Made by a program: the position numbers and the translations under genes
Notes under the pieces: generated by a model
The model's database searches: none
Told to the model about the DNA's origin: nothing
What the model saw: only the letters and a program-made list of their open reading frames with translations
Part shown: positions 1 through 64,000 of the stretch, piece by piece
Layout of the letters: each line of letters starts with the position of its first letter
Position numbering within the stretch: the stretch's first letter is position 1
NCBI RefSeq assembly: GCF_026625845.1
Contig: NZ_CP113066.1
Location: forward strand, 1,116,001-1,180,000
Origin: Agrococcus sp. SL85
GTDB taxonomy: Bacteria; Actinomycetota; Actinomycetes; Actinomycetales; Microbacteriaceae
Length of the DNA stretch: 64,000 nt
Reading direction: 5' to 3'

Positions 1-355
1 CGACGACGAGGAGGCCCGAGGGGCCGTCGTCCTGCAGCACGCCGGCGCTCACGTCGCCCGACTCCACGGCCTCCCGCACCGCCTGGGCGCTGCCGAGCAC
101 CTCCACCTCGTAGCCCTCGACGCCCTCGATCGCGCTCGCGGTCTGCTCGGTGACGGCGACCCGCGTGGTGGAGTCGAACAGCTGCGGGCCGAGCGACGAC
201 AGCAGCACCATGACGAAGATCGCGCCGACGAAGAGCGCGGTCGAGACGAGGAAGGCCTTCGAGCGCAGCTTCGTCATGATCTCGCGCTGGGCGACGATCG
301 CGGCGGCCTGCGCGAACGGGGTGCGGCCGCGGCGGGCGGCGGTGGCGGTGGTCAT
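1..355 (-). CDS. ABC-2 type exporter permease, N-terminal part (runs off left edge)
   Basis: The gene reads leftward from an ATG at 353-355 and leaves the window, so about 118 residues are visible. The start is a basic stretch ending in QREIMTKLRSKAFLVS, then one hydrophobic segment (about residues 36-53), then the beginning of an extracytoplasmic domain. A membrane anchor directly after a QRE-I-TK-RSK motif is typical of NatB/ABC-2 sodium- or drug-efflux permeases. The start codon overlaps the stop of the upstream ATPase gene by 4 bp (ATGA), so the two are translationally coupled and should form one exporter. The substrate cannot be told. The remainder of the gene is outside the window. Confidence 0.8.
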   Translation of the reverse strand, partial: MTTATAARRGRTPFAQAAAIVAQREIMTKLRSKAFLVSTALFVGAIFVMVLLSSLGPQLFDSTTRVAVTEQTASAIEGVEGYEVEVLGSAQAVREAVESGDVSAGVLQDDGPSGLLVV

Positions 356-1233
356 CGGACGACCTCCTGGAAGATCTCGGTCAGCGGGCGGATGGAGGGG
401 GCGAAGGAGCGCACGCGGCCGCGCTCGATGGCCTCGCGCAGCACGGCGTCGGCGCGCGAGGGGTCGTCGGCGGTGAAGCGCACGTGGCCGCCGTCGAACT
501 CGACGACCTCCACGCCGGGGATGCCGCGCACGAAGCCGCCGTCGTCGGTCTCGAGCACCCACTCGGGCGCCGAGTGCCGCTCGCGCAGCTGCTGGCGGGT
601 GCCGGCGGCGCGCACGCGGCCCTCGGCGAGGATGACGAGCTCGTCGCAGAGGCGCTCGACGACGTCGAGCTGGTGGCTCGAGAACAGCACGGGCGCGCCC
701 GAGCGGGCGACGTCGCGCAGCACCTCGAGCGTCACCTCGACCGCCATCGGGTCGAGGCCCGAGAAGGGCTCGTCGAGCACGAGCGCGGCGGGATCGTGCA
801 CGAGGGCGGCTGCGATCTGCGCGCGCTGCTGGTTGCCGAGGCTCAGCGACTCGAGCGTGTCGTCGCGGCGCGGGCCGAGGCCGAGGCGCTCGAGCAGGTC
901 GTCGGCGCGGCCCGCGGCGGTGCGGGCGTCCATGCCGTGGAGGCGCGCGAGGTAGACGAGCTGCTCCTTGACGCGCATCTTCGGGTAGAGGCCGCGCTCC
1001 TCGGGCATGTAGCCGAACTGGGCGCGGTCGTCGGCGGTGATGGGGCGGCCGTCCCAGCGGACCTCGCCGCCGTCGGCCGCGAGCACGCCGAGGATGATGC
1101 GCATGGTGGTGGTCTTGCCGGCGCCGTTCGCGCCGACGAAGCCGGTCATGAGGCCGTCCTTGACGTCGAAGCCGACGTCGCTGAGGGCGAGATGGCCGCC
1201 GAACGAGCGGGAGATCGCGTGGAGGGAGAGCAT
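352..1233 (-). CDS. ABC transporter ATP-binding protein, NatA-like
   Basis: This 293-residue cytoplasmic ATPase would power the membrane permease encoded just downstream. Walker A is GANGAGKTTT (residues 34-43), the signature is LSLGNQQRAQ (about 129-138), and Walker B is ALVLDEPFSGLDP (about 150-162), followed by the H-loop SSHQLD. A C-terminal extension of about 80 residues ending PLTEIFQEVV is usual for NatA-type exporters that pair with ABC-2 permeases. Length is normal. It is the first gene of a two-gene minus-strand operon. The family transports sodium, antibiotics or other small molecules, so no substrate is assigned. Confidence 0.9.
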   Translation of the reverse strand: MLSLHAISRSFGGHLALSDVGFDVKDGLMTGFVGANGAGKTTTMRIILGVLAADGGEVRWDGRPITADDRAQFGYMPEERGLYPKMRVKEQLVYLARLHGMDARTAAGRADDLLERLGLGPRRDDTLESLSLGNQQRAQIAAALVHDPAALVLDEPFSGLDPMAVEVTLEVLRDVARSGAPVLFSSHQLDVVERLCDELVILAEGRVRAAGTRQQLRERHSAPEWVLETDDGGFVRGIPGVEVVEFDGGHVRFTADDPSRADAVLREAIERGRVRSFAPSIRPLTEIFQEVVR

Positions 1234-1330
1234 GCTCCGACGCTACGGCGGCGGGCCGGGGCCGGGCCTCCCCCTCCCGGCTCGACCTGGGCTCCCCCGT
1301 GCGGGGGAGGGGCGGGCGCTGCCGACGCCC

Positions 1331-1377
1331 GCTGGTCGAGGAGGCCGCGCCCGCAGGGCGCTGCCGTCACGAGACCC
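1331..1377. repeat. Intergenic repeat of the GGTCTCGTGACGG / CCTCCTCGACCAGC type
   Basis: A 47-bp element begins GCTGGTCGAGGAGG and ends CCGTCACGAGACC, with a GC-rich imperfect hairpin (CGCGCCC...AGGGCGCTG) in the middle. It resembles an intergenic repeat I recall from many Microbacteriaceae genomes, where one end reads CTGGTCGAG and the other CGAGACC. It sits in the divergent gap between the ABC ATPase and the NTF2-like gene. Only one copy was noticed in this window, so the family assignment rests on memory. Confidence 0.45.
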
Positions 1378-1399
1378 GCCGAGCCGCGAGGATGGACGC

Positions 1400-1786
1400 A
1401 TGGAGCCCTGGGAGCTGCACGCCTGGCACGCCGACTTCCTCGACGCGTGCAACACCCACGACCTCGAGCGCATCCGGGAGCACCTGGCGCCAGGTGTGCG
1501 CCGCGCCCACCTGCCGGGCGGCGCGGAGGCGTGGATCGCCGACCTCGCCGAGCTGTTCCACGCGTTCCCCGACTGGCGGTGGAAGCGCATCCAGGTCGTG
1601 GCCGAGGACGACCGGATCGCCGTGCACCTGCGCGGATCCGGCACGCACGTGCGCGAGTTCCGGGGGATCGCGCCCACGCGCCGCCGCGTCAACGTGGCCG
1701 AGTTCGCGATGCACCGCGTCGAGGCCGGCCGCATCGCCGAGACCTCCGGCACCGAGCCGCACGAGCTGCTCGCCCAGCTCCGCTGA
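1400..1786 (+). CDS. NTF2/SnoaL-like small protein
   Basis: This 128-residue protein looks like a cone-shaped alpha+beta (SnoaL/NTF2) fold. It has the helix WHADFLDACNTHDLERIREH, then AWIADLAELFHAFPDWRWK, a strand ending EDDRIAVHLRGSGTH, and EFAMHRVEAGRIAE near the end, the usual order for ester cyclase or polyketide-cyclase-like proteins. The start at 1400 is chosen because family homology begins there; a nearby ATG at 1392 is in another frame. It stands alone between a divergent ABC operon and a convergent two-component system. Substrate and reaction cannot be inferred. A 63-bp palindrome follows the stop within 5 bp. Confidence 0.7.
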   Translation: MEPWELHAWHADFLDACNTHDLERIREHLAPGVRRAHLPGGAEAWIADLAELFHAFPDWRWKRIQVVAEDDRIAVHLRGSGTHVREFRGIAPTRRRVNVAEFAMHRVEAGRIAETSGTEPHELLAQLR

Positions 1787-1790
1787 GGAT

Positions 1791-1853
1791 CTCAACCGGT
1801 TCTGTGGTCGGCGGACGCGATGATCGCGCCTGCCGACCACTGGCCCGGTTGAG
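1791..1853. repeat. 63-bp palindromic repeat, family 1 copy A
   Basis: The element starts CTCAACCGG and ends CCGGTTGAG, with a long imperfect inverted repeat built round GTGGTCGGC and GCCGACCAC. It lies between the convergent NTF2-like gene and the response regulator. Four more copies of the same length occur at 22124, 24534, 46894 and 57166. Its position after converging stops suggests a bidirectional terminator or a REP-like element. Confidence 0.85.
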
Positions 1854-1872
1854 GATCCTCCGCAGGGCGGGC

Positions 1873-2543
1873 TCAGGCGCGCGGCGCGACCACGCCGTGC
1901 TCGTACGCCCAGATGACCGCGTGGATGCGGTCGCGGATGCCGAGCTTCATGAGCACGTTCGACACGTGCGTCTTCACGGTCGCCTCGCCGACGTAGAGCT
2001 CGGCCGCGATCTCGGCGTTCGACCGGCCGCGGGCGAGGCGCAGCAGCGTCTCGCGCTCGCGCTCGGTGAGCCTGCGCGAGCGCCGCGTCAGCCTGCGGGC
2101 GCGGTGGCGGGCGCGGGCGCGGCGGGCGCCGCGAACCGCTCGATGACCCGCCGCGTCACCTCGGGCGAGAGCAGCGCATCCCCGCGCGCGAGGGCGTGCA
2201 CGGCGTCGATGAGCTGCTCGGGCTCGGCGGTCTTCAGCAGGAATCCGGAGGCGCCGGCCGAGAGCGCCTCGAAGAGGAAGTCGTCGCGGTCGAAGGTCGT
2301 GAGCATGAGCACCGAGGCGCCCGAGGGGCCCTCGCACACCGCGCGGGTGGCGGCGAGGCCGTCCATGACGGGCATCTGCACGTCCATGCAGATGACGTCG
2401 GGCGCCAGCTCGGCCGCCAGGCGCACGCCCTCGGCGCCGTCGGCCGCCTGGCCGACCACCTCGAAGCCCGGCTCCGAGCCCAGGATCGTCGCGAAGCCGG
2501 AGCGCACGAGCGCCTGGTCGTCGACGAGCAGGATGCGCGTCAC
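1873..2543 (-). pseudogene. NarL/LuxR-type response regulator, split by a 1-base frameshift
   Basis: The receiver domain ([16 protein letters not shown]..., phospho-acceptor Asp in [13 protein letters not shown]) is in one frame and stops at 2088. The LuxR-type helix-turn-helix ([20 protein letters not shown]...[13 protein letters not shown]) is in the next frame and ends at 1873. Restoring one base in the Ala/Pro-rich linker near 2087-2110 gives a 223-residue protein, normal for the family. The regulator would be phosphorylated by the sensor kinase encoded upstream, whose stop overlaps its GTG start by 4 bp. Either the gene is inactivated or the sequence has a missing base in a very GC-rich tract. 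The domains are certain; the frameshift's reality is not. Confidence 0.8.
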
Positions 2544-3910
2544 GACCCCTCCTCCAACGTCTCCGCGCGCACCTGAGGCCCGGATCCGGGGTCGGCGTGC
2601 GCGCCCAGACGTTGAGATCCAGCGGGAGCGGAGGCGGCGGCCGCGGCGTCCGCGGGCGCGGGCGCCGACGGCACCGAGCGGATCGTCGGCACCACCGGCA
2701 GCGAGGCGCGCACGAGGAAGCCGCCGCGCGACTTCGGGCCCGCCTCGAGCGCGCCGCCGATCGCGGTCACGCGCTCGCGCATGCCGATGAGGCCCATGCC
2801 GCTGCCGAGGCCCGACCGCGCGGCGTGGGGGCTGCCGTGGCCGTCGTCACCGACCTCGACCTCGAGCGCATCCGGCGCGAAGCGCAGCCGCACGTCGATC
2901 GTCGCGGCGGCGCCCGCGTGCTTGCGGGCGTTGGTCAGGGCCTCCTGCACGACCCGGTAGGCGGTGAGCTCGACCGCGGGCGAGAGCGCCGAGCGCTCGC
3001 CGATGCGCGCGAGCCCGACGCGCTGGCCGGCGTCGCGCGCGGCCTCCACGAGCGCGTCGATGCCCGAGAGGTCGGGCGCGGCGCCCGTGCCGTCGTCGTC
3101 GGAGCGCAGCGTCAGCACGAGCGAGCGCAGCTCGCTGATCGCCTCACGGGCCGAGCGCTCCACGTGCTGCAGCGCATCCCGCGCCGCCGCGGGGTCGCGG
3201 TCGAGCACACGCCGCGCTGCGCCCGCCTGCACGCCCATCGCCGAGACGTGGTGCGCGACGACGTCGTGCAGCTCGCGCGCGATGCGCATCCGCTCGAGCG
3301 TCACGGCCTGCTCGGCGAGCTGCGCCTGCTGCGCGCGGATCTCGTCGTGCGCGCGAGCGAGCTGCTCGCGCTCGACGGCGCTCGCCCAGGCGCGGTCGCC
3401 GAAGATCCAGGCGCCGCCGAAGAAGATCGCGTTGATCGCCACCTGGATGCCGAGGAAGGCGAAGTAGGCGGCCACGCCCCGCTCGCCGGTCTCGGGGTCG
3501 AGGAAGCCGCGCACCGCGCTGCTCGCGAGCCATGCCGCCATGATGAGCACGATCGCGAGCCGCACCCAGCGCGCCCGCGCCCGGTGCGACTCCCAGGCCC
3601 CGATCGAGTAGAGGCCGAGGAAGAGCGCGATCTGCGAGGCGTAGAACTCGATGGCGCCCAGCTCGCCGAACACGATGTAGACGACCGACTGCGCGATCGC
3701 GACGGGCACGGGATGCACGCGCCGCAGCACGAGCGGCGCCGCGAGCAGCACCGAGCCGAGCAGCGCGACCCACACGGGCATGTCCTCGCCGACGAGGAGG
3801 CCCGCGACGTCCGAGAGGGCGACCATGACGCAGCCGCTGAAGGCCAGCGCCGCCGCGACGACGAGGTCGGCCCGGAGCGATCGCGGATCGGGTCGGGAGC
3901 GGGCGGCCAT
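2540..3910 (-). CDS. Two-component sensor histidine kinase (HisKA_3 type)
   Basis: This 456-residue membrane kinase senses an unknown signal and should phosphorylate the NarL-type regulator encoded next. The N-terminal half has about five or six hydrophobic segments, as in the DUF7134-type sensors of actinobacteria. The dimerisation/phospho-acceptor box is [16 protein letters not shown], with the His near residue 213. The ATPase lobe contains [18 protein letters not shown] and [13 protein letters not shown]. After the natural-looking end of the ATPase domain there is an Ala-rich linker, and the last 25 or so residues come from a palindromic intergenic repeat (2556-2617) read in frame. The gene is first in the operon and its stop overlaps the regulator's GTG. 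Confidence 0.9.
2556..2617. repeat. Palindromic repeat, family 2 copy i, inside a coding region
   Basis: This is an inverted repeat with outer arms AACGTCT and AGACGTT and an inner CCCGGATCCGGG-like core. Read on the minus strand it begins GATCTCAACGTCTGGGCGCG, which matches the copies at 47426 and 53069 (GATCTCGACGTCTCCGCGCG). Unlike those it lies inside a gene, at the 3' end of the histidine kinase, where it supplies the residues from [14 protein letters not shown] to ETLEEGS. Confidence 0.85.
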
Positions 3911-3987
3911 CCCGCCAACCTATGCGAGCTCGGCCCCGAGCCGCCTCCGCCGCTCGACGGAGCCCGGCCTCCCCGTCCACCCCCGGC

Positions 3988-4050
3988 CGCACATGTGCAC
4001 GAGATGGTCGGAACGGGTGCTCCAGAACGACCATCTCGAGCACATGTGCG
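3988..4050. repeat. Large palindrome between kinase and sigma factor genes
   Basis: The arms GCACATGTGC-N2-GAGATGGTCG (3989-4010) and CGACCATCTC-N2-GCACATGTGC (4029-4049) are nearly perfect reverse complements around an 18-bp loop. The 63-bp size equals that of the family 1 palindromes but the sequence is unrelated. It lies in the divergent gap upstream of both the histidine kinase and the sigma factor, so it could be a regulatory element or a third repeat family. Only one copy was noticed here. Confidence 0.8.
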
Positions 4051-4149
4051 AGCCGGGATCGGCGCCCGGCGGAGAACAAGCGGAGGCGGGTTCCAGGAAC
4101 TCCGCGCGCCGCGCTGTAACCGTCGGGCGCCTCCCGGACAATCCTGGAT

Positions 4150-4731
4150 GTGGACCTCGCCCAGACCGACGAGCACCTGTGGCGTGCCGTCGTGCGGGGC
4201 GATGGAGTGGCGTTCGCGGCGATCTTCGATCGGCACGGCGACCGCGTGTGGCGCCACGCCTGGAGACTGATGCAGCACCGACAGGACACCGAGGACGTCA
4301 CGGCCGCCGTGTTCGCGGAGGCGTGGCGCAAGCGTTCGCGCGTGCGCATCGTCGACGAGTCCGTGCTGCCGTGGCTGCTCGTCACCGCCACGAACTGCGC
4401 CCGCAACGCCCGGCGCTCGGTGCGCCGCAACGAGCGCCTCATCGCGCACATCCCGCTCGGGCCGGATGCGCCCGACGCCGCCGACGTGGCCGCCGACCGG
4501 ATGGGCCGGCTGGAGGCGGGCTCGGCGGTCGCGATCGCCATGGCCTCGCTGAACGACAAGGACGCCTCGCTCGTCTCGCTCGTGCTGCTCGAGGAGATGC
4601 CGCTCGCCGATGCCGCGCGGGCGCTCGGCATGACGTACGGCGCCGCCAAGACGCGCATGAGCCGCGCGAAGGAGCGACTGCGCGGGCACCTCGCCGCGCA
4701 GGCCGTCGAGGGCGAGGAGGTGCGCGCATGA
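4150..4731 (+). CDS. ECF-type RNA polymerase sigma factor
   Basis: This 193-residue sigma-70 family protein has region 2 (FAAIFDRHGDRVWRHAWRLM, then DTEDVTAAVFAEAWRKRSRV) and region 4 with a helix-turn-helix (LLEEMPLADAARALGMTYGA, then AKTRMSRAKERLRG). It would redirect RNA polymerase to a small regulon, possibly including the envelope genes that follow. The GTG at 4150 is the best start: region 2 homology begins soon after, and there is no upstream alternative with a good ribosome site. It overlaps the next gene by 4 bp (ATGA), the usual arrangement for a sigma factor and its membrane partner. Confidence 0.88.
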   Translation: MDLAQTDEHLWRAVVRGDGVAFAAIFDRHGDRVWRHAWRLMQHRQDTEDVTAAVFAEAWRKRSRVRIVDESVLPWLLVTATNCARNARRSVRRNERLIAHIPLGPDAPDAADVAADRMGRLEAGSAVAIAMASLNDKDASLVSLVLLEEMPLADAARALGMTYGAAKTRMSRAKERLRGHLAAQAVEGEEVRA

Positions 4732-5591
4732 GCGACGAGCGCCCTCCGGGCATGAGCGAGGAGTTCCAGGCCCGCATGCGCCTCGGGCTGTCGACCATGG
4801 CGGTGCGCGAGCGCGTGCGCGAGCGTCGCCGCAACCGCGCCATCGCGGGCGGGGCGGTGGCGGCCGCGGTCGTCGCGGTCGTGGCGGTGCTCGGCGGGCA
4901 GGTGCTCGCGGGCGGCGCGAGCGAGCGCGACGTGGCGGTGCCGACGCAGACGGCGGAGCCGACGACCGAGCCGACCCAGCCCTCGCTCGACACCCCCACG
5001 CCCGAGCCGACGGAGACGGAGCCCGCCGAGCCCACGCCGCCGCCCGGCTTCGAGGGCGTCGCGGCGGGGGAGCCCTCCGTGCTCGACTCCGTGGATTGCA
5101 GCGAGGGCGGCTGCGGCGATGCCGGCGCCGCCGGCGGACCGTCGGTCGAGGGGGTCTATGACGTGTACGTGCTGTGCCAGGGCACCGGGCAGGTGCGGTT
5201 CGGCGACAGCGTGTGGATCGACTGCACCCAGTTCGACCCGGGCACCGGGTGGGCGCTGCTCGCCTACGACGACACGGTCGGCGACGGTGATCCGGAGTTC
5301 ACCGCGACGAGCGAGTTCGACGGTCGCCTCGACGTGCTTCCCACGGGCGAATCGCCCCAGGGCCGGGCGCAGGCGTCGACCGCCACGGTCTACTACGACT
5401 GCAGCGGATTCGAGGAGGGCCCGATCATCGACGGCGTGCAGTGGGACTGCCGGCAGGGCGGGTTCAGCATCATCCCCGACCTCGGTGCCTGGGGCGTGCC
5501 GATCCCCGAGGGCTCGTACGCGCCCCGGATCCGGCACGACGGCGACGGCTCGCTGGGCACCTCGATGGTCCGCTGGGTGGAGGAGCGATGA
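4728..5591 (+). CDS. Single-pass membrane protein, putative anti-sigma partner, Cys-pair domains
   Basis: This 287-residue protein has a short charged cytoplasmic N-terminus (about 35 residues, ending RERVRERRRNR), one membrane helix (about 38-58), a Pro/Thr/Glu-rich linker (about 70-105) and an extracytoplasmic domain. That domain holds two related units, YDVYVLCQGTGQVRFGD...DC and VYYDCSGFEEG...WDC, each with a pair of cysteines that could be disulfide-bonded. Being coupled to the ECF sigma gene by a 4-bp overlap suggests an anti-sigma or signal-relay role, but no zinc-binding anti-sigma motif (HxxxCxxC) is present. The function is inferred from context only. It overlaps the next gene by 4 bp. 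Confidence 0.7.
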   Translation: MSDERPPGMSEEFQARMRLGLSTMAVRERVRERRRNRAIAGGAVAAAVVAVVAVLGGQVLAGGASERDVAVPTQTAEPTTEPTQPSLDTPTPEPTETEPAEPTPPPGFEGVAAGEPSVLDSVDCSEGGCGDAGAAGGPSVEGVYDVYVLCQGTGQVRFGDSVWIDCTQFDPGTGWALLAYDDTVGDGDPEFTATSEFDGRLDVLPTGESPQGRAQASTATVYYDCSGFEEGPIIDGVQWDCRQGGFSIIPDLGAWGVPIPEGSYAPRIRHDGDGSLGTSMVRWVEER

Positions 5592-6343
5592 GGCGCCTGC
5601 TCGCGCTCCCGCTCGTGCTGCTGCTCGCCCTGGGCCTCAGCGCCTGCGGCGACGCGGACACCGTCGCACCCTCCTCGAGCGCGAGCGCGCCGGCGCCCTC
5701 AGCGATCGCATCGACCACGCCCACGCTCACGCCATCGCCGACGCCGACGCCCACCCCCTCCGCGGCCCCGCGCCGCATCGAGCCGCCGCCCGTCATCGCA
5801 CTGCCGCCCTCGGGTCGTGTCGTGTCGTCGACCGTCCCGGTCGATGGCGTGCCTGTGCGGGAGGGCGGCCGGTACGACATCTACGTGCAGTGCCTGGGCG
5901 AGCTGGCGCTGTGGGGCGGGGCCCGGGCGGGGGATGCTCGGGAGTACACGAGCGAGGACGACGAGCTCGGATGCGGCTCGGACTCCGTCGTCGGTGCGGT
6001 GGTCGCGCGCCTCGGCGTGGGCGCCGAGCGGGCGGTCGTGCTGGGCGTGATCGAGCCGGACTCGCAGCTGCCGATCGTGGTGCGGGTGCCCGAAGGGCAG
6101 CCGCTCTCCGAAGCCCAGCGGGCGCGGTTCATGCCGGCGCTCGCGGGCGTCGAGCGATTCGAGATCGTCGTGGGCTGCATGCGGCAGGGCGGGACCGTGC
6201 AGGTCGGCGATCAGGAGCTGCCCTGCATGGCGGACGGCTATGTGCGCGGGGCGGTCGCGATCGGAGAGGGCGGTTCCGTGCCCGCCGTCGTGGGCGCGGA
6301 CGGCTTCGCCGGCATCGTGCGCCTATGGCCGGAAGGGCGCTGA
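5588..6343 (+). CDS. Lipoprotein with Cys-pair domains, paralogue of the preceding gene
   Basis: This 251-residue protein is a lipoprotein: the signal peptide ends in the lipobox LSAC (Cys20), followed by a Ser/Pro/Thr-rich tether. Two units resemble those in the upstream protein: YDIYVQCLGELALWGG...GC and FEIVVGCMRQGGTVQVGD...PC. The ATG overlaps the upstream stop (ATGA), so sigma factor, membrane protein and lipoprotein form one translationally coupled set. It probably lies on the outer face of the membrane and may interact with the upstream protein through the shared domain. No enzyme motif is recognised. Confidence 0.7.
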   Translation: MRRLLALPLVLLLALGLSACGDADTVAPSSSASAPAPSAIASTTPTLTPSPTPTPTPSAAPRRIEPPPVIALPPSGRVVSSTVPVDGVPVREGGRYDIYVQCLGELALWGGARAGDAREYTSEDDELGCGSDSVVGAVVARLGVGAERAVVLGVIEPDSQLPIVVRVPEGQPLSEAQRARFMPALAGVERFEIVVGCMRQGGTVQVGDQELPCMADGYVRGAVAIGEGGSVPAVVGADGFAGIVRLWPEGR

Positions 6344-6397
6344 CCCTCGCGCCGCAACCGCAGGGCGGACCGGCTCCCAGCCTCTTCGAAGCGGCGC

Positions 6398-6448
6398 GTG
6401 ACCGGATCGTGATCGCCGTGACCGAACCGTGACCGAATCCGTGTGACC
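6398..6448 (+). promoter_or_regulatory. Direct repeats of GTGACCG, candidate OmpR/PhoP-type operator
   Basis: Five head-to-tail units start at 6398, 6409, 6418, 6429 and 6441: GTGACCGGATC, GTGATCGCC, GTGACCGAACC, GTGACCGAATCC and GTGTGACC. The spacing of 9-12 bp is close to one helical turn, as in operators of OmpR-family regulators. The array lies about 65 bp before the first of three lipoprotein genes. Which regulator would bind is unknown. Confidence 0.45.
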
Positions 6449-6512
6449 TCCGGCCTCATGCTGGACATGACACAGCAAGCGGACAGGTGATCCGCAGGAG
6501 AGGACGCGTGCG

Positions 6513-7817
6513 ATGCGCGCAGGGACGGGCCGCCGGATGGCGGCGCTGACGACGATGGTCACGACGATCGCGGTGCTCGCCGCGTGCGCGCCGACGGAGG
6601 ATCCGGCAGAGGCGCCGACGGCGCCCCGCACGAGCTCGGCGCCGACGGCCGGGGCCGGCCCCGATCCGAGCGCCGCGCCGACGCCGACGGTCGCGCCGCA
6701 GGTGCCCGTGGTCACGCCGCCCGCCGCCTCGTCCGGCGCCGCCGAGCCGCTGCCGCTCGACCGCGTGGTGGAGTCGCAGGACGGCGCCGTGCGGCTGCAC
6801 GTCCCGTCCTCCTGGCCGGTCACCGACTCCAGCTGGCTCCAGACGGGGCGCGAGACGCCCAGCGACTGGATCAACAACCTCTTCGCAGTCGCCGAGGACG
6901 GCGAGCTCCACATCTCCTACCAGGAGGGCCCCGACTACGGCTCGGGCGCCTGGGAGGGCGAGACCTGGGGCATCGTCGACCGCATCGACGCCGGCGGCGG
7001 CCTCGAGGCCGTCGCCTGGTGGTCGCGCCACGGCGACGGCCTCCTGCAGCCGCAGCTGACGCTCGGGCCCGCCGTGGCACAGGGCGAGCGGCCCGTGCGC
7101 GCCGTGCCCTTCGGCGAGCAGGTGCGGCACCTCGCCGCCATGTTCTCGGCGCACCACGACATCGAGACCGTCGAGGAGGCCGAGCAGGTGCTCCACGGCG
7201 AGCAGGCGCAGACGGCGCTCGCGATCCTCGCCACCGCGGAGCTGCGCGACCTGCCGGCCCAGACCTTCCCCGCGTCCATGCTCGAGACCGTCGACGGCGA
7301 GCAGATGCTCCGCTACACGACGAAGAACGGCAGCTCCTCGTTCCTCGTGCCGCTCGACTGGACCATCGAGGACCACAGCCACGAGTTCACGCAGGGCGAC
7401 GGCCGTACCCGCTGGGAGAACAGCGTGTGGCTGTACGACGACCGCGACTACCCGCAGATGTACTACAGCGACTACCTCAGGTGGGACGAGTCGCACCGCG
7501 ACCAGCCCGGCTGGCGCCTGGGAGAGGCTCGCGAGACCGCGGACGGCTGGCGGGCGGCCATGTGGTCGCACGACTCCGGCACCTGGGAGTGGGAGCACAC
7601 GCTGGGCGTGTACCTGGCCGACGCGGGCAACGACGAGCCGCACCTGAGCAGCGCCTGCCGCGGCGACTTCTGCCGCAGCTTCTGGGGCGAGGGCACCGAC
7701 CGCGAGTACGGCGTCGTCGACCCCGACGAGTGGTTCGCCGGCGAGCGCGCCACCACCATGCTCACGCTGGTCGCATCGCTCGAGGCGCACCACGACGACT
7801 TCTACCGGATGCCCTGA
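6513..7817 (+). CDS. Lipoprotein of unknown function, first of three paralogues
   Basis: This 434-residue lipoprotein has the lipobox VLAAC (Cys25) and a long Thr/Ala/Pro tether. Two related halves each begin with a strand-like segment about a straight coding repeat: GAVRLHVPSSWPVTDSSW and GSSSFLVPLDWTIEDHSH. The C-terminus has a cysteine motif, CRGDFCRSF, also found in altered form in the next two genes. A purine-rich ribosome site (GGAGAGG) precedes the ATG at 6513. No enzymatic residues are recognised; surface or binding roles are possible. The direct-repeat array upstream suggests control by a response regulator. Confidence 0.7.
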   Translation: MRAGTGRRMAALTTMVTTIAVLAACAPTEDPAEAPTAPRTSSAPTAGAGPDPSAAPTPTVAPQVPVVTPPAASSGAAEPLPLDRVVESQDGAVRLHVPSSWPVTDSSWLQTGRETPSDWINNLFAVAEDGELHISYQEGPDYGSGAWEGETWGIVDRIDAGGGLEAVAWWSRHGDGLLQPQLTLGPAVAQGERPVRAVPFGEQVRHLAAMFSAHHDIETVEEAEQVLHGEQAQTALAILATAELRDLPAQTFPASMLETVDGEQMLRYTTKNGSSSFLVPLDWTIEDHSHEFTQGDGRTRWENSVWLYDDRDYPQMYYSDYLRWDESHRDQPGWRLGEARETADGWRAAMWSHDSGTWEWEHTLGVYLADAGNDEPHLSSACRGDFCRSFWGEGTDREYGVVDPDEWFAGERATTMLTLVASLEAHHDDFYRMP

Positions 7818-7846
7818 CGGGCCTCGAGCGACAGGAGATCGCCACC

Positions 7847-8662
7847 ATGACGACCAGCACAGCCGCCCGCCGCGGCGCCCGAGCAGCGCTCGCGGCCGCC
7901 GCATCCATCGCCCTGCTCGCCGGCTGCGCGTCGGCCGGGGAGGCCCCCGACGCAGCGCCCACGACCACGCCTACGCAGGCCGAGAGTCAGGCGCCCGCGC
8001 CGGCGCCGACCGCCAGCGCGACCCCCACCGCCGACCCTTCGCCCTCGCCCACCGCGACGGTGCGCCCGCCGGCGCCCGTCACCCCGCCCGGCGACCTGAC
8101 GCCCGTGCCCGACTCGGGCCCGCACGACCAGCCGCCTCAGCAGGTCGAGATCGATGGGCGGCAGTACACGCTCGAGCCCTCGTCGCTGGGCGGCGTCACG
8201 CTGCCGATGCCCGAGGGGTGGACGGCGGAGCGGCGGCAGTACGACGACGGCAACGGCGTCATGGACGTCCTCACCGTCATCGATGGGCGCGGCGACCCCG
8301 TCATCACCTACCTCGACGGCCCGGAATCGGCGATGTTCAACATCAACACCACCGACACGTGGGTCGAGGGCGAGTCGCGCTCGATGGGCGACGGGCTCGA
8401 GGTGGTCTCGTGGTCGTACGAGTTCGAGTACATGCCGCCGGACCTCTCGCTGCAGCAGGGCGTGGGCATGCGCGCGATCGGCCAGGAGGCGATCCCCGAC
8501 ACCCCCGTGTGCGTCGACGGCTTCTGCCGCCAGCTGAGCGGCTCGTTCCCCGACTGGTACACCGACATCCGCAGCGCCGAGGCGTGGTTCGCCAGCGACC
8601 TCAACGCGCAGATGCTCACGATCGTTGAGCACGCGCAGCTCCACGAGCGCAGCGACCGCTGA
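7847..8662 (+). CDS. Lipoprotein of unknown function, second paralogue
   Basis: This 271-residue lipoprotein has the lipobox LLAGC (Cys27) and a Pro/Thr/Ala tether to about residue 95. It contains a single folded unit (LGGVTLPMPEGWTAERRQYD to the end) that matches one half of the preceding protein, with the cysteine motif CVDGFCRQLSG before a conserved AEAWFASDLNAQMLTIV helix. It starts 29 bp after the upstream stop with a good ribosome site (ACAGGAGA), so the genes are likely co-transcribed. The function is unknown. Confidence 0.7.
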   Translation: MTTSTAARRGARAALAAAASIALLAGCASAGEAPDAAPTTTPTQAESQAPAPAPTASATPTADPSPSPTATVRPPAPVTPPGDLTPVPDSGPHDQPPQQVEIDGRQYTLEPSSLGGVTLPMPEGWTAERRQYDDGNGVMDVLTVIDGRGDPVITYLDGPESAMFNINTTDTWVEGESRSMGDGLEVVSWSYEFEYMPPDLSLQQGVGMRAIGQEAIPDTPVCVDGFCRQLSGSFPDWYTDIRSAEAWFASDLNAQMLTIVEHAQLHERSDR

Positions 8663-8712
8663 GCCACCGCCCGACCGCCCGACCGCCGCCGATCCGACAG
8701 GAGCCTCCGATC

Positions 8713-9870
8713 GTGACGAACCGCATCGCACCCCGGCGCTGGGGCGCCGCCCTCGCGGCCCTCGCCTCCGTGGCCCTGCTCGCCGGCTGCGCGACGTCCG
8801 CGCCCGGCACCGGATCCGCCTCCGCGCCGCCCGCGCCGCTTGGCGAGACGCGCACGGTGACGACCGCCAACGGCACCGCGAGCTTCGAGGTGCCCGTGGC
8901 GTGGGAGGTCGTCGACCTGGGCTTCGAGAGCGCGAGCCAGGCGGGCGAGGCCTCCTGGACGAACGGCTACGACCTGCTGGGCGCGGGCATCCCGCTCTTC
9001 TACTCCGACGGTCCGCCCTCCGACGTGCGCAGCTTCGCCTCGGAGGGCGACTGGGGCGAGGTCGACCGCCGCGACCTCGGCCGCGGGCTCCTCGCCATGG
9101 CGTACTGGCAGGGTGCGCCCGGCCACTTCGAGCCGCGGCTCGACCTCGTGCACGCCGGCAACGGCCGCCTCGACCACCCCGCGCGCATGGGGGCCGACGA
9201 GATGGAGGTGCGGTTCGTCTCGGAGTGGACCGACGAGCGGGGCGAGCGGCTGTCGTTCGAGACCGAGGCGGAGGCCGTCGAGGCGCTCGAGGCCCCCGAG
9301 GTGCAGCGCGCGCTCGACGTGATGGCGACGCTGCAGCTGCACGGGCCCTCGTACCTCGCCCTCCCGGAGGGCGTCGGACCGCAGCCGGCCGCCGACGAGC
9401 CGGCCTCCTTCACCGCCGCGTCGGGCGCGATCACCCTCACGGTGCAGCCGGGCTGGACGGTGCGCGACGAGAGCTGGCAGGACGCGGCGGGCGCCGACTG
9501 GACGATGGTCACGCTGCTCGGCCCCGACGGCGCGATGCTCCAGTACGTCGAGGAGCCCGCGTACGCGTCGGCGTCGAGGCCCGGCCCCGATGCCGATCGG
9601 CAGGTGCGGGCGACGACCGTCGACGGCTATGAGGTGGTCGCGGCGCGCGAGCGATCGGGCGACGACCCGGATGCGCCCTATGTGGTGCACCTCTCGCTCG
9701 CCGAGCCGGCAGGAGGGGGCGCGCAGCCGCTGTGCGACGACCGGTGCGTGAGCTTCGCCGGCGGGCTCGGGGCGCAGGTCGCCGATGCGGCGGAGGCGGA
9801 CGCGCTGCTCGCCTCGGAGGTCGTGGAGCAGATGGTCGCGACGATGGCGTCGTTGGAGCGCCTCGGCTGA
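8713..9870 (+). CDS. Lipoprotein of unknown function, third paralogue
   Basis: This 385-residue lipoprotein has the lipobox LLAGC (Cys26). Like the first gene of the set it has two units, ASFEVPVAWEVVDLGFES and GAITLTVQPGWTVRDESW, and ends with LCDDRCVSFAGG and an ADALLASEVVEQMVATM helix that correspond to the cysteine motif and helix of its neighbours. It has a GTG start at 8713 with AGGAG nine bases upstream. The three genes look like a tandem family expanded by duplication, with unit gain or loss. A GC-rich hairpin follows the stop. No function is recognised. Confidence 0.7.
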   Translation: MTNRIAPRRWGAALAALASVALLAGCATSAPGTGSASAPPAPLGETRTVTTANGTASFEVPVAWEVVDLGFESASQAGEASWTNGYDLLGAGIPLFYSDGPPSDVRSFASEGDWGEVDRRDLGRGLLAMAYWQGAPGHFEPRLDLVHAGNGRLDHPARMGADEMEVRFVSEWTDERGERLSFETEAEAVEALEAPEVQRALDVMATLQLHGPSYLALPEGVGPQPAADEPASFTAASGAITLTVQPGWTVRDESWQDAAGADWTMVTLLGPDGAMLQYVEEPAYASASRPGPDADRQVRATTVDGYEVVAARERSGDDPDAPYVVHLSLAEPAGGGAQPLCDDRCVSFAGGLGAQVADAAEADALLASEVVEQMVATMASLERLG

Positions 9871-9876
9871 GGCCGC

Positions 9877-9894
9877 GTCGCCGCGTGCGGCGAC
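9877..9894 (+). terminator. Hairpin after the lipoprotein cluster
   Basis: GTCGCCGC-GT-GCGGCGAC forms a perfect 8-bp stem 6 bp after the last lipoprotein stop. There is no T tract, which is usual for high-GC actinobacteria. Confidence 0.5.
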
Positions 9895-9960
9895 GGGTCG
9901 TCGCGAGACGAGGGTCCGGGCCGCGGACGCTGCCGCACGAGCCCCGGAGCGGACGGGTCC

Positions 9961-11202
9961 CTACGCCACCGGCGGCGTCGTCAGCGCCGGCCCCGTCAGC
10001 GTCGGCGGCTCGTCGACGACCGGCCGCCCGCCGCGCCCGAAGCCCAGCATCGTGCCGCCGGCGATCACCCAGATCGCGCCCGACATCGCGAGCAGCACGA
10101 GCGGGTCGACGCCCGCGAGCGCCCCGGCGACGGCGGTGCCCGCGGCGCTCGCGGTGGTGCGGAGCGCCGCGCCTACGGTGAACACCTGCGCGACGACGCC
10201 GTCGGGGCTCTCGGAGCGCCGCAGCACGAGCATCGCCGCGGTCGGGGCGGCCGTGCAGAGCCCCGAGAGCGCCACGAGCGCCACCGTCCACGGGAAGCCG
10301 ATGCCGATCGCGGCGCCGAGCGTGAGCACGCCCGTGGCGGCGAAGCCGATGGCCATCGTCGCCTGCGGGGTGAGGCGCCGGGGCCGGATCGGCTCCACCG
10401 CGGCGCCGATGAGCGCGCCGATCGCGAAGGCCGTGACGATCGCGGCGCTCGCCGCCGCATCCCCCAGCTCGCGCAGTGCGAGGCTCAGCGCGGCGATGGG
10501 GAGGATGCCGCGGCCGAGCTCGGCGAGGGCGCCGGAGGTCGTGACGACGGCGAGCCTCCGATGGGTCGTGAGGGCTCGGAGGCCCGCGAGCATCGCTGGC
10601 ACGAGGCCGTCGTGGTGCACGTCGCGCGGCTGCATCCGCAGCATCGGGTAGGCGGCCACGGAGGCGAGGGCGATGACGGCCATCGCCGCGAGCGCCCAGC
10701 GCGGCCCGATCGTGGGCGCGAGCAGCGCGACGAGCGCAGGCCCTGCGACGCCGCTCACGTTGTAGCTGAGGGCGTCGAGCGCATAGGCGCGGTGGGCGCC
10801 CGCGCCGGTGTCGGCGGCGACGAAGCTCGAGAGCCCGCCGAAGCCGAAGGGCGTGAGCAGGCCGCTGACGACGAGCGCGGCAGCGACGGCCCACACGGGC
10901 AGCGGATCGAGGCCGGCCGCGACCGCGTAGGCGAGGGCGCTCGCGGCGGCGGCGGCCATGAGCAGCCGCCGCGGCCGACGGGCGCGATCGAGCACGGCGC
11001 CCACGAGCGGCGCCGCGACGATGCTCGGGATGAGCGCGAGCGCCACGAGCAGCGCGCCCAGGCCGATGTCGCCCGTGCGGTCGACCACGAGGATCGGGAT
11101 GGCGATCTGGGTGCCGGAGGCCGCCGTGCGGAACGGCACGGAGGCCGCGAGCTGGCGGAGCGCGCCGGGGCCGGCGCCGGGCGCGGGGGGCGAGCCGCTC
11201 AT
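9961..11202 (-). CDS. Major facilitator superfamily transporter
   Basis: This 413-residue polytopic membrane protein has about 12 hydrophobic helices, the motif GAVLDRARRPRRLLM after helix 2 (an MFS motif A variant) and a central cytoplasmic loop near MQPRDVHHDGLVPA. The family exports or imports small molecules with protons; no substrate can be assigned. The ATG at 11202 (MSGSPPAPG) is preferred because the coding frame upstream of it is low-complexity and basic. The gene stands alone, convergent with the lipoprotein cluster on its 3' side. Confidence 0.8.
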   Translation of the reverse strand: MSGSPPAPGAGPGALRQLAASVPFRTAASGTQIAIPILVVDRTGDIGLGALLVALALIPSIVAAPLVGAVLDRARRPRRLLMAAAAASALAYAVAAGLDPLPVWAVAAALVVSGLLTPFGFGGLSSFVAADTGAGAHRAYALDALSYNVSGVAGPALVALLAPTIGPRWALAAMAVIALASVAAYPMLRMQPRDVHHDGLVPAMLAGLRALTTHRRLAVVTTSGALAELGRGILPIAALSLALRELGDAAASAAIVTAFAIGALIGAAVEPIRPRRLTPQATMAIGFAATGVLTLGAAIGIGFPWTVALVALSGLCTAAPTAAMLVLRRSESPDGVVAQVFTVGAALRTTASAAGTAVAGALAGVDPLVLLAMSGAIWVIAGGTMLGFGRGGRPVVDEPPTLTGPALTTPPVA

Positions 11203-11310
11203 CCCGGTCCTCGCACGCACACGCCCATCCTCTCCCACTGCCGGCCTCTCCCACTGCCGGCGCCGACGCGGCACCGTGCGGCCCGTCGCTGCCGCCGCCC
11301 GCACGTGCGG

Positions 11311-11341
11311 AGGGCCCGCATCCGGCGCGGATGCGGGCCCT
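11311..11341 (-). terminator. Strong terminator hairpin downstream of metQ
   Basis: AGGGCCCGCATCCG (11311-11324) pairs perfectly with CGGATGCGGGCCCT (11328-11341) around a 3-base loop. It begins 16 bp after the metQ stop and lies upstream of the MFS gene, so it should end the metNIQ transcript. Confidence 0.8.
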
Positions 11342-11357
11342 CGTGCGTGCGCAGTCG

Positions 11358-12185
11358 TCAGTCGGCGACGGGGATGATGAGGCCGCCCCAGGTGTCGAGG
11401 ATGTGCTGCTTCGTCTCGGGCGACGTGAGCAGCTCGGCGAGCGCCGCGATGCGGGGGTCGTCGGCGAGCTCCGGCGTGGTGGCGAGGATGTTGAAGTAGT
11501 TCGAGTCGTCGCCCTCGACGAGGATCTGCTGCTCGGTCGTGAGTCCCGCGGGCAGCGCGAACGAGGCGGTCACGAAGACGGCGTCGTTGTCGGGGAGCGC
11601 GAGCGGCAGCGTGGCGTTCTCGACCTCCGTGAACTGGAAGTTCGAGGGGTTGGCCGTGATGTCCTGCAGCGTCGTGGCGCCGTCGGCGATCTCGATGAGG
11701 CCCTCCTCCGCGAGCAGGCCGAGCGCGCGGCCCTCGTTCGTCGGGTCGTTGGGGATGGCGATGGTCGCGCCCTCCTCGAGCTCGTCGAGGCTCGTGAGCG
11801 TCTCGGAGTAGAACGCGGCGGCGGGCAGGTAGATCTCGCCGGCCGAGACGAGCGAGCCGCCCGCCTGCTCGTTGTACGTCTCCATGAACGTGGCGTTCTG
11901 GAAGAGGTTGGCGTCGGTCGAGCCGTCGGTGAGCGCCGGGTTGGGCGTGTTGTAGTCCGAGAACTCGACGAATTCGATGTCGAGCCCGGCCTCCTCGGCC
12001 AGGTTCTCGTCGACCCAGCGCAGCAGGTCGCCCGCGGGCACGGGGAGGGCGCCGACGCGGACGGTGCCGAGCGTGCCGTCGTCGGGCGTCTCGGCGGGAG
12101 CGCCGGCGGAGCAGGCGGCGAGGGAGGCGACGGCGAGGCCGCCGGCGAGCACGGCCGCGGCGCGGCGGCGGAGGGTGGTGGTCAT
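11358..12185 (-). CDS. metQ: Methionine ABC importer substrate-binding lipoprotein
   Basis: This 275-residue lipoprotein (lipobox SLAAC, Cys25) belongs to the NlpA/MetQ family: GTVRVGALPVPAGDLLRW, YNTPNPALTDGSTDANLFQN, IAIPNDPTNEGRALGLLAEE and a C-terminal LTSPETKQHILDTWGG are all family signatures. It would capture D/L-methionine outside the cell and hand it to the MetI permease. It is the last gene of metN-metI-metQ on the minus strand, 48 bp after metI, and is followed by a strong hairpin. The family also includes related amino-acid binders, but the linked MetN with a NIL domain supports methionine. Confidence 0.9.
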   Translation of the reverse strand: MTTTLRRRAAAVLAGGLAVASLAACSAGAPAETPDDGTLGTVRVGALPVPAGDLLRWVDENLAEEAGLDIEFVEFSDYNTPNPALTDGSTDANLFQNATFMETYNEQAGGSLVSAGEIYLPAAAFYSETLTSLDELEEGATIAIPNDPTNEGRALGLLAEEGLIEIADGATTLQDITANPSNFQFTEVENATLPLALPDNDAVFVTASFALPAGLTTEQQILVEGDDSNYFNILATTPELADDPRIAALAELLTSPETKQHILDTWGGLIIPVAD

Positions 12186-12233
12186 GGTGATCCTTCGGGA
12201 TGCGGTGGTGCGGGGCGGGTGGGATGCGCGGCG

Positions 12234-12989
12234 TCAGGCGCCGGCGGGCTGGATGCTCTCGGCGGCCGCGACGCGGCGACGCTTGGCGGGCTCGATGCCG
12301 GCGCGCTTGGCGAGCAGGGTGAAGAGGCCCTGGATGAGCTGCACGAGCACGAAGAGGATGATGACGACGCCCACGATGTGCACCCAGCTGTAGCGCTGCA
12401 TGCCGTAGGTGAGGGCGACGTTGCCGAGGCCGCCGCCGCCGACCACGCCGACCATCGCCGAGAAGTTGATGATCGAGGTGAGCGTGGTGGCGGCGCCCAG
12501 CAGGATCGCGGGGGTCGCCTGCGGCAGCAGCACGCGGCGCACGAGCAGCCAGCGCGAGGCGCCCAGCGACTCCGCCGCCTCGAACAGGCCGGGGTCGACC
12601 TCGCGCACCGCGATCTCGACGACGCGCACGAAGAATGGGATGGCCACGATCGTGAGCGGCACGATGGCGGGACCGGTGCCGATGAACGAGCCGAGCAGCA
12701 GGCGCGTGAACGGGATGAGCGCGATCATCAGCACGATGAACGGCACGGAGCGGCCGAGGTTCACGACGAAGCCGAGCACGGCGTTGATGCCGCGGCCGAG
12801 CGCGCGGCTGCCGAAGGGCGCCTCGAGGAAGCGGCCGCGCTCGGTGCCGACGAGCAGGATGCCGAGCGGCAGGCCGACGATCGTCGTGATGACCATCGCG
12901 ACGCCGACCATGTACAGGGTCTCGAGGGTGCCCTCGAGCAGCACCTGGATGAGGTTGGGCCAGAACTCCGGCGCGGTCGGGTCGATCAT
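12234..12989 (-). CDS. metI: Methionine ABC importer permease
   Basis: This 251-residue membrane protein has about five helices. The ABC permease loop is present as EVDPGLFEAAESLGASRWLL followed by VLLPQATPAILLG, the EAA-type contact with MetN. ETLYMVGVAMVITTIVGLPL at the N-terminus and GGLGNVALTYGMQRYSW are characteristic of MetI. Its ATG overlaps the metN stop by 4 bp. It has a C-terminal basic tail of about 25 residues beyond the usual family end (AKRRRVAAAE). Confidence 0.92.
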   Translation of the reverse strand: MIDPTAPEFWPNLIQVLLEGTLETLYMVGVAMVITTIVGLPLGILLVGTERGRFLEAPFGSRALGRGINAVLGFVVNLGRSVPFIVLMIALIPFTRLLLGSFIGTGPAIVPLTIVAIPFFVRVVEIAVREVDPGLFEAAESLGASRWLLVRRVLLPQATPAILLGAATTLTSIINFSAMVGVVGGGGLGNVALTYGMQRYSWVHIVGVVIILFVLVQLIQGLFTLLAKRAGIEPAKRRRVAAAESIQPAGA

Positions 12990-14008
12990 GCCGCCACCTC
13001 CGTGGTCTGCCGCGCGGTCGTGGCCGGGGCGACCTCCCAGGCCGTCACGCCGTGGTCGCCGAGCCGGTCGATGACGCGGCGGGCGGTGGTCTCGTCGCCG
13101 GGCACCGCGAGGCGGGTGCGGCCGGCCTGCACGCCGCCGATGGTCTCGAGGGCGGCGCCGAGGATGCTCAGGTCGAGCCCGAACTCGCGGGCGAGCTGCG
13201 CGATGACGGGGCGGTCGGCGCTGAGGTCGGCGTAGGTGACGTCGACGATGCGGTGACCGGGGATCGCGTGGGCCTCGCCCACGGGGAACAGCTCGGCGGC
13301 GACGCGGCTGTGCGGGGTGGTGATGAGCTGCTCGAGCGTGCCCTGCTCGACGACGCGGCCGTCCTCCATGAGGGCGGCGGCGTCGCAGATGCGCTTCACG
13401 ACCTCCATCTCGTGTGTGATGAGGAGGACGGTGAGGCCGAGCTCGCGGCTGAGGCGCTGGATGAGGTCGAGGATCTGGCGCGTCGTCTCGGGATCGAGGG
13501 CGCTCGTGGCCTCGTCGCTCAGCAGCACGTCGGGGCCGGAGGCGAGGGCGCGGGCGATGCCCACGCGCTGACGCTGGCCGCCGGAGAGCTGCGCGGGCTT
13601 GTCATCGGCCTTGTGCGCGAGGCCCACGAGGTCGAGCATCTCGAGGGCCTTGGGGCGGCGCTTGCTCTTCGCGGCGCCCGTCGCCTCGAGCGCGAACTCG
13701 ACGTTCTGCGCCACGGTGCGGTTGCCCACGAGGTTGAAGTGCTGGAACACCATGCCGATGCGGTGGCGCGCGGTGAGCAGCGCCTGGCCGCGCAGGCTCG
13801 TCACCTCGACGCCGTCGACGACGACGCGGCCGGAGTCGGGGCGCTCGAGGGCGTTGACGGTGCGCAGCAGCGTCGACTTGCCGGCGCCGGACTGACCGAC
13901 GACGCCGAAGATCTGGCCGCGCGCGACCTCGATGCTCACGTCGTCGAGGGCGACGACCGCATCGGGGCCGCCGCCGAAGCGGCGGCTCACGTGCTCGATG
14001 GAGATCAC
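12986..14008 (-). CDS. metN: Methionine ABC importer ATP-binding protein with NIL domain
   Basis: This 340-residue ATPase has Walker A GQSGAGKSTL, signature LSGGQRQRVG, Walker B VLLSDEATSALDP and H-loop LLITHEM. The C-terminal region after residue 250 (IVDVTYADLSADRPVIAQLA, ending VTAWEV) is the ferredoxin-like NIL domain that binds methionine and inhibits transport in MetN proteins. It has a GTG start at 14008 with GGAGCA eight bases upstream, and leads the metNIQ operon. No SAM riboswitch could be recognised in the 230 bp upstream, so control is unclear. The foreign island starts just beyond its 5' region. Confidence 0.93.
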   Translation of the reverse strand: MISIEHVSRRFGGGPDAVVALDDVSIEVARGQIFGVVGQSGAGKSTLLRTVNALERPDSGRVVVDGVEVTSLRGQALLTARHRIGMVFQHFNLVGNRTVAQNVEFALEATGAAKSKRRPKALEMLDLVGLAHKADDKPAQLSGGQRQRVGIARALASGPDVLLSDEATSALDPETTRQILDLIQRLSRELGLTVLLITHEMEVVKRICDAAALMEDGRVVEQGTLEQLITTPHSRVAAELFPVGEAHAIPGHRIVDVTYADLSADRPVIAQLAREFGLDLSILGAALETIGGVQAGRTRLAVPGDETTARRVIDRLGDHGVTAWEVAPATTARQTTEVAA

Positions 14009-14240
14009 TGGGTGCTCCTGGGGGCGAGGGGCATGGGCGCCCGATCCGTTGGGTGACGGAGCGGGTTCCGGGTGCGCGCTTGGAGGCGCGCTCGCTTGGG
14101 GGATGCGTCGGCCCCGGCACCGCGCGCGTGACCAGTGTGGCGCGAGATCAGATAGCGCGGCGGAATGTGACGGTGTGTGACTGGTGGGAGCGATGTCGGA
14201 CCCTCAGCCAATGACGTCGGATTCCGGATAGCGTTTCCGC

Positions 14241-15023
14241 ATGACGCTGCTTCCCTTCGAGTACCTCGGTGAGGGCTCGGATACCTCGGGCTCCGAGCAC
14301 TTCGACCGCCTGCGAGCCGGACTCGCCAAGGACGCATCCGTGCGGAGTGAAATCGAAGCTGCGATGCGACTCAACGTCGATCGGGTCAATCCCTCCGACC
14401 CCGGCAATCGATTCGTCGTGGGAGGCGCCGTAGAGTGGCTCATCGCCGCAGCAGCGTGGGCGCTCGGGGTCCTCACGATCCCCGGCGGGCACTCCACACG
14501 GGGGTTCGACCTCATGGATCTGCAGGATGCTGCCCGCGGTCTGTGGTCGGTCAAGGCACAAACGTCCGCGAACAAGGGATCGTTCCGCCTGACCAATGGT
14601 CTCGGCGGCAGCGGGAAGGGCTTCCAGGATCCGACTGTGTTCGTCTCCCCGCACCTGCCGGGGCTGGTGTTCATCGACCCAGCCCGACACAAGGATGCGG
14701 CGGAGGCTGTGCGTGTGAAGCCCGACGCCGTGGAGCTGCCGTTCGCTGCTGTCGCTAAGCACGCGCAGAGGCACCCGGAGTGCGTCGCCGTGATCGCCGC
14801 GCCGAAGAACGAGGGCCGAGGCGCCGAGAACCCGTTCCTCGCCTACGCGGAGACGATCGCGACTCCGGATCGCTTCCCGCGGCTCGCGACCATGTTCACG
14901 GCAGCGAAGCCGGCGACCTCCGGCCGTGCCGCGGAGGTCGCCGAACTGCTCTCGTTGAAGCAGTCGGGAGCGATCTCAGACGCTCAGTTCAACGCGCTCG
15001 TCAACCAAGTCGCTGGACTCTGA
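14241..15023 (+). CDS. Probable type II restriction endonuclease
   Basis: This 260-residue protein lies tail-to-tail with an m5C methyltransferase and overlaps it by 48 bp, the classic arrangement of a restriction enzyme and its protecting methylase. A possible PD-(D/E)XK core is GFDLMDL followed by LWSVKAQTS, where an acidic residue is replaced by Ser before the Lys, as in some divergent enzymes. The C-terminal 30 residues (AAEVAELLSLKQSGAISDAQ...) look like a SHOCT oligomerisation motif. No ribosome site precedes the ATG; a TAGCGT -10-like hexamer at 14228 suggests a leaderless transcript. The specificity is unknown. The role rests mainly on context. Confidence 0.65.
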   Translation: MTLLPFEYLGEGSDTSGSEHFDRLRAGLAKDASVRSEIEAAMRLNVDRVNPSDPGNRFVVGGAVEWLIAAAAWALGVLTIPGGHSTRGFDLMDLQDAARGLWSVKAQTSANKGSFRLTNGLGGSGKGFQDPTVFVSPHLPGLVFIDPARHKDAAEAVRVKPDAVELPFAAVAKHAQRHPECVAVIAAPKNEGRGAENPFLAYAETIATPDRFPRLATMFTAAKPATSGRAAEVAELLSLKQSGAISDAQFNALVNQVAGL

Positions 15024-16452
15024 CGCCGCTGCGCGGGCCTGGCCGGCCTTTACAGCGCGCTCGATCGGCTCGGTCGGGTTCGAGGGAGCCTTGCTGATCG
15101 CCTCGTAGATCGCTCGGCCCTTGGGCGTCGCGAGCAGCAGGTCCTTGTCGCGCTCCACGTGGGCCTTCAGCACGTTCCAGACCACGCCGGTGTTCACGCC
15201 GTTGCCCATCTGCTTGTAGGTCAGTGCGTCGCGCTGCGGGCCGAAGTCGAACGAGTCCGGAAGTCCCTGCATGCGCGCTGCTTCGCGGGGCGCGAGACGC
15301 CGCTTCAGCGGGCCGAGGATCGGGGTCTGCGTGATCGCGACCAGAGCGGGCAGGTGTGTCATCTTCTTGGCTCGGATGCCCGATGGCCGCAGCGAGATGG
15401 CGCAGTCCCACAGGCTCTCGGCGTCCTGGGCCTGCCACTCGAGCTTCTGACGGCTCTCGGGGAAGTTCCTCGTCTTCCGGAGCCAGCGGTCGAGCCACTT
15501 CGCGTCGGCGCGCTCGCGCAGGGCGTCGTAGAGCCTCCCAGTTCTTCTCGAGAAAGTTCGCCTTCCAAGCGGGCACTCGGTCATAGCCGTTCGGGTACAT
15601 CAGGTCGTTCCGGCGCGCTCGCGATGCGGTCCAGACCTGCGCCCAGATCGGGAAGCCGGGCAGGGGGCGGGCGGTCTCACCAGCAGCATCGGCGTCAGCG
15701 ATCCGGAAGGCGCGCACAAACTGCACCCACTCGTCCCAGTGCGCGATCCACCGGCGTTCGTCGGCGCTCAACTCGGTGCCCGCCGGCGCCTCCGTCTCGG
15801 CCGTCCGCAGGTCAAGCTGGAGATCCCAGGGGTGGTGCATCCTCGACGCGTCGGGCAGGGCGATCGGTTCGATGTCGGGGTCCGCGACCATGCCATCGGG
15901 CACGAGGGTTGCGGTGATGAAGACTCGCTCACGCACCTGAGGGCTGCCGCCGTGCTCGGGCTTGATCTGATGCGGCGAGACGATCGCGGGCGCAGACGAC
16001 ACCTGGTAGCCCGCACTGCGCAGGCGCTCGATGATCACCTCCCACTCGTGGACGTGGCGAGGGCCGACGAGATTGCGAACGTTCTCCAGCACGACGACGG
16101 TCGGGCGCCGCTCGCGGACGATCTCCATGATGTTGAAGAAGAGCGTGCCGCGGGTCTCGTCCATGCCTCGCTGCGCGCCCGACTTCGAGAACGGCTGGCA
16201 GGGGAAGCCTCCGGCGACGATGTCGTGCTCGGGCACGTTCATGACGCCGTCATCAGCGTCCTTGGTCACGTCGCCGAGAGCGGAGACACCCCAGTTGCGC
16301 TCGTACACAGCGGCTGCGTGCTTGTCGATCTCGACCGCGTAGGCGTGCTCGCCACCAAGACCAGACAGTGCTGCCGCGAACCCGCCCACGCCAGCGAACA
16401 GGTCCGCGAAGTGGAAGGGCGCATCACCGGCGTCGTGAGGGAGCTCGAACAT
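14976..16452 (-). pseudogene. DNA (cytosine-5) methyltransferase with a 1-base frameshift
   Basis: The first 300 or so residues are in one frame with motif I FADLFAGVGGFAAAL, motif IV GGFPCQPFSKSG (catalytic Cys), motif VI ENVRN and motif VIII QVRERVF. The rest (LYDALRERADAKWLDRWLRK, then motif IX REAARMQGLPDSF and motif X MGNGVN) is in the next frame. Removing one C of the CC at 15534-15535 restores a 491-residue enzyme with FLEKNWELYDALRERADAKW across the junction. It would methylate cytosine in the site cut by the convergent restriction enzyme. A leaderless start is likely: TAAGCT lies 6 bases before the ATG. If the frameshift is real, the host would be unprotected, so sequencing error or an inactive nuclease must be considered. 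Confidence 0.85.
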
Positions 16453-16819
16453 ACGTACAGCTTAGCGATTGGCACGCCCGGACACGCCGACCTCAGGCCC
16501 GCGAGTCGGGACTAGGACTGTCGGCCGCCGTCGAACCTGGTCATGTCAAGCCTGGAGCTGGTGATGGCTCGTCGCGCTTGAGTCACGACGTCACGGGGCA
16601 GGCCCCGGACACGGAAGGCGTCTCGATTCGAGATATAGCCTGGCGCGCTCCGAAGGCGAGAGCGTCAACAAAGGAGGTGTGCGAGGTGGCCGCCGCGACG
16701 TTGGGTGCTCGGGCGCTACTGGCTTGATTCTGGTGCGCTGAGACCTTCGTCGCAATACAGAATAAGCAGCTACGCTGCTGGTGGCGGCACCGACACCGCC
16801 GCTTCCCGAGGAGATCCGA
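16453..16819. other. Intergenic region between the methyltransferase and the ParB-like module
   Basis: This 367-bp divergent gap carries no convincing gene. It holds the short leader of the methyltransferase on the left and, on the right, an A/T-rich tract (CAATACAGAATAAG, 16753-16766) that may contain the promoter of the ParB-like operon, followed by a small stem AGCAG-N5-CTGCT. A clear ribosome site (GAGGAG, 16808-16813) precedes the ParB-like ATG. Confidence 0.5.
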
Positions 16820-17929
16820 ATGCCAGAGATCGACTTCCAGACGATTGAACTGGAACACCTCTATTTCGACCCGGAGAACCCCCGACTGCCGCTTAGCGTT
16901 GACGGTGACGACGAGCGTCAGGTGCTCGAATGGATGCTTGACGATGCCGGCCTGGTTGAATTGATGGGGTCGATCGCTGTCAACGGTTATTTTGCTGCGG
17001 AGCCGCTCCTCGTCACGAAAAGGAAGAGCGGCGACGGATACTGGGTGCTCGAGGGGAATCGACGTCTGGCAGCGGTTCGGTTGCTTAACGAGCCTTCGCT
17101 GGCGCCGATAAGGCGCCAGGCGGTCCATAAAATCGCTCATGAGGTTGCTGACGGTGTCGAGTTGACGAATTTGCCGTGTGCGGTGTTCGAGCGGCGTGAA
17201 GACGTGCTGGACTACCTGGGATACCGCCACATCACAGGCGTAAAACAATGGGAGCCTGAGGCGAAAGCGCGTTACCTGCAGTCGCTGTACCTATTGCATA
17301 GGGACTCGGCCGGGGGTGACATCTACCGCGTCATAGCGCGCCTGATCGGTAGTCGCTCCGATTATGTTGTGCGCCTTCTCGCGTCGCTCGCTCTTCATGA
17401 TCAAATGCGAACAGATCAGCGCCTCGCGCAGCAACTTGCGGCGAGCGCGATTCCCTTCTCGTTGCTGACCCTGGCAATGAGTTACGAGACTATCGTCAAA
17501 TACCTGGGTTTAGATGCGCTGGAGGTTGCGGTAGTCGAATCAGAACAGGGCCCCGCTGATGCTGAAGCGCTCCGCGACGTAGCAACCTGGCTCTACCGAG
17601 AACTTCCGGATCTCGGGCGCACGCAATTGGGTGAGAGCCACAACATGAAACTGCTCGCCCAATCTCTATCCAATGATCGGGGCGTGGATGCGCTTCGAAA
17701 CGGTGAGATAGTGGAGGAGGCTGCACGTGCCTCTATCGATCCAGACGCGCTCATCGTCAGGGCGATTAGGCAGTCGATCGAGCGCCTCGTGATCGCCCAG
17801 AGTTTGCTTCATCGATCCGAAGTCACAGATGCCACTCTGCAGGCCGTCGAGGAGATCGAGGACCTTGTCGACCAACTAGGCGGCGCGATCCGTCGAAAAG
17901 CCAAGCGCAATATGGTCCAGGATGCTTAA
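16820..17929 (+). CDS. ParB/Srx-fold protein of a putative defence module
   Basis: This 369-residue protein has an N-terminal ParB-like domain: ELEHLYFDPENPRLPLSVDG, then GYFAAEPLLVTKR and the nucleotide-binding box VLEGNRRLAAVRLL. A KorB/ParB-like helix-turn-helix (IARLIGSRSDYVVRLL) lies near residues 175-190, and the C-terminal half is helical. ParB domains bind CTP in chromosome partition, but in accessory islands such proteins occur with nucleases. The ATG at 16820 is chosen for its GAGGAG ribosome site. The gene overlaps the next one by 8 bp. Codon use is clearly richer in A/T than the flanking chromosome, a sign of transfer. No ParA is present, so plasmid partition is unlikely. Confidence 0.75.
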   Translation: MPEIDFQTIELEHLYFDPENPRLPLSVDGDDERQVLEWMLDDAGLVELMGSIAVNGYFAAEPLLVTKRKSGDGYWVLEGNRRLAAVRLLNEPSLAPIRRQAVHKIAHEVADGVELTNLPCAVFERREDVLDYLGYRHITGVKQWEPEAKARYLQSLYLLHRDSAGGDIYRVIARLIGSRSDYVVRLLASLALHDQMRTDQRLAQQLAASAIPFSLLTLAMSYETIVKYLGLDALEVAVVESEQGPADAEALRDVATWLYRELPDLGRTQLGESHNMKLLAQSLSNDRGVDALRNGEIVEEAARASIDPDALIVRAIRQSIERLVIAQSLLHRSEVTDATLQAVEEIEDLVDQLGGAIRRKAKRNMVQDA

Positions 17930-19001
17930 GCACGTTCGGATCCCGAAGCAGAGTGAGTTGCACCACTGGGCGGACTTCGTCGAACTGAGGTGTCTGGTCG
18001 ATGTCGACGGCCGCTTCAGTGGCGAGCGCCTGCTGACCGCTAAGAAGCAGGGCATCGACACGGGTGAGGGCGTCGCTGAAGCGCAGGACCAAAGTGAAAC
18101 CGACGCGATCGATCAATTGCTTGGTAGCGATGGTCCGCAGCTCGGCGATCTCCTCGTCGACTTCGGGGCGAAAGCGGATGACGACGAAGTCGAGCCCGAG
18201 GCAGACGAGGAGGAAGATTCGTTCGGCAGAAGTGCTGAAGTCGCGGACAATCTCGACAACTGGGCGAAGAGGATCTTCGTTCTGTTAGGAGAGCGGGCTG
18301 ATTCGCTTGGAGTGGCGTACCCTTTCGATGTCGATACGCCGGGGATGACAATAGTATCGCGCGACAAAGACGACATGCGCCGCCGATATGTCTTCTTTTT
18401 GATAGCTTCGTCGCTGGGGCGACTAGATGCGTCGCCTCAGGCAAGAGTCCCTGCCGAGTTCGAGCGTGTTTCGCTCCAATTGTTGCGCATTATGTTGCCA
18501 GTGCCTTTCGAGATTGACCATTTCGGCACTGCGGGAAGGGGTGGGAGTAGGTTCGACGGAGGCATCTTCGATCGGATCTGCCAACTTGCGGATGTCCTTA
18601 ATGGCGCCGTATTGTGCTCGCGCGATACTTTCCATCCCAAAGACAACGGCGACAATGGCTTGGATATTGTTGCGTGGCTACCGTATGCGGATCCTGGCCA
18701 GGGAATTGCATCATTTTTTTGTCAATGCGCGTGCGGAATTGAGTGGGAGCCGAAGCAGGCTGAGCCTGCCTACAATCGCTGGCGTCGTTACATCGATCTT
18801 GCTAGTCCGCCGGCCACCGTCGTCATTACTCCCCAATATTTTCGTCAGTATCGCGAGCACTGGTATGTGGACGAAGAAGTCTCGGGAATCCTACTCGACC
18901 GCCTCCGCTGCCTCCGCTTGACTACAGAGACTTCCGAGCTCTCGGAATATGAGCGATCGGTCGTGGAAGCAGTGTGGAAGCCGCATCCCGATTTGGGCTA
19001 A
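17922..19001 (+). CDS. Predicted PD-(D/E)XK-like nuclease, partner of the ParB-like protein
   Basis: This 359-residue protein starts inside the 3' end of the ParB-like gene (8-bp overlap). After an acidic linker (EVEPEADEEED, about residues 87-97) comes a helical part and then a segment that resembles a restriction-endonuclease-like core: FERVSLQLLRIMLP, GDNGLDIVAWLPY and FFCQCACGIEWEPK, i.e. a candidate E...D...Q-x-C-x-C-G arrangement in which Gln replaces the usual second acid. I infer a DNA-acting effector, with the ParB-like protein as regulator or DNA reader. The family is not one I can name. The sequence is visibly A/T-rich for this genome (for example the T7 run near 18713). Confidence 0.6.
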   Translation: MLKHVRIPKQSELHHWADFVELRCLVDVDGRFSGERLLTAKKQGIDTGEGVAEAQDQSETDAIDQLLGSDGPQLGDLLVDFGAKADDDEVEPEADEEEDSFGRSAEVADNLDNWAKRIFVLLGERADSLGVAYPFDVDTPGMTIVSRDKDDMRRRYVFFLIASSLGRLDASPQARVPAEFERVSLQLLRIMLPVPFEIDHFGTAGRGGSRFDGGIFDRICQLADVLNGAVLCSRDTFHPKDNGDNGLDIVAWLPYADPGQGIASFFCQCACGIEWEPKQAEPAYNRWRRYIDLASPPATVVITPQYFRQYREHWYVDEEVSGILLDRLRCLRLTTETSELSEYERSVVEAVWKPHPDLG

Positions 19002-19086
19002 TCCGCTCGATCACACGGTAGTCGGGACCGCGATGCGCCATCTCTCCGTCGTTCCGGAACGGTGCGCTCACGCACGGTCCAATGGC

Positions 19087-19515
19087 TCACCAATACCCCA
19101 CCGAATAGTCCTTCAGGAACACCCCGAACAGGTCCTCGCCGGCCTCGCCGCGAACGATCGGGTCGTACGCGCGGGCAGCGCCGTCGACGAGATCCAAAGG
19201 AGCGTGGAAGCCTTCCTCCGCCAGCCGCACCTTCGTGAAGTGCGGGCGCTCGTCGGTGATCGAGCCGGTGTCGACGGCGGTCATGAGGATGCGGTCCGAC
19301 TCGAACATCTCGCGGGCGCTCGTGCGCGTGAGCATGTTGAGCGCGGCCTTCGCCATGTTCGTGTGCGGGTGGCCGGGGCCCTTGTAGCCGCGGCCGAACA
19401 CGCCCTCCATCGCCGAGACGTTCACGACGTAGGTGCGGCGCGCGCCGGAGGCGGCCATCGCCGGCCGCAGCTTCGACACGAGCAGGAACGGCGCCGTCAT
19501 GTTCGCCAGCTGCAC
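19087..19515 (-). pseudogene. 3' fragment of a zinc-ribbon SDR gene
   Basis: These 142 codons match the last 142 codons of the intact SDR gene at 24618 with only about 4 amino-acid changes (GSITDE for GWITDE, ARAYDP for ARVYDP, DYSVGYW for DYAVGAW), but roughly 7% of bases differ, mostly at third positions. The fragment keeps the proper stop and begins abruptly at GTGCAGCTGGC, so the first 390 codons are missing. It marks the right end of the foreign island. It contains YVVNVSAMEGVFG, part of the active-site region, but no cofactor-binding domain, so it cannot be a working enzyme. Confidence 0.9.
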
Positions 19516-19531
19516 GACGGCCGCTGAGCGC

Positions 19532-19741
19532 TCAGCCGCGTCGCGCCTCCCGTGGTGCCGGAGGCGGCGGCACCTCCTTGGCGAGCAGCACGTCGCGCAG
19601 CGCGACGGTCACGTCGCCAGCGCGCGTTCGCACCACGCACGACGCCGCATCCCGCGACACCAGCTCGCCCAGCGCATCCGAGGCGCGGTGCGTGTCGCCG
19701 TGCAGCCGGTAGCGCACCACCACCCGCGTGCCCAGAGGCAC
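19532..19741 (-). CDS. Small SH3-like protein related to the N-terminal domain of Rv0428c
   Basis: This 69-residue protein (GTG start at 19741) begins MPLGTRVVVRYRLHGDTHRA and continues DALGELVSRDAASCVVRTRA, then DVTVALRDVLLAKEVPPPPA. This pattern is the beta-barrel domain found at the N-terminus of actinobacterial Rv0428c/Cg3035-type acetyltransferases. Here it stands alone with a stop after PREARRG. It lies 38 bp downstream of the M18 aminopeptidase gene on the same strand and probably shares its transcript. The stop falls in a 14-bp palindrome at the island junction. The function is unknown; nucleic-acid or ligand binding is possible. Confidence 0.6.
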   Translation of the reverse strand: MPLGTRVVVRYRLHGDTHRASDALGELVSRDAASCVVRTRAGDVTVALRDVLLAKEVPPPPAPREARRG

Positions 19742-19779
19742 ACCGTTCAGCAGTGCCAAAGCGGCAGCAGCCCCCAACG

Positions 19780-21072
19780 TCAGCCCGCGAAGAACGCGCC
19801 GGCCGCCCGCGTCAGGTCGGCCAGGTCGTTGACGCCCGCCAGCTCGCGCGCCGAGTGCATCGAGAGGATCGGGATGCCCACGTCGACCGTGCGGATGCCG
19901 AGGCGCGTGGCCGTGATCGGGCCGATCGTCGAGCCGCACGGCACCGTGTTGTTCGAGACGAACTCCTGTGAGGCGACGCCTGCAGCCGAGCACCAGCCGT
20001 GCCAGGCCGCGGCGCCCGCGCCGTCGGTCGCGTAGCGCTGGTTGGCGTTGATCTTCAGGATCGGGCCGGAGCCGAGCAGCGGCAGCACCTCGGGGTCGTG
20101 CTTCTCGGCGAAGTTCGGGTGCACCGAGTGGCCCACGTCGCTCGAGACGTGCCAGGAGGCGGCGAGCGCGCGCATCCGCTCCTCGCGCGAGGCGCCGAGG
20201 CCCAGGCCGATGCGCTCGAGCACGTCCTCCAGGAACGGGCCGGCCGCGCCCGAGCGGGTGGCCGATCCGATCTCCTCGTGGTCGAAGATCGCGAGCACGG
20301 GGATGTGCGGGGCGTCGAAGCCGTCGGCGGCCGCGGCGAGCGCGACGGCGCCCGCGTGCACGCTCGCGAGGTCGTCGAGGCGGCCGGCGGCGAAGAACGC
20401 GTCGTCCTTGCCGAACACGGCGCCGCGCGCCGCATCCGCCGTGACGATGTCGTAGCCGCGGATGCGCGCGGCGTCGACGCCGGCGGATGCCGCGAGCTCG
20501 CCCAGCAGGTCGGCCGAGTCGGCCTGGCCGAGGCCCCAGACGGGCTGCGTGTGGCGCTGGCGGTCGAGGGTGAGCCCGTCGTTCGCGGCGCGGTCGAGGT
20601 GGATCGCCAGCTGCGGCAGGCGCAGCAGCGGGCCGGAGTCGGCGAGCGCCTCGGTGCCGTCGTCGAGCACGAGGCGGCCGGCGAGGCGCAGCTCGCGGTC
20701 GAGCCACGAGTTCAGCAGCGGCCCGCCGTAGACCTCCACGCCCGCCTGCAGCCAGCCGAAGCGGCCGGTGGTGGGCTGGGGCTTCAGCTTGAAGCCGGGG
20801 GAGTCGGTGTGGGCGCCGAAGACGCGCACGGGCGTCGTCGCCGCGGCGCCGGCGGGCACGATCCACGCGATGAGCGCGCCGTCGCGCACCACGAGGTAGC
20901 GGCCTGGGACTTGCGGCCAGGCCTCGGTCTCGTCGAGCGGCCGGAAGCCCGCGGCCTCGAGGCGGCGCGCCACCTCGGCCGCCGCGTGGAAGCTCGAGGG
21001 GGAGGCGGCGACGAAGTCGGCGAGGTCCTCGGCGTGGGCGAGCGGCTCGACGGTCGTGGGCGCTGCGGGCAC
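19780..21072 (-). CDS. M18 family aminopeptidase
   Basis: This 430-residue cytoplasmic zinc peptidase removes N-terminal (typically acidic) residues from peptides. The metal-binding His-Asp is in VFGAHTDSPGFKLKP, the catalytic and zinc-binding glutamates are in AIFDHEEIGS, another Asp is in VSSDVGHSVHPN, and the last His is in ILSMHSARELAG. The length matches bacterial ApeB-type enzymes. It has a GTG start at 21072 with TGGAGG about eight bases upstream. It lies between the DUF3054 gene and the small SH3-like gene on the same strand. Confidence 0.92.
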   Translation of the reverse strand: MPAAPTTVEPLAHAEDLADFVAASPSSFHAAAEVARRLEAAGFRPLDETEAWPQVPGRYLVVRDGALIAWIVPAGAAATTPVRVFGAHTDSPGFKLKPQPTTGRFGWLQAGVEVYGGPLLNSWLDRELRLAGRLVLDDGTEALADSGPLLRLPQLAIHLDRAANDGLTLDRQRHTQPVWGLGQADSADLLGELAASAGVDAARIRGYDIVTADAARGAVFGKDDAFFAAGRLDDLASVHAGAVALAAAADGFDAPHIPVLAIFDHEEIGSATRSGAAGPFLEDVLERIGLGLGASREERMRALAASWHVSSDVGHSVHPNFAEKHDPEVLPLLGSGPILKINANQRYATDGAGAAAWHGWCSAAGVASQEFVSNNTVPCGSTIGPITATRLGIRTVDVGIPILSMHSARELAGVNDLADLTRAAGAFFAG

Positions 21073-21146
21073 GGGGGAACCTCCAGGTCGGTGCGGTGCA
21101 GCGAGCCTATCGAGGCGGCCCGGCGGCCCGGTCGCGGTGCGCGACC

Positions 21147-21557
21147 TCAGGAGGCGCGGCGCTCGCGCGCCCGGCGCAGCGAGCCGGCCAGCAGCCGCCA
21201 CCCGACCAGCAGCACGAGCAGCGTGAGGGTCGCGACGATCACGAACGGCAGCGCGATGCCCTCGCCCAGCAGGAAGCGGCCGACGAGGCCCAGCACCAGC
21301 GTGATCGCCCACACCGGCAGGCCGGTCCGCACGGCGGCGAGCGGCGCGCGCCACGCGAGCGTCACGAGCCACGCGATGGCGAGCCCCACCAGGAACGGCA
21401 GCGCCACCATCGTCACGCCCCACGACGACACCTCGCCGTCGTTGTGGCTCGCGAGCCCCACGGCGGCGAAGAGCAGCACCACGGCCACGTCGGCGACGAG
21501 CGCGAGCACGAGGTCGCGCGCCGAGACGGGGGTGCGGGCGGGAGCGGTGTCGGGCAT
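21147..21557 (-). CDS. DUF3054 membrane protein
   Basis: This 136-residue protein has four hydrophobic helices. DLVLALVADVAVVLLFAAVG with SHNDGEVSSWGVTMVALPFL and TGLPVWAITLVLGLVGRFLL is the DUF3054 pattern found widely in actinobacteria and haloarchaea. The biochemical role is unknown. It lies 74 bp upstream of the aminopeptidase gene on the same strand and diverges from the SH3 protein gene. Confidence 0.85.
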   Translation of the reverse strand: MPDTAPARTPVSARDLVLALVADVAVVLLFAAVGLASHNDGEVSSWGVTMVALPFLVGLAIAWLVTLAWRAPLAAVRTGLPVWAITLVLGLVGRFLLGEGIALPFVIVATLTLLVLLVGWRLLAGSLRRARERRAS

Positions 21558-21621
21558 CCCGTCAGGCTACTCCGGAGCCGGTTCGCGGGCGCATGTCAGG
21601 GGCACGGGGCACCATGCCTGC

Positions 21622-21987
21622 ATGACCGAGGAGCGCATCGCCATCGACGACCACGAGATCCCCGACGGCTCGCCCCTCGCGCTCGCCGTCGGCGACGCCG
21701 TGTCGGTCGGCGACCGCGACTCCACGTGGCCCGCGTTCGTGTTCGTCGAGACGGCGGAGGGCCGCGCCGGTTGGGTGCCGGCCCGCCACCTCTCGGGCCC
21801 CGGCCCCCGCGCCGAGGCCGTCGCCGCCTACGACACCACCGAGCTGCCCGTGCACGCGGGCGAGCGCGTGGCCGTGCTCGAGGACGACGTGGAGTCCGGC
21901 TGGTGCTGGTGCCAGGCCGCCGACGGCCGCGAGGGCTGGGTGCCGCACGAGGTGCTGGAGCCCGTGCCGGCCCGGCAGGTCTCGTGA
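21622..21987 (+). CDS. Protein with two SH3-like repeats
   Basis: This 121-residue protein is built from two variant SH3 units: LALAVGDAVSVGDRDSTWPA...GWVPARHL and TTELPVHAGERVAVLEDDVE...GWVPHEVL. Each ends in the GWVP motif typical of bacterial/eukaryotic-like SH3 domains. No signal peptide is seen, so it is likely cytoplasmic. The ATG is at 21622. SH3 domains usually mediate protein or peptide binding; the partner is unknown. The gene is divergent from DUF3054 and convergent with GPP34, with a 63-bp palindrome between. Confidence 0.75.
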   Translation: MTEERIAIDDHEIPDGSPLALAVGDAVSVGDRDSTWPAFVFVETAEGRAGWVPARHLSGPGPRAEAVAAYDTTELPVHAGERVAVLEDDVESGWCWCQAADGREGWVPHEVLEPVPARQVS

Positions 21988-22123
21988 CGCGTGCGGCCGG
22001 CTGCCGCGTGCTCGTCGCCTCGCGGCAGCTGCGCTGAACCGCGCCATGGGTAGGGCATCGCGCAGAGCGCCGTGCCCTGCCGACTGGCCGGTCGAGACCG
22101 GGCGGGAGTGTGCCTGCTGCTCT

Positions 22124-22186
22124 TTCAACCGGTTCAGTGGTCGGCGGACGCGATCGTCGCGCCTGCCGACCACAGAGCCGGTCGAG
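22124..22186. repeat. 63-bp palindromic repeat, family 1 copy B
   Basis: Same element as at 1791: TTCAACCGG at one end and CCGGTCGAG at the other, with inner GTGGTCGGC / GCCGACCAC arms. It lies between the convergent SH3-protein and GPP34 genes. Confidence 0.85.
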
Positions 22187-22197
22187 ATGCCCGGCGG

Positions 22198-22917
22198 TCA
22201 GCCCTTCGGCAGCACCGCCGCCGCGATCGTCACGTTGCCGACGATGATGGCGGTCATCGTGCGGGCCACGGCCTGCGCCGCGGCGTCCGCGCCCCAGTTG
22301 CCCTGCTCGAGCTCCTTCGCGCGCACCGCGACCGCCGTGCCCCACGGGATCTCGCGGTGCAGCTGCGGCAGCGCGCCGCTGGCCGACACGAGCGCCGCGA
22401 GCGCCCCCACCCGCTCCGAGGGCGCCTCGCCGTCCACGAGCACGGCCCGCACCGCGGCGACGAGTGCCGCGCGCCGTTCGCCGCCGTCGCCCTCGAGCAC
22501 CCGCGTCTCGAAGAGCCCGAAGGCCCGCCGCACGCCGCGCTCGATGTCGCCGCGCGCGACGAGCCGCTCGAGCACCGGCTCGCGCAGCTGCGGCCCGACC
22601 GCGGCGAGCACCGTCTGCACGCCGCGCGGCTTCTGGGCGACGTAGTCCCAGGCGCGGCGCAGCAGCGGATCGGCCGGCACCGCATCCGTCGCGCGCACGC
22701 GGCCGACGCCACCCGCGACCTCCGCGCGCACGTGGCCGCGCATCCCGAGCTCCGCCAGCACCGCGCCGGCGAGGGCGTAGAGCAGCACGCCCTCGGCGGC
22801 GATCACGCCGGTGCCGGAGGGGCCGGAGCCCGGCTGGAAGAGCACGAGCATGAGGTCCTCGGCGAGCGTCGGCTCGGCCTGCGGCACGGCGAGGCCGGTC
22901 AGGTCGTCGCCGCTCAC
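22198..22917 (-). CDS. GPP34 (GOLPH3/Vps74-like) family protein
   Basis: This 239-residue protein has the GPP34 pattern seen in actinobacteria: TLAEDLMLVLFQPGSG, a VLLYALAGAVLAELGM helix, YVAQKPRGVQTVLAAVG and ERLVARGDIERGVRR, and ends with a short hydrophobic helix. Eukaryotic relatives bind phosphoinositides on Golgi membranes; the bacterial role is not established. The GTG start at 22917 overlaps the stop of the upstream membrane-protein gene (GTGA), so the two are coupled, which fits a role at the membrane. Confidence 0.85.
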   Translation of the reverse strand: MSGDDLTGLAVPQAEPTLAEDLMLVLFQPGSGPSGTGVIAAEGVLLYALAGAVLAELGMRGHVRAEVAGGVGRVRATDAVPADPLLRRAWDYVAQKPRGVQTVLAAVGPQLREPVLERLVARGDIERGVRRAFGLFETRVLEGDGGERRAALVAAVRAVLVDGEAPSERVGALAALVSASGALPQLHREIPWGTAVAVRAKELEQGNWGADAAAQAVARTMTAIIVGNVTIAAAVLPKG

Positions 22918-23450
22918 GCGAGCACCGCCTGCACCGCCACCCACAGCAGCGTCGTGGTGAGCGTCGTCCACAGCACGATCGCGATGCCCTGCCACAGCAG
23001 CACCCAGCCGCGCGCGACGCCCGAGCCGACGAGCGTGGCCGCGGTGAAGTGCGTCGGGATCGCGAGCGGGCCGAGCAGGCTCGCGCCCGGCACGCCGAAG
23101 CGCACCAGCCAGCGCTTGAAGCGCTGCGTGCCCTTCGACTCGGGCTTGGCGGGCGGCTCGTGCTCGAGCGTCGCGATGCCGCCGCTGCCGCCCGAGCGGC
23201 GCGCGACCACCGCCTCGCGGGTGCGGGAGGTGACGAGCACCACGACGAGCACGGCGAGGAAGTTGCCGGCCGCGGCGGCGATGCCGGCGACGATCGGGTG
23301 GATGCCGCCGATCACGCCGATCGGGGCGCCACCCTCGCCCTCGATGAACGGGATCATGCCCGCGAGCATGACGACGAGCGGCTGCACGACCTCGGGCACC
23401 TGGGCCACGAGGTCCTGGAATCCTCGGATGAGGTCGACGATGGGGTTCAC
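22914..23450 (-). CDS. Small multidrug efflux-like membrane protein
   Basis: This 178-residue protein has four or five hydrophobic segments: VVQPLVVMLAGMIPFIEGEG, AGIAAAAGNFLAVLVVVLVT, then a charged loop (EHEPPAKPESKGTQRFKRW) and GVPGASLLGPLAIPTHFTAA. The PFIEGEGG and GPLAIPTHF motifs are those of actinobacterial proteins annotated as small multidrug efflux proteins. It starts at a GTG (23448-23450) and is coupled to the GPP34 gene downstream. Transport activity is inferred from annotation habits in relatives, not shown by motifs. Confidence 0.7.
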   Translation of the reverse strand: MNPIVDLIRGFQDLVAQVPEVVQPLVVMLAGMIPFIEGEGGAPIGVIGGIHPIVAGIAAAAGNFLAVLVVVLVTSRTREAVVARRSGGSGGIATLEHEPPAKPESKGTQRFKRWLVRFGVPGASLLGPLAIPTHFTAATLVGSGVARGWVLLWQGIAIVLWTTLTTTLLWVAVQAVLA

Positions 23451-23571
23451 GAGCGGCGCTCCTTCTGCGTCTGGTCTGCGTGCCGCCGGCGCTTCCGGCG
23501 ACGCATCCCAGTAGGCACCGTGTGGTCACCACAGGGTCAAGCGCGATCCTCGGATCGGGCTCCGCGCGGGG

Positions 23572-24468
23572 TCAGGAGGCCGCGGTGCCGTCGTGCTCCG
23601 TGCCGTCGTGCTCGGTGCTGTCGTGCTCGCCGCGGTCGCGCGCGCGGCCGTCGGCCTCCCGGGCCGCGGCGTCGCCCGCTGCCTCGCCGCCCTCCACCTC
23701 GGGCGACGCGGCGCCGGCGAGCGGCGGCAGCGGCGTGCCGCGCGCCTGGAGCAGCGCCCGCGCGGCGACCCCGGCGCGCGCGAGCACCTCCACCTGTGCC
23801 TCGTTGTAGAGCGTGACCACCGCCTCCACGAAGGTCGCCTGGCTGATGCGCTCGTCCTTCGCGAGCCGGCCCGCGGGGTCCTGCAGCCACGGGTAGTCGG
23901 TGAGGTGCTGCGCGAGCGAGGGGGCGAGCGCGTCGCCCAGCCGGATGCGCTCCGCCTCGGGCGCATCGGCCGGCAGCGCCTCGAACGCGCGCTCCGCCTC
24001 GCTCTCGATGTCGGCCGCGACCATCTGCCGCAGGTCGTCGAGCGCCTCGGAGTCGTACAGCTTCGACGAGATGTGGATCATCGACCGGTCGGCCTCGCTG
24101 AGCCGCGCGGCCACGCGCTCGAAGCCTCGCGGCGCGTGCGCGGGCGCATCCTCCGCGACGATCGCCGCGATGTCCTCGCGTGCCTGCTGCAGCTGCGCGA
24201 TGCGCTCCTCGAGCTGCGCGTCGACCTCGTGCAGCGCCTCCTGCGAGCCCTCGCCGCCCTCCTGCAGCAGCTGGATCTGCCCCAGCGGCACGCCCAGCTC
24301 GACGAGGCGCCGCACGCGCAGCAGAGCCACGAGATGCGGCACGCCGTACTGCTTGTAGCCGTTGACGCGTCGCTCGGGCTCGGCGAGCAGGCCGAGCTGG
24401 TGGTAGTGCCGCACCGCGTTGACGGTGGTGCCCGCCAGATCGGCGAGCTCGCGCGTGCTCCAGGCCAC
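23572..24468 (-). CDS. MerR family transcriptional regulator
   Basis: This 298-residue regulator has an N-terminal winged helix WSTRELADLAGTTVNAVRHY followed by LGLLAEPERRVNGYKQYG and a long coiled coil (about residues 70-110). There are no conserved metal-binding cysteines, so it probably senses an organic ligand through its large C-terminal domain (RSMIHISSKLYDSEALDDLR onward). The last 60 or so residues are a low-complexity acidic tail rich in Asp, Glu and His. It starts at GTG. No partner gene is adjacent, so the targets are unknown. Confidence 0.85.
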   Translation of the reverse strand: MAWSTRELADLAGTTVNAVRHYHQLGLLAEPERRVNGYKQYGVPHLVALLRVRRLVELGVPLGQIQLLQEGGEGSQEALHEVDAQLEERIAQLQQAREDIAAIVAEDAPAHAPRGFERVAARLSEADRSMIHISSKLYDSEALDDLRQMVAADIESEAERAFEALPADAPEAERIRLGDALAPSLAQHLTDYPWLQDPAGRLAKDERISQATFVEAVVTLYNEAQVEVLARAGVAARALLQARGTPLPPLAGAASPEVEGGEAAGDAAAREADGRARDRGEHDSTEHDGTEHDGTAAS

Positions 24469-24533
24469 GCCGCGACGCTAGCGCGGCAGCCTGCGCCCGC
24501 GCTGGCCGCTGCCCTTCGCCCGCTCGCGCCGAT

Positions 24534-24596
24534 CTCAACCGGCTCAGTGGTCGGCGGACGCGATAGTCGCGCCTGCCGACCACAGAACCGGTTGAG
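24534..24596. repeat. 63-bp palindromic repeat, family 1 copy C
   Basis: CTCAACCGG to CCGGTTGAG with the GTGGTCGGC / GCCGACCAC core. It lies just after the 3' end of the intact SDR gene (minus strand) and before the MerR gene, so it follows only one gene end here. Confidence 0.85.
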
Positions 24597-24617
24597 GATC
24601 CGGCAGCACCGGCAGGG

Positions 24618-26216
24618 CTACCAGGCGCCGACCGCGTAGTCCTTCAGGAAGACGCCGAAGAGGTCCTCGCCGGCCTCGCCGCGCACGATCGGGTCGTAGA
24701 CGCGGGCGGCGCCGTCGACGAGGTCGAGGGGCGCGTGGAAGCCCTCCTCGGCCAGCCGCACCTTCGTGAAGTGCGGGCGCTCATCCGTGATCCAGCCGGT
24801 GTCGACGGCGGTCATGAGGATGCGGTCGGACTCGAACATCTCGCGCGCGCTCGTGCGCGTCAGCATGTTGAGCGCCGCCTTCGCCATGTTCGTGTGCGGG
24901 TGGCCGGGGCCCTTGTAGCCGCGGCCGAAGACGCCCTCCATCGCCGAGACGTTGACGACGTAGGTGCGGCGCGCGCCCGACGCTGCCATCGCGGGCCGCA
25001 GCTTCGACACGAGCAGGAACGGCGCCGTCATGTTCGCCAGCTGCACCTCGAGCATCTCGATCGGCTCGACCTGGTCGACGTGCTGCGTCCAGGAGTTCAC
25101 GTGCTCCTCGTCGGGCACGAGCCCGCCCGCGTCGATCGCGGTGCCCGCGGCCATGCGCTCGAGCGACGACGATCCTGCCGTCATCGCCTCGCGCGCGAGC
25201 CGCTGCGCGTCGAGCGCGTCGGCCTCGCGGGCGGCGCTCGCAAGGATCGGGTGGTTCGCCACCGAGGCGGCGAGCGCGAGCGGATGCGCGTCGTTCGTGT
25301 GGCCGAAGGTCACGAGCTCGGGCAGGGGTCCGCCGCCCGTCGACGACTCCGGCAGCGGCGCGAGCTCCGCCTGCACGAGCGGCTGGTAGGCGCCGGGGGA
25401 GCGGCGCACGGTCTGCGCCGCGTTGTTGATGAGGATGTCGAGGGGGCCGGCGCCGGCGACCTCCTCGGCGAGGCCGATGACCTGCGCCGGGTCGCGGAGG
25501 TCGATGCCCACGACCTTGAGGCGGTCGATCCACTCCGGCGCATCCGGCAGCGACGAGAAGCGCCGCACCGCGTCGCGCGGGAAGCGGGTGGTGATCGTGG
25601 TGTGGGCGCCGTCGCGCAGCAGCCGCAGCGCGATGTGCATGCCGATCTTCGCGCGGCCGCCCGTGAGCAGGGCGCGCTTGCCGGTGAGATCCGTGCGGGC
25701 GTCGCGCTTCGCGTGGCTCATCGCCGCGCAGTCGGGGCAGAGCTGGTGGTAGAACGCGTCGACGAGCGTGTACGGCTGCTTGCAGATGTAGCAGCCGCGG
25801 GCCTTCAGGAGCGTGCCGGCGGTGGGGGCCACGACGCGGGTCGCGAGCGGGATGCCCCGGGTCTCGTCGTCGATGCGGTCGGGGGCGCCCGTGGCGGTCG
25901 ACTCGACGACGGCGCGGTCGGCGGCGGCGATGCGGGCGCGCTTCTCGCGGCGACCCGCCTGCTTCACCTCGCGGAACATGCGCGCGGTCGCCTGCCGGAC
26001 GGCCACGTAGTGCGGGTCGTCGCGGTCCATGCCGTGCAGGGTGTCGAGCACGCGGATGGCGGTGGCGACGTCCTCGGCGGAGACGGTGGCCGCAGCCTCG
26101 GCGGCTGCTGCGGCCTCCGATGCGGGCGCCCCGTCGTGCGCGTCGGCGGCCGTCGCGGGCGCCTCGTCGGGGCGCGCGGGCGCACCGGAGTCGGGCTCAG
26201 CAGGGGTGGGAGGCAC
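24618..26216 (-). CDS. Zinc-ribbon SDR-family oxidoreductase
   Basis: This 532-residue protein has three parts. First comes a low-complexity acidic/Ala start and a helical segment (VAVRQATARMFREVKQAGRR). Next is a zinc ribbon near residues 135-160 (CYICKQPYTLVD...CPDC). Last is a short-chain dehydrogenase domain with cofactor motif ALLTGGRAKIGMHIA, LDILINNAAQT, an active-site region YVVNVSAMEGVF and a Tyr-x-x-x-Lys-like GYKGPGHPHTNMAK. It is longer than usual SDRs because of the N-terminal parts, which are common in actinobacteria. The substrate is unknown. A diverged 3' fragment of a second copy lies at 19087, at the island edge. Confidence 0.85.
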   Translation of the reverse strand: MPPTPAEPDSGAPARPDEAPATAADAHDGAPASEAAAAAEAAATVSAEDVATAIRVLDTLHGMDRDDPHYVAVRQATARMFREVKQAGRREKRARIAAADRAVVESTATGAPDRIDDETRGIPLATRVVAPTAGTLLKARGCYICKQPYTLVDAFYHQLCPDCAAMSHAKRDARTDLTGKRALLTGGRAKIGMHIALRLLRDGAHTTITTRFPRDAVRRFSSLPDAPEWIDRLKVVGIDLRDPAQVIGLAEEVAGAGPLDILINNAAQTVRRSPGAYQPLVQAELAPLPESSTGGGPLPELVTFGHTNDAHPLALAASVANHPILASAAREADALDAQRLAREAMTAGSSSLERMAAGTAIDAGGLVPDEEHVNSWTQHVDQVEPIEMLEVQLANMTAPFLLVSKLRPAMAASGARRTYVVNVSAMEGVFGRGYKGPGHPHTNMAKAALNMLTRTSAREMFESDRILMTAVDTGWITDERPHFTKVRLAEEGFHAPLDLVDGAARVYDPIVRGEAGEDLFGVFLKDYAVGAW

Positions 26217-26280
26217 ACGAGATCCTACCGCCGCGAAGAGCGACGGCAGGGTTCCGCCGCATCCGCGGCTGCAGGATCGC

Positions 26281-26778
26281 CTAGCGGATGGCCTGGCGGA
26301 TCGTCTGCCGCTCCTTCTCGAGCTTGCGCACGCGCCGGCCGAGCTTGAACAGCCGCACCGAGCCGAGCAGCGCCGTGATGAGCACGCCGGCGATCGCCGC
26401 GAACAGCATCGCGACGCCCAGCGGCAGGCTGAACTGCACGCCGAAGTAGGCGAACTCCGCCGGCACGTTGTTCTGCAGGATGAAGATGAGCAGCAGCACG
26501 AGGATGACGGTGCCGAGGATCAGCGCGATCCACGTGCCGCCCGAGAGCCCCTGGCGCTGGTGCTGGTCGAGCGAGGGGTCGAGCTGGATGCGCGTGGGCT
26601 CGACGCGATCGGCGGCCGGTGCGGCCGCGGTCGCTCCGCCGGTGCGGGCCGCTGCCGGGCGCTCGCCGTCGAGGCGCGCGGTGGGCGCGGTGCCCTCGGC
26701 CGGCCGGTCCCCGGGGGCCGCAGGAGCAGCGGCGGCGTCGTGCCGCCGGTCTGCGGGATCGAAGGTCTCGTTCGTCAC
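26281..26778 (-). CDS. LapA family membrane protein
   Basis: This 165-residue protein has a disordered Ala/Pro-rich N-terminal region of about 80 residues, then two membrane helices (WIALILGTVILVLLLIFILQ and LPLGVAMLFAAIAGVLITAL) and a basic C-terminal coiled coil (GRRVRKLEKERQTIRQA). NNVPAEFAYFGVQFSLPLG between the helices is the LapA/DUF1049 signature. LapA proteins take part in lipopolysaccharide assembly in Gram-negatives; in actinobacteria the role is unclear. The GTG start overlaps the stop of the diacylglycerol kinase gene (GTGA). Confidence 0.8.
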   Translation of the reverse strand: MTNETFDPADRRHDAAAAPAAPGDRPAEGTAPTARLDGERPAAARTGGATAAAPAADRVEPTRIQLDPSLDQHQRQGLSGGTWIALILGTVILVLLLIFILQNNVPAEFAYFGVQFSLPLGVAMLFAAIAGVLITALLGSVRLFKLGRRVRKLEKERQTIRQAIR

Positions 26779-27884
26779 GGCTGGCTCCTCGCTCGCGGTG
26801 GGTCGCCAGGATAGCCCCGGCCGCGGCGAGCCAGCCGGGTGCGGTCCCGGCGCTCGCGGGCGCCGCCGCGCCGGGGCTCGCGCGGCAGGCGAGCGCCGTC
26901 GGCAGGCATCCGGACGATCAGGGCCCCCGGCTCGACGGTGAGGCGGGCGGCGACGACGGCGCCGAAGTCGTCGCCGTCGAGCTGGATGGTCTGGCCGGTG
27001 CGGAAGCGCACGTCGAAGCGCCGCGCCTGCGCGAAGTGCAGGCCGCCCGGCGCGGGCACCACGCGCAGCAGCCACCGGCCCGCTCGCGTGGTGCGCAGCG
27101 GCCCGCCCAGGCTGAGGCGCGAGCCGATCCGCGCCCACGCCGCCGCCGAGCGCGGGCGGAACAGCGCCACGTCGAGCAGCCCGTCGTCGACCTCGGCGCG
27201 CGGCATGAGGAGCAGCCCGGCGGTCAGCGTGCCGCAGTTGCCGACGATCACGGTGTGCGCCCGCACCGACCGCGCGCGGCCGCCGTCGATCCGGTAGTGC
27301 AGGAAGAGCTGGGCGTCGCCGAGGATCGAGCGCGCGATCGGATCGACGTACGCCGCCCAGCCGATCCGTCGCTTGAGCGCCGCGTCCGTGTTCGCGGCCA
27401 TGCTCGCGTCGAGCCCGATGCCCGCCATGACGACGAACCGATGCGTCGTGCGCCCGCCGTCCTCGCGCTCGAGCCGCGCGACGGCGAGGTCGACGGCACG
27501 ATCGACCCCGGCGAAGGCCGTCGCGACCGAGCTGCGCAGGTCGGCGAGCGGGAGGCCGAGGTTCCTCGCGAGCAGGTTGCCGGTGCCGGAGGGCGCGAGC
27601 GCGACGGGGATGCCGGTGCCCCGCAGCGCCGTGGCGGTCACGCGCACCGTGCCGTCGCCGCCGGCGACGAGCACCACCGCGGGGCCTCCTGCGGCGGCCG
27701 CGGCGGCCGCCTCGGCGCCGCCGTCGTGCGCGGCCGTGGGGTACCAGCGGGCCGGCGCCCAGCCGTGCGCCGCCTCCGCTTCGCGGAGGAGCGGCTCCAG
27801 CCGCCGCCGATCCGCCTTGCCGGGGTGATGCACGACCGCGACGTGCGGCCCGGCCACGCCGGGCTCGTGCTCGTGGTGCGCCAT
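26775..27884 (-). CDS. Diacylglycerol kinase family lipid kinase
   Basis: This 369-residue enzyme phosphorylates diacylglycerol or a related lipid using ATP. The N-terminal nucleotide domain has VVLVAGGDGTVR (GGDGT catalytic loop) and LAPSGTGNLLARNLGLP; the C-terminal domain includes GLLDVALFRP and TIQLDGDDFGAV, the second conserved GD pair. The last 35 residues are very basic (RGGARERRDRTRLARRGRG) and may bind membrane or nucleic acid. It is coupled to the LapA gene by a GTGA overlap, consistent with a membrane-lipid role. It diverges from the helicase gene. Confidence 0.88.
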   Translation of the reverse strand: MAHHEHEPGVAGPHVAVVHHPGKADRRRLEPLLREAEAAHGWAPARWYPTAAHDGGAEAAAAAAAGGPAVVLVAGGDGTVRVTATALRGTGIPVALAPSGTGNLLARNLGLPLADLRSSVATAFAGVDRAVDLAVARLEREDGGRTTHRFVVMAGIGLDASMAANTDAALKRRIGWAAYVDPIARSILGDAQLFLHYRIDGGRARSVRAHTVIVGNCGTLTAGLLLMPRAEVDDGLLDVALFRPRSAAAWARIGSRLSLGGPLRTTRAGRWLLRVVPAPGGLHFAQARRFDVRFRTGQTIQLDGDDFGAVVAARLTVEPGALIVRMPADGARLPREPRRGGARERRDRTRLARRGRGYPGDPPRARSQP

Positions 27885-27974
27885 GCGGCGACGGTACGCC
27901 GGTCCGCTGGCAGCTCGGCCGTCCCGGGCGCCGCCGCCAGGCGTCGCCGCCGCGCATGCGACAGACTCGACGCG

Positions 27975-30467
27975 ATGCCCCTCCTCGACCACGCCCCCAG
28001 CCCCTGGGATCCCGACGCCGCCTTCGACGCCTTCGCGGCCTGGGCGCTCGAGGAGCGCGGGCTCAGCCTCTACCCGGCGCAGGAGGAGGCGGTGCTCGAG
28101 ATCGTCACCGGCGCGAACGTCATCCTCTCCACGCCCACCGGCACCGGCAAGTCGCTCGTCGCGATCGGCGCGCACTTCGCGGCGCTCGCGCAGGGACAGC
28201 GCTCCTTCTACACCGCGCCGATCAAGGCGCTCGTGAGCGAGAAGTTCTTCCAGCTCGTGGAGGTCTTCGGTGCCGAGAGCGTGGGGATGGTCACGGGCGA
28301 CTCGAGCGTCAACGCCGACGCCCCGATCATCTGCTGCACCGCCGAGATCCTCGCCAACCTCGCGCTCCGCAACGGCGAGCAGACCGACGTCGGCCAGGTC
28401 GTCATGGACGAGTTCCACTTCTTCGCCGACTCGCAGCGCGGCTGGGCGTGGCAGGTGCCCCTGCTCACGCTGCCGCAGGCGCAGTTCATCCTCATGTCGG
28501 CCACGCTCGGCGACGTCACCCGCATCGCCGACGACCTGAGCACCTCCACCCGCCGCGAGACCGCGCAGGTCACGGGCGTCGAGCGGCCCGTGCCGCTGCA
28601 CTTCGAGTACGCGCTCACGCCCGTGCACGAGACGATCGAGGAGCTCCTCGCCACGCAGCGCGCGCCCATCTACATCGTGCACTTCGCGCAGGCCGCGGCG
28701 CTCGAGCGGGCGCAGGCGCTCACCTCGACGAAGGTCGTGAGCCGCGAGCAGCGCGACGCGATCGCCGAGGCGATCGGCGACTTCCGCTTCACGACGCGCT
28801 TCGGCCAGACGCTCTCGCGGCTCGTGCGCGCCGGCATCGGCGTGCACCACGCCGGCATGCTGCCGAAGTACCGCCGCCTCGTCGAGCAGCTCGCGCAGCA
28901 GGGCCTCCTGCGCGTCATCTGCGGCACCGACACCCTCGGCGTCGGCATCAACGTGCCCATCCGCACGGTGCTGCTCACGGGTCTCACGAAGTTCGACGGG
29001 CAGCGGATGCGGCACCTCACTGCCCGCGAGTTCCACCAGATCGCGGGCCGCGCGGGCCGCGCCGGCTACGACACCGCCGGCACCGTCGTCGCGCAGGCGC
29101 CCGAGCACGAGGCCGAGAACGCCAAGATGCTCGAGAAGGCGGGCGACGACCCGAAGAAGCGGCGGAAGCTCGTGCGCAAGAAGGCGCCGGAGGGCTTCGT
29201 CTCGTGGGGGAAGCCCTCGTTCGAGAAGCTCATCGACGCGGAGCCCGAGCCGCTGCAGCCGCAGATGCAGGTGAGCCACTCGATGCTGCTGAACGTGATC
29301 GGCCGCGGCGGCGACGCCTTCGCCGACATGCGCGATCTCATCCGCGCCTCCCACGGCACGCGCCGCGAGCAGCTGGCGCTCGAGCGGCGGGCGCTCGCGA
29401 TCTACCGCACCCTCCGCACCGCGGGCATCGTCGAGCAGCACGACACCGCGCCGCGCATCCGCCTCACCGTCGACCTGCCGCCCGACTTCGCGCTCAACCA
29501 GCCGCTGTCGCCCTTCGCGCTCGAGGTCATCGACGTGCTCGAGCCCGCCTCGCCCACGCACGCGCTCGACGTCGTCTCGGTCATCGAGGCCACCCTCGAC
29601 GACCCGCGGCCGATCCTCGCGCAGCAGCAGTTCCTCGCCCGCGGCGAGGCGGTGGCGGCGATGAAGGCCGACGGCATCGAGTACGAGGAGCGCATGGCGC
29701 TGCTCGAGGAGATCACGCATCCGAAGCCGCTCGAGGAGCTGCTGCGGGAGGCGCTCGCGGTGTTCGCGTCGTCGCAGCCGTGGGTGGGCGACTTCGCGCT
29801 GTCGCCGAAGAGCGTCGTGCGCGACATGTGGGAGCGGGCGATGACCTTCGCCGACTACGTGCAGCACTACGGGCTCTCGCGCTCCGAGGGGCTCGTGCTG
29901 CGCTACCTCTCGGATGCGTACCGCGCGATCCGGCAGACGGTGCCGGAGGAGGCGAAGGGCGAGGAGCTGCTCGACCTCATCGAGTGGCTGGGCAGCGTCG
30001 TGCGGCAGGTCGACTCGAGCCTGCTCGACGAGTGGGAGGAGCTGCTGCACCCGACCGCTCCCGGGGAGGCGCCGATCGCGCCGCCGCCCCCGCCCTCGGT
30101 CGTCGCGAACCCGCGCGCCTTCCGGGTGCTCGTGCGCAACGAGCTGTTCCGTCGCGTGCAGCTGGCCGCGCTCGACCGCGCCGACGACCTCGGCGAGCTC
30201 GACGCCGCCTCCGGCTGGGACGCCGCGGCCTGGGGCGAGGCGCTCGACGCCTACTTCGACGAGCACGACGCGATCGGCACGGGCGCGGAGGCGCGCAGCA
30301 GCCGGATGCTCGTCGTCGGCGAGGGCGTCGACACCTGGGAGGTGCAGCAGATCCTCGCCGACCCTGCGGGCGACCACGACTGGCGCATCTGGGCCTCGGT
30401 CGACCTCGCGGCCTCCGCGGAGTCCGGCGCCGCGGTCGTGCGCGTCACCCGCGTCGGTCGCCTGTAG
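27975..30467 (+). CDS. Ski2-like DEAD/DEAH-box helicase with DUF3516
   Basis: This 830-residue helicase has motif I STPTGTGKS (about residues 51-59), motif II DEFH, motif III SAT, and motif VI HQIAGRAGRAG. The second RecA domain includes GIGVHHAGMLPKYRRLVEQL. The C-terminal 300 residues (from about LRASHGTRREQ) are the DUF3516 domain found in actinobacterial RNA/DNA helicases of this type. It probably unwinds RNA or DNA duplexes. The ATG at 27975 starts MPLLDHAPS. It is divergent from the lipid kinase and ends 6 bp from the convergent M20 hydrolase gene. Confidence 0.92.
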   Translation: MPLLDHAPSPWDPDAAFDAFAAWALEERGLSLYPAQEEAVLEIVTGANVILSTPTGTGKSLVAIGAHFAALAQGQRSFYTAPIKALVSEKFFQLVEVFGAESVGMVTGDSSVNADAPIICCTAEILANLALRNGEQTDVGQVVMDEFHFFADSQRGWAWQVPLLTLPQAQFILMSATLGDVTRIADDLSTSTRRETAQVTGVERPVPLHFEYALTPVHETIEELLATQRAPIYIVHFAQAAALERAQALTSTKVVSREQRDAIAEAIGDFRFTTRFGQTLSRLVRAGIGVHHAGMLPKYRRLVEQLAQQGLLRVICGTDTLGVGINVPIRTVLLTGLTKFDGQRMRHLTAREFHQIAGRAGRAGYDTAGTVVAQAPEHEAENAKMLEKAGDDPKKRRKLVRKKAPEGFVSWGKPSFEKLIDAEPEPLQPQMQVSHSMLLNVIGRGGDAFADMRDLIRASHGTRREQLALERRALAIYRTLRTAGIVEQHDTAPRIRLTVDLPPDFALNQPLSPFALEVIDVLEPASPTHALDVVSVIEATLDDPRPILAQQQFLARGEAVAAMKADGIEYEERMALLEEITHPKPLEELLREALAVFASSQPWVGDFALSPKSVVRDMWERAMTFADYVQHYGLSRSEGLVLRYLSDAYRAIRQTVPEEAKGEELLDLIEWLGSVVRQVDSSLLDEWEELLHPTAPGEAPIAPPPPPSVVANPRAFRVLVRNELFRRVQLAALDRADDLGELDAASGWDAAAWGEALDAYFDEHDAIGTGAEARSSRMLVVGEGVDTWEVQQILADPAGDHDWRIWASVDLAASAESGAAVVRVTRVGRL

Positions 30468-30473
30468 GGGGCG

Positions 30474-31730
30474 CTAGAGGCCGGGCACGAAGGCGGCCTC
30501 GGCGCCCAGCTCGCCCGCGACGAGCCGCGCCGTCACCTCGGTGAGGAGCGCGACGCCCGCGAGCGCGTCCTCGTCGCTCGTCGCCTCGCCCTCGTTGTGC
30601 GAGATGCCCTCGATGCTCGGCACGAAGAGCATCACGGTGGGCGCGACGTCCTTCATGTTCGTGGAGTCGTGGCCCGCGACCGTCATCGTCCTCGCGTGCG
30701 AGAGCCCGAGCCCCTCGGCCGCCGAGCGCGCGAGCTCGACGCCCTCCGGCTGGTACGACAGCAGCCCCCACCGGTGCGTGAGCCGCTGCTCGACGCGCAC
30801 GCGGGCCCGCTCCTCGATCTGCGCGATGCGCTCCTGCAGCAGCGCGTCCGCGCGCTCGAGCACGCCCTCGTCGGGGGAGCGGAGGTCGAGGTTGATCTCG
30901 ACGCGGCGCGCGACGGTCACGGGGGAGTTGGGCGCGAGCTCCAGCTCCGAGACGGAGGAGTGGAGCATGCCCGCCGGCAGCTCCTCGGTGAGCTCCCGCG
31001 CGGCCACGATGAGGAGGGCCGCGCCGTACAGGGCGTCCCGCCGGTCGGCCATGATCGTCGAGCCCGTGTGGCTCTGCTCGCCGTGCACGACGATGCGGCG
31101 CTTGCTGGCCGCCCACGTGCGATCCACGAGCCCGATCGTCGTGCCCGACTCCTCGAGGCCGCGGCCCTGCTCGATGTGGATCTCGGCGTAGGCGGCGACC
31201 GGAGGCACCGCGAGGTCGAGGGCGTCGCCGGGAGCGGCGATCGCCTGGGCGACGGTGGCGCCCGCGCGGTCGGTCGCGGCGAGGGCCGCCTCGAGCGGCA
31301 GCGCCCCGGTGAGCACCGAGGAGCCCATCATGCTGGGCGTGAAGCGGCTGCCCTCCTCGTTGAACCAGTTGACGACCGCGAGGTTGCACGCGGCTGCCAG
31401 CTCGCCCGCGCGCACGCGCCGCACGACCTCGCGGGCCGCGTGCGCGGCCGCGAGCACGCCGTAGGCGCCGTCGAAGCGGCCCGCGAGCGGCTGCGAGTCG
31501 AGGTGCGAGCCCACGAGCACGTAGGGGGCGCCCGGCACGAGCTCGACGATGCCGTACTGGTTCGAGATCGCGTCGTGCCGCACCGCGAAGCCCTCGGCCT
31601 CGAGCCAGCCGCGGAACCACGCGCGCACGGCGTGGTCCTCCGCCGTGCCCGCCTCGCGCTCGACGCCGCCGCCCGGCGTCGCCCCGTGCGCCGACATGGC
31701 GGCGAAGTCCTCGAGGAAGTCGGTGTGCAT
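30474..31730 (-). CDS. M20 family amidohydrolase (allantoate / N-carbamoyl amino acid hydrolase-like)
   Basis: This 418-residue metal-dependent hydrolase has the metal ligands of the allantoate amidohydrolase / carbamoylase group in GSHLDSQPLAGRFDGAYGVL, NEEGSRFTPSMMGS, EIHIEQGRGLEESG and the C-terminal AGHDSTNM. The dimerisation domain follows VHGEQSHTGSTIM. It would open ureido or carbamoyl amide bonds in the cytoplasm. A strong AGGAGG ribosome site precedes the ATG at 31730. It lies 70 bp after the amidohydrolase gene on the same strand and beside a PucR-type regulator, so a purine or amide catabolic role is plausible. Confidence 0.85.
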   Translation of the reverse strand: MHTDFLEDFAAMSAHGATPGGGVEREAGTAEDHAVRAWFRGWLEAEGFAVRHDAISNQYGIVELVPGAPYVLVGSHLDSQPLAGRFDGAYGVLAAAHAAREVVRRVRAGELAAACNLAVVNWFNEEGSRFTPSMMGSSVLTGALPLEAALAATDRAGATVAQAIAAPGDALDLAVPPVAAYAEIHIEQGRGLEESGTTIGLVDRTWAASKRRIVVHGEQSHTGSTIMADRRDALYGAALLIVAARELTEELPAGMLHSSVSELELAPNSPVTVARRVEINLDLRSPDEGVLERADALLQERIAQIEERARVRVEQRLTHRWGLLSYQPEGVELARSAAEGLGLSHARTMTVAGHDSTNMKDVAPTVMLFVPSIEGISHNEGEATSDEDALAGVALLTEVTARLVAGELGAEAAFVPGL

Positions 31731-31800
31731 GTGCCCTCCTTGGCGTGCGCCGCGCGTGCGGCGGTGTCCTGCTGCGCCGCCGGTGCGGCGACGCGGATGC

Positions 31801-33439
31801 TCAGCGCTCGTCGAGCGCGCCGTGCACGGCCTCGCCGCCCACGAGCGTCGCGACCACGTCGATCGCGCCGATGCGATCGGCGGCGACCGCGCGCGGGTCG
31901 TCGCCGAGCACCACGAGGTCGGCGAGCGCGCCGCGCGCGAGCACGCCCTTGCGGCCGCCCCACCCCGTCGCCTCCGCCGCGCCGACGGTGCAGGCCCGGA
32001 GGGCCTCCGCCACGGTGAGGCGCTCGTCCGGGCCGTACTGCGCGCCCGACTGCGTCGCCCGCTCGACGAACGACTGCACGACGCGCAGCGGCTCGCCCGG
32101 CGCCACCGGGCGATCCGAGAGCGCCGGCCAGCACCGCGCCCGCCCGCAGCACGCTCGCCGCGGGGTAGGAGCGCGCGGTGCGCTCGGCGCCGAGCTTCTC
32201 GGCCATGCCGTCGCCGAACTCGGCGATGAACCGCGGCTGCGGCACGAGGGCCACGCCGAGCCTCGCCATCCGGGTCAGCTGGTCGGGCCGCACCACGCCG
32301 CCGTGCTCGATGCGGCTGGGCATCGCGGCGCGGCCGTGCTCGGCCTGCGCCTCCTCGACGAGGTCGAGGGCGTAGTCGACGGCGGCGTCGCCGATCGCGT
32401 GGAGCGCGAGCGCCCAGCCGCCGCCCGCGGCGTCGAGCACGCGCCGCCGCATCGTGGCCGGGTCGCCCAGCAGGTAGCCGTGGTTGCCGTGGTCGTGCTC
32501 GTAGTCCTCGGTCATCGCGGCGGTCGAGCCCAGCAGCGAGCCGTCGGTGAAGACCTTGACGGGCCCGAGCTGGAGCAGCTCGTCGCCGATGCCCGAGCGC
32601 AGCCCGCCCGTCAGGCCGATCGCGCGGGGGTCGTCGGCGTGGCCGCCGAGCTCGTGCAGCGCATCGAGCGTGACCATCGCCTGCATCCGGGTGCGCAGCA
32701 GGCCGCGCTCCAGGGCGCCCTGGTAGCCGGCGAGCTCGCGCGGGCTGTGGCCGATCCAGCCGCCGACGGTGCCGGCGTCGGTCACCGAGGTGAGGCCCTC
32801 GCGCGCGTACTGGGCGGTGGCCCGGCCCAGCGCGTCCTCGATCGCCCGCAGCGGATCGGGCAGGAGCACGTCCTGCACGAGCCGCATCGCGTTCTCCTCC
32901 AGGAGTCCCGTGGGCCTGCCCCGCTCGTCGCGGACGATGACGCCGCCCTCCGGATCGTCGCGCGGGCCGTCGTCGACGCCGATGCGCCGCAGCCCCTCGC
33001 CGCTGAGGGTCGCCGCGTGCCCGGAGGCGTGCTTGAGCCACACGGGCCGGCCGCCGGCAGCGCGGTCGAGGCCGTCGCGGTCGACCCCTCCGCGGATGCC
33101 GAGGGGGTTGAAGCCGGAGGCGATGATCCACTCGTCGTCGGTGGGCGCTGGCGACGCTGCCGCCGCGATGCGGTCGAGGACGCCCTCGGCCGTGCGCTCC
33201 TGCGCGAGGTCGACCTCGGCGAGCGACTGCCCGAACCAGACGCTGTGCGCGTGGGCGTCGACGAAGCCGGGCAGCAGGGTGGCACCCTGCGCGTCGAGCA
33301 CGACGTCGGCCGAGGCGCCGTCGAGCTCCTCGTCGAGCCCGATCACGCGGCCGGCCCAGATGCCGATCCTGCGGGCCGTCGGGCGCTCGGGATCCATGGT
33401 GCGGATCCGGGCGTCCTCGATGATCGCGTCGATGCGCAC
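31801..33439 (-). pseudogene. YtcJ-like amidohydrolase with a 1-base frameshift
   Basis: The protein begins at a GTG (33437-33439, GAGGAGG upstream) and shows the metal-dependent amidohydrolase pattern: LLPGFVDAHAHSVWFG, GPVKVFTDGSLLGS, LALHAIGDAAVDYALDLVEE and RIEHGGVVRPDQL. Near 32117-32123 the frame shifts by one inserted base; the rest (SDRPVAPGEPLRVVQSFVER, TVAEALRACTVGAAEATGWG, GALADLVVLGDD) follows in the next frame to 31801. Corrected length is about 545 residues, normal for COG1574. It is the first gene of a catabolic pair with the M20 hydrolase. The frameshift may be real or a sequence error. Confidence 0.82.
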
Positions 33440-33461
33440 GGGGCCTCCTCGGGTCGTGCCT

Positions 33462-33494
33462 CCATTGAATCTGGGCGATCTGCCGCCGACAATG
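33462..33494. promoter_or_regulatory. CCATTGA...ACAATG inverted element in a divergent promoter region
   Basis: CATTG (33463-33467) and CAATG (33490-33494) face each other across 22 bp, in the 90-bp gap between the amidohydrolase and the PucR-type regulator. The same half-sites, ACAAT (34750-34754) and CCATTGA (34782-34788), occur before the MHS transporter gene in the opposite order. They are candidate binding sites for the local regulator. Confidence 0.3.
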
Positions 33495-33529
33495 CGAGAC
33501 GAGCACGGGATCAGCGCCGTAGGCTGTGC

Positions 33530-34732
33530 ATGCGCACAAGCGCGCTCGACGCGAGGAACGAGGCGGCAGCGATGGTGGCAGCGGATGGCGCGGCGTCGGA
33601 GCAGTGGCAGCGGCTGGTGGATCGGCTCGACGCCCAGATGGACGCGATCGTCGACGACTTCATGGCCGAGCTCGGCGAGCGGGGCCGCTACGACCGCGAC
33701 GCAGTGGGCGAGCAGGACCTCCGCGACACGGCCGCCGACACCCTGCGGATGCTCGTCGCGCGGCTCGGGGGCAGGGCGCCCACCCACGAGGAGGCGGTGC
33801 TCGCCACCTCGCTCGGCGTGCGGCGCGCGCGCCAGGGCGTGCCGCTCGACGCGCTCCTGGAGGCCGTGCGGCTCGACTTCCGCGTCCTCTGGCGCTGGCT
33901 CACCCGGCTCGCGGGCGAGGGACAGGACGCCGTGCTCGTCGCGCAGGTGGAGCGGGTCCTGACGGTCGTCGAGGGATACGTCGACGAGGTGCAGCAGTCG
34001 TTCCTGCTGGAGCGCGCCGCCATGCAGCGCGACGCGCGGCTCGCGACCGAGCGCCACCTCGCGCGGCTCCTGAGCGGCGACGCCCCGGGCGCGGCGGCGG
34101 TCGAGGCGATCGCGCAGGGGCTCGGCGTGGATCCCCAGGCGCGGTTCGACCTCGTGGCGGTGCCCGTCGACCGGATCGAGGCGGCGCAGCGGGCGCTCGC
34201 CGCGCGGCTCGCCGCCGGCAGCGCGTTCGCCGGGGCGCTCGGCGACGCCTACTGCGTCTTCCAGGTGCAGGGCGGCCACGCCCTCGACGCGGGCCTCGAG
34301 GGGCTGCCCGGCGTCCGGCTGCCCGGGCTCCGCGGCCTCTCGGCGGTGGCGCTCGCGGCCCGCTCGGCGCTGCCGCTGCTCGCGGCGCTGCCCGACGGCT
34401 CGGGCATGCTCGACCTCGAGGAGCTGTGGCCCCACGTGGCCGCGCACCGGCTCGCAGCGCTCGTGCCGGGCTTCCTGCAGGATCGCGCATCCGGCCTCGA
34501 CGCCCTCACCGACTACCAGCGCGGCGCGATCCTGAGCACGGTGCGCGCCTACCTCGCCACGGGCTCCGTGCACGCGACGGCCGGGCGGCTGTTCTGCCAT
34601 CGCAACACGGTGCTGAACCGGCTCGCGGCGTTCCGGGATCGCACGGAGCTGGATGTGCAGGTGCCCGTACAGGCATCGCTGGCGCAGGTGCTGCTCGCGG
34701 CGCACGGCGACGCCGTCGCGCGCGCGGTCTGA
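33530..34732 (+). CDS. PucR-family transcriptional regulator
   Basis: This 400-residue regulator has a helical N-terminal domain (QWQRLVDRLDAQMDAIVDDF, RRARQGVPLDALLEAVRLDF) like the RsbRD-N/CdaR sensor type, a middle GGDEF-like region, and the C-terminal PucR helix-turn-helix YLATGSVHATAGRLFCHRNT followed by VLNRLAAFRDRTELDVQ. It likely controls the divergent amidohydrolase/M20 operon and the downstream transporter. ATG 33530 is used; ATG 33572 is an alternative that would remove 14 residues. The signal is unknown. Confidence 0.85.
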   Translation: MRTSALDARNEAAAMVAADGAASEQWQRLVDRLDAQMDAIVDDFMAELGERGRYDRDAVGEQDLRDTAADTLRMLVARLGGRAPTHEEAVLATSLGVRRARQGVPLDALLEAVRLDFRVLWRWLTRLAGEGQDAVLVAQVERVLTVVEGYVDEVQQSFLLERAAMQRDARLATERHLARLLSGDAPGAAAVEAIAQGLGVDPQARFDLVAVPVDRIEAAQRALAARLAAGSAFAGALGDAYCVFQVQGGHALDAGLEGLPGVRLPGLRGLSAVALAARSALPLLAALPDGSGMLDLEELWPHVAAHRLAALVPGFLQDRASGLDALTDYQRGAILSTVRAYLATGSVHATAGRLFCHRNTVLNRLAAFRDRTELDVQVPVQASLAQVLLAAHGDAVARAV

Positions 34733-34941
34733 GCGAAGTGGGCGTCTGCACAATCCACTCGCCGGAATGCGGGTCGCCCGGCCATTGAGCGCCCGCCGCG
34801 CCTCCGGGACGATGTCAGGAACCCGGGGCGCCGCCCGCCGGCACCCGGGCCGCGCCGGCCAGCACCGCTCGGCGCCTCCCGTCCGCCCCCGCAGCACCCC
34901 CGCGCCGCCGCGTCCCTCGGCGGCCCCGAGGAGGAGATCCC

Positions 34942-36279
34942 ATGACCCAGGCAGACGGCGCCACCACGGCGCCCCCGGCCGACGAGATCGTCGTCAGCCC
35001 CAAGGACGTGCGCCGCATCGCCGGCGCAGCCTTCGTCGGCACCGCCCTCGAGTGGTACGACTACTTCCTCTTCGGCACGGCGGCCGCCCTCGTCTTCAAC
35101 CGCCTCTTCTTCACCGAGCTCGACCCGAGCGCGGCCGTGCTCGCCTCGCTCGCGACCTTCGGCGTGGGCTTCGCGGCGCGCCCGATCGGCGCGTTCATCT
35201 TCGGCGTGCTCGGCGACCGCATGGGGCGTCGGCCCACGCTCGTGCTCACGATCGTGCTCATCGGCATCGCCACGGGCGTCATCGGCCTGCTGCCGACCTA
35301 CGCCGACATCGGCCTCCTCGCGCCCGCGCTGCTCGTGACGCTGCGGCTCCTCCAGGGCCTCGCCGTCGGCGGCGAGTGGGGCGGCGCCACGACGATCGCG
35401 ATCGAGCACGCGCCCGTCTCGCAGCGCGCCCGGTACGCCGCGCTCGTGCAGGTCGGCTCGCCCGTCGGCACGCTCATGTCGTCGGGCGCCATCGCGCTCG
35501 TGCTGCTCTTCCCGCCCGCCGAGTTCGACGCCTGGGCCTGGCGCCTGCCGTTCCTCGCGGCCTTCCCGCTGCTCGCGATCGCGCTGTGGATCCGGCTGAA
35601 GGTCGAGGAGTCGCCCATCTTCGAGGACCTCGTGCGCCTCGACCAGCGGGCCAAGGTGCCCGCGCTGCAGGTGTTCACGAAGGCCTGGGGCCGCCTCATC
35701 GTCGCGGTCGCTGCTGCGTTCCTCGGCGTCGGCGGCTTCTACGTCATGAACACCTTCGTCGTCAGCTACGCCGCGAACACGCTCGGCGTCGACCGCCAGG
35801 TGGCGGTGAACGCCACCCTCATCGCCGCCGGCGCGCAGATCGTCGTCATCCTGCTCTGCGGCCGCCTGGCCGAGCGCATGGGGCCCGGGCGCGTCACCTT
35901 CTGGGGCGGCATCCTCACCGCCGCGGCGGCCGCGCCGCTCTTCTGGCTCATCGACACCGGATCGCCCCTCGCGATCACGTTCGCGGTCACGGCCGGCATC
36001 GCGCTGCTCACGATCACCTACGCCGTCACCGGCGCGCTGCTCACCGAGCTCTTCCCGCCGGAGCTGCGCTACAGCGGCGTCTCGCTCGGCTACAACATCG
36101 CCGGCGCGCTCTCGGGCTTCCTGCCCTTCGTCGCCACCTGGCTCATCGGCCTGAACGAGGAGCCGGTGTCCTGGCCCGCCGTCGTGATCCTCGCGATCGT
36201 CTCGCTCATCACCGCGGCCGGAGGCTTCTTCGGCGAGCGGCTCCGGGTGCGCGACAAGGCGATCGTGCAGGCGGCCTGA
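34942..36279 (+). CDS. MHS-family metabolite:H+ symporter
   Basis: This 445-residue protein has 12 predicted helices of the MFS metabolite:H+ symporter type. IAGAAFVGTALEWYDYFLFG at the start, AARPIGAFIFGVLGDRMGRR (motif A) and GEWGGATTIAIEHAP are signatures shared with ProP, ShiA and KgtP. It probably imports the organic acid or amide used by the linked catabolic enzymes. GAGGAG precedes the ATG at 34942. The 209-bp gap upstream holds possible regulator half-sites. A strong hairpin follows the stop. Confidence 0.9.
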   Translation: MTQADGATTAPPADEIVVSPKDVRRIAGAAFVGTALEWYDYFLFGTAAALVFNRLFFTELDPSAAVLASLATFGVGFAARPIGAFIFGVLGDRMGRRPTLVLTIVLIGIATGVIGLLPTYADIGLLAPALLVTLRLLQGLAVGGEWGGATTIAIEHAPVSQRARYAALVQVGSPVGTLMSSGAIALVLLFPPAEFDAWAWRLPFLAAFPLLAIALWIRLKVEESPIFEDLVRLDQRAKVPALQVFTKAWGRLIVAVAAAFLGVGGFYVMNTFVVSYAANTLGVDRQVAVNATLIAAGAQIVVILLCGRLAERMGPGRVTFWGGILTAAAAAPLFWLIDTGSPLAITFAVTAGIALLTITYAVTGALLTELFPPELRYSGVSLGYNIAGALSGFLPFVATWLIGLNEEPVSWPAVVILAIVSLITAAGGFFGERLRVRDKAIVQAA

Positions 36280-36296
36280 CCTCCGCACCGCGGTCG

Positions 36297-36347
36297 GACG
36301 GCCCCGGTCCGGCGGACGCGAGCAGCGCCCGCCGGCCCGGGGCCGTC
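36297..36347 (+). terminator. Terminator hairpin after the MHS transporter
   Basis: GACGGCCCCGGTCCGGCGG (36297-36315) pairs with CCGCCGGCCCGGGGCCGTC (36329-36347) with one mismatch and a 13-base loop. It begins 18 bp after the MHS transporter stop and ends 18 bp before the convergent VOC gene's stop, so it may serve both. Confidence 0.75.
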
Positions 36348-36364
36348 GTCGGTCGTAGCGGTCG

Positions 36365-37024
36365 TCAGTCGCGCGCGTCGGGCCAGCCCGCGATGTCGAC
36401 GCCGTGGTTGTCGGGGGAGGCGAGGGTGACCCACGCGGGCGCCTGCGCCTCGTCGGCGATGCGGCCGCCGGCCTCCGCAGCAGCCTCCACGCGGGCCCGC
36501 CATCGATCGGCGGGCACGAAGACGTCGAGGTGCGTGCGGCCGCGGCCGGCCGCGTCGCCCGTGATCGGGTTCACCGCCAGCTGCGGTCCGCGGCGCAGCG
36601 GATCGACCGCGTCGGCGTCGCCGAACGGCTCGTAGCCGAGCGCGGCGAGGAAGAACGCCCGCACGTCGGCCTCGCTGTGCTGGGCGACGTAGAGCTGGAT
36701 CGACTGCACGAGGGCGGGCTCGGCCCGCAGCCCCAGGGCGGCGCCCGCGCTCGACACCGCGGCCGCGAAGGGTGCGGCGCCCGCGGGGATGCCCTCGAAG
36801 TCGGGGTGCGGCACGCTCACGACCGCGGCCTCGGGCCGCAGGTCGACGTCCGGCCGCACGCCGTGCCGCTCGGCGGCCTCCGCGACCGCCGCCACGAGCG
36901 AGGCCGCGTGCGCGAAGGAGTCGGCGAGGAAGACCGCCTGCGGGCCCGTCGCCACCACGCGCCAGTCGCCCACGCCCTCCGCCGCGTGGAAGGCCGCCGT
37001 CGTGATCCGCTCGTCGTCGTGCAT
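36365..37024 (-). CDS. Fusion of a pterin dehydratase-like domain and a VOC domain
   Basis: This 219-residue protein has an N-terminal part that resembles pterin-4a-carbinolamine dehydratase: WRVVATGPQAVFLADSFAHA...AEAAERHGVRPDVDLRPEAA. The catalytic HHPD of true enzymes is changed to HGVRPD, so activity is doubtful. The C-terminal part (LVQSIQLYVAQHSEADVRAF to PDNHGVDIAGW) is a glyoxalase/VOC fold. The ATG at 37024 is chosen because homology starts there. Such fusions occur in actinobacteria and are usually annotated only as VOC proteins. It stands alone; the substrate is unknown. Confidence 0.7.
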   Translation of the reverse strand: MHDDERITTAAFHAAEGVGDWRVVATGPQAVFLADSFAHAASLVAAVAEAAERHGVRPDVDLRPEAAVVSVPHPDFEGIPAGAAPFAAAVSSAGAALGLRAEPALVQSIQLYVAQHSEADVRAFFLAALGYEPFGDADAVDPLRRGPQLAVNPITGDAAGRGRTHLDVFVPADRWRARVEAAAEAGGRIADEAQAPAWVTLASPDNHGVDIAGWPDARD

Positions 37025-37154
37025 GCGTGCTCCTCGCTCCGCGGCCGCGCCCGCCGCCGATCCGCCGTGCCCAGCATCCTCGCGGCGCCCCGGCAGCGCA
37101 ACGGCGCGATCGCAGCGGGCGCCGGAGCCGCCCGGAGGCGCGTAGCCTCGGAGC

Positions 37155-37349
37155 ATGGACGACGCCACGATCACGCCCGTCGAGCTCTCGCGCGAGCTCG
37201 GGATGGACCGCAAGGGCAAGCAGATCCGCGGCTTCCTGCGGAACCCCGCCGACGGGCGCGGCCCCTTCGAGGGCCACGAGATCGGCACCCCCTGGCACCT
37301 GACCGCCGAGCAGGCCGACCGCATCCGCGCGCACTTCCGCAAGGGCTGA
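37155..37349 (+). CDS. Small conserved-looking protein of unknown function
   Basis: This 64-residue protein is MDDATITPVELSRELGMDRK, a basic middle (GKQIRGFLRNPADGRGP) and a helix-like end TAEQADRIRAHFRKG. The pattern suggests a compact DNA-binding or adaptor fold (it resembles the pairing of an N-terminal helix-turn-helix with a basic tail), but I do not recognise the family with certainty. It lies alone between the VOC and LacI genes. Codon use is normal for the genome and the reading frame starts right after a purine-rich stretch (GGAGC), so it is likely real. Confidence 0.55.
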   Translation: MDDATITPVELSRELGMDRKGKQIRGFLRNPADGRGPFEGHEIGTPWHLTAEQADRIRAHFRKG

Positions 37350-37457
37350 GCCGCCTCGGCGTCGGGGGCGCGACGCGACGCCCGGCCGCCGGCCGACGAG
37401 CAGGCGCTGGCGCGCAGCCTCCGAGCCGCCCCGCGAGCGCGGCGCTACGGTGGCACG

Positions 37458-38573
37458 GTGCCGAAGCAGCCCACCGTCTACGACGTCGCCCGGAGGGCGG
37501 GCGTCTCGACCGCCACGGTCTCGCGCACGCTCAGCCGGCCCGACGAGGTGCGGGCCGCGACGCGCGACGCCGTGCTTGCCGCCGTCGACGAGCTCGGCTA
37601 CGTGCCGAGCGCGGCGGCGCGCGGGCTCGCGAGCCGCCGCGCGGGCACGCTCGGGCTGCTCTTCCCCGACGCGGACGGCGTCGGGGCGACCGACACGGGC
37701 GAGCTGCCGGTGCTGACGACGACGGGCCGCACCGAGGTGGAGATCGTGCGCGACCGCCGCACGGCGCCCACGACCTCGATGGTCGACCTCTTCACGGCCG
37801 AGGTGGTGCGCGGCGCCGAGCTCGAGGCGTGGCGGGCGGGCCTCGCCGTCACGATCGCCGTCGCCCGCGGCTCCTCCGCGACGGCGATGGCCGCAGACAT
37901 GGCGGGGCGCGTCGACGGCATGGCGGTGCTCTCGGCGACGCTGCCGGACGACGACCTGCAGCGCATCGCGCGCCGCATCCCCGTGGTCGTGATGGCCGCC
38001 CACGACCGCGAGGACGGCCTCGACCACGTGCACGTCGACAACCGCTCCGCGATGCGCGCGCTCGTCGGCCACCTGGTCGACGAGCACGGCTACCGCGACC
38101 TCGCGTTCTTCGGCGGCCCGGCAGGCTCGCCCGACGGCGAGGAGCGCTTCGCGGCGTTCCAGGAGGTGCTGCGCGACCGAGGCGTGCCGGTGCCGGAGGC
38201 GCCCATCGCGCGCTCGGCCTTCACCTACGAGACGGCGCGCGAGGCGACGACGGCGCTGCTCCAGCGCGGCGTCGGCGCGCTGCCGCGCGTGCTCGTCTGC
38301 GCCAACGACCAGACGGCGCTCGGCGCGCTCGACGTGCTGCGCGAGGCGGGCGTGGAGGTGCCCGAGCGCGTGGCGCTCACGGGCTTCGACGGCATCGACG
38401 CCTCCGCGCGCTCTCGACCGCGCCTGACGACGGTCGAGCAGCCGATGCGCGACGTCGGGAGGGCCGCGATCGACCGCCTGCTCGCGCGACTGGCTGACCC
38501 CGCACTCCCCGCCGCGACCGTGGGGCTGCCCGTGCGCGTGCTCCTGCGCGAGAGCTGCGGCTGCACCGGTTGA
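37458..38573 (+). CDS. LacI-family transcriptional regulator
   Basis: This 371-residue repressor has the N-terminal helix-turn-helix VYDVARRAGVSTATVSRTLS and hinge ELGYVPSAAARGLASRRAGT, then a periplasmic-binding-protein-like ligand domain ending LTGFDGIDASARSRPRLTTV. It most likely controls the transporter and glycosidase genes that follow. A near-perfect LacI-type operator lies 41 bp after its stop and 63 bp before the substrate-binding protein start. It has a GTG start at 37458; family homology begins at residue 4. The inducer is probably a beta-glucoside or oligosaccharide, by context. Confidence 0.88.
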   Translation: MPKQPTVYDVARRAGVSTATVSRTLSRPDEVRAATRDAVLAAVDELGYVPSAAARGLASRRAGTLGLLFPDADGVGATDTGELPVLTTTGRTEVEIVRDRRTAPTTSMVDLFTAEVVRGAELEAWRAGLAVTIAVARGSSATAMAADMAGRVDGMAVLSATLPDDDLQRIARRIPVVVMAAHDREDGLDHVHVDNRSAMRALVGHLVDEHGYRDLAFFGGPAGSPDGEERFAAFQEVLRDRGVPVPEAPIARSAFTYETAREATTALLQRGVGALPRVLVCANDQTALGALDVLREAGVEVPERVALTGFDGIDASARSRPRLTTVEQPMRDVGRAAIDRLLARLADPALPAATVGLPVRVLLRESCGCTG

Positions 38574-38613
38574 GCCGCGCCGCGGGATCGCATCACGGGT
38601 TGCGCCCCGCCGA

Positions 38614-38627
38614 TGTATGCGCTTACA
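38614..38627 (+). promoter_or_regulatory. LacI-type operator upstream of the oligosaccharide operon
   Basis: TGTATGCGCTTACA is a 14-bp near-palindrome (TGTAWGCGCWTACA) with the central GCGC typical of LacI/GalR family operators. It lies between the LacI-family gene and the gene it should regulate. Confidence 0.65.
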
Positions 38628-38690
38628 CTCGCCGGGACGCACCGACGGCGGTGCAGCTCGGCGACGGGCACCTCGACGAGGAGGAGCAAG

Positions 38691-40373
38691 ATGCGCAGGC
38701 ATGGAAGCAGGGACCAGCGGGCAGCGGCCTCGCGATCGATCGCGAGGAAGGGCCTCGCGGCGGTCGCCGGCGCGGCGGTCGTCGCGCTCGTGGCGGGCTG
38801 CGCGGGCGGCGGCAGCGGCGAGGGCGGCGCGGCGAGCGGCGACACCCCGCTGCTCGTGGCGATGGACAACGGCTCGCCCACCTTCACGGCGAACTTCAAC
38901 CCGTTCAGCCCCAACAAGCGCACCGCGTCGCTGCTCATGTACGAGCCCCTCATGGTCTTCAACGCCATCGACGGCGAGGGCACCCCCTTCATCGCCGAGT
39001 CGATGGAGCAGCCCGACGCCCGCACCGTGGTCTTCACGATCCGCGAGGGCATCACGTGGAGCGACGGCGAGGCCCTCACGCCCGACGACGTGGCCTTCAC
39101 GCTCCAGCTCATCAAGGACTTCCCCGCGCTCGACGTGCGCGGCGCGTGGACGAACATCGAGTCGGTCGCGGTCGACGGCCAGGACGTCGTCGTGACCCTC
39201 AACGGCGAGAACGTGCCGGCAGCGCGCGCCATCGCGCAGACGGTGATCGTGCCCGAGCACATCTGGGCCGACGTCGAGGATCCGACGACCTTCCTCAACG
39301 AGCAGCCGGTCGGCGCGGGCCCCTACGTGCTCGGCGAGTTCACGCCCAACGAGTACACGCTCGACCGCAACGAGGACTACTGGCAGGTCGAGGAGGTCGC
39401 CGCGAGCGAGCTGATCCTCCCGGCCGCGAACACCGAGCTCGAGATCGTCAACAACCAGTACGACTGGGCCTACTCCTACATGTCCGACGTCGACAGCACC
39501 TGGGGCGCGGCCGAGGAGGGCAACACCCACTGGTTCCCGCCGGGCGGCACGATCTCGCTCATGCCCAACCTCACGCAGGCGCCCTTCGACGACCCGGAGT
39601 TCCGCCAGGGCCTCTCGCTCGCGCTCGACCGCGACCGCATCGCCGACGTCGCCGAGGAGGGCTACGTCGAGGCCGCGGGCACCACGGGCCTGCTGCTGCC
39701 CAACCAGGAGGCGTGGCTCAACCCCGACATCCCGGACGCCGGCGCGGTCTCGCAGGACCTCGACGCCGCCGAGGAGCGCTTCGCGAACGCCGGCTACACG
39801 ATGGAGGGCGACCGCCTCGTGGGCCCCGACGGCCAGCAGCTCGAGGTGACGCTCACGACGCCGAACGGCTACACCGACTGGCTGCGCGGCGCGACCGAGG
39901 TGCAGGAGCAGCTCACCGCCGCCGGCATCGCGGTCACGCTCAACCAGCCGCAGCCCGCGGCGTACCAGCAGGAGCTGCAGAACGGCAACTTCGAGCTGAT
40001 CATCGGCTCGTTCGGCGGCACGGGCTCCGTGTACGACGACTTCAACGCGCTCATGTCGTCGAGCTTCTACCAGGAGGTCGGCACCACGACGACCGCCAAC
40101 TTCCAGCGCTACCGCTCGGACGAGGCGGACGCCCTGCTCGACCAGCTGCGCGTCACGACCGACGAGGCCGAGCAGCGCGAGATCGGCTACCAGCTGCAGA
40201 CGATCATGCACGAGGAGCTGCCCGTCGTGCCGCTCTTCTACGGCGGCCTGTGGGGCCTGTTCTCGGAGCAGCGCTTCACCGGCTGGCCGAGCGCCGAGGA
40301 CCCGTACGCCACCCCGCAGACGTGGGACGCGAACCCGCTCCTCATCGTCACGAGCATCGAGGCCGTCGAGTGA
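38691..40373 (+). CDS. Family 5 extracellular solute-binding lipoprotein
   Basis: This 560-residue lipoprotein has lipobox LVAGC (Cys37) after a basic signal peptide. It belongs to the peptide/nickel/oligosaccharide binding family 5: KRTASLLMYEPLMVFNAIDG, EGITWSDGEALTPDDVAFTL, PVGAGPYVLGEF and PEFRQGLSLALDRDRIADV are family landmarks. Although annotated for peptides, many members in actinobacteria bind cello- or other beta-oligosaccharides, and the linked GH1 and GH144-like genes favour that here. GAGGAGG and AGGAGC sites precede the ATG at 38691. It is first of a five- or six-gene operon. Confidence 0.88.
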   Translation: MRRHGSRDQRAAASRSIARKGLAAVAGAAVVALVAGCAGGGSGEGGAASGDTPLLVAMDNGSPTFTANFNPFSPNKRTASLLMYEPLMVFNAIDGEGTPFIAESMEQPDARTVVFTIREGITWSDGEALTPDDVAFTLQLIKDFPALDVRGAWTNIESVAVDGQDVVVTLNGENVPAARAIAQTVIVPEHIWADVEDPTTFLNEQPVGAGPYVLGEFTPNEYTLDRNEDYWQVEEVAASELILPAANTELEIVNNQYDWAYSYMSDVDSTWGAAEEGNTHWFPPGGTISLMPNLTQAPFDDPEFRQGLSLALDRDRIADVAEEGYVEAAGTTGLLLPNQEAWLNPDIPDAGAVSQDLDAAEERFANAGYTMEGDRLVGPDGQQLEVTLTTPNGYTDWLRGATEVQEQLTAAGIAVTLNQPQPAAYQQELQNGNFELIIGSFGGTGSVYDDFNALMSSSFYQEVGTTTTANFQRYRSDEADALLDQLRVTTDEAEQREIGYQLQTIMHEELPVVPLFYGGLWGLFSEQRFTGWPSAEDPYATPQTWDANPLLIVTSIEAVE

Positions 40374-40404
40374 CGCCGGCCGAGCCGCGACAGGAGGCGT
40401 GAGC

Positions 40405-41385
40405 ATGCGGTACGTCGCCCGGAAGGTCGGGCTCCTGCTGCTGACCCTCTGGGCGGCGATCACCGTCAACTTCTTCCTGCCGCGGCTCATGCCGGGCTCG
40501 CCCACCGACGCCGCGCTCGCGCGGCTCGCGCAGAACGGGCCCGTGAGCCCGGAGGCGCGGGCGGCGATCGAGGCGCAGCTGGGCGTGCCCGGCGGCAACC
40601 TCGCCGAGCAGTACCTCGACTACCTGGGGAACGTCGTCACCCTCGACTTCGGCGTCTCCTACACCTTCTTCCCCCGCACCGTGGGCGAGCTCGTGCTCGA
40701 GGCGCTGCCGTGGACGCTCGTGATGGTCGGGATCGTCACGATCCTCGCCTTCATCATCGGCACGCTCATCGGCGCGATGGCCGCCTGGCGCCGCGGCAGC
40801 TGGCTCGACTCGCTGCCGACGCTCTCGGGCACCTTCCTCGCGGCCTTCCCCTACTTCTGGACGGCGCTCCTGCTGCTGTTCTTCGTGGGCTACGGGCTCG
40901 ACTGGTTCCCGACCTCCGGCGCCTACTCGCGGCGCGCGACCCCCGAGCTCACGCTCGAGTTCCTGCTCGACGCCTCGTACCACGCGGTGCTGCCGGCCCT
41001 CACGATCCTGCTCACCTCGGTGGGCGGCTGGATCCTCGGGATGCGCAACGCCATGATCAACACGCTCGGCGACGACTACGTGACCTTCGCCGAGGCCAAC
41101 GGCCTGCGGCCCGGCACCGTCGCGCTCCGCTACGCGGCGCGGAACGCCGTGCTGCCGAACCTCACGGGCTTCGGCCTCGCGCTCGGCGGCGTCGTCGGCG
41201 GCTCGCTGCTCGTCGAGCAGGTCTTCTCCTACCCGGGGGTCGGCTACCTGCTGTTCAACGCCGTCACCAACCAGGACTACCCGCTCATGCAGGCGCTGTT
41301 CCTCATGATCACCGTGAGCGTGCTGCTCGCGAACTTCATCGTGGACCTCCTGTACGGCGTGCTCGACCCGAGGACCCGCCGATGA
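40405..41385 (+). CDS. ABC importer permease, DppB type
   Basis: This 326-residue protein has about six membrane helices. YVARKVGLLLLTLWAAITVN, PRLMPGSPTDAALAR and the C-terminal EAA-like loop NGLRPGTVALRYAARNAVLP identify a DppB/OppB-type permease; FSYPGVGYLLFNAVTNQDYP is also characteristic. ATG 40405 fits the AGGAGG site best (7-base spacing); a GTG at 40399 is too close. It overlaps the next permease gene by 4 bp. Confidence 0.9.
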   Translation: MRYVARKVGLLLLTLWAAITVNFFLPRLMPGSPTDAALARLAQNGPVSPEARAAIEAQLGVPGGNLAEQYLDYLGNVVTLDFGVSYTFFPRTVGELVLEALPWTLVMVGIVTILAFIIGTLIGAMAAWRRGSWLDSLPTLSGTFLAAFPYFWTALLLLFFVGYGLDWFPTSGAYSRRATPELTLEFLLDASYHAVLPALTILLTSVGGWILGMRNAMINTLGDDYVTFAEANGLRPGTVALRYAARNAVLPNLTGFGLALGGVVGGSLLVEQVFSYPGVGYLLFNAVTNQDYPLMQALFLMITVSVLLANFIVDLLYGVLDPRTRR

Positions 41386-42329
41386 CCGCGCAGAAGCCCC
41401 AGCCGGAGACCGTGGCGTCGCGGCTCGAGGAGATCCAGGCGGGCCGGCCCGCCGCCCGCCGCCCCGGCGGCGCCACCGTGCTGCTCCGCTCGTTCTCGAC
41501 CCTGTGGTCGGTGCCGAAGGCGCGCATCGGGCTCATCATGCTGGGCGTCTTCCTGCTGGCCGCGGCCTTCGCGCCGCTGCTCGCGCCCTACGACGCGCAC
41601 GACAACTCCTTCGGCCGCAACGAGGCGCCGAGCGCCGCGCACTGGTTCGGCACCACGGGCGCCGGCGAGGACGTGCTCTCGCAGGTGATCTTCGGCGCGC
41701 AGGTGTCGGTGCTCGTGGGCCTCGTGGCCGGAGCGGGCGCGATGCTCATCGCGGTCGTCGTGGGCCTCGCGTGGGGCTACGCGCGCGGCTTCGGCGCCGA
41801 CGTCGCCGACTTCGTCGTCAACCTGTTCCTCGTCATCCCCGGGCTGCCGCTCATGATCGTCCTCGCGGCGTACCTGCGCGGCGGCGGCCTCGTCATGATC
41901 ATGCTCGTCGTCATCGTCACCGGGTGGGCGTGGGGCGCGCGCGTGCTGCGCGCGCAGGCGCAGACCCTCCGCAGCCGCGACTTCGTCACCGCCGCGCAGT
42001 TCTCGGGCGACGGCACCGCGCGCATCGTCTTCCGCGAGATCCTGCCGAACATGCTCTCGCTCATCACGGGCGGGTTCTTCGGCTCGGCGACCGCCGCGAT
42101 CCTCGCGGAATCGGGGCTCTCGTTCCTGGGGCTCGGCGACCCGCAGACCGTCAGCTGGGGCTCGATGCTCTTCTGGGCGCAGAACTCGAACGCGCTCCTC
42201 ACCGGGCAGTGGGTGCTGCTGCTCGCGCCGGGTCTCTGCATCGCGCTGCTCGCGACCTCGCTGACGCTCATCAACTTCGGCGTGGACGGGCTCTCGAACC
42301 CGCGCCTGCGAGAGGGGAAGGGCCGATGA
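41382..42329 (+). CDS. ABC importer permease, DppC type
   Basis: This 315-residue membrane protein pairs with the DppB-type permease. It has an extended N-terminus (about 45 residues), then KARIGLIMLGVFLLAAAFAP, HWFGTTGAGEDVLSQVIFGA, and the EAA loop AAQFSGDGTARIVFREILPN followed by ILAESGLSFLGLGDPQTVSW, all typical of DppC/OppC. ATG 41382 overlaps the upstream stop by 4 bp, and its own stop overlaps the ATPase gene ATG by 4 bp. Confidence 0.9.
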   Translation: MTAQKPQPETVASRLEEIQAGRPAARRPGGATVLLRSFSTLWSVPKARIGLIMLGVFLLAAAFAPLLAPYDAHDNSFGRNEAPSAAHWFGTTGAGEDVLSQVIFGAQVSVLVGLVAGAGAMLIAVVVGLAWGYARGFGADVADFVVNLFLVIPGLPLMIVLAAYLRGGGLVMIMLVVIVTGWAWGARVLRAQAQTLRSRDFVTAAQFSGDGTARIVFREILPNMLSLITGGFFGSATAAILAESGLSFLGLGDPQTVSWGSMLFWAQNSNALLTGQWVLLLAPGLCIALLATSLTLINFGVDGLSNPRLREGKGR

Positions 42330-43997
42330 CCGAGCCGCTGCTGCAGGTGCAGGACCTGTCCGTCGTCTACGAGCCGGCGGGCGCCGAGCCCGTGCACGCC
42401 GTCGAGGGCGCCACCTTCGACCTCGCGCCCGGCGAGTTCATCGGCCTCGTGGGGGAGTCGGGGTCGGGCAAGTCGACGCTCGGCTTCGCCGTCACGCGCC
42501 TCACGAAGGCGCCCGCGCGGATCGCCGCGGGCAGCATCCGCTTCGACGGCGTCGACGTGGCCACGCTCGAGGGCGAGGCGCTGCGCGCGCAGCGCCGCGG
42601 CGGGTTCGCGATGGTGCTGCAGTCGGGCATGAACGCGCTGAGCCCCGTGCGCACGATCGCCGACCACTTCCGCGACATCTACCGCGCCCACGGCCACGTG
42701 CCGCGCGGCCGGGAGCGCGCCCGCAGCGCCGAGCTGCTCGACAAGGTGCGCCTGCAGGGCGCCGTGCTCGACCGCTACGCCCACGAGCTCTCCGGCGGCC
42801 AGCGGCAGCGCGTCGCCATCGCGCTCGCGCTCGCGCTCGAGCCGCGGCTGCTCGTGTTCGACGAGCCGACCACGGCGCTCGACGTGCTCGTGCAGCGCTC
42901 GGTGATGGAGACCATCCGCGAGCTGCAGGCGGCCGAGGGCTTCAGCGCCATCCTCGTGAGCCACGACCTCGGCCTCGTGCTCGAGTCGACCTCCCGCACC
43001 CTCGTCATGCACGAGGGCCGGATCGTCGAGGACGCGCCGTCGGAGGACGTGCTGCTGCGCCCGCGTGCCGACTACACGAAGGGGCTGCTGCAGCACTACG
43101 CCGACCCGCGCGCCGAGGTCGTCGAGCTGCCGGGCCTCGTCTCGCGCGGCGGCTCGATCGAGGTCGCCGCCTCCACGGCGCTGCCCTCGCGGCGCGGCGC
43201 CACGGTGCCCGTCGTGCTCGACGGCGTCTCGAAGACCTATCCCGGCCGGCGCCGCAGCGACGACCCGGTCGTGGCCGTCGACGACGTCTCGTTCACCCTC
43301 GAGCCCGGCCAGTCGATGGCGCTCGTCGGCGCCTCCGGCTCCGGCAAGTCGACCATCGCGAAGCTCATCACCGGCGTCGAGCGGCCCAGCGCGGGCACGA
43401 TCCGCGTGGGCGAGCGCCAGGTGGAGCGGCTGCGGCGTCGCGAGCCTGCGGGGCCTGCGCCACGACGTGCAGATGGTCTTCCAGGATCCGTACTCGGCGC
43501 TCAACCCGCTCCACACCGTCGAGTACGCGCTCATGCGGCCCATCCTGAACTTCTCGGGCCTCCGGGGCGACGCCGCCCGGGCGCGGATGCTCGAGCTGCT
43601 CGACTCGGTGGGCCTGCGCCCCGTCGAGCAGTTCGCGGCGAAGCTGCCGCACCAGCTCTCCGGCGGGCAGCGGCAGCGCGTCGTCATCGCCCGCGCGCTC
43701 GCATGCGAGCCGCAGGTGATCATCGCCGACGAGCCGGTCTCGATGCTCGACGTCTCACTGCGCGCCGGCGTCCTCGCGCTGCTGCAGGACCTCCGCGCGC
43801 AGTGGGGCGTGAGCATGCTCTTCATCACCCACGACCTGCTGAGCGCGCGTGTGGTGACCGATCGCATCCTCGTGCTCGACGGCGGCCGCGTCGTCGAGCG
43901 CGGCGACACGGCGCACGTGCTGCGCCACCCCACGGACGACTACACGGTGGCGCTGCTCGACGCGGTGCCGCAGCCCGCACGGGCAGGAGAGGACTGA
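42326..43997 (+). pseudogene. Fused double ABC ATPase (DppD-DppF type), 1-base frameshift
   Basis: Two ATPase modules are joined in one gene. The first has Walker A GESGSGKSTL, signature LSGGQRQRVA and LVFDEPTTALDV. The second has GASGSGKSTI, LSGGQRQRVV and IIADEPVSMLDV. The second module is broken: VERLRRRE is in one frame and LRGLRHDVQMVFQDPYSALN in the next. Removing one C of the CC at 43445-43446 restores a 556-residue protein. Single-gene DppDF fusions are common in sugar-type importers of actinobacteria. If real, the frameshift would disable the importer; sequencing error is quite possible. ATG 42326 overlaps the permease stop. Confidence 0.85.
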
Positions 43998-44000
43998 GCC

Positions 44001-45185
44001 ATGACCGATCGCACGCGCACCTTCCCCGAGGGCTTCCGCTGGGGCTCGGCCACCGCCGCCCACCAGGTCGAGGGCAACAACGTCAACAACGACTGGTGGC
44101 CGCGTGAGCACGCCGAGGGCACCTCGATCGCCGAGCCGAGCGGCGACGCCTGCGACAGCTACCACCGCTACCGCGAGGACATCGCGATCCTCGCCGACCT
44201 CGGCCTCGACACCTACCGCTTCTCGATCGAGTGGAGCCGCATCGAGCCCGAGCCCGGCTTCGTCTCGCGCGCCGAGGTCGACCACTACCGCCGGATGGTG
44301 GAGGCCTGCCACGAGGCGGGCCTGCAGCCGATGGTCTCGCTCATGCACTTCACCGTGCCGCAGTGGTTCGCGCAGCAGGGCATGTGGCGGGCGCCCGGCG
44401 CCGTCGACCGCTTCCGCCGCTTCACCGAGCTCGCGCTGCCGATCGTCGGCGAGGGCGTGCCGTGGATCTGCACGATCAACGAGCCCAACATCGCCGCGAT
44501 GATCGCGGGCGGCGAGGACCCGGCGAACCTCGTCGCCTACGGGCTGCCCGCCCCCGACCTCGCCGTCGCCGACACCCTCCTCGCCTGCCACCGCGCGAGC
44601 CGCGAGGTGCTCGGCGAGCACACGGACGCCATGACGGGCTGGACGGTCGCGACGCAGGCGTTCCAGCCGGAGCCCGGCTGCGAGGAGATCGCCCGCGAGT
44701 ACGGCCACCAGCGCGACGACTGGTACCTCGAGGCCGCGCGCGGCGACGACTTCGTGGGCGTGCAGGCCTACACGCGCACCATCATCGGGCCCGACGGGCC
44801 GAAGCAGCCGGCCGAGGGCGTCGAGACGACCCTCACCGGGTGGGAGTTCTACCCGGAGGCGCTCGAGATCGGCGTCCGCGCGGCGGCCGAGCTCGCGGGC
44901 GCGCCCGTGTTCGTCACCGAGAACGGCATCGCCACGGCCGACGACAGCCGCCGCATCGCCTACACGCGCGGCGCGCTCGAGGGCCTGCACCGCGCGATCG
45001 ACGACGGCATCGAGGTGCTCGGCTACCTGCACTGGAGCGCCCTCGACAACTACGAGTGGGCGAGCGGCTACCGGCCGACGTTCGGGCTCATCCACGTCGA
45101 CCGCGAGACCTTCGCGCGCACGCCGAAGCCCAGCGCCCGCTGGCTCGGCGAGGTCGCGCGACGCAACGCGCTCGAGGCCGCCTGA
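44001..45185 (+). CDS. GH1 family beta-glucosidase
   Basis: This 394-residue glycosidase begins FPEGFRWGSATAAHQVEGN, the GH1 substrate-binding start. The acid/base Glu is in TINEPN (about residue 161), the nucleophile Glu in VTENGIA (about 307), and the aglycone Trp region in GYLHWSALDNYEWASGY. It has no signal peptide, so it would hydrolyse imported oligosaccharides in the cytoplasm. It is shorter than typical GH1 (440-470), mostly by reduced loops. It follows the ATPase gene by 3 bp with AGGAGAGG upstream and is the last cytoplasmic member of the operon. Confidence 0.9.
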   Translation: MTDRTRTFPEGFRWGSATAAHQVEGNNVNNDWWPREHAEGTSIAEPSGDACDSYHRYREDIAILADLGLDTYRFSIEWSRIEPEPGFVSRAEVDHYRRMVEACHEAGLQPMVSLMHFTVPQWFAQQGMWRAPGAVDRFRRFTELALPIVGEGVPWICTINEPNIAAMIAGGEDPANLVAYGLPAPDLAVADTLLACHRASREVLGEHTDAMTGWTVATQAFQPEPGCEEIAREYGHQRDDWYLEAARGDDFVGVQAYTRTIIGPDGPKQPAEGVETTLTGWEFYPEALEIGVRAAAELAGAPVFVTENGIATADDSRRIAYTRGALEGLHRAIDDGIEVLGYLHWSALDNYEWASGYRPTFGLIHVDRETFARTPKPSARWLGEVARRNALEAA

Positions 45186-45234
45186 GGCCTCGGCGCCGCA
45201 CCGACGACCTGAGGGAACACGAGGGAGTGGAACC

Positions 45235-46818
45235 ATGACGAACCGAACGAGGGCGCGGATGCTGCGCGGCGCCGTCGCCGCAGCGGCGGCCGCGGCGATC
45301 GCCGCCGTGGGCGTGCTGGCGCCGGGGGCGCCCGCAGAGGCCCGCGGCGGCCACGGGGGAGGGCCCGGCTCCGACCGCGCCGACCTGCAGCGCTGGGCAG
45401 AGGGCACCTGGGCCTCGATGGATGCGATGACCGATCCGTCCACGGGCCTCCCTGCCGACAACATCGAGGGCGACCTCGACCCGGCCACGAGGTCGGGCTA
45501 CACCTCGCCCACGAACATCGGCGCCTACCTGTGGTCGACGATCTCGGCGCGCGAGCTCGGCATCGTCTCGCGCGCCGAGGCGCGCGAGCGCATGGCGACG
45601 ACCCTCGACACGCTCGCCGCGATGGAGCGGCACGAGGCGAGCGGCATGTACTTCAACTGGTACGACGAGGCCACGGGCGAGCTGCTCGACGTCTTCCCCG
45701 GCAGCGGCGAGGTCATCCACCCCTTCGTCTCGACGGTCGACAACGGCTGGCTGGCCGCGGCCCTCATGTCGGTGCGCGCGGCCGAGCCGCGCCTCCGCGC
45801 CGACGCGCAGGCGCTGCTCGACGGCATGGACTTCGGCGTCTTCCACAACGCCGAGGCGCGCGGCGGCGAGCTGCCCGGCTGGAACCGCGGCGGCTTCTGG
45901 GTGGAGGCGCCTCCCGGCTGCTCGACCCCCGGCGACTACCTCGGGAACGGCGAGGAGCTGCACTACACGTGCCACCACTACGACGTGCTGAACTCCGAGA
46001 CGCGCATCGCCGTCTACGTCGGCATCGCGCTCGGCGACATCCCCGCCGAGGCCTACTTCTCGCTCTACCGCACGCTGCCGGCCGGCTGCGACTGGTCGTG
46101 GCAGGAGCAGGAGCCCGTGGGCGAGACCCGCACCTACCGCGGCATCGACGTCTTCGAGGGCGCCTACGAGTACGACGACCAGCGGGTCGTGCCCACCTGG
46201 GGCGGCGCGATGTTCGAGGAGCTCATGCCCGACCTCTTCGTGCCGGAGGCCCGCTGGGCGCCCGACAGCTGGGGCGTCAACCACCCGCTCGCGGTCGAGA
46301 CCCACATCGAGCACGGGCTCGACGAGGCCGGCTACGGCATCTGGGGCTTCTCGCCCTCCTCCGACCCCTACGGCGGCTACCGCGAGTACGGCGTCGACGC
46401 GATCGGCATGCGCTCCGACGGCTACGCCTCCGACGTGGAGGAGACCGACGTCGACCTCGGCTACGGCGAGTGCCGCGAGGCCACGAACCCGGCGCCCGAC
46501 TTCGGCGAGGGCGTCGCGACGCCGCACGCGGCCTTCCTCGCGCTGCCGTACGACCGCGACGCGGCGGTCGACAACCTCCGCGTCATGGAGGACGAGCTGG
46601 GCGCCTACGGCCCCGGCGGCTTCTACGACGCCGTGACGAGCACGGGCGTCGCGGCCGAGCGGTACCTCTCGCTCGACCAGGGCATGATCATGGGCGCGCT
46701 CGGCAACGAGCTGGGCCACGACGTGCTGCAGCGCACCTTCGCGCGCGGCGAGGCCCAGCAGGTGCTGCGGCCGCTCATCGCGGAGGAGGAGTTCTCGGCG
46801 GGTCGCATCGAGCGCTGA
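45235..46818 (+). CDS. Secreted GH144/glycoamylase-like beta-glucan hydrolase
   Basis: This 527-residue protein has a signal peptide (cleavage near PAEARGG). The catalytic-domain pattern TSPTNIGAYLWSTISARELG, GMYFNWYDEATGELLD, FVSTVDNGWLAAALMSVRAA and EAGYGIWGFSPSSDPYGGYR matches the Glycoamylase (PF10091)/GH144 type, whose known members include endo-beta-1,2-glucanases. Many cysteines in the middle (CSTPGDYLGNGEELHYTCHH) suit an exported enzyme. It would release oligosaccharides that the upstream importer and GH1 then use. Substrate type is inference; beta-1,2-glucan is one candidate. A perfect hairpin terminator follows. Confidence 0.75.
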   Translation: MTNRTRARMLRGAVAAAAAAAIAAVGVLAPGAPAEARGGHGGGPGSDRADLQRWAEGTWASMDAMTDPSTGLPADNIEGDLDPATRSGYTSPTNIGAYLWSTISARELGIVSRAEARERMATTLDTLAAMERHEASGMYFNWYDEATGELLDVFPGSGEVIHPFVSTVDNGWLAAALMSVRAAEPRLRADAQALLDGMDFGVFHNAEARGGELPGWNRGGFWVEAPPGCSTPGDYLGNGEELHYTCHHYDVLNSETRIAVYVGIALGDIPAEAYFSLYRTLPAGCDWSWQEQEPVGETRTYRGIDVFEGAYEYDDQRVVPTWGGAMFEELMPDLFVPEARWAPDSWGVNHPLAVETHIEHGLDEAGYGIWGFSPSSDPYGGYREYGVDAIGMRSDGYASDVEETDVDLGYGECREATNPAPDFGEGVATPHAAFLALPYDRDAAVDNLRVMEDELGAYGPGGFYDAVTSTGVAAERYLSLDQGMIMGALGNELGHDVLQRTFARGEAQQVLRPLIAEEEFSAGRIER

Positions 46819-46846
46819 GGCGCCCGCGCCTCCCTGCGCGACCACA

Positions 46847-46882
46847 CGGAGCGCCGGCCGCGGAACAGCGGCCGGCGCTCCG
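46847..46882 (+). terminator. Perfect hairpin terminator of the glucan operon
   Basis: CGGAGCGCCGGCCGC (46847-46861) pairs perfectly with GCGGCCGGCGCTCCG (46868-46882) round the loop GGAACA, 29 bp after the stop of the secreted hydrolase. Confidence 0.85.
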
Positions 46883-46893
46883 GCGTTCCTGTT

Positions 46894-46956
46894 CTCAACC
46901 GGGTCAGTGGTCGGCGGACGCGATAGTCCCGTCCGCCGACCACAGGACCGGTTGAG
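46894..46956. repeat. 63-bp palindromic repeat, family 1 copy D
   Basis: CTCAACCGG to CCGGTTGAG with inner GTGGTCGGC / GCCGACCAC. It lies 11 bp after the operon terminator and 30 bp before the next gene's ATG, in a tandem (not convergent) gap. Its right arm reads GTCCGCCGAC, which pairs better with the left arm than in other copies. Confidence 0.85.
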
Positions 46957-46986
46957 ATGCTGGGAGTCGAGCACGAGGAGGGGCGC

Positions 46987-47427
46987 ATGCCGCTGCAGGG
47001 AGAGTACGCACCGAGCACGTCCGCATGGGCGCGCGAGCAGGCCGAGCGGTTCGAGGCGACGAACGGCGCCGAGGCCAACGACATGAACGGGATGCCGATC
47101 ATCGTCCTCACGACGGTGGGCGCGCGCAGCGGCAAGCTGCGGAAGACGGCGCTCATGCGCGTCGAGCACGAGGGCGAGTACGCGGTCGTCGCCTCGAAGG
47201 GCGGCGCCCCCGAGCACCCCGTCTGGTACCGCAACATGCGCGAGCACCCGCTCGTCGAGCTGCACGACGTCGGCCACAAGCACGACTACCTCTCGCGCGA
47301 GCTGCCGGAGGGCCCGGAGCGCGACGCGTGGTGGGCGCGCGCCGTCGAGGCCTACCCGCCCTACGCCGACTACCAGGCGAAGACCGACCGGCGCATCCCG
47401 GTGCTGCTCCTGACCCGCGCCGACTGA
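46987..47427 (+). CDS. Nitroreductase-family deazaflavin-dependent oxidoreductase (DDN type)
   Basis: This 146-residue protein has the split-barrel Ddn pattern: [40 protein letters not shown] and [18 protein letters not shown]. Relatives use F420H2 to reduce quinones or other substrates, or bind fatty acids. GAGGAGGGG precedes the ATG at 46987. It is single and convergent with an SDR gene; a family 2 palindrome begins at its stop codon. Confidence 0.85.
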
Positions 47428-47494
47428 TCTCGACGTCTCCGCGCGCAGCTCGGCCCCGGATCCGGGGCCGGCGTGCGCGCGGAGACGTTCGATC
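47426..47494. repeat. Palindromic repeat, family 2 copy ii
   Basis: GATCTCGACGTCTCCGCGCG at the left pairs with CGCGCGGAGACGTTCGATC at the right, with a CCCCGGATCCGGGG core. The left arm starts inside the TGA stop of the DDN-type gene, and the right arm ends 2 bp before the stop of the convergent SDR gene. It should act as a shared terminator. Confidence 0.85.
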
Positions 47495-47496
47495 GC

Positions 47497-48108
47497 TCAG
47501 GCCAGGTCCGCCGCGATCTCGGCGGCGAGCGCGTCGACGTCGGTCGCGCCGGGGAACGAGCGCTCGGGCTGCGCGGCGCGCTCGGCGTCGGTCACGAGCG
47601 CCTTCACGCGCTTGACGATCACGCGTGCCGGCGTCTCGCGCAGCGCGTGCCCGACGGCGGCGAGCCACGCCTCGGCGGCCGCCTTCAGGGCCACGTAGTT
47701 CGCGTTGCCCGCGGTGGGACGCTCGAGCCCCGTCGTCGAGATCGCGACGATCGCGCCCCGCTCCGAGCGGCCGATCGCATCGGCGAAGGCGCGCGTCGTG
47801 TGCCGCAGCGTGCCCACGACCCGCCCCTCGAGCCACGCCCAGTCCTCGTCGCTCTGGCCCGCGAGCCCGCCGCCGCCGCGCCAGCCGCCCACGAGGTGCA
47901 CGAGCGCGTCCAGCTCGCCCACCTCAACGGCGAGCGCGTCGACCGCCGCCGCGTCGGCGAGGTCGCACACGAGGTGCTCGCTGCCGTCGACGAGGCCGAG
48001 CCGATCCGCGTCGGAGCCGACGACGATGACGTGGTGGCCGGCGTCGAGGAGCGCCGTGGCGGTGGCCCGGCCGAGGGCGCTCGTGGCGCCGGCGATGAGG
48101 ATGCGCAT
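47497..48108 (-). CDS. Short SDR-family protein
   Basis: This 203-residue oxidoreductase starts MRILIAGATSALGRATATAL, the Rossmann cofactor-binding turn (GATSALG), then LDALVHLVGGW and the active-site Ser region AIVAISTTGLERP with Tyr/Lys in NYVALKAAAEAW. It is slightly shorter than classic SDRs. The substrate is unknown. It is convergent with the DDN-type gene and divergent (51 bp) from the DNA alkylation repair gene. Confidence 0.8.
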   Translation of the reverse strand: MRILIAGATSALGRATATALLDAGHHVIVVGSDADRLGLVDGSEHLVCDLADAAAVDALAVEVGELDALVHLVGGWRGGGGLAGQSDEDWAWLEGRVVGTLRHTTRAFADAIGRSERGAIVAISTTGLERPTAGNANYVALKAAAEAWLAAVGHALRETPARVIVKRVKALVTDAERAAQPERSFPGATDVDALAAEIAADLA

Positions 48109-48159
48109 GGCACCATCCTGCCGCGCTCGGTACCCTCGGGGCCACGACGAGGAGGCAGC

Positions 48160-48849
48160 GTGCCCGAGACCGCGACCGCATCCGTGCCCGAGCTGCTCGA
48201 CGAGCTCGCGGCGATCGAGGATCCGCGCATGCGCGCCGTGAACGAGCGCCACGGCAACGACTACGGCGTCAACCTCTCGAAGCTCCGCGCGATCGCGAAG
48301 CGGCTGCGCACCCAGCACGAGCTGGCGCTCGAGCTCTGGGCGACCGGACGCACCGACGCGCGGCTCCTCGCGATCCTCGTCGCGCGCCCGAAGGCGTTCG
48401 ACGAGCCCGAGCTCGACGCGATGCTGCGCGAGGCCCGGGCGCCCAAGGTGCTCGACTGGCTCACGAGCTACGTCGTCGCGCCCGGCCCGCACGCGGAGGC
48501 GCTGCGGCTCGCGTGGCTCGGCGACGCGGATCCGACGGTGGCGGCCGCGGGCTGGGCGCTGACGAGCGTGCGCGTGCGGAAGCGCCCCGAGGGGCTCGAC
48601 CTGTCCGCGCTGCTCGACGCGATCGAGGCCGGCATGGCGGAGGCGCCGGAGCGGCTGCAGTGGGAGATGAACGCCTGCCTCGCGCACATCGGCATCGAGC
48701 ACCCGGCCCATCGCGAGCGTGCCATCGCGATCGGTGAGCGGCTGCGCGTGCTCGAGCACTACCCGACGCCCCCGAACTGCACCTCGCCCTACGCGCCGGC
48801 GTGGATCGCCGAGATGGTGCGTCGCCAGGGACCCGCGCTCGCGCCCTAG
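48160..48849 (+). CDS. DNA alkylation repair protein, AlkD/HEAT-repeat family
   Basis: This 229-residue all-helical protein is made of HEAT-like repeats: ERHGNDYGVNLSKLRAIAKR, ELALELWATGRTDARLLAIL, EARAPKVLDWLTSYVVAPGP and AGWALTSVRVRKRPEGLD. AlkD proteins remove bulky or positively charged alkyl lesions from DNA, but some members of this group lack known activity. It has a GTG start at 48160 with GGAGG nine bases upstream. Its TAG stop shares the CTAG with the convergent membrane-protein gene. Confidence 0.78.
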   Translation: MPETATASVPELLDELAAIEDPRMRAVNERHGNDYGVNLSKLRAIAKRLRTQHELALELWATGRTDARLLAILVARPKAFDEPELDAMLREARAPKVLDWLTSYVVAPGPHAEALRLAWLGDADPTVAAAGWALTSVRVRKRPEGLDLSALLDAIEAGMAEAPERLQWEMNACLAHIGIEHPAHRERAIAIGERLRVLEHYPTPPNCTSPYAPAWIAEMVRRQGPALAP

Positions 48850-49223
48850 ACGGGCGCCGCGTTCACCGTGTGCAGCTCGATGCCCGCGATGACGACCGCG
48901 GCGGTGATCGCGAGCCCGAGGAGCCCCACGGGCCACGCGCGCCGCCGCGCGAGCAGCAGCCAGAGCACCGCGGCGACCGTCGCGCCCGCCGCGATCGGCG
49001 GCGCCCACACCGTGAGCACCTCGACGACCGCACGCACCCGCTCCGCCGCGAACGGCGAGCACCGCACCCCACCAGGGCACGCCGCCGCCTGCGTGATCGC
49101 GCCGGCCGAGGCGAGCATCCAGCCCGGCAGCAGCAGGAGGAGCGGCAGCGGTGCGAGGGTCGCGAGGCCGAGGAGCGCCTCGCCCGTCCGCTGCTCCCGG
49201 CGGAGGTAGGCGACGGCCGTCAT
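48846..49223 (-). CDS. Small membrane protein of unknown function
   Basis: This 125-residue protein has three hydrophobic helices: LLGLATLAPLPLLLLLPGWM, VLTVWAPPIAAGATVAAVLW and WPVGLLGLAITAAVVIAGIE. A short outer loop with two cysteines (ACPGGVRCSPF) follows the first helix. The ATG at 49223 is the only good start. The 3' end overlaps the AlkD-like gene tail-to-tail by 4 bp. I do not recognise a family. Confidence 0.6.
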   Translation of the reverse strand: MTAVAYLRREQRTGEALLGLATLAPLPLLLLLPGWMLASAGAITQAAACPGGVRCSPFAAERVRAVVEVLTVWAPPIAAGATVAAVLWLLLARRRAWPVGLLGLAITAAVVIAGIELHTVNAAPV

Positions 49224-49312
49224 GCCAGCAGTGTGGTGCGGTGCGCTGGGTGCGGCCTCCGAGCGCGGTGCGGCCGGCGGGCCGCGACGGTCGCCTCGCG
49301 TCCCCGCCCCGC

Positions 49313-49996
49313 CTACGCCCCCGGCTCCTCCTCGGGCAGCAGGCTCGGCGCCCAGCGGTCCACCGCGAGCACCGCCGCGCCGAGCGCAGCACCGGCGACG
49401 AGCGCGATGCCGGCTCCGGCGAGCGAGGCGAGCAGGCCGCGCTCGGCGACGTCGAGGAAGGGGTAGGGGTACCAGCCCTCGATCGAGCCGTGCGCGAAGG
49501 TGTAGGCCATCCACGCCGCCGGGAGCGCCATCGCGCGCACGACGCTCGACCACGTCCACCGCCGTCGCGAGCCGAGCGCCAGCCAGCCGGCCGCGTAGAG
49601 GATCGGCGTGACGACGTGCAGCAGCATGGAGGTGAGCTCGGCCTCGAAGCGGAGGGCGTGCTGCGGGGCCACGAGCGATCCCGCGCCCGCGCCCGTGACG
49701 ACGATCGACAGCAGGGTCGCCAGGTGCAGCACCCGCCACAGCCGCCCGTCGCGGTGCGGGCGCAGCGCGAGCAGCACGGAGGTGCCGAGCACCATGGAGT
49801 TCGACAGGATCGTGTAGAAGCTGAGGGTGCGCACCACCCGCACCTCGATGGGGCGCACGAACGCCGCCTGCTCGGGCACGGCGTGCGCGTCGACCGTCAG
49901 CACGAGGAAGGTCTGCAGCGCGAACGCCGCGACCACCACGAGCGCGGTGCCGGCGTGCAGCGCACGCGCGGCCGTCGTCGTCGACGGAGCCCCCAT
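49313..49996 (-). CDS. Pr6Pr family membrane protein
   Basis: This 227-residue protein has six membrane helices. VRVVRTLSFYTILSNSMVLG, LLHVVTPILYAAGWLALGSR and AMALPAAWMAYTFAHGSIEG...WYPYPFLDV are the Pr6Pr (integral membrane FAR-17a/AIG1-like) signatures. The family function is unknown. The start is uncertain: ATG 49996 or 50011 (five residues longer), neither with a clear ribosome site. It stands alone on the minus strand. Confidence 0.78.
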   Translation of the reverse strand: MGAPSTTTAARALHAGTALVVVAAFALQTFLVLTVDAHAVPEQAAFVRPIEVRVVRTLSFYTILSNSMVLGTSVLLALRPHRDGRLWRVLHLATLLSIVVTGAGAGSLVAPQHALRFEAELTSMLLHVVTPILYAAGWLALGSRRRWTWSSVVRAMALPAAWMAYTFAHGSIEGWYPYPFLDVAERGLLASLAGAGIALVAGAALGAAVLAVDRWAPSLLPEEEPGA

Positions 49997-50146
49997 GGCA
50001 GGAGCATGCACGAGCGCCCACCGCGACGCGCCGTGCGCGGGGGCCTCCTGAGGCGTGTCGTGAGCCGATCCTGGGCAAGCCGTTCGCCTGGCGAACGGAG
50101 TCGTGCGCCGGGCGGGCGGGAGGGCCGGATGCGGGCCTGCGCGGGC

Positions 50147-50785
50147 TCAGTAGGCGAACGAGATGTGCTCGCGCACGTGCGCGCCCGCCTCGAGCTCGTC
50201 GACCACGGCGAGCGCGAAGTCGGGGCCCGAGATGCGCGAGCGGCCCTCGGCGTCGGCGAAGGCGTCCTCGCCGCCCGTGCGGTACTCGCCGCGCCGCGAC
50301 TGGTCCTCGATGTAGCCGCCGAACTCCCCGGCAGGGCTCACATAGGTCCAGGCGACGTCGGTCGCCGCGACCGCCTGGAAGGCGGCGAGCAACTCCTCCG
50401 ACTCCGGCCGGTAGGCCGGCTCGAAGGCGGCCGTCTCGACGATGCGCGTGCCCGAGGCGTCCTTCAGCGAGCCGTAGCCGCCGACGATCGCGAACCGCGC
50501 GTCGGTGCCGGCGAGGCGCTCGGCGACCGCGGCGTAGACGCGCGCCACCTTGCCCGCCATGTCGCCGCGCGGCGAGAGCGCGCCCACGACCGCGTCGGCG
50601 CCGTCGAGGGCCTCGGCGAGCACGTCGCCGTCGAGCGCCGAGCCCGTGAGGACCCGGGCGCCGGCGGGGGCGTCCTGCGGCGTCGAGCGCGAGAGCATCG
50701 TCACCTCGTGGCCGCGGCTCGCGGCCTCCTTCGCGATCCAGCCGCCCGCGAAGCCCGTGGCGCCCAGCACCGTGATCCTGGCCAT
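50147..50785 (-). CDS. NAD(P)-binding protein, NmrA/atypical SDR type
   Basis: This 212-residue protein starts MARITVLGATGFAGGWIAKE, a Rossmann GATGFAG turn, then EALDGADAVVGALSPRG and RFAIVGGYGSLKDASGTRI. It resembles the NAD(P)H-binding (NmrA-like, flavin reductase-like) group that includes quinone or biliverdin reductases. It has no active-site YxxxK, as is usual for this type. It is separated from the upstream DUF6421 gene by a hairpin terminator, so is probably transcribed on its own. Confidence 0.8.
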   Translation of the reverse strand: MARITVLGATGFAGGWIAKEAASRGHEVTMLSRSTPQDAPAGARVLTGSALDGDVLAEALDGADAVVGALSPRGDMAGKVARVYAAVAERLAGTDARFAIVGGYGSLKDASGTRIVETAAFEPAYRPESEELLAAFQAVAATDVAWTYVSPAGEFGGYIEDQSRRGEYRTGGEDAFADAEGRSRISGPDFALAVVDELEAGAHVREHISFAY

Positions 50786-50832
50786 GGCCCATCCCATCCG
50801 TCGAGGAAGTCGTACGGAGGGGGCAACCGCGA

Positions 50833-50863
50833 GCGGGGGCCCGGCATTCCGCCGAGCCCCCGC
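50833..50863 (-). terminator. Hairpin terminator after the DUF6421 gene
   Basis: GCGGGGGC-CCGGC-ATTCC-GCCG-A-GCCCCCGC forms a stem with one bulge, 14 bp after the DUF6421 stop on the minus strand. Confidence 0.7.
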
Positions 50864-50877
50864 ACGATCCACCTGGA

Positions 50878-52251
50878 TCAGACCGCGTCGGCCGTGATGC
50901 CCTTCGTCGAGGCGATGACGTCGCGCATCTTCTTCTCGAAGGCCTCGAAGAACATCGACAGCGGGAACTCGTCGTCCATCACGAGGTCGGTGAGCTGGCG
51001 CGGCGTGCCCTCGAGCGGCAGGTCGCCGCGCTTCCACGCCGAGGCCGGGTGCGGCTCGACGACGCCCGAGACGAGCTCGTACGCGGCGAGCCAGTGCGCG
51101 ACCTTGGGGCGGTCGATCGAGCGCCAGTAGAGGTGCTCGATGGCCTCGCCGAGCCTGTTGACGACGTCCGGCACCTCGTCCCAGTCGAACGCGAGCTGCG
51201 TGTCGGTCCAGTGCAGCACGCGGTGCTGGTGCAGCCACGCGAACAGCAGCTGGCCGCCGAGGCCGTCGTAGTTGCGGGTGCGGCCGCCGGTGATCGAGAA
51301 GCGGAAGATGCGGTCGAAGATCACCGCGTACTGCACGAGCTTCGCGTGCTTCGCGAGGTCGAGGTCGGCCTCCGACGGCGCCTCCATCGCGGCGATGCGG
51401 CGCTCGATCGCGACCGACTCGCGGAACGCGGTGAGGTCGCAGCGCAGCTCCTCGAGCGAGTAGAGGAAGAACGGCATGCGCTGCTTGATCATGAACGGGT
51501 CGAAGGGCAGGTCGCCGCGCATGTGGGTGCGGTCGTGGATGAGGTCCCACATGACGAAGGTCCGCTCGGCGAGGCCCTGGTCGGCGAGCATCTCGGCGGC
51601 GTCGGCGGGCAGCTCGAGCTTCGTGACTTCGCACGCGGCCTCGACGACGCGGCGGAAGCGCGCGGCCTCGCGGTCCTGGAAGATCGCGCCCCACGTGAAC
51701 GAGGGGATCTCGCGCATCGCGACGGTCTCGGGGAAGAGCACGGCGGAGTTCGTGTCGTAGCCGGCGGTGAAGTCGATGAAGCGCAGCGGCACGAAGAGCG
51801 CGTTGCCGTAGTCGCCCGCCTCGAGGTCGGCGATGAAGTCGGGCCAGATGACCTCGACGAGCACGGCCTCGACCTTGCGCTCGGAGGAGCCGTTCTGCGT
51901 GTACATCGGGAAGATGACGAGGTGGCGCAGGCCGTCGACGCGGTGCTGCTGCGGCTGGAAGCGCACGAGCGCGTCGAAGAAGTCGGGCTCGCCGAGGCAC
52001 TCGGCGGCCCAGCGCTCGAAGTCGACCGCCGCCTGCGCGAGGTAGTCGGCGTCGTGCGGGAACTCGGGCGCGATCTCGCGGATGCCGGCGACGATGTCGG
52101 CGACGTGGCCGCGCGCGGCCTCGTGATGCGCGGCGTCCTCGACGGCGCCGCTCTTGGACTGCAGGGGCTGCAGCGCGGTGGCGGCAGCCTTGATGCGGAG
52201 CCACGCGGGGTGCTGGCGGAGGTCGGCGGCGGTGGCCTGGGTCATCGTCAT
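50878..52251 (-). CDS. DUF6421 family protein
   Basis: This 457-residue soluble protein is mostly helical, with conserved stretches HLVIFPMYTQNGSSERKVEA, FIDFTAGYDTNSAVLFPETV, TFVMWDLIHDRTHMRGDLPF and LLFAWLHQHRVLHWTDTQLA. Several His and Asp residues in the last two could form a metal site (HDRTHMRGD), which is my inference. The family is confined mainly to actinobacteria and has no known function. GAGG precedes the ATG at 52251. A hairpin (52294-52317) lies 43 bp upstream in its leader or promoter. It is monocistronic, with a terminator on the 3' side. Confidence 0.8.
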   Translation of the reverse strand: MTMTQATAADLRQHPAWLRIKAAATALQPLQSKSGAVEDAAHHEAARGHVADIVAGIREIAPEFPHDADYLAQAAVDFERWAAECLGEPDFFDALVRFQPQQHRVDGLRHLVIFPMYTQNGSSERKVEAVLVEVIWPDFIADLEAGDYGNALFVPLRFIDFTAGYDTNSAVLFPETVAMREIPSFTWGAIFQDREAARFRRVVEAACEVTKLELPADAAEMLADQGLAERTFVMWDLIHDRTHMRGDLPFDPFMIKQRMPFFLYSLEELRCDLTAFRESVAIERRIAAMEAPSEADLDLAKHAKLVQYAVIFDRIFRFSITGGRTRNYDGLGGQLLFAWLHQHRVLHWTDTQLAFDWDEVPDVVNRLGEAIEHLYWRSIDRPKVAHWLAAYELVSGVVEPHPASAWKRGDLPLEGTPRQLTDLVMDDEFPLSMFFEAFEKKMRDVIASTKGITADAV

Positions 52252-52293
52252 GGGAGCCTCCTCGGCGTCGGGGCAGTGGTGCGGAACGGCCGC

Positions 52294-52317
52294 GATCCCG
52301 CCCTCGGGGGCGGGATC
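52294..52317 (-). promoter_or_regulatory. Hairpin in the 5' region of the DUF6421 gene
   Basis: GATCCCGCC-CTCGGG-GGCGGGATC is a perfect 9-bp stem, 43 bp upstream of the DUF6421 ATG. It may be an operator or leader hairpin. Confidence 0.4.
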
Positions 52318-52430
52318 AGCGCGTGAATCCAGCGTATGGAGACTCTCGCGCACGTATCTTGCGAACAGCCCCGGGTCGCCCGCCCGTTCCCGGGATTCCG
52401 CGGAATGCGGCCGCGGCCCGCAACGGAGTT

Positions 52431-52486
52431 GCGTGAGGGGGTCGTGAGGGCGCCGCGAGGGCTCCGCGAGGGCCGTCGAGGGTCGG
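52431..52486 (+). promoter_or_regulatory. Five direct repeats of about 11 bp upstream of a membrane-protein gene
   Basis: Units GCGTGAGGGGG, TCGTGAGGGCGC, CGCGAGGGCTC, CGCGAGGGCCG and TCGAGGGTCGG run head to tail at 11-12 bp. They lie in the 306-bp divergent gap between DUF6421 and the gene at 52558, which otherwise holds a hairpin and a 12-bp palindrome ATTCCGCGGAAT (52395-52406). The pattern suggests a multi-site regulator-binding region; no regulator is identified. Confidence 0.4.
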
Positions 52487-52557
52487 CCGCGGTCGGGCCG
52501 GGGCGGCGGGCGATCCCGCCCCTGGTGCCTCGGGCCCGGCGGTCCTACCGTGGCGCT

Positions 52558-53070
52558 ATGACCGACAGCGCAGCCCTCGCAGCTCCTCGCGCCGTGCCCG
52601 TCGGTGCGCATCCCGCGGCGCACGCCGTCGCCGTCACCGCGGCGCGCTGGCTCGCGGCGGTGGCGCTGCACGCGGTGGGCTTCGCGCTCCTGGCCTGGGC
52701 CGTCGATCCCGTCATCGGCGAGACGGGCGACTGGGGATGGCCGAGGGCCGCGCTCGTCGAGCAGTACGGCCTGCTCTGGGCGCAGACGACGGTCGTGCCC
52801 GCGCTCGTGTGGCTCGCGTACGGGCTCGGCCGCGCCGCGCTCCGTCGTCGCGTCGAGGGCACCGCCTTCGTGCTCTCGGCCGGGGTCGTCGGCCTCGCCG
52901 CGCTCGTGCTCGCGATGCCGCTCGTCGTGCTGCAGGTGCCGGTGCAGGCCGTCGGCATGGCGATCTCGGCCTGGTGCCTCGCGGGCGCGGCCGGCGTCGT
53001 CGTCGTGGCCGCCGTGGCGCGGACCGCGCGCCGCGCCCGCGCCGCCGCGGCGCGCGCGTCCGCCGCCTGA
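52558..53070 (+). CDS. Four-helix membrane protein of unknown function
   Basis: This 170-residue protein has four hydrophobic segments (LAAVALHAVGFALLAWAVDP, TTVVPALVWLAYGLGRAALR, FVLSAGVVGLAALVLAMPLV and AISAWCLAGAAGVVVVAAVA) and a basic C-terminal tail. The ATG at 52558 gives a sensible cytoplasmic N-terminus. The stop codon TGA overlaps the first bases of a family 2 palindrome. No family is recognised. Confidence 0.6.
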   Translation: MTDSAALAAPRAVPVGAHPAAHAVAVTAARWLAAVALHAVGFALLAWAVDPVIGETGDWGWPRAALVEQYGLLWAQTTVVPALVWLAYGLGRAALRRRVEGTAFVLSAGVVGLAALVLAMPLVVLQVPVQAVGMAISAWCLAGAAGVVVVAAVARTARRARAAAARASAA

Positions 53071-53133
53071 TCTCGACGTCTCCGCGCGCATCCCGACCCC
53101 GGATCCGGGCGCGAGATGCGCGCCGAGACGTCG
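53069..53133. repeat. Palindromic repeat, family 2 copy iii
   Basis: GATCTCGACGTCTCCGCGCG at the left and CGCGCCGAGACGTCGGG at the right, with a CCCCGGATCCGGG core. It starts within the TGA stop of the plus-strand membrane gene and ends 18 bp from the stop of the convergent gene at 53151. Confidence 0.85.
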
Positions 53134-53150
53134 GGCTCGGGGCCTGCAGG

Positions 53151-53489
53151 TCAGAGGGAGGCGGTGGCGACGGCGAAGGCGGTCCAGCAGCCGACGAGCG
53201 CGAGCAGCGGGCCGGCGATCGCCCAGCGCCGCCGCATCGCCGCGGCCGCCGCGCCCACGCCGTTGCCGACGAGCGTCGCGGCGAGGATCGCGATCCAGTA
53301 GCCCTGCCGCACGGCCCCGTCGTCGACGCCTGCGGCGTCCGCCGCCTGCTGCAGGCCGCCGTCGCCGATGGGCGCGAGCATGAGCACGCCCAGCACGTTG
53401 AGGAACACGAGCGCCCACGTGGCGACGCGCAGCCGCAGCTCGGGCGTCCACTCGCGCCGCGGCTCCAGCTCCTCCTCGTCCCAGGTCAC
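53151..53489 (-). CDS. Small three-helix membrane protein
   Basis: This 112-residue protein has a charged N-terminus (TWDEEELEPRREWTPELRLR), then helices VATWALVFLNVLGVLMLAPI, YWIAILAATLVGNGVGAAAA and WAIAGPLLALVGCWTAFAVA. It has a GTG start at 53489. It lies 14 bp downstream of xthA on the same strand, probably in one transcript. The function is unknown. Confidence 0.6.
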   Translation of the reverse strand: MTWDEEELEPRREWTPELRLRVATWALVFLNVLGVLMLAPIGDGGLQQAADAAGVDDGAVRQGYWIAILAATLVGNGVGAAAAAMRRRWAIAGPLLALVGCWTAFAVATASL

Positions 53490-53503
53490 GGTCCGGCCCC
53501 GGC

Positions 53504-54316
53504 TCAGAAGATCATCGGGCGGTCGTCGTCGAGCTCGGTGTCGAGGTCGAGGTCGACGACCACGGGCACGTGGTCCGAGGGGGCGTCGCCCGCGCGCTCG
53601 GCGCGGTCGATCGAGGCCTTCGCGACGAGGTCGGCGAGCTCGGGGGAGCCCAGCACGAAGTCGATCCGCATGCCCTCGCCCTTGTTCCAGCGGCCCGCCT
53701 TGTAGTCCCAGTAGGTGTACCCGGGGGCGCGGTCGCGCACGACGTCGACGAGGCCCGCGTCGAGCATCGCGCGGAAGGCGTCGCGCTCGGGCTGCGAGAC
53801 GTGCGTCGAGCCCTCGAAGGCGCCGATGTCCCAGACGTCCTCGTCGAGCGGCGCGATGTTGTAGTCGCCCATGAGCGCGAGCGGCTGCCCGCCCCACGTG
53901 CGCACGTGGCCGGCGAGGATGCGCAGCCAGTCGAGCTTGTAGCCGTAGTGCGCGTGCGCGAGCTCGCGGCCGTTCGGCACGTAGAGGCTCCACAGCCGCA
54001 CGCCCTCGACCGTCGCGGCCATCGCGCGCGCCTCGACCACCGGGTCGCCGGTGTTCGCGTAGCCGGGCTGCTCGGGGAAGTCGCGCACGACGTCGGTCAT
54101 CGGCAGGCGCGAGGCGATCGCGACGCCGTTCCACTGGTTGTGGCCGTGCGCCTGCACCTCATAGCCCGCGGCCTCGAAGACCTCGTACGGGAACTGCTCG
54201 GTCGTGCACTTGATCTCCTGCATGGCGAGCACGTCGACGTCGCTGCGCTCGAGCCAGTCGACGATGCGGGCCGTGCGGGCGCGCACGGAGTTCACGTTCC
54301 AGGTGGCGATGCGCAT
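53504..54316 (-). CDS. xthA: Exodeoxyribonuclease III
   Basis: This 270-residue metal-dependent nuclease of DNA base-excision repair cuts at abasic sites and degrades from 3' ends. MRIATWNVNSVRAR, LAMQEIKCTTEQFP (metal-binding Glu), LWSLYVPNGR, LMGDYNIAP and the C-terminal SDHVPVVVDLDLD are the EEP-fold motifs of XthA. WDYKAGRWNKGEGMRIDFVL is the XthA/NAPE loop. The length is normal. The ATG is at 54316. It is divergent from the maleylpyruvate-isomerase-like gene. Confidence 0.93.
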   Translation of the reverse strand: MRIATWNVNSVRARTARIVDWLERSDVDVLAMQEIKCTTEQFPYEVFEAAGYEVQAHGHNQWNGVAIASRLPMTDVVRDFPEQPGYANTGDPVVEARAMAATVEGVRLWSLYVPNGRELAHAHYGYKLDWLRILAGHVRTWGGQPLALMGDYNIAPLDEDVWDIGAFEGSTHVSQPERDAFRAMLDAGLVDVVRDRAPGYTYWDYKAGRWNKGEGMRIDFVLGSPELADLVAKASIDRAERAGDAPSDHVPVVVDLDLDTELDDDRPMIF

Positions 54317-54389
54317 GAGGCGAGCCTACGGCCCGCGCGCCAGCGGCGATCCGGATGGGGGACACAGCCCCAGGGTGCACCATGGGTCG

Positions 54390-54938
54390 ATGACCTCCCC
54401 CCGGGATCGCTTCCTCATCGCGCTCGACCTCTTCTCCGCAGAGGCGCGCGCCGCCGCCGACGGGCTCGGGCGGCGCTCGGCCTGCTCGGGCTGGACGATC
54501 GGCGACGTCGTCCGGCACGTCACGGGCGTGCAGCGCGAGCACGCCGGCGTGGCGCTGCTGCAGGAGGAGGAGGCGGCGCCGTCGGCGCCTGTCGACGAGA
54601 CCGAGGCGCTCGACGCGTGGGAGCTGCTCTCGGCCGAGCTGCGCTCCGCCGCCGTCGACGCCGAGGACGACGCCTTCGGCGAGCTCGCGATGCCGACGCT
54701 CGACCTCGCGCTGCACGCGTGGGACATCCGCTGGGGCACGATCGGCAACGGGCTCGGGCGCAACCTCGAGTTCCCGCGGGCGCTGCTGGAGTGGATGGAG
54801 GAGTTCCGCTGGCACGCCAACGAGGCCTCGGTGCGGGGCCCCGGCATCTTCGCCGCCGCCGTGGTGCCGCCCGACGGCGCCACCGCCTCCGAGCGCCTGG
54901 CCGCCTGGGCGGGCCGCGATCCGCGGGTCGCGGCCTAG
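54390..54938 (+). CDS. DinB/maleylpyruvate isomerase-like protein (TIGR03086 type)
   Basis: This 182-residue protein has a four-helix-bundle start DRFLIALDLFSAEARAAADG with SACSGWTIGDVVRHVTGVQR, and a metal-site-like LDLALHAWDIRWGTIG. TIGR03086 proteins of actinobacteria are relatives of mycothiol-dependent maleylpyruvate isomerase, but most have unknown substrates. The ATG at 54390 is in frame with the homology. It is followed by pyrE after 34 bp on the same strand. Confidence 0.78.
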   Translation: MTSPRDRFLIALDLFSAEARAAADGLGRRSACSGWTIGDVVRHVTGVQREHAGVALLQEEEAAPSAPVDETEALDAWELLSAELRSAAVDAEDDAFGELAMPTLDLALHAWDIRWGTIGNGLGRNLEFPRALLEWMEEFRWHANEASVRGPGIFAAAVVPPDGATASERLAAWAGRDPRVAA

Positions 54939-54972
54939 CGGGAGCGCGCGCGGGAGCCTCTAGCCTGGGGGC

Positions 54973-55524
54973 GTGACCGCGCGCGACCAGCTCATCCAGC
55001 TCATCCGCGACGAGGCCGTCTTCCACGGCGACTTCGTCCTCACCTCGGGGAAGCGGGCGTCGTACTACATCGACCTCCGCAAGCTCTCGCTCGACCACCG
55101 CGCGGCGCCGCTCATCGGCGACGTGCTGCTCGACCTCGTCGCCGACATCCCCGACGTCGCGGCGATGGGCGGCCTCACGATGGGCGCGGACCCGCTCGCG
55201 AACGCCGTGCTGCACCGCGGCCTCGCCCGAGGCACCGCCGTCGACGCCTTCGTCGTGCGCAAGCAGCCCAAGGACCACGGCCGCGGCCGCCAGATCGAGG
55301 GCCCCGACCTCGCGGGCAAGCGCGTCGTGGTGCTCGAGGACACGTCGACGACGGGCGGCAGCCCGATCGCAGCCATCGAGGCACTCCGCACGGTCGGTGC
55401 GGAGGTCGTGGCGGTCGCCGTCATCGTCGACCGCGCGACGGGCGCGCAGGCCGCGATCGAGGCGGAGGGCGTGGAGTACCGCGCCGCGATCACGCTCGAC
55501 GACCTGGGCCTCGCCGCGCAGTAG
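54973..55524 (+). CDS. pyrE: Orotate phosphoribosyltransferase
   Basis: This 183-residue enzyme joins orotate to PRPP in pyrimidine synthesis, giving OMP. HGDFVLTSGKRASYYIDLRK and GGLTMGADPLANAVLHRG begin the core, KQPKDHGRGRQIEG forms the mobile catalytic loop, and VVVLEDTSTTGGSPIAA is the PRPP-binding motif. The length fits the bacterial family. It has a GTG start at 54973. Other pyr genes are not nearby. Confidence 0.95.
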   Translation: MTARDQLIQLIRDEAVFHGDFVLTSGKRASYYIDLRKLSLDHRAAPLIGDVLLDLVADIPDVAAMGGLTMGADPLANAVLHRGLARGTAVDAFVVRKQPKDHGRGRQIEGPDLAGKRVVVLEDTSTTGGSPIAAIEALRTVGAEVVAVAVIVDRATGAQAAIEAEGVEYRAAITLDDLGLAAQ

Positions 55525-55608
55525 CCCGCTGGAGCTGACGGCGGCGCCCCGCCGACATGTCAGACTTGTCCTCGGAACTCGTGAGGCGGGCGAACGATCG
55601 GAGGGCGC

Positions 55609-56532
55609 ATGGGCGGCGTGCTCATCGGCTTCGCCATCATCGGCTTCGTCATCCTCGTCGGCTGGCTGCTCGCGCGCCTCGGCATCGTCAGCCAGGAGGG
55701 CCGCCTCGTCCTCAACAAGACGTCGTTCTTCGCCGCGAGCCCCGCCCTCCTCTTCACCGTCCTCGCCGAGGCCGACGTGCGGCTGCTGTTCTCGAGCGTG
55801 CTCGCGGTCGCCGCGCTCGGCTTCCTCGGCGTCTTCCTGCTCTACGCCGTCATCGCGCGCATCTGGTGCACGAAGGATCCCGCGCGCATCGCCCTCGCGG
55901 GCACCGCGGCCGGCTACTCCAACGTGAACAACATCGGCCTGCCGGTGGCGATCTACGTGATCGGCGACGCGCAGTTCGTCGGCCCGATGCTGCTCCTGCA
56001 GCTGCTCGTGCTCGCGCCGCTGCTGCTCGCGAGCCTCGACATCATCACGGCAGGCAGGGCGTCGTTCGTCGGCATCGTCACGCAGCCGCTCCGCAACCCC
56101 ATGCTCATCGGCGGCGCGCTCGGCGCGCTCGTCTCGGCGCTCGGCATCGAGCTGCCCGCTCCTGTGCTCGCGCCGCTCGAGATCCTGGGCGGCGCGGCGG
56201 TGCCGCTCATGCTGCTGGCCTTCGGCATCTCGCTGCGCGGCGACCGGCCGCTGCAGCCGGGCTCGGGCCGCAAGGAGGTGGCGCTCGCGGTCGTGCTCAA
56301 GTCGTTCGTGCTGCCGGCGCTCGTGTACGTGCTCGCGCGCTTCGCCTTCCGGCTCGACGACCAGCTCGTCTACGCCTGCACGGTCATGGGCGCCCTCCCC
56401 ACCGCGCAGAACATCTACCAGTACGCGCTGCGCTACGACCGGGCCACGGTCATCTCGCGCGACATCGTGCTGCTCACGACCGTGCTCTCGCTGCCGGTCA
56501 TGCTGGTCGTGGCCGCGGTGCTGAAGCCCTAG
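55609..56532 (+). CDS. AEC (auxin efflux carrier) family transporter
   Basis: This 307-residue protein has about ten hydrophobic segments. VLNKTSFFAASPALLFTVLA, GTAAGYSNVNNIGLPVAIYV, GGAAVPLMLLAFGISLRGDR and CTVMGALPTAQNIYQYALRY are typical of bacterial AEC carriers, which export malate or other anions. No substrate is assigned. GGAGG lies before the ATG at 55609. It is a plus-strand gene between pyrE and a small membrane gene. Confidence 0.88.
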   Translation: MGGVLIGFAIIGFVILVGWLLARLGIVSQEGRLVLNKTSFFAASPALLFTVLAEADVRLLFSSVLAVAALGFLGVFLLYAVIARIWCTKDPARIALAGTAAGYSNVNNIGLPVAIYVIGDAQFVGPMLLLQLLVLAPLLLASLDIITAGRASFVGIVTQPLRNPMLIGGALGALVSALGIELPAPVLAPLEILGGAAVPLMLLAFGISLRGDRPLQPGSGRKEVALAVVLKSFVLPALVYVLARFAFRLDDQLVYACTVMGALPTAQNIYQYALRYDRATVISRDIVLLTTVLSLPVMLVVAAVLKP

Positions 56533-56561
56533 CGGCCACGGGCGGGGCGTAGCGTGGATCC

Positions 56562-57158
56562 GTGCGCTGGACCGACCGCCTCTACCGGGTGCCGCCCGTG
56601 ATCGCCGGGGGCTCGATCGCCTCGTCCTGGGTCGGCATGCTGCTCGCGTGGGCGGCCGCGGGCTTCGGCGCGGCTGCCGCGGCGCGGTCGGCGGGCATCC
56701 TCATCTCGTTCGACGAGGGCGCGTGCAGCACCTCGGACGCCGTGTGCCAGGTGAGCGGATGGGGCGGGCTGCTGCTCGGGGTCGTCGCGCTCTTCGGCGC
56801 GCCCGTGCTCTCGCTCTTCGCCGCCCGCGGCTTCGGGCCGCCCGTGACATGGTGGGTGCTCGCGATCGGCCTCGGCGCGATCGCCGCCGCACCCTTCTCG
56901 ACGGCCGAGGGCGCGCTGCTCTCGCCGCTGTGGCTGCTGCTGTCCGGCGTCGCGGCGGTCCTCGCGCTGCTGCTCGCCGTCGGGGCGGTGCGGCGCGGCT
57001 GGCCCGCCCTCGTCGGCTGGATCCGCCTCGACGGCCTCGACGCCCGCGAGGTGCCGCTGCGCGCCGTCGACCGGCTGGTGATGGTCGCGGCGCTCGCGGC
57101 GGCGATCGCCGGAGCCGTCTTCGGCGGCCACGTCATCCGCCTCCTCGCCGACGCCTGA
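56562..57158 (+). CDS. Membrane protein of unknown function
   Basis: This 198-residue protein has five hydrophobic segments, including SWVGMLLAWAAAGFGAAAAA, WGGLLLGVVALFGAPVLSLF and LVMVAALAAAIAGAVFGGHV. Between the first two is an outer loop with two cysteines (EGACSTSDAVCQVS). It has a GTG start at 56562, 30 bp after the AEC gene, so co-transcription is likely. No family is recognised. A 63-bp palindrome follows. Confidence 0.6.
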   Translation: MRWTDRLYRVPPVIAGGSIASSWVGMLLAWAAAGFGAAAAARSAGILISFDEGACSTSDAVCQVSGWGGLLLGVVALFGAPVLSLFAARGFGPPVTWWVLAIGLGAIAAAPFSTAEGALLSPLWLLLSGVAAVLALLLAVGAVRRGWPALVGWIRLDGLDAREVPLRAVDRLVMVAALAAAIAGAVFGGHVIRLLADA

Positions 57159-57165
57159 CGAGGAT

Positions 57166-57228
57166 CTCGACCGGGCCTGTGGTCGGCAGGCGCGACATCC
57201 GCGCCCGCGAACCACAGAACCGGTTGAG
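57166..57228. repeat. 63-bp palindromic repeat, family 1 copy E
   Basis: CTCGACCGG to CCGGTTGAG, with core TGTGGTCGGC and a diverged right arm GCGAACCACA. It lies between convergent genes (ends at 57158 and 57255). It is the most diverged of the five copies but has the same length. Confidence 0.8.
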
Positions 57229-57254
57229 GAGGAGGACGAGGAGAGCGGGGAGGG

Positions 57255-58073
57255 TCAGAGGTCGGGGCGCGGCGCGTCGAGCTCCGACTCGGCCGGCGCG
57301 GCGTCGACGAGCTCGAAGACGCCCTGCAGCATCTCGTCGGGCCGGAACGGATAGGTCTCGACGAGCGCGGGGTCGGAGATGCCCGTCATGACGAGCACGG
57401 TGTGGAGGCCCGCCTCCATGCCGGCGATGATGTCGGTGTCCATGCGGTCGCCGATCATGCCGGTGACCTCCGAGTGCGCGCCGATCTTGTTGAGCGCCGA
57501 GCGGAACATCATGGGGTTGGGCTTGCCGACGATGTAGGGCACGCGGCCCGTGGCCTTCGTGATGAGGGCGTTGATGGCGCCCGTGGCGGGCAGGATGCCG
57601 CTCGCGCTCGGGCCGGTCGCGTCGGGGTTCGTCGAGATGAAGCGCGCGCCGCCGGCGATGAGGCGGATGGCCTTCGTGATGGCCTCGAAGGAGTACGACC
57701 GCGTCTCGCCGATGACGACGAAGTCGGGGTCGGTCTCGGTCATCGTGAAGCCGATCTCGTGCAGCGCCGTGATGAGCCCCGCCTCGCCGATCACGTAGGC
57801 CGAGCCGCCCGGCATCTGGTCGTGCAGGAAGTCGGCGGTCGCGAGCGCGCTCGTCCAGATGCGCTCCTCGGGCACGACGAGGCCCGACGCGCGCAGCCGC
57901 GCCGAGAGGTCGCGCGGCGTGAAGATCGAGTTGTTCGTGAGCACGAGGAACTCGGTGCCGGCGTCCTGCCACTGCTGCAGCAGCTCCTGGGCGCCGGGGA
58001 GGGGCCGCTCCTCGTGGACGAGCACGCCGTCCATGTCGGTCAGCCAGCATTCGATGTCGTCGCGCGTGCGCAT
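57255..58073 (-). CDS. HAD-IIA family hydrolase, NagD-like
   Basis: This 272-residue phosphatase has motif I WLTDMDGVLVHE, motif II FLVLTNNSIFTPRDL, motif III Lys in IVGKPNPMMF and motif IV MIGDRMDTDIIAGM. It is a sugar- or nucleotide-phosphate phosphatase of the NagD/AraL group. The C-terminal tail is acidic. It diverges from the pilus locus across a 278-bp gap that contains three tandem repeats. Confidence 0.9.
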   Translation of the reverse strand: MRTRDDIECWLTDMDGVLVHEERPLPGAQELLQQWQDAGTEFLVLTNNSIFTPRDLSARLRASGLVVPEERIWTSALATADFLHDQMPGGSAYVIGEAGLITALHEIGFTMTETDPDFVVIGETRSYSFEAITKAIRLIAGGARFISTNPDATGPSASGILPATGAINALITKATGRVPYIVGKPNPMMFRSALNKIGAHSEVTGMIGDRMDTDIIAGMEAGLHTVLVMTGISDPALVETYPFRPDEMLQGVFELVDAAPAESELDAPRPDL

Positions 58074-58175
58074 GCGGCCAGGCTACGCGCCCCGTGTCAC
58101 CGGCAGGTGAACTCCGAGCGGCAACGAGATTGCAGGGGATGCGCAGGCCCTCCTGCAGAGCCGGCTTGGCGTTCC

Positions 58176-58237
58176 CTGAGCAACCTCAGCCCCACCTGAG
58201 CACTCCTCAACGCGACCTGAGCATGGCTCAACGCCTC
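58176..58237 (+). promoter_or_regulatory. Three tandem 20-21 bp repeats upstream of the pilus locus
   Basis: Units begin CTGAGC at 58176, 58196 and 58217, and each holds a partly inverted TGAGC...CTCA(A/G)C pair: CTGAGCAACCTCAGC, CTGAGCACTCCTCAACG and CTGAGCATGGCTCAACG. The 20-21 bp period is two helical turns. The array starts about 176 bp upstream of the first pilus gene, in the divergent gap with the HAD gene, and may bind a regulator. Confidence 0.5.
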
Positions 58238-58351
58238 CCGAGCGAAGCGGAAAACCGGCCCGGAAGCGCTTCCGAGGCTCGTAGCGTCATGCCTGTCACC
58301 ACGGCTCGGAGCACCTCCGGCCACCACCATCCCGTCACGAGGGAGCAGGCC

Positions 58352-61180
58352 ATGAGCCGGATCGAGCGAGCAGCGTCGCGATCGCGCATCGTCGCGATCG
58401 CAGCGGCGATGCTCGTCGTGCTCGTGACGCTCGTCGCCCCCGTGCAGGCCCCCGCGGCCCAGGCCGTCACCGGTCCCGAGCCGACCGTGTCCGGGCCCTA
58501 CCTCTCGTGGCGCGTGGCCGACTCGACCACCGACGCGCTCGTGGGCGGCGCGAGCTTCGAGGTGCAGCGCAGCCAGCGCTCGCGCAACAACGTGCGTCAG
58601 AACTTCAGCAGCTGGAGCGCGTTCTCGACCATCGCGACGATCGCCGACTGCACGGCCGCCGGCTGCGCGGCCACGGGCGACCGCGATCCCGACGCGGGCG
58701 AGTTCCAGCTGACCAACGGCGTCATCGACAGCACGAACCTGCTGCAGTACCGCTACCAGGTGCGCGAGGTCATCGACCCGGCCGGCTACGGCTTCGACTC
58801 GAGCGCCTTCGTCGCCACCGCCTCCCCCTGGGGCAACGGCGCCCAGAGCCTCGGCACCTTCACCGTCACGCAGCGCGCCGCGGTCTCCTGCACCGCCGGC
58901 ACGATCTACTCGGTGCTCGCCACCGGCGTCGTGCGGCAGATCGTCTTCGGCTCGGGCACGCCCGCCGTCACGACCTTCGGCGGCTGGAACGTGAACAGCA
59001 CCCAGGTCAACTCGCTCGGCATCGGCCGCGACGGCACGAGCATGTACGCGCTCATCCGCGGCACCCTCGGCTCGGCGATCAACGCCGACGTCACCTCGAT
59101 CCTGCGCTACACCGTCGCTGCCGGCTGGGAGGTGCTGCCCGACACCGCGTACGCCACGGGCAACAGCGCCAACCTCATCGCGGGCGCCGTGAGCCTCACG
59201 ACCGGCGAGTACTTCTTCGGAGGCCCCCACCTCTCGGGCGGCGCCTGGTCGTTCCGCCTGCACAAGTTCGACCCCGCCACGGGTGCCTCGAGCTTCGTCG
59301 GCAGCATCGCCACGGGCCAGAGCGTGCTCAGCAACGGCGACATGGCGTTCGACGCGGCCGGCAACCTCATGCTCATCCAGAGCAACGCCGCCGGCACGAC
59401 GCGCTTCATGGTCGCGGCCGACGACCTCGCCGCGGGCACGGGCGGCACGCTGCCCGCCGACACCGCCCCCGCCGGCTCGATCGGCACCGCGATCAACGGC
59501 ATCGCCTACGACGGCGACGCGACGATCTTCGCGGGCGACGGCACCACGGTCCGCCGCTACGACACGACGACCTGGACGCAGATCGGCTCGCCCGCCACCG
59601 GCGTCAACACCTCCGTCACCGCACAGAGCACCGACCTCGCCGGATGCATCGCGCCCGTGACGATCACGGTGCAGAAGCAGGTCGTCGGCCGCGTCGCCGC
59701 CACCGACCAGTTCGCGCTCTCGGTGCGCGAGGGCTCGGCGGGCGACGTGCTTGCCACCGCCACGACGAGCGGCACCGCGACCGGCCTCCAGGCGCAGCGG
59801 ATCACCGCGGTCACCGTGCCGACGTCGGCGAGCTACACGATCGCCGAGACCATGGCCTCCGGCACCGCGGCGAACTACGCCTCGAGCTGGGCGTGCACGA
59901 GCGACGGCGCCCCCTTCGGCTCCGGCACGGGCACCACGATCGGCCTCACGACCCCCGCCGCCCCCGGCGCGAACGTCGTGTGCACCTTCACGAACGCCCC
60001 GCTGGTCACGACGATCTCGATCCGCAAGGACATGCAGGACGTGGACGGCCGGAACGCGGCCCCGCGCCAGGGCTGGACCGTCGGCGCGGCGATCGTCTCG
60101 GGCGCGACCCAGATCGGCCCCGTCACGACCTCGAACCAGTCGACCGCGGCGAACGGCACCGCGAGCTGGACGCTCCGCCACGCGAGCGGCGCCACGAACG
60201 CGCAGGTGACGATCTCCGAGGCGCGGCAGGCGGGCTTCGCGTTCGTGAGCGCCTCGTGCACCGTGCGCACCGCCGCGGGCGCCACGAGCACGGTCGCCCT
60301 CCCCGGCGAGGCCGGCGCGACCCTGACGCTCTCGCCCGGCTCGGCCGTGAGCTGCGTGTTCACCAACAAGGTCAAGGCGACGACGCTCACGCTCGTGAAG
60401 CAGGTCACCTTCGGCACGGCGCCCGCGAACCTGTTCACGCTCACGGCCACCGCGCCCGCCGGCGCCCTCGCAGGGCCCACCGGCGCGAGCGGCGCGGCGG
60501 CGACGACCGGCGCGCGCATCACGCCCGCCGTCGCCTACCGGCTCTCGGAGTCCGGCGGCCCCGCCACCTACGCGCAGGTCGGCAGCTGGACGTGCGTGAA
60601 CCAGGACAACGCGACCGTCCCCGTCTCGACCGCGGGCGACGTCACGGCGGCGCAGGGCGACAGCGTCACCTGCACCGTGCGGAACGCGACGGCGAGCCTC
60701 GTCATCCTCGAGCGCATCGAGGGCTCCACGCAGCTGACTGCCGGCCAGTTCTCGCTCACGAGCACCCCTGCCGCGGGCGTCGCCGGCCTCCAGCCCACGA
60801 CCGTCACCGGCTCCGAGGCCGTCGCCCCCGCGAACACGATCCAGGTGCGGCCCGGCCACGGCTACTCGCTCGAGTCCACCTCGACCGCCGCGTTCATCGG
60901 CCTCCGCTTCGAGCGATACGTCGGCCCCGCGGTGCCGAGCGGCGCGGTCGACCACACGAACCCCAGCTACTGGGTCGCCGCCGACCCCGCGTCGGTCTCG
61001 GTCGCCGCGGCCACGACGAGCATCTACCGCTTCGTCGCCACCAGCCCCACGCCCTTCTCGCTGCCCCTCACGGGCGGGATCGGCGCCGACCAGATCCAGC
61101 TCGTCGGCGGCGGCCTCGCAGCCCTCGCCGTCCTCGCGGGCCTCGCGCTCCTGCTCCACCGCAGGCGCCGCACGGCCTGA
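58352..61180 (+). CDS. LPXTG-anchored pilus tip/adhesin-like protein
   Basis: This 942-residue surface protein has a signal peptide (hydrophobic to APAAQAV), a first domain of about 400 residues with a propeller-like pattern (TMYALIRGTL-type and LHKFDPATGASSFVGS, similar to DUF6923), and then four prealbumin-like units starting near residues 437 (TITVQKQVVG), 554 (TISIRKDMQD), 679 (TLTLVKQVTF) and 780 (SLVILERIEG), each ending in a C-x-x-x-N-x style strand (CTFTNAP, CVFTNKVK, CTVRNATA). The sorting signal is LPLTGGIG, with a membrane helix and RRRR. It is probably the adhesive tip or minor pilin. GAGGGAGC precedes the ATG at 58352. Confidence 0.82.
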   Translation: MSRIERAASRSRIVAIAAAMLVVLVTLVAPVQAPAAQAVTGPEPTVSGPYLSWRVADSTTDALVGGASFEVQRSQRSRNNVRQNFSSWSAFSTIATIADCTAAGCAATGDRDPDAGEFQLTNGVIDSTNLLQYRYQVREVIDPAGYGFDSSAFVATASPWGNGAQSLGTFTVTQRAAVSCTAGTIYSVLATGVVRQIVFGSGTPAVTTFGGWNVNSTQVNSLGIGRDGTSMYALIRGTLGSAINADVTSILRYTVAAGWEVLPDTAYATGNSANLIAGAVSLTTGEYFFGGPHLSGGAWSFRLHKFDPATGASSFVGSIATGQSVLSNGDMAFDAAGNLMLIQSNAAGTTRFMVAADDLAAGTGGTLPADTAPAGSIGTAINGIAYDGDATIFAGDGTTVRRYDTTTWTQIGSPATGVNTSVTAQSTDLAGCIAPVTITVQKQVVGRVAATDQFALSVREGSAGDVLATATTSGTATGLQAQRITAVTVPTSASYTIAETMASGTAANYASSWACTSDGAPFGSGTGTTIGLTTPAAPGANVVCTFTNAPLVTTISIRKDMQDVDGRNAAPRQGWTVGAAIVSGATQIGPVTTSNQSTAANGTASWTLRHASGATNAQVTISEARQAGFAFVSASCTVRTAAGATSTVALPGEAGATLTLSPGSAVSCVFTNKVKATTLTLVKQVTFGTAPANLFTLTATAPAGALAGPTGASGAAATTGARITPAVAYRLSESGGPATYAQVGSWTCVNQDNATVPVSTAGDVTAAQGDSVTCTVRNATASLVILERIEGSTQLTAGQFSLTSTPAAGVAGLQPTTVTGSEAVAPANTIQVRPGHGYSLESTSTAAFIGLRFERYVGPAVPSGAVDHTNPSYWVAADPASVSVAAATTSIYRFVATSPTPFSLPLTGGIGADQIQLVGGGLAALAVLAGLALLLHRRRRTA

Positions 61181-61258
61181 CCCACCCACCCCACAGCCCC
61201 ACAGACCCGGCGCCACGCCGAACCCCGGTCCCCGGACCGGCCCCATCAAGGAGACACC

Positions 61259-62719
61259 ATGAACACCACCATCCGCAGGAAGGGCAGCCGCCTCGTCGCC
61301 GGCTTCGTCGCCGCGGGCATCGGCGTGGCCGCAGCCCTCGGCATGGCGACCCCGGCCATGGCCGCCCCGGACGCCTCGAACATCGACATGGACGCGCTCG
61401 GCTCGCTCACGGTCCACAAGCACGAGACGCCCGATCCCGTGAGCACCTCGCGCTCGACCGGCTCCGAGCTCGACGTCGCGCCCGCCAACCCGCTCGAGGG
61501 CGTGACGTTCTCGGTGCGTGAGGTCACGCATCCCACCGCGCTCGACCTCGAGGACTCGACGACCTGGGAGACGCTGCACGAGCTCACCCCGGCGCAGGTG
61601 CTGGCCGACGGTAGCGGCTACTCGCTCGGCGCCGCCGTCAGCGACACCACCGACGCTGCTGGCGAGGCGGACTTCACCTCGCTGCCCGTCGGCGTCTACC
61701 TCGTCGAGGAGACCTCCGTGGGTGACAACCCGATCGCCCTGCGCTCCCAGCCGTTCCTCGTCTCGATCCCGCTGCCCGAGAACGGCGCCTGGGTCTACGA
61801 CGTGCACGTCTACCCGAAGAACTCGCTCACGGGCATCACGCTCGAGCAGGACCTCACCGGCGCCGTCGCGCTCGGCGACACGATCGTCTACACCGTGACG
61901 ACCGAGGTGCCCAACAAGCAGGCCGACAACACCATCACCGAGTACGCGATCACCGATGTGCTCGACACCACGCAGGTCGCGTACGTGCCGGGCTCCGCGG
62001 TCGTCACGCTCGTCGACGGCGGCACGACCACGGAGCTCGTCGAGGGCATCGACTACGAGCTGTCCGTCGTCGACGGCGTCGTCAAGGCGACGCTGACCGA
62101 CGAGGGCCTGGTCAAGGTCAACGCCGCGAACAACGGCGCCAAGGTCGTGCTGGAGCTCGACGCCACGGTGATCGCGCTCGGCGACGGCAGCATCGAGAAC
62201 GACGCCTCGCTCACGATCCGCGACTCGCAGTACTCCTCCACGATCGAGGCCGTGCAGGTCGTGTCGTACTGGGGCGCCGCGCGCATCATCAAGCACCCCT
62301 CGACCGACGACACGCTGCGCCTGCAGGGCGCGGTCTTCGAGGTCCGCCTCCCCGGCACCACGACGGCCATCCCGGTCGGCACGGCCACGCCCCGCCAGAC
62401 GCAGTTCACGACGGGCGAGGACGGCGAGGTCGTCGTGCCCGCCCTCATCGCCGGCGACTACGAGCTCGTCGAGGTCGTCGCGCCGGTCGGCTACCAGCTG
62501 AACCCGACGCCGATCCCCTTCACGGTCACGGCCGGCTCCACGGCCGACGCCGTGCAGATCGAGGTCGCCAACTCGCAGGTCCCGGCCTTCGCACTCCCCA
62601 TCACCGGTGGTGACGGCCAGATGGCCTTCATGATCGGTGGGGGCGCGCTCCTCGTCGTCGCCGCGGGCGCCTTCCTGATCCTGGCCGGTCGCCGCCGGTC
62701 CGAGCAGCAGCAGGGCTGA
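61259..62719 (+). CDS. SpaH/EbpB-type major pilin
   Basis: This 486-residue pilin has a signal peptide ending TPAMAA. The pilin motif Lys is in VYPKNS (about residue 185), where the class C sortase links subunits. The E-box Glu is in YELVEVVAPVGY (about 402). The sorting signal is LPITGGDG (about 446), followed by a membrane helix and RRR. Two or three Ig-like isopeptide-forming domains are expected between these. AAGGAG precedes the ATG at 61259. It follows the tip-like gene by 78 bp; a strong hairpin separates it from the sortase gene. Confidence 0.92.
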   Translation: MNTTIRRKGSRLVAGFVAAGIGVAAALGMATPAMAAPDASNIDMDALGSLTVHKHETPDPVSTSRSTGSELDVAPANPLEGVTFSVREVTHPTALDLEDSTTWETLHELTPAQVLADGSGYSLGAAVSDTTDAAGEADFTSLPVGVYLVEETSVGDNPIALRSQPFLVSIPLPENGAWVYDVHVYPKNSLTGITLEQDLTGAVALGDTIVYTVTTEVPNKQADNTITEYAITDVLDTTQVAYVPGSAVVTLVDGGTTTELVEGIDYELSVVDGVVKATLTDEGLVKVNAANNGAKVVLELDATVIALGDGSIENDASLTIRDSQYSSTIEAVQVVSYWGAARIIKHPSTDDTLRLQGAVFEVRLPGTTTAIPVGTATPRQTQFTTGEDGEVVVPALIAGDYELVEVVAPVGYQLNPTPIPFTVTAGSTADAVQIEVANSQVPAFALPITGGDGQMAFMIGGGALLVVAAGAFLILAGRRRSEQQQG

Positions 62720-62726
62720 ACCACCC

Positions 62727-62756
62727 GGGAGGCCGCGGCCGCGGCCGCGGCCTCCC
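62727..62756 (+). terminator. GC-rich hairpin between pilin and sortase genes
   Basis: GGGAGGCCGCGGC (62727-62739) pairs perfectly with GCCGCGGCCTCCC (62744-62756) round CGCG. It starts 7 bp after the pilin stop and could act as an attenuator that limits sortase expression. Confidence 0.7.
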
Positions 62757-62794
62757 TCCCGCTCGCAGCACCCGTCCCCGTCCCGAGGAGCACC

Positions 62795-63733
62795 ATGCGC
62801 CGCATCGCTCGCCTCCGTCGCGCCACGCGCGGCGCGGTCGCGGTGGCGGTGCTGACGATCCTCGGGGCGGGGACGATGCTGTACCCGGCGGGCGCCTCCT
62901 GGTTCTCGCAGCTGGAGCAGTCGCGCCTCGTGCTCGACTACAGCGTCGAGCGCAGCGGCGAGGGCGCCGCGGTCGAGCAGCAGGCGCTCGAGGCGGCGCG
63001 CGCCTACAACGAGACGCTGCCGGGCGGTGCGCTCGGCGACCCGCAGGACCCCGCCTCGGCCGACGGCAGCGGCGCGATCGCCGACGGCTACCGCGCGCAG
63101 CTCGCCACCGACGCGAACGGTGTCATGGCGCGCATCCGCATCCCCGTGATCGCCGTCGACCTGCCGGTCTACCACGGCACCTCGGAGGAGACCCTCCGCG
63201 CGGGCGTCGGCCACCTCTTCGGCTCCTCCCTGCCGGTCGGCGGCGTCGGCTCGCACGCGGTGCTCACCGGGCACCGCGGCCTGCCCGAGTCGGCCCTCTT
63301 CACCGACCTCGATCGCGTGGTCCCCGGCGACCTCGTCCAGATCGACGTGGAGGGAGCGACCCTCACCTACCGGATCGTCTCGTCGGAGGTCTTCGACCCC
63401 ACCGACACCGACCCGCTGCTCCCCGTCGCGGGCCGCGACCTGCTGACGCTCGTCACGTGCACGCCGCTCGGCGTGAACAGCCAGCGCATCTTCGTCACCG
63501 CCGAGCGGATCGAGAACCCGCCGGCCGGCGACCCCGCGGTCGCCATGCCCGAGATCCCGGGCCCGCCGTGGTGGAGCGTCGGCCTCGCGGGCGCCTTCCT
63601 GCTGGCCGCCGTGGTCGTCACCGCCACCGCCCGCACGCGCGGACCGGCGCCGCTGCCGGCGCGCCACGGCAGGGGCCGGGCGGGCCAGCACGCCCAGCTG
63701 CCCCTCCCCGCCCCGGCGCGCACCTTCGTCTGA
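62795..63733 (+). CDS. Class C sortase (pilus polymerase)
   Basis: This 312-residue membrane enzyme has helices at both ends (TILGAGTMLYPAGASWF and VGLAGAFLLAAVVVTATA), as in class C sortases. The catalytic His is in VLTGHRGLPES, the Cys in LLTLVTCTPLGVNSQR, and the Arg just after it. It would join pilin subunits between the VYPKN Lys and the LPXTG Thr. The lid region (LGDPQDPASADGSG) is present but lacks a clear DPW/DPF. The ATG is at 62795; CGAGGAGC lies upstream. No separate housekeeping sortase is in the window. Confidence 0.92.
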   Translation: MRRIARLRRATRGAVAVAVLTILGAGTMLYPAGASWFSQLEQSRLVLDYSVERSGEGAAVEQQALEAARAYNETLPGGALGDPQDPASADGSGAIADGYRAQLATDANGVMARIRIPVIAVDLPVYHGTSEETLRAGVGHLFGSSLPVGGVGSHAVLTGHRGLPESALFTDLDRVVPGDLVQIDVEGATLTYRIVSSEVFDPTDTDPLLPVAGRDLLTLVTCTPLGVNSQRIFVTAERIENPPAGDPAVAMPEIPGPPWWSVGLAGAFLLAAVVVTATARTRGPAPLPARHGRGRAGQHAQLPLPAPARTFV

Positions 63734-63752
63734 GCCCGCCTAGCCTGGGCGG

Positions 63753-64000
63753 ATGGACGATCTCGATCGCGCCGACGAGCAGCCCTCGGATCCCCGGCTG
63801 CTCGTCGGCGCAGGGCCCTGGCTGGGGCCGCCGCCCGAGGGCGAGCACTGGGACCCCGAGCTGCTCGCGCTCGGCGACCGGCGCAACGTCGTCGACCGCT
63901 ACCGCTACTGGTCGATGGACGCGATCGTCGCCGACCTCGACGCGCGCCGGCACCCGTTCCACGTCGCGATCGAGAACTGGCAGCACGACCTCAACATCGG
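63753..64000 (+). CDS. TrmH-family RNA methyltransferase, N-terminal part (runs off right edge)
   Basis: About 82 residues are visible: an acidic start (MDDLDRADEQPSDPRLLVGA), then LLALGDRRNVVDRYRYW and HPFHVAIENWQHDLNIG. The last segment is the start of the SPOUT methyltransferase domain as seen in actinobacterial TrmH-like proteins. It would methylate rRNA or tRNA ribose. The knot and cofactor motifs lie beyond the window. It starts 19 bp after the sortase gene on the same strand, but a functional link is unlikely. Confidence 0.75.
   Translation, partial: MDDLDRADEQPSDPRLLVGAGPWLGPPPEGEHWDPELLALGDRRNVVDRYRYWSMDAIVADLDARRHPFHVAIENWQHDLNI

Follow-up and report, generated by a model that had tools for sequence, protein, structure and literature searches.

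The ParB-X pair, two overlapping genes of which one encodes a ParB-like protein and the other a predicted nuclease (here named X), probably supplies the cutting half of an antiviral system not described before. We file it under a kind that is already known, the modification-coupled ParB-nuclease defence, within which a separate PD-(D/E)XK partner sets the pair apart. A literature search at the level of abstracts found no description of it; a hotspot figure may still show it without naming it, and the word ParB is absent from the main text of PMC9122126. The strongest clue to the function of the pair is its modification partner, which the first-pass annotation of this DNA had missed. If our reading is true, a widespread and unnamed defence module is added, and a ParB-type molecular switch can provide a restriction system with its specificity. 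The pair may also supply the restriction partner for Dnd loci that have no assigned restriction component. The occurrence of the cassette in 103 of 5426 E. coli genomes, E. coli W among them, makes these proposals directly testable.

The gene pair of Agrococcus sp. SL85 and its surroundings

The window, i.e. the whole stretch of 64,000 nucleotides analysed, covers positions 1116001-1180000 of a 2.7-Mb single-contig genome. The overlap of the two ORFs, reported from the first reading of the sequence, is real (Table 1), and so is the lower GC content of this DNA, which amounts to 57.7% in the ParB gene and 56.7% in the X gene vs 73.2% in the whole window. A promoter and terminator scan gave no signal above shuffles. 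Neither protein matched Pfam at E values up to 1, and both gave weak NCBIfam matches far below the cut-offs. Among the PHROGs, the ParB-like protein matches family 3694 (E 3.1e-82) and X belongs to family 3984, both families of unknown function. A 419-bp piece from the 3' end of a short-chain dehydrogenase gene occurs twice (19097-19515 and 24628-25046), the copy beside the island being 93% identical to the full gene at 24618-26216.

Table 1. Positions in the window of the gene pair, its predicted key residues and the neighbouring genes.
Feature	Position	Strand	Basis or remark
ParB-like gene, 369 aa	16820..17929	+	ORF; model and fold matches
X gene, 359 aa	17922..19001	+	ORF list
Overlap of the ParB and X genes, 8 bases	17922..17929	+	
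E78-G79-N80-R81-R82 codons, equivalent of ParB Box II / P-motif	17051..17065	+	
D248 codon, predicted catalytic Asp of X	18663..18665	+	116/116 rows; aligns with Asp of MspJI
Q268 codon, Gln in the second catalytic place of X	18723..18725	+	116/116 rows; aligns with Gln of MspJI
K278 codon, predicted catalytic Lys of X, Q+10	18753..18755	+	115/116 rows
Cytosine-5 DNA methyltransferase, N-terminal frame	15001..16452	-	PF00145, E 6.5e-54, residues 13-186
C-terminal part of the cytosine-5 methyltransferase, another frame	14976..15584	-	PF00145 positions 271-322
260-aa ORF, presumed restriction enzyme of the first-pass annotation	14241..15023	+	84% and 75% identical to two same-genus hotspot ORFs
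MetN, hotspot flank	12986-14008		
Aminopeptidase, hotspot flank	19780-20970		

The structural model and the fold matches give the ParB-like protein an N-terminal ParB/Srx NTPase-fold domain, a helix-turn-helix (HTH) in the middle and C-terminal helices; together with the Box II motif G-x-R-R they support the original call of a ParB/Srx fold with an HTH. In Box II, G79, N80 and R82 are present in 110 of 110 aligned rows and E78 and R81 in 109. This NTPase-fold plus HTH architecture and the G-[NE]-R-R motif are common to the protein and to the CTP-switch clamps ParB, KorB and Noc. However, where canonical ParB has E-N-x-x-R as Box III, the corresponding region here, if the two sites are taken to align, reads R-H-x-[TS]-G (R136 in 107, H137 in 110, T/S139 in 108 and G140 in 110 of the 110 rows). 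PADLOC matched residues 6-154 to PD-Lambda-5_A (E 8.8e-25). Among the matches listed (25 of 26 families) for the PD-Lambda-5_A models, which mostly have 428-613 positions, all stop by residue 156 but one, which reaches residue 206.

For X, an N-terminal helical domain, possibly a winged helix, was predicted to precede a C-terminal PD-(D/E)XK domain at about residues 148-346, and the predicted structure of the latter contains the alpha-beta-beta-beta-alpha-beta core fold of the superfamily. X had earlier been recognised by pattern as a PD-(D/E)XK nuclease with Gln in the second catalytic place, and the lack of a nuclease fold in structure prediction would have spoken against the proposal; the fold was predicted, and both the Asp and the Gln are invariant. 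MspJI and AspBHI are among the best fold matches, MspJI being the nearest, and its Asp and Gln that align with D248 and Q268 are residues which we take to be catalytic. K278 sits on the helix after the strand and not at Q+2, where position 270 is A, G, T or S in all 116 rows. The absence of Lys from Q+2 lowers the standing of X as a member of the PD-(D/E)XK superfamily but does not end it, and a migrated Lys occurs in other members of this superfamily. The best alignments of X with MspJI-type folds span its residues 130-347 and say nothing about an N-terminal SRA-like 5mC reader domain like that of the MspJI family. PADLOC gave no match for X. As a part of our best explanation of the pair, it is fairly probable that X is a partner nuclease with an MspJI-like PD-(D/E)XK core, which would cleave DNA.

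The pair was also said to adjoin a restriction-modification pair. A cytosine-5 (C5) methyltransferase is encoded divergently from the ParB gene, with 367 bp between the starts, but it is frameshifted at about 15.55 kb (15500-15620) in this assembly: the N-terminal frame is homologous down to about 15.54 kb and then runs out of frame. Its N-terminal part is 44% identical to a Dcm protein of the same genus (locus L186), and its C-terminal part matches that of four Dcm proteins of the genus at 51-52% identity. The frameshift may be a sequencing error or real decay; if real, the local pair is either independent of this methyltransferase or inactive. The presumed restriction enzyme (ORF 14241-15023) found no match in Pfam, NCBIfam or PADLOC. 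The GC content is 67.6% in the methyltransferase and 66.5% in this ORF. We considered the ORF as the cognate restriction enzyme and regard that role as unproven, since a same-genus copy with 84% identity to it goes with a Dcm that is only 44% identical. Relatives of the ORF (L184 3554-7167 and L186 14999-18985) are accompanied by Dcm and not by the ParB-X pair, and these two loci also hold a conserved ORF of 369-408 aa that belongs to no known Pfam family.

The interval between MetN and the aminopeptidase is variable: where the two genes share a contig, as in 12 relatives, its length ranges from about 5.5 to 65 kb, and C5 methyltransferases lie in it in several of these relatives (L180-L187). 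In the same-genus genome G247 it holds a diverged pair and a convergent C5 gene. A 679-aa ORF in the 5.5-kb hotspot of genome G253 (L180 4430-6469) looks DUF262-like by eye. ParB was found in two of 60 related genomes, 24 of them of the genus, namely in the own one and in G247 (26% identity), and X in one of 246 Actinomycetota genomes, the own one.

Linkage of ParB and X and their modification partner

By tblastn, X was found in 11 of 50,697 phage records and in one of 72,556 plasmid records; relatives of ParB came up in 17 of the phage and eight of the plasmid records. The two genes are neighbours in phage WPhi (orf98/orf96), in Pseudomonas phage D14A and Escherichia phage 12474III, in a contig of a faecal phage and in a plasmid of Persicobacter. 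Profile scanning of viral contigs gave 156 ParB relatives, the best 80 of which were kept. In loci L001-L088, the window copy included, 88 of the 89 ParB ORFs are followed by X on the same strand, and the sole exception (L074) ends 17 bases before the end of its contig. A scan with one genome per species gave at least 558 ParB relatives; among the best 80 kept, X is present in 78 loci, while L146 has fragmentary C5 pieces in its place and L153 is cut by the contig end. These contig scans used ParB alone, the X alignment having no stretch conserved enough for a pattern scan, and a single-protein genome scan with X found nothing. The ParB-X pair is obligate. According to the record labels, it is carried by P2-like and other prophages, by a few plasmids and by chromosomes of several bacterial phyla. 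In two loci (L018 6056-8197 and L156 6270-7122) the X ORF is broken or interrupted while ParB is still open.

The protein does have a ParB fold, and the segregation of DNA is the task of many ParB proteins, as stated in excerpts of PMC12704722. A role of the pair in plasmid or phage partition or in housekeeping has nevertheless a negligible probability: ParB is linked to a nuclease, X occurs in the single plasmid record, the location in the hotspot is variable and ParB is confined to the two related genomes mentioned above. Moreover, no ParA, the partner in a ParABS partition system, was seen among the neighbouring ORFs read in the window, in selected loci and in six E. coli regions. A family residing mainly in plasmid partition or core-genome settings would have argued against the initial proposal of a defence role. 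Instead, DNA methyltransferases and Dnd genes were found next to the pair, and a P2-like prophage defence hotspot was among its locations.

In WPhi and D14A a convergent C5 methyltransferase gene comes after the pair. The X proteins of phage, prophage and plasmid loci formed 53 clusters at 80% identity, and for 47 of these one neighbouring ORF, picked by eye, was checked, methyltransferases being identified with Pfam and HMM tests. The neighbour matched PF00145 in 45 clusters and MethyltransfD12 in one (Vibrio, L007), and at L087 a C5 gene lies upstream instead, which gives a C5 methyltransferase in 46 and an adenine methyltransferase in one of the 47. The remaining six clusters are that of the window, two in L002 and those of L006, L008 and L056. 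L056 is cut by the contig end; at L002, L006 and L008 a methyltransferase was not seen directly beside the pair, and at L008 one is annotated about 6 kb upstream. Thus, the coding of the modification enzyme together with the nuclease, a feature of restriction-modification, is present at the level of the family, with exceptions. A C5 gene adjoins the pair in 114 loci, near-copies counted; it is convergent in 91, downstream on the same strand in 18 and upstream in five. A 273-aa ORF with no Pfam match lies between the pair and the C5 methyltransferase at L021 (7044-7865), a four-gene variant. PADLOC labelled C5 enzymes as 'DruM', and a Druantia identity was dropped because many C5 models match them.

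The 80 bacterial loci kept comprise 39 with a C5 gene within 3 kb, 21 with Dnd genes within 5 kb, 20 with neither and none with both. The C5 genes are concentrated next to the pair, with 38 in the first 500 bp (75 kb of flank) vs five in the remaining 857 kb. The Dnd loci were found from seeds in L141, L132 and L110, with L123 and L138 counted on a DptH-like gene alone; NCBIfam matches on examples passed the cut-offs for DndC, DndD and DptH and were below the cut-off for DndE. Two of the 20 loci with neither partner have a C5 gene at 3.5 and 4.5 kb, 11 have a contig end less than about 1.1 kb away on one side or both, and in seven the flanks are long and hold neither partner. The DndE ORF of the Dnd-linked locus L141 (6403-7974) is about 520 aa long and has a DndE-like N-terminus and a region similar to DptH, and ORFs similar to it are present in L136, L140, L149, L152, L158, L159 and L168.

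The type of partner follows the phylogeny of the pair. In a quickly built tree of 116 pairs, which has a few long branches and 18 unlabelled rows that did not enter the count, the 19 Dnd-linked pairs form one clade and need one change (support 100; mean after shuffling 17.6), and the 78 C5-linked pairs need two changes (shuffled mean 18.4). This implies that the partner type is inherited stably, with at least one switch between 5-methylcytosine and phosphorothioate. These data bear on an alternative in which the pair would be a Type IV-like restriction system directed against foreign modified DNA, its neighbour making a different mark as a mere co-traveller. MspJI and AspBHI as fold matches of X would suit such a role, and GmrSD, according to excerpts of PMC12373910, joins a ParB-like domain to a nuclease and acts against T-even phages. 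However, modification genes adjoin the pair far more often than the background in the flanks would give, and in keeping with the tree; a co-traveller would hardly be expected to switch between C5 and Dnd while the two never occur together in 80 loci. We therefore consider a Type IV-like role very unlikely.

Methyltransferases that are 90-99% identical go with pairs whose median identity is 43% for ParB and 33% for X (99 comparisons, near-copies kept); between WPhi and 12474III the methyltransferases are 97.8% identical, ParB 31.9% and X 24.0%. Near-identical methyltransferases alongside diverged pairs argue against a simple one-target scheme. It could also be supposed that the pair belongs to the modification side and regulates or loads the modification enzyme, X being a DNA-binding or degenerate nuclease subunit. 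DndB and the ParB-like ATPase DpdB, both ParB-superfamily proteins of modification systems in the excerpted sources (PMC10853773 and PMC12839542, respectively), provide models for this, DndB being the ParB protein of the Dnd loci. Nevertheless, the supposition is highly improbable: X keeps its Asp and Gln in all rows and its Lys in all but one, and the C5 enzyme of WPhi covers PF00145 positions 2-322 of 324. C5 methyltransferases usually need no loader, which we also counted against it.

Matches to the three-gene cassette of WPhi, made up of the ParB, X and mth genes, are present in 140 of 5426 complete E. coli genomes. In the 103 genomes already mentioned they span 80% or more of its length with an identity of at least 99%, and the other 37, among the matches listed (60 of the 140), match over the methyltransferase alone; the two methyltransferase-only matches that were opened (L193 and L194) have a diverged pair beside the methyltransferase. 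All six E. coli regions fetched have the cassette between the phage portal and replication endonuclease genes, both annotated as incomplete in L191. According to excerpts of PMC9519451, this position in P2 is a defence hotspot that holds old and tin. An IS interrupts X in L190, and in L192 X is split. Among the matches listed, in which small frameshifts are invisible, X has 105 places in 103 genomes and the methyltransferase 139 places in 139 genomes. That X is broken in E. coli, or rarer there than the methyltransferase, is a weak hint that the mark protects; such natural knock-outs are too few for a test of self-protection.

Proposed mode of action

It is fairly probable that the pair constitutes the restriction (DNA-attacking) arm of a modification-coupled anti-phage module. 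Beyond what is computed, that is, the pair itself, its folds and conserved residues, the obligate linkage, the usual modification partner and the location in a P2-like hotspot, we infer cleavage, NTP binding, recruitment and a mark that protects rather than activates. The ParB-like protein would bind DNA in a sequence-reading and NTP-switched manner, with an NTPase-fold domain and an HTH like those of ParB, KorB and Noc, and the neighbouring modification enzyme (usually C5, Dnd in one clade and once N6-adenine) would mark the host DNA. Most likely, the ParB-like protein would load on unmarked sites of the incoming DNA, where NTP binding would change its state and it would recruit X or license it to cut, so that marked host DNA would be spared. 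Close precedents for such a mechanism are SspE, DndI and GmrSD, which, in the excerpted literature, couple a ParB-superfamily domain, a nuclease and a DNA mark. The pointers to an anti-phage role as such are indirect, namely the position in the P2 hotspot and the relationship with PD-lambda-5.

More tentatively, the ParB clamp may act as the specificity and licensing subunit of a restriction system with a separate MspJI-like nuclease. The clamp-nuclease core would be agnostic to the chemistry of the mark, be it 5-methylcytosine, N6-methyladenine or phosphorothioate, and self DNA would be recognised through the mark blocking the loading, closing or sliding of the clamp, a restriction by clamp loading.

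The opposite sense of the mark was also considered. The pair could be a modification-activated effector, in which ParB reads the host's own mark (5-methylcytosine or phosphorothioate), thereby licensing X, and stays silent when there is no mark. The linkage of a part of the ParB-X family to Dnd genes speaks for such an effector, as does the nearest fold of X, because MspJI is a modification-dependent enzyme. As described in excerpts of PMC11662687, SspE and DndI, which work with phosphorothioation, join a ParB-superfamily domain to a nuclease and have their NTPase activity raised by the host mark; SspE has no nuclease activity in the absence of the mark, and DndI is reported to differ. We regard an activated effector as unlikely and prefer the restriction of unmarked DNA.

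Comparison with known systems

Type II restriction-modification systems resemble the ParB-X cassette in being a compact unit of a methyltransferase and a predicted endonuclease. They differ from it in that here a ParB-like partner is obligatory and the modification chemistry varies between lineages.

MspJI and AspBHI are nearest to the catalytic domain of X in both fold and active-site sequence. However, in the aligned stretch MspJI has its Lys at Q+2 and X at Q+10, the N-terminal reader domain of MspJI had no match seen in X, within the limits of the best alignments given above, and X comes with a ParB partner and usually with a linked modification enzyme. Membership of X in the MspJI family was considered and not adopted.

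As in the pair, a ParB-superfamily NTPase is coupled to a DNA nuclease in SspE, DndI and GmrSD. These proteins have DUF262 and HNH/DUF1524 domains, whereas a Pfam search at E values up to 1 matched neither in the ParB-like protein or X, and membership in this group was rejected on that ground. Furthermore, the nuclease is here of the PD-(D/E)XK type and on a separate protein, and ParB has an HTH of the ParB/KorB/Noc type.

PD-lambda-5, which according to excerpts of PMC9519451 protects E. coli against phages, is likewise prophage-borne with a linked DNA methyltransferase, and its N-terminal ParB/Srx domain is homologous to that of the ParB-like protein (hhalign probability 99.4 over 182 columns against a PD-Lambda-5_A-like protein of Marinobacter phage AS1). 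In PD-Lambda-5_A, however, the ParB domain is fused to about 300 further residues, while the effector here is a separate PD-(D/E)XK protein, and X had no match in the corresponding region of one PD-Lambda-5_A-like protein compared. In two examples of PD-lambda-5 (L188 and L189, by PADLOC and Pfam) the partner is a D12 adenine methyltransferase, whereas here it is usually C5 or Dnd; only the Vibrio pair at L007, among the loci examined, was seen with a PD-Lambda-5_B-type methyltransferase (315.7 bits). Membership in PD-lambda-5 itself was rejected, as the fused A subunit is absent and the methyltransferase of the window is C5 and not D12. We read the pair as a split cousin of PD-lambda-5.
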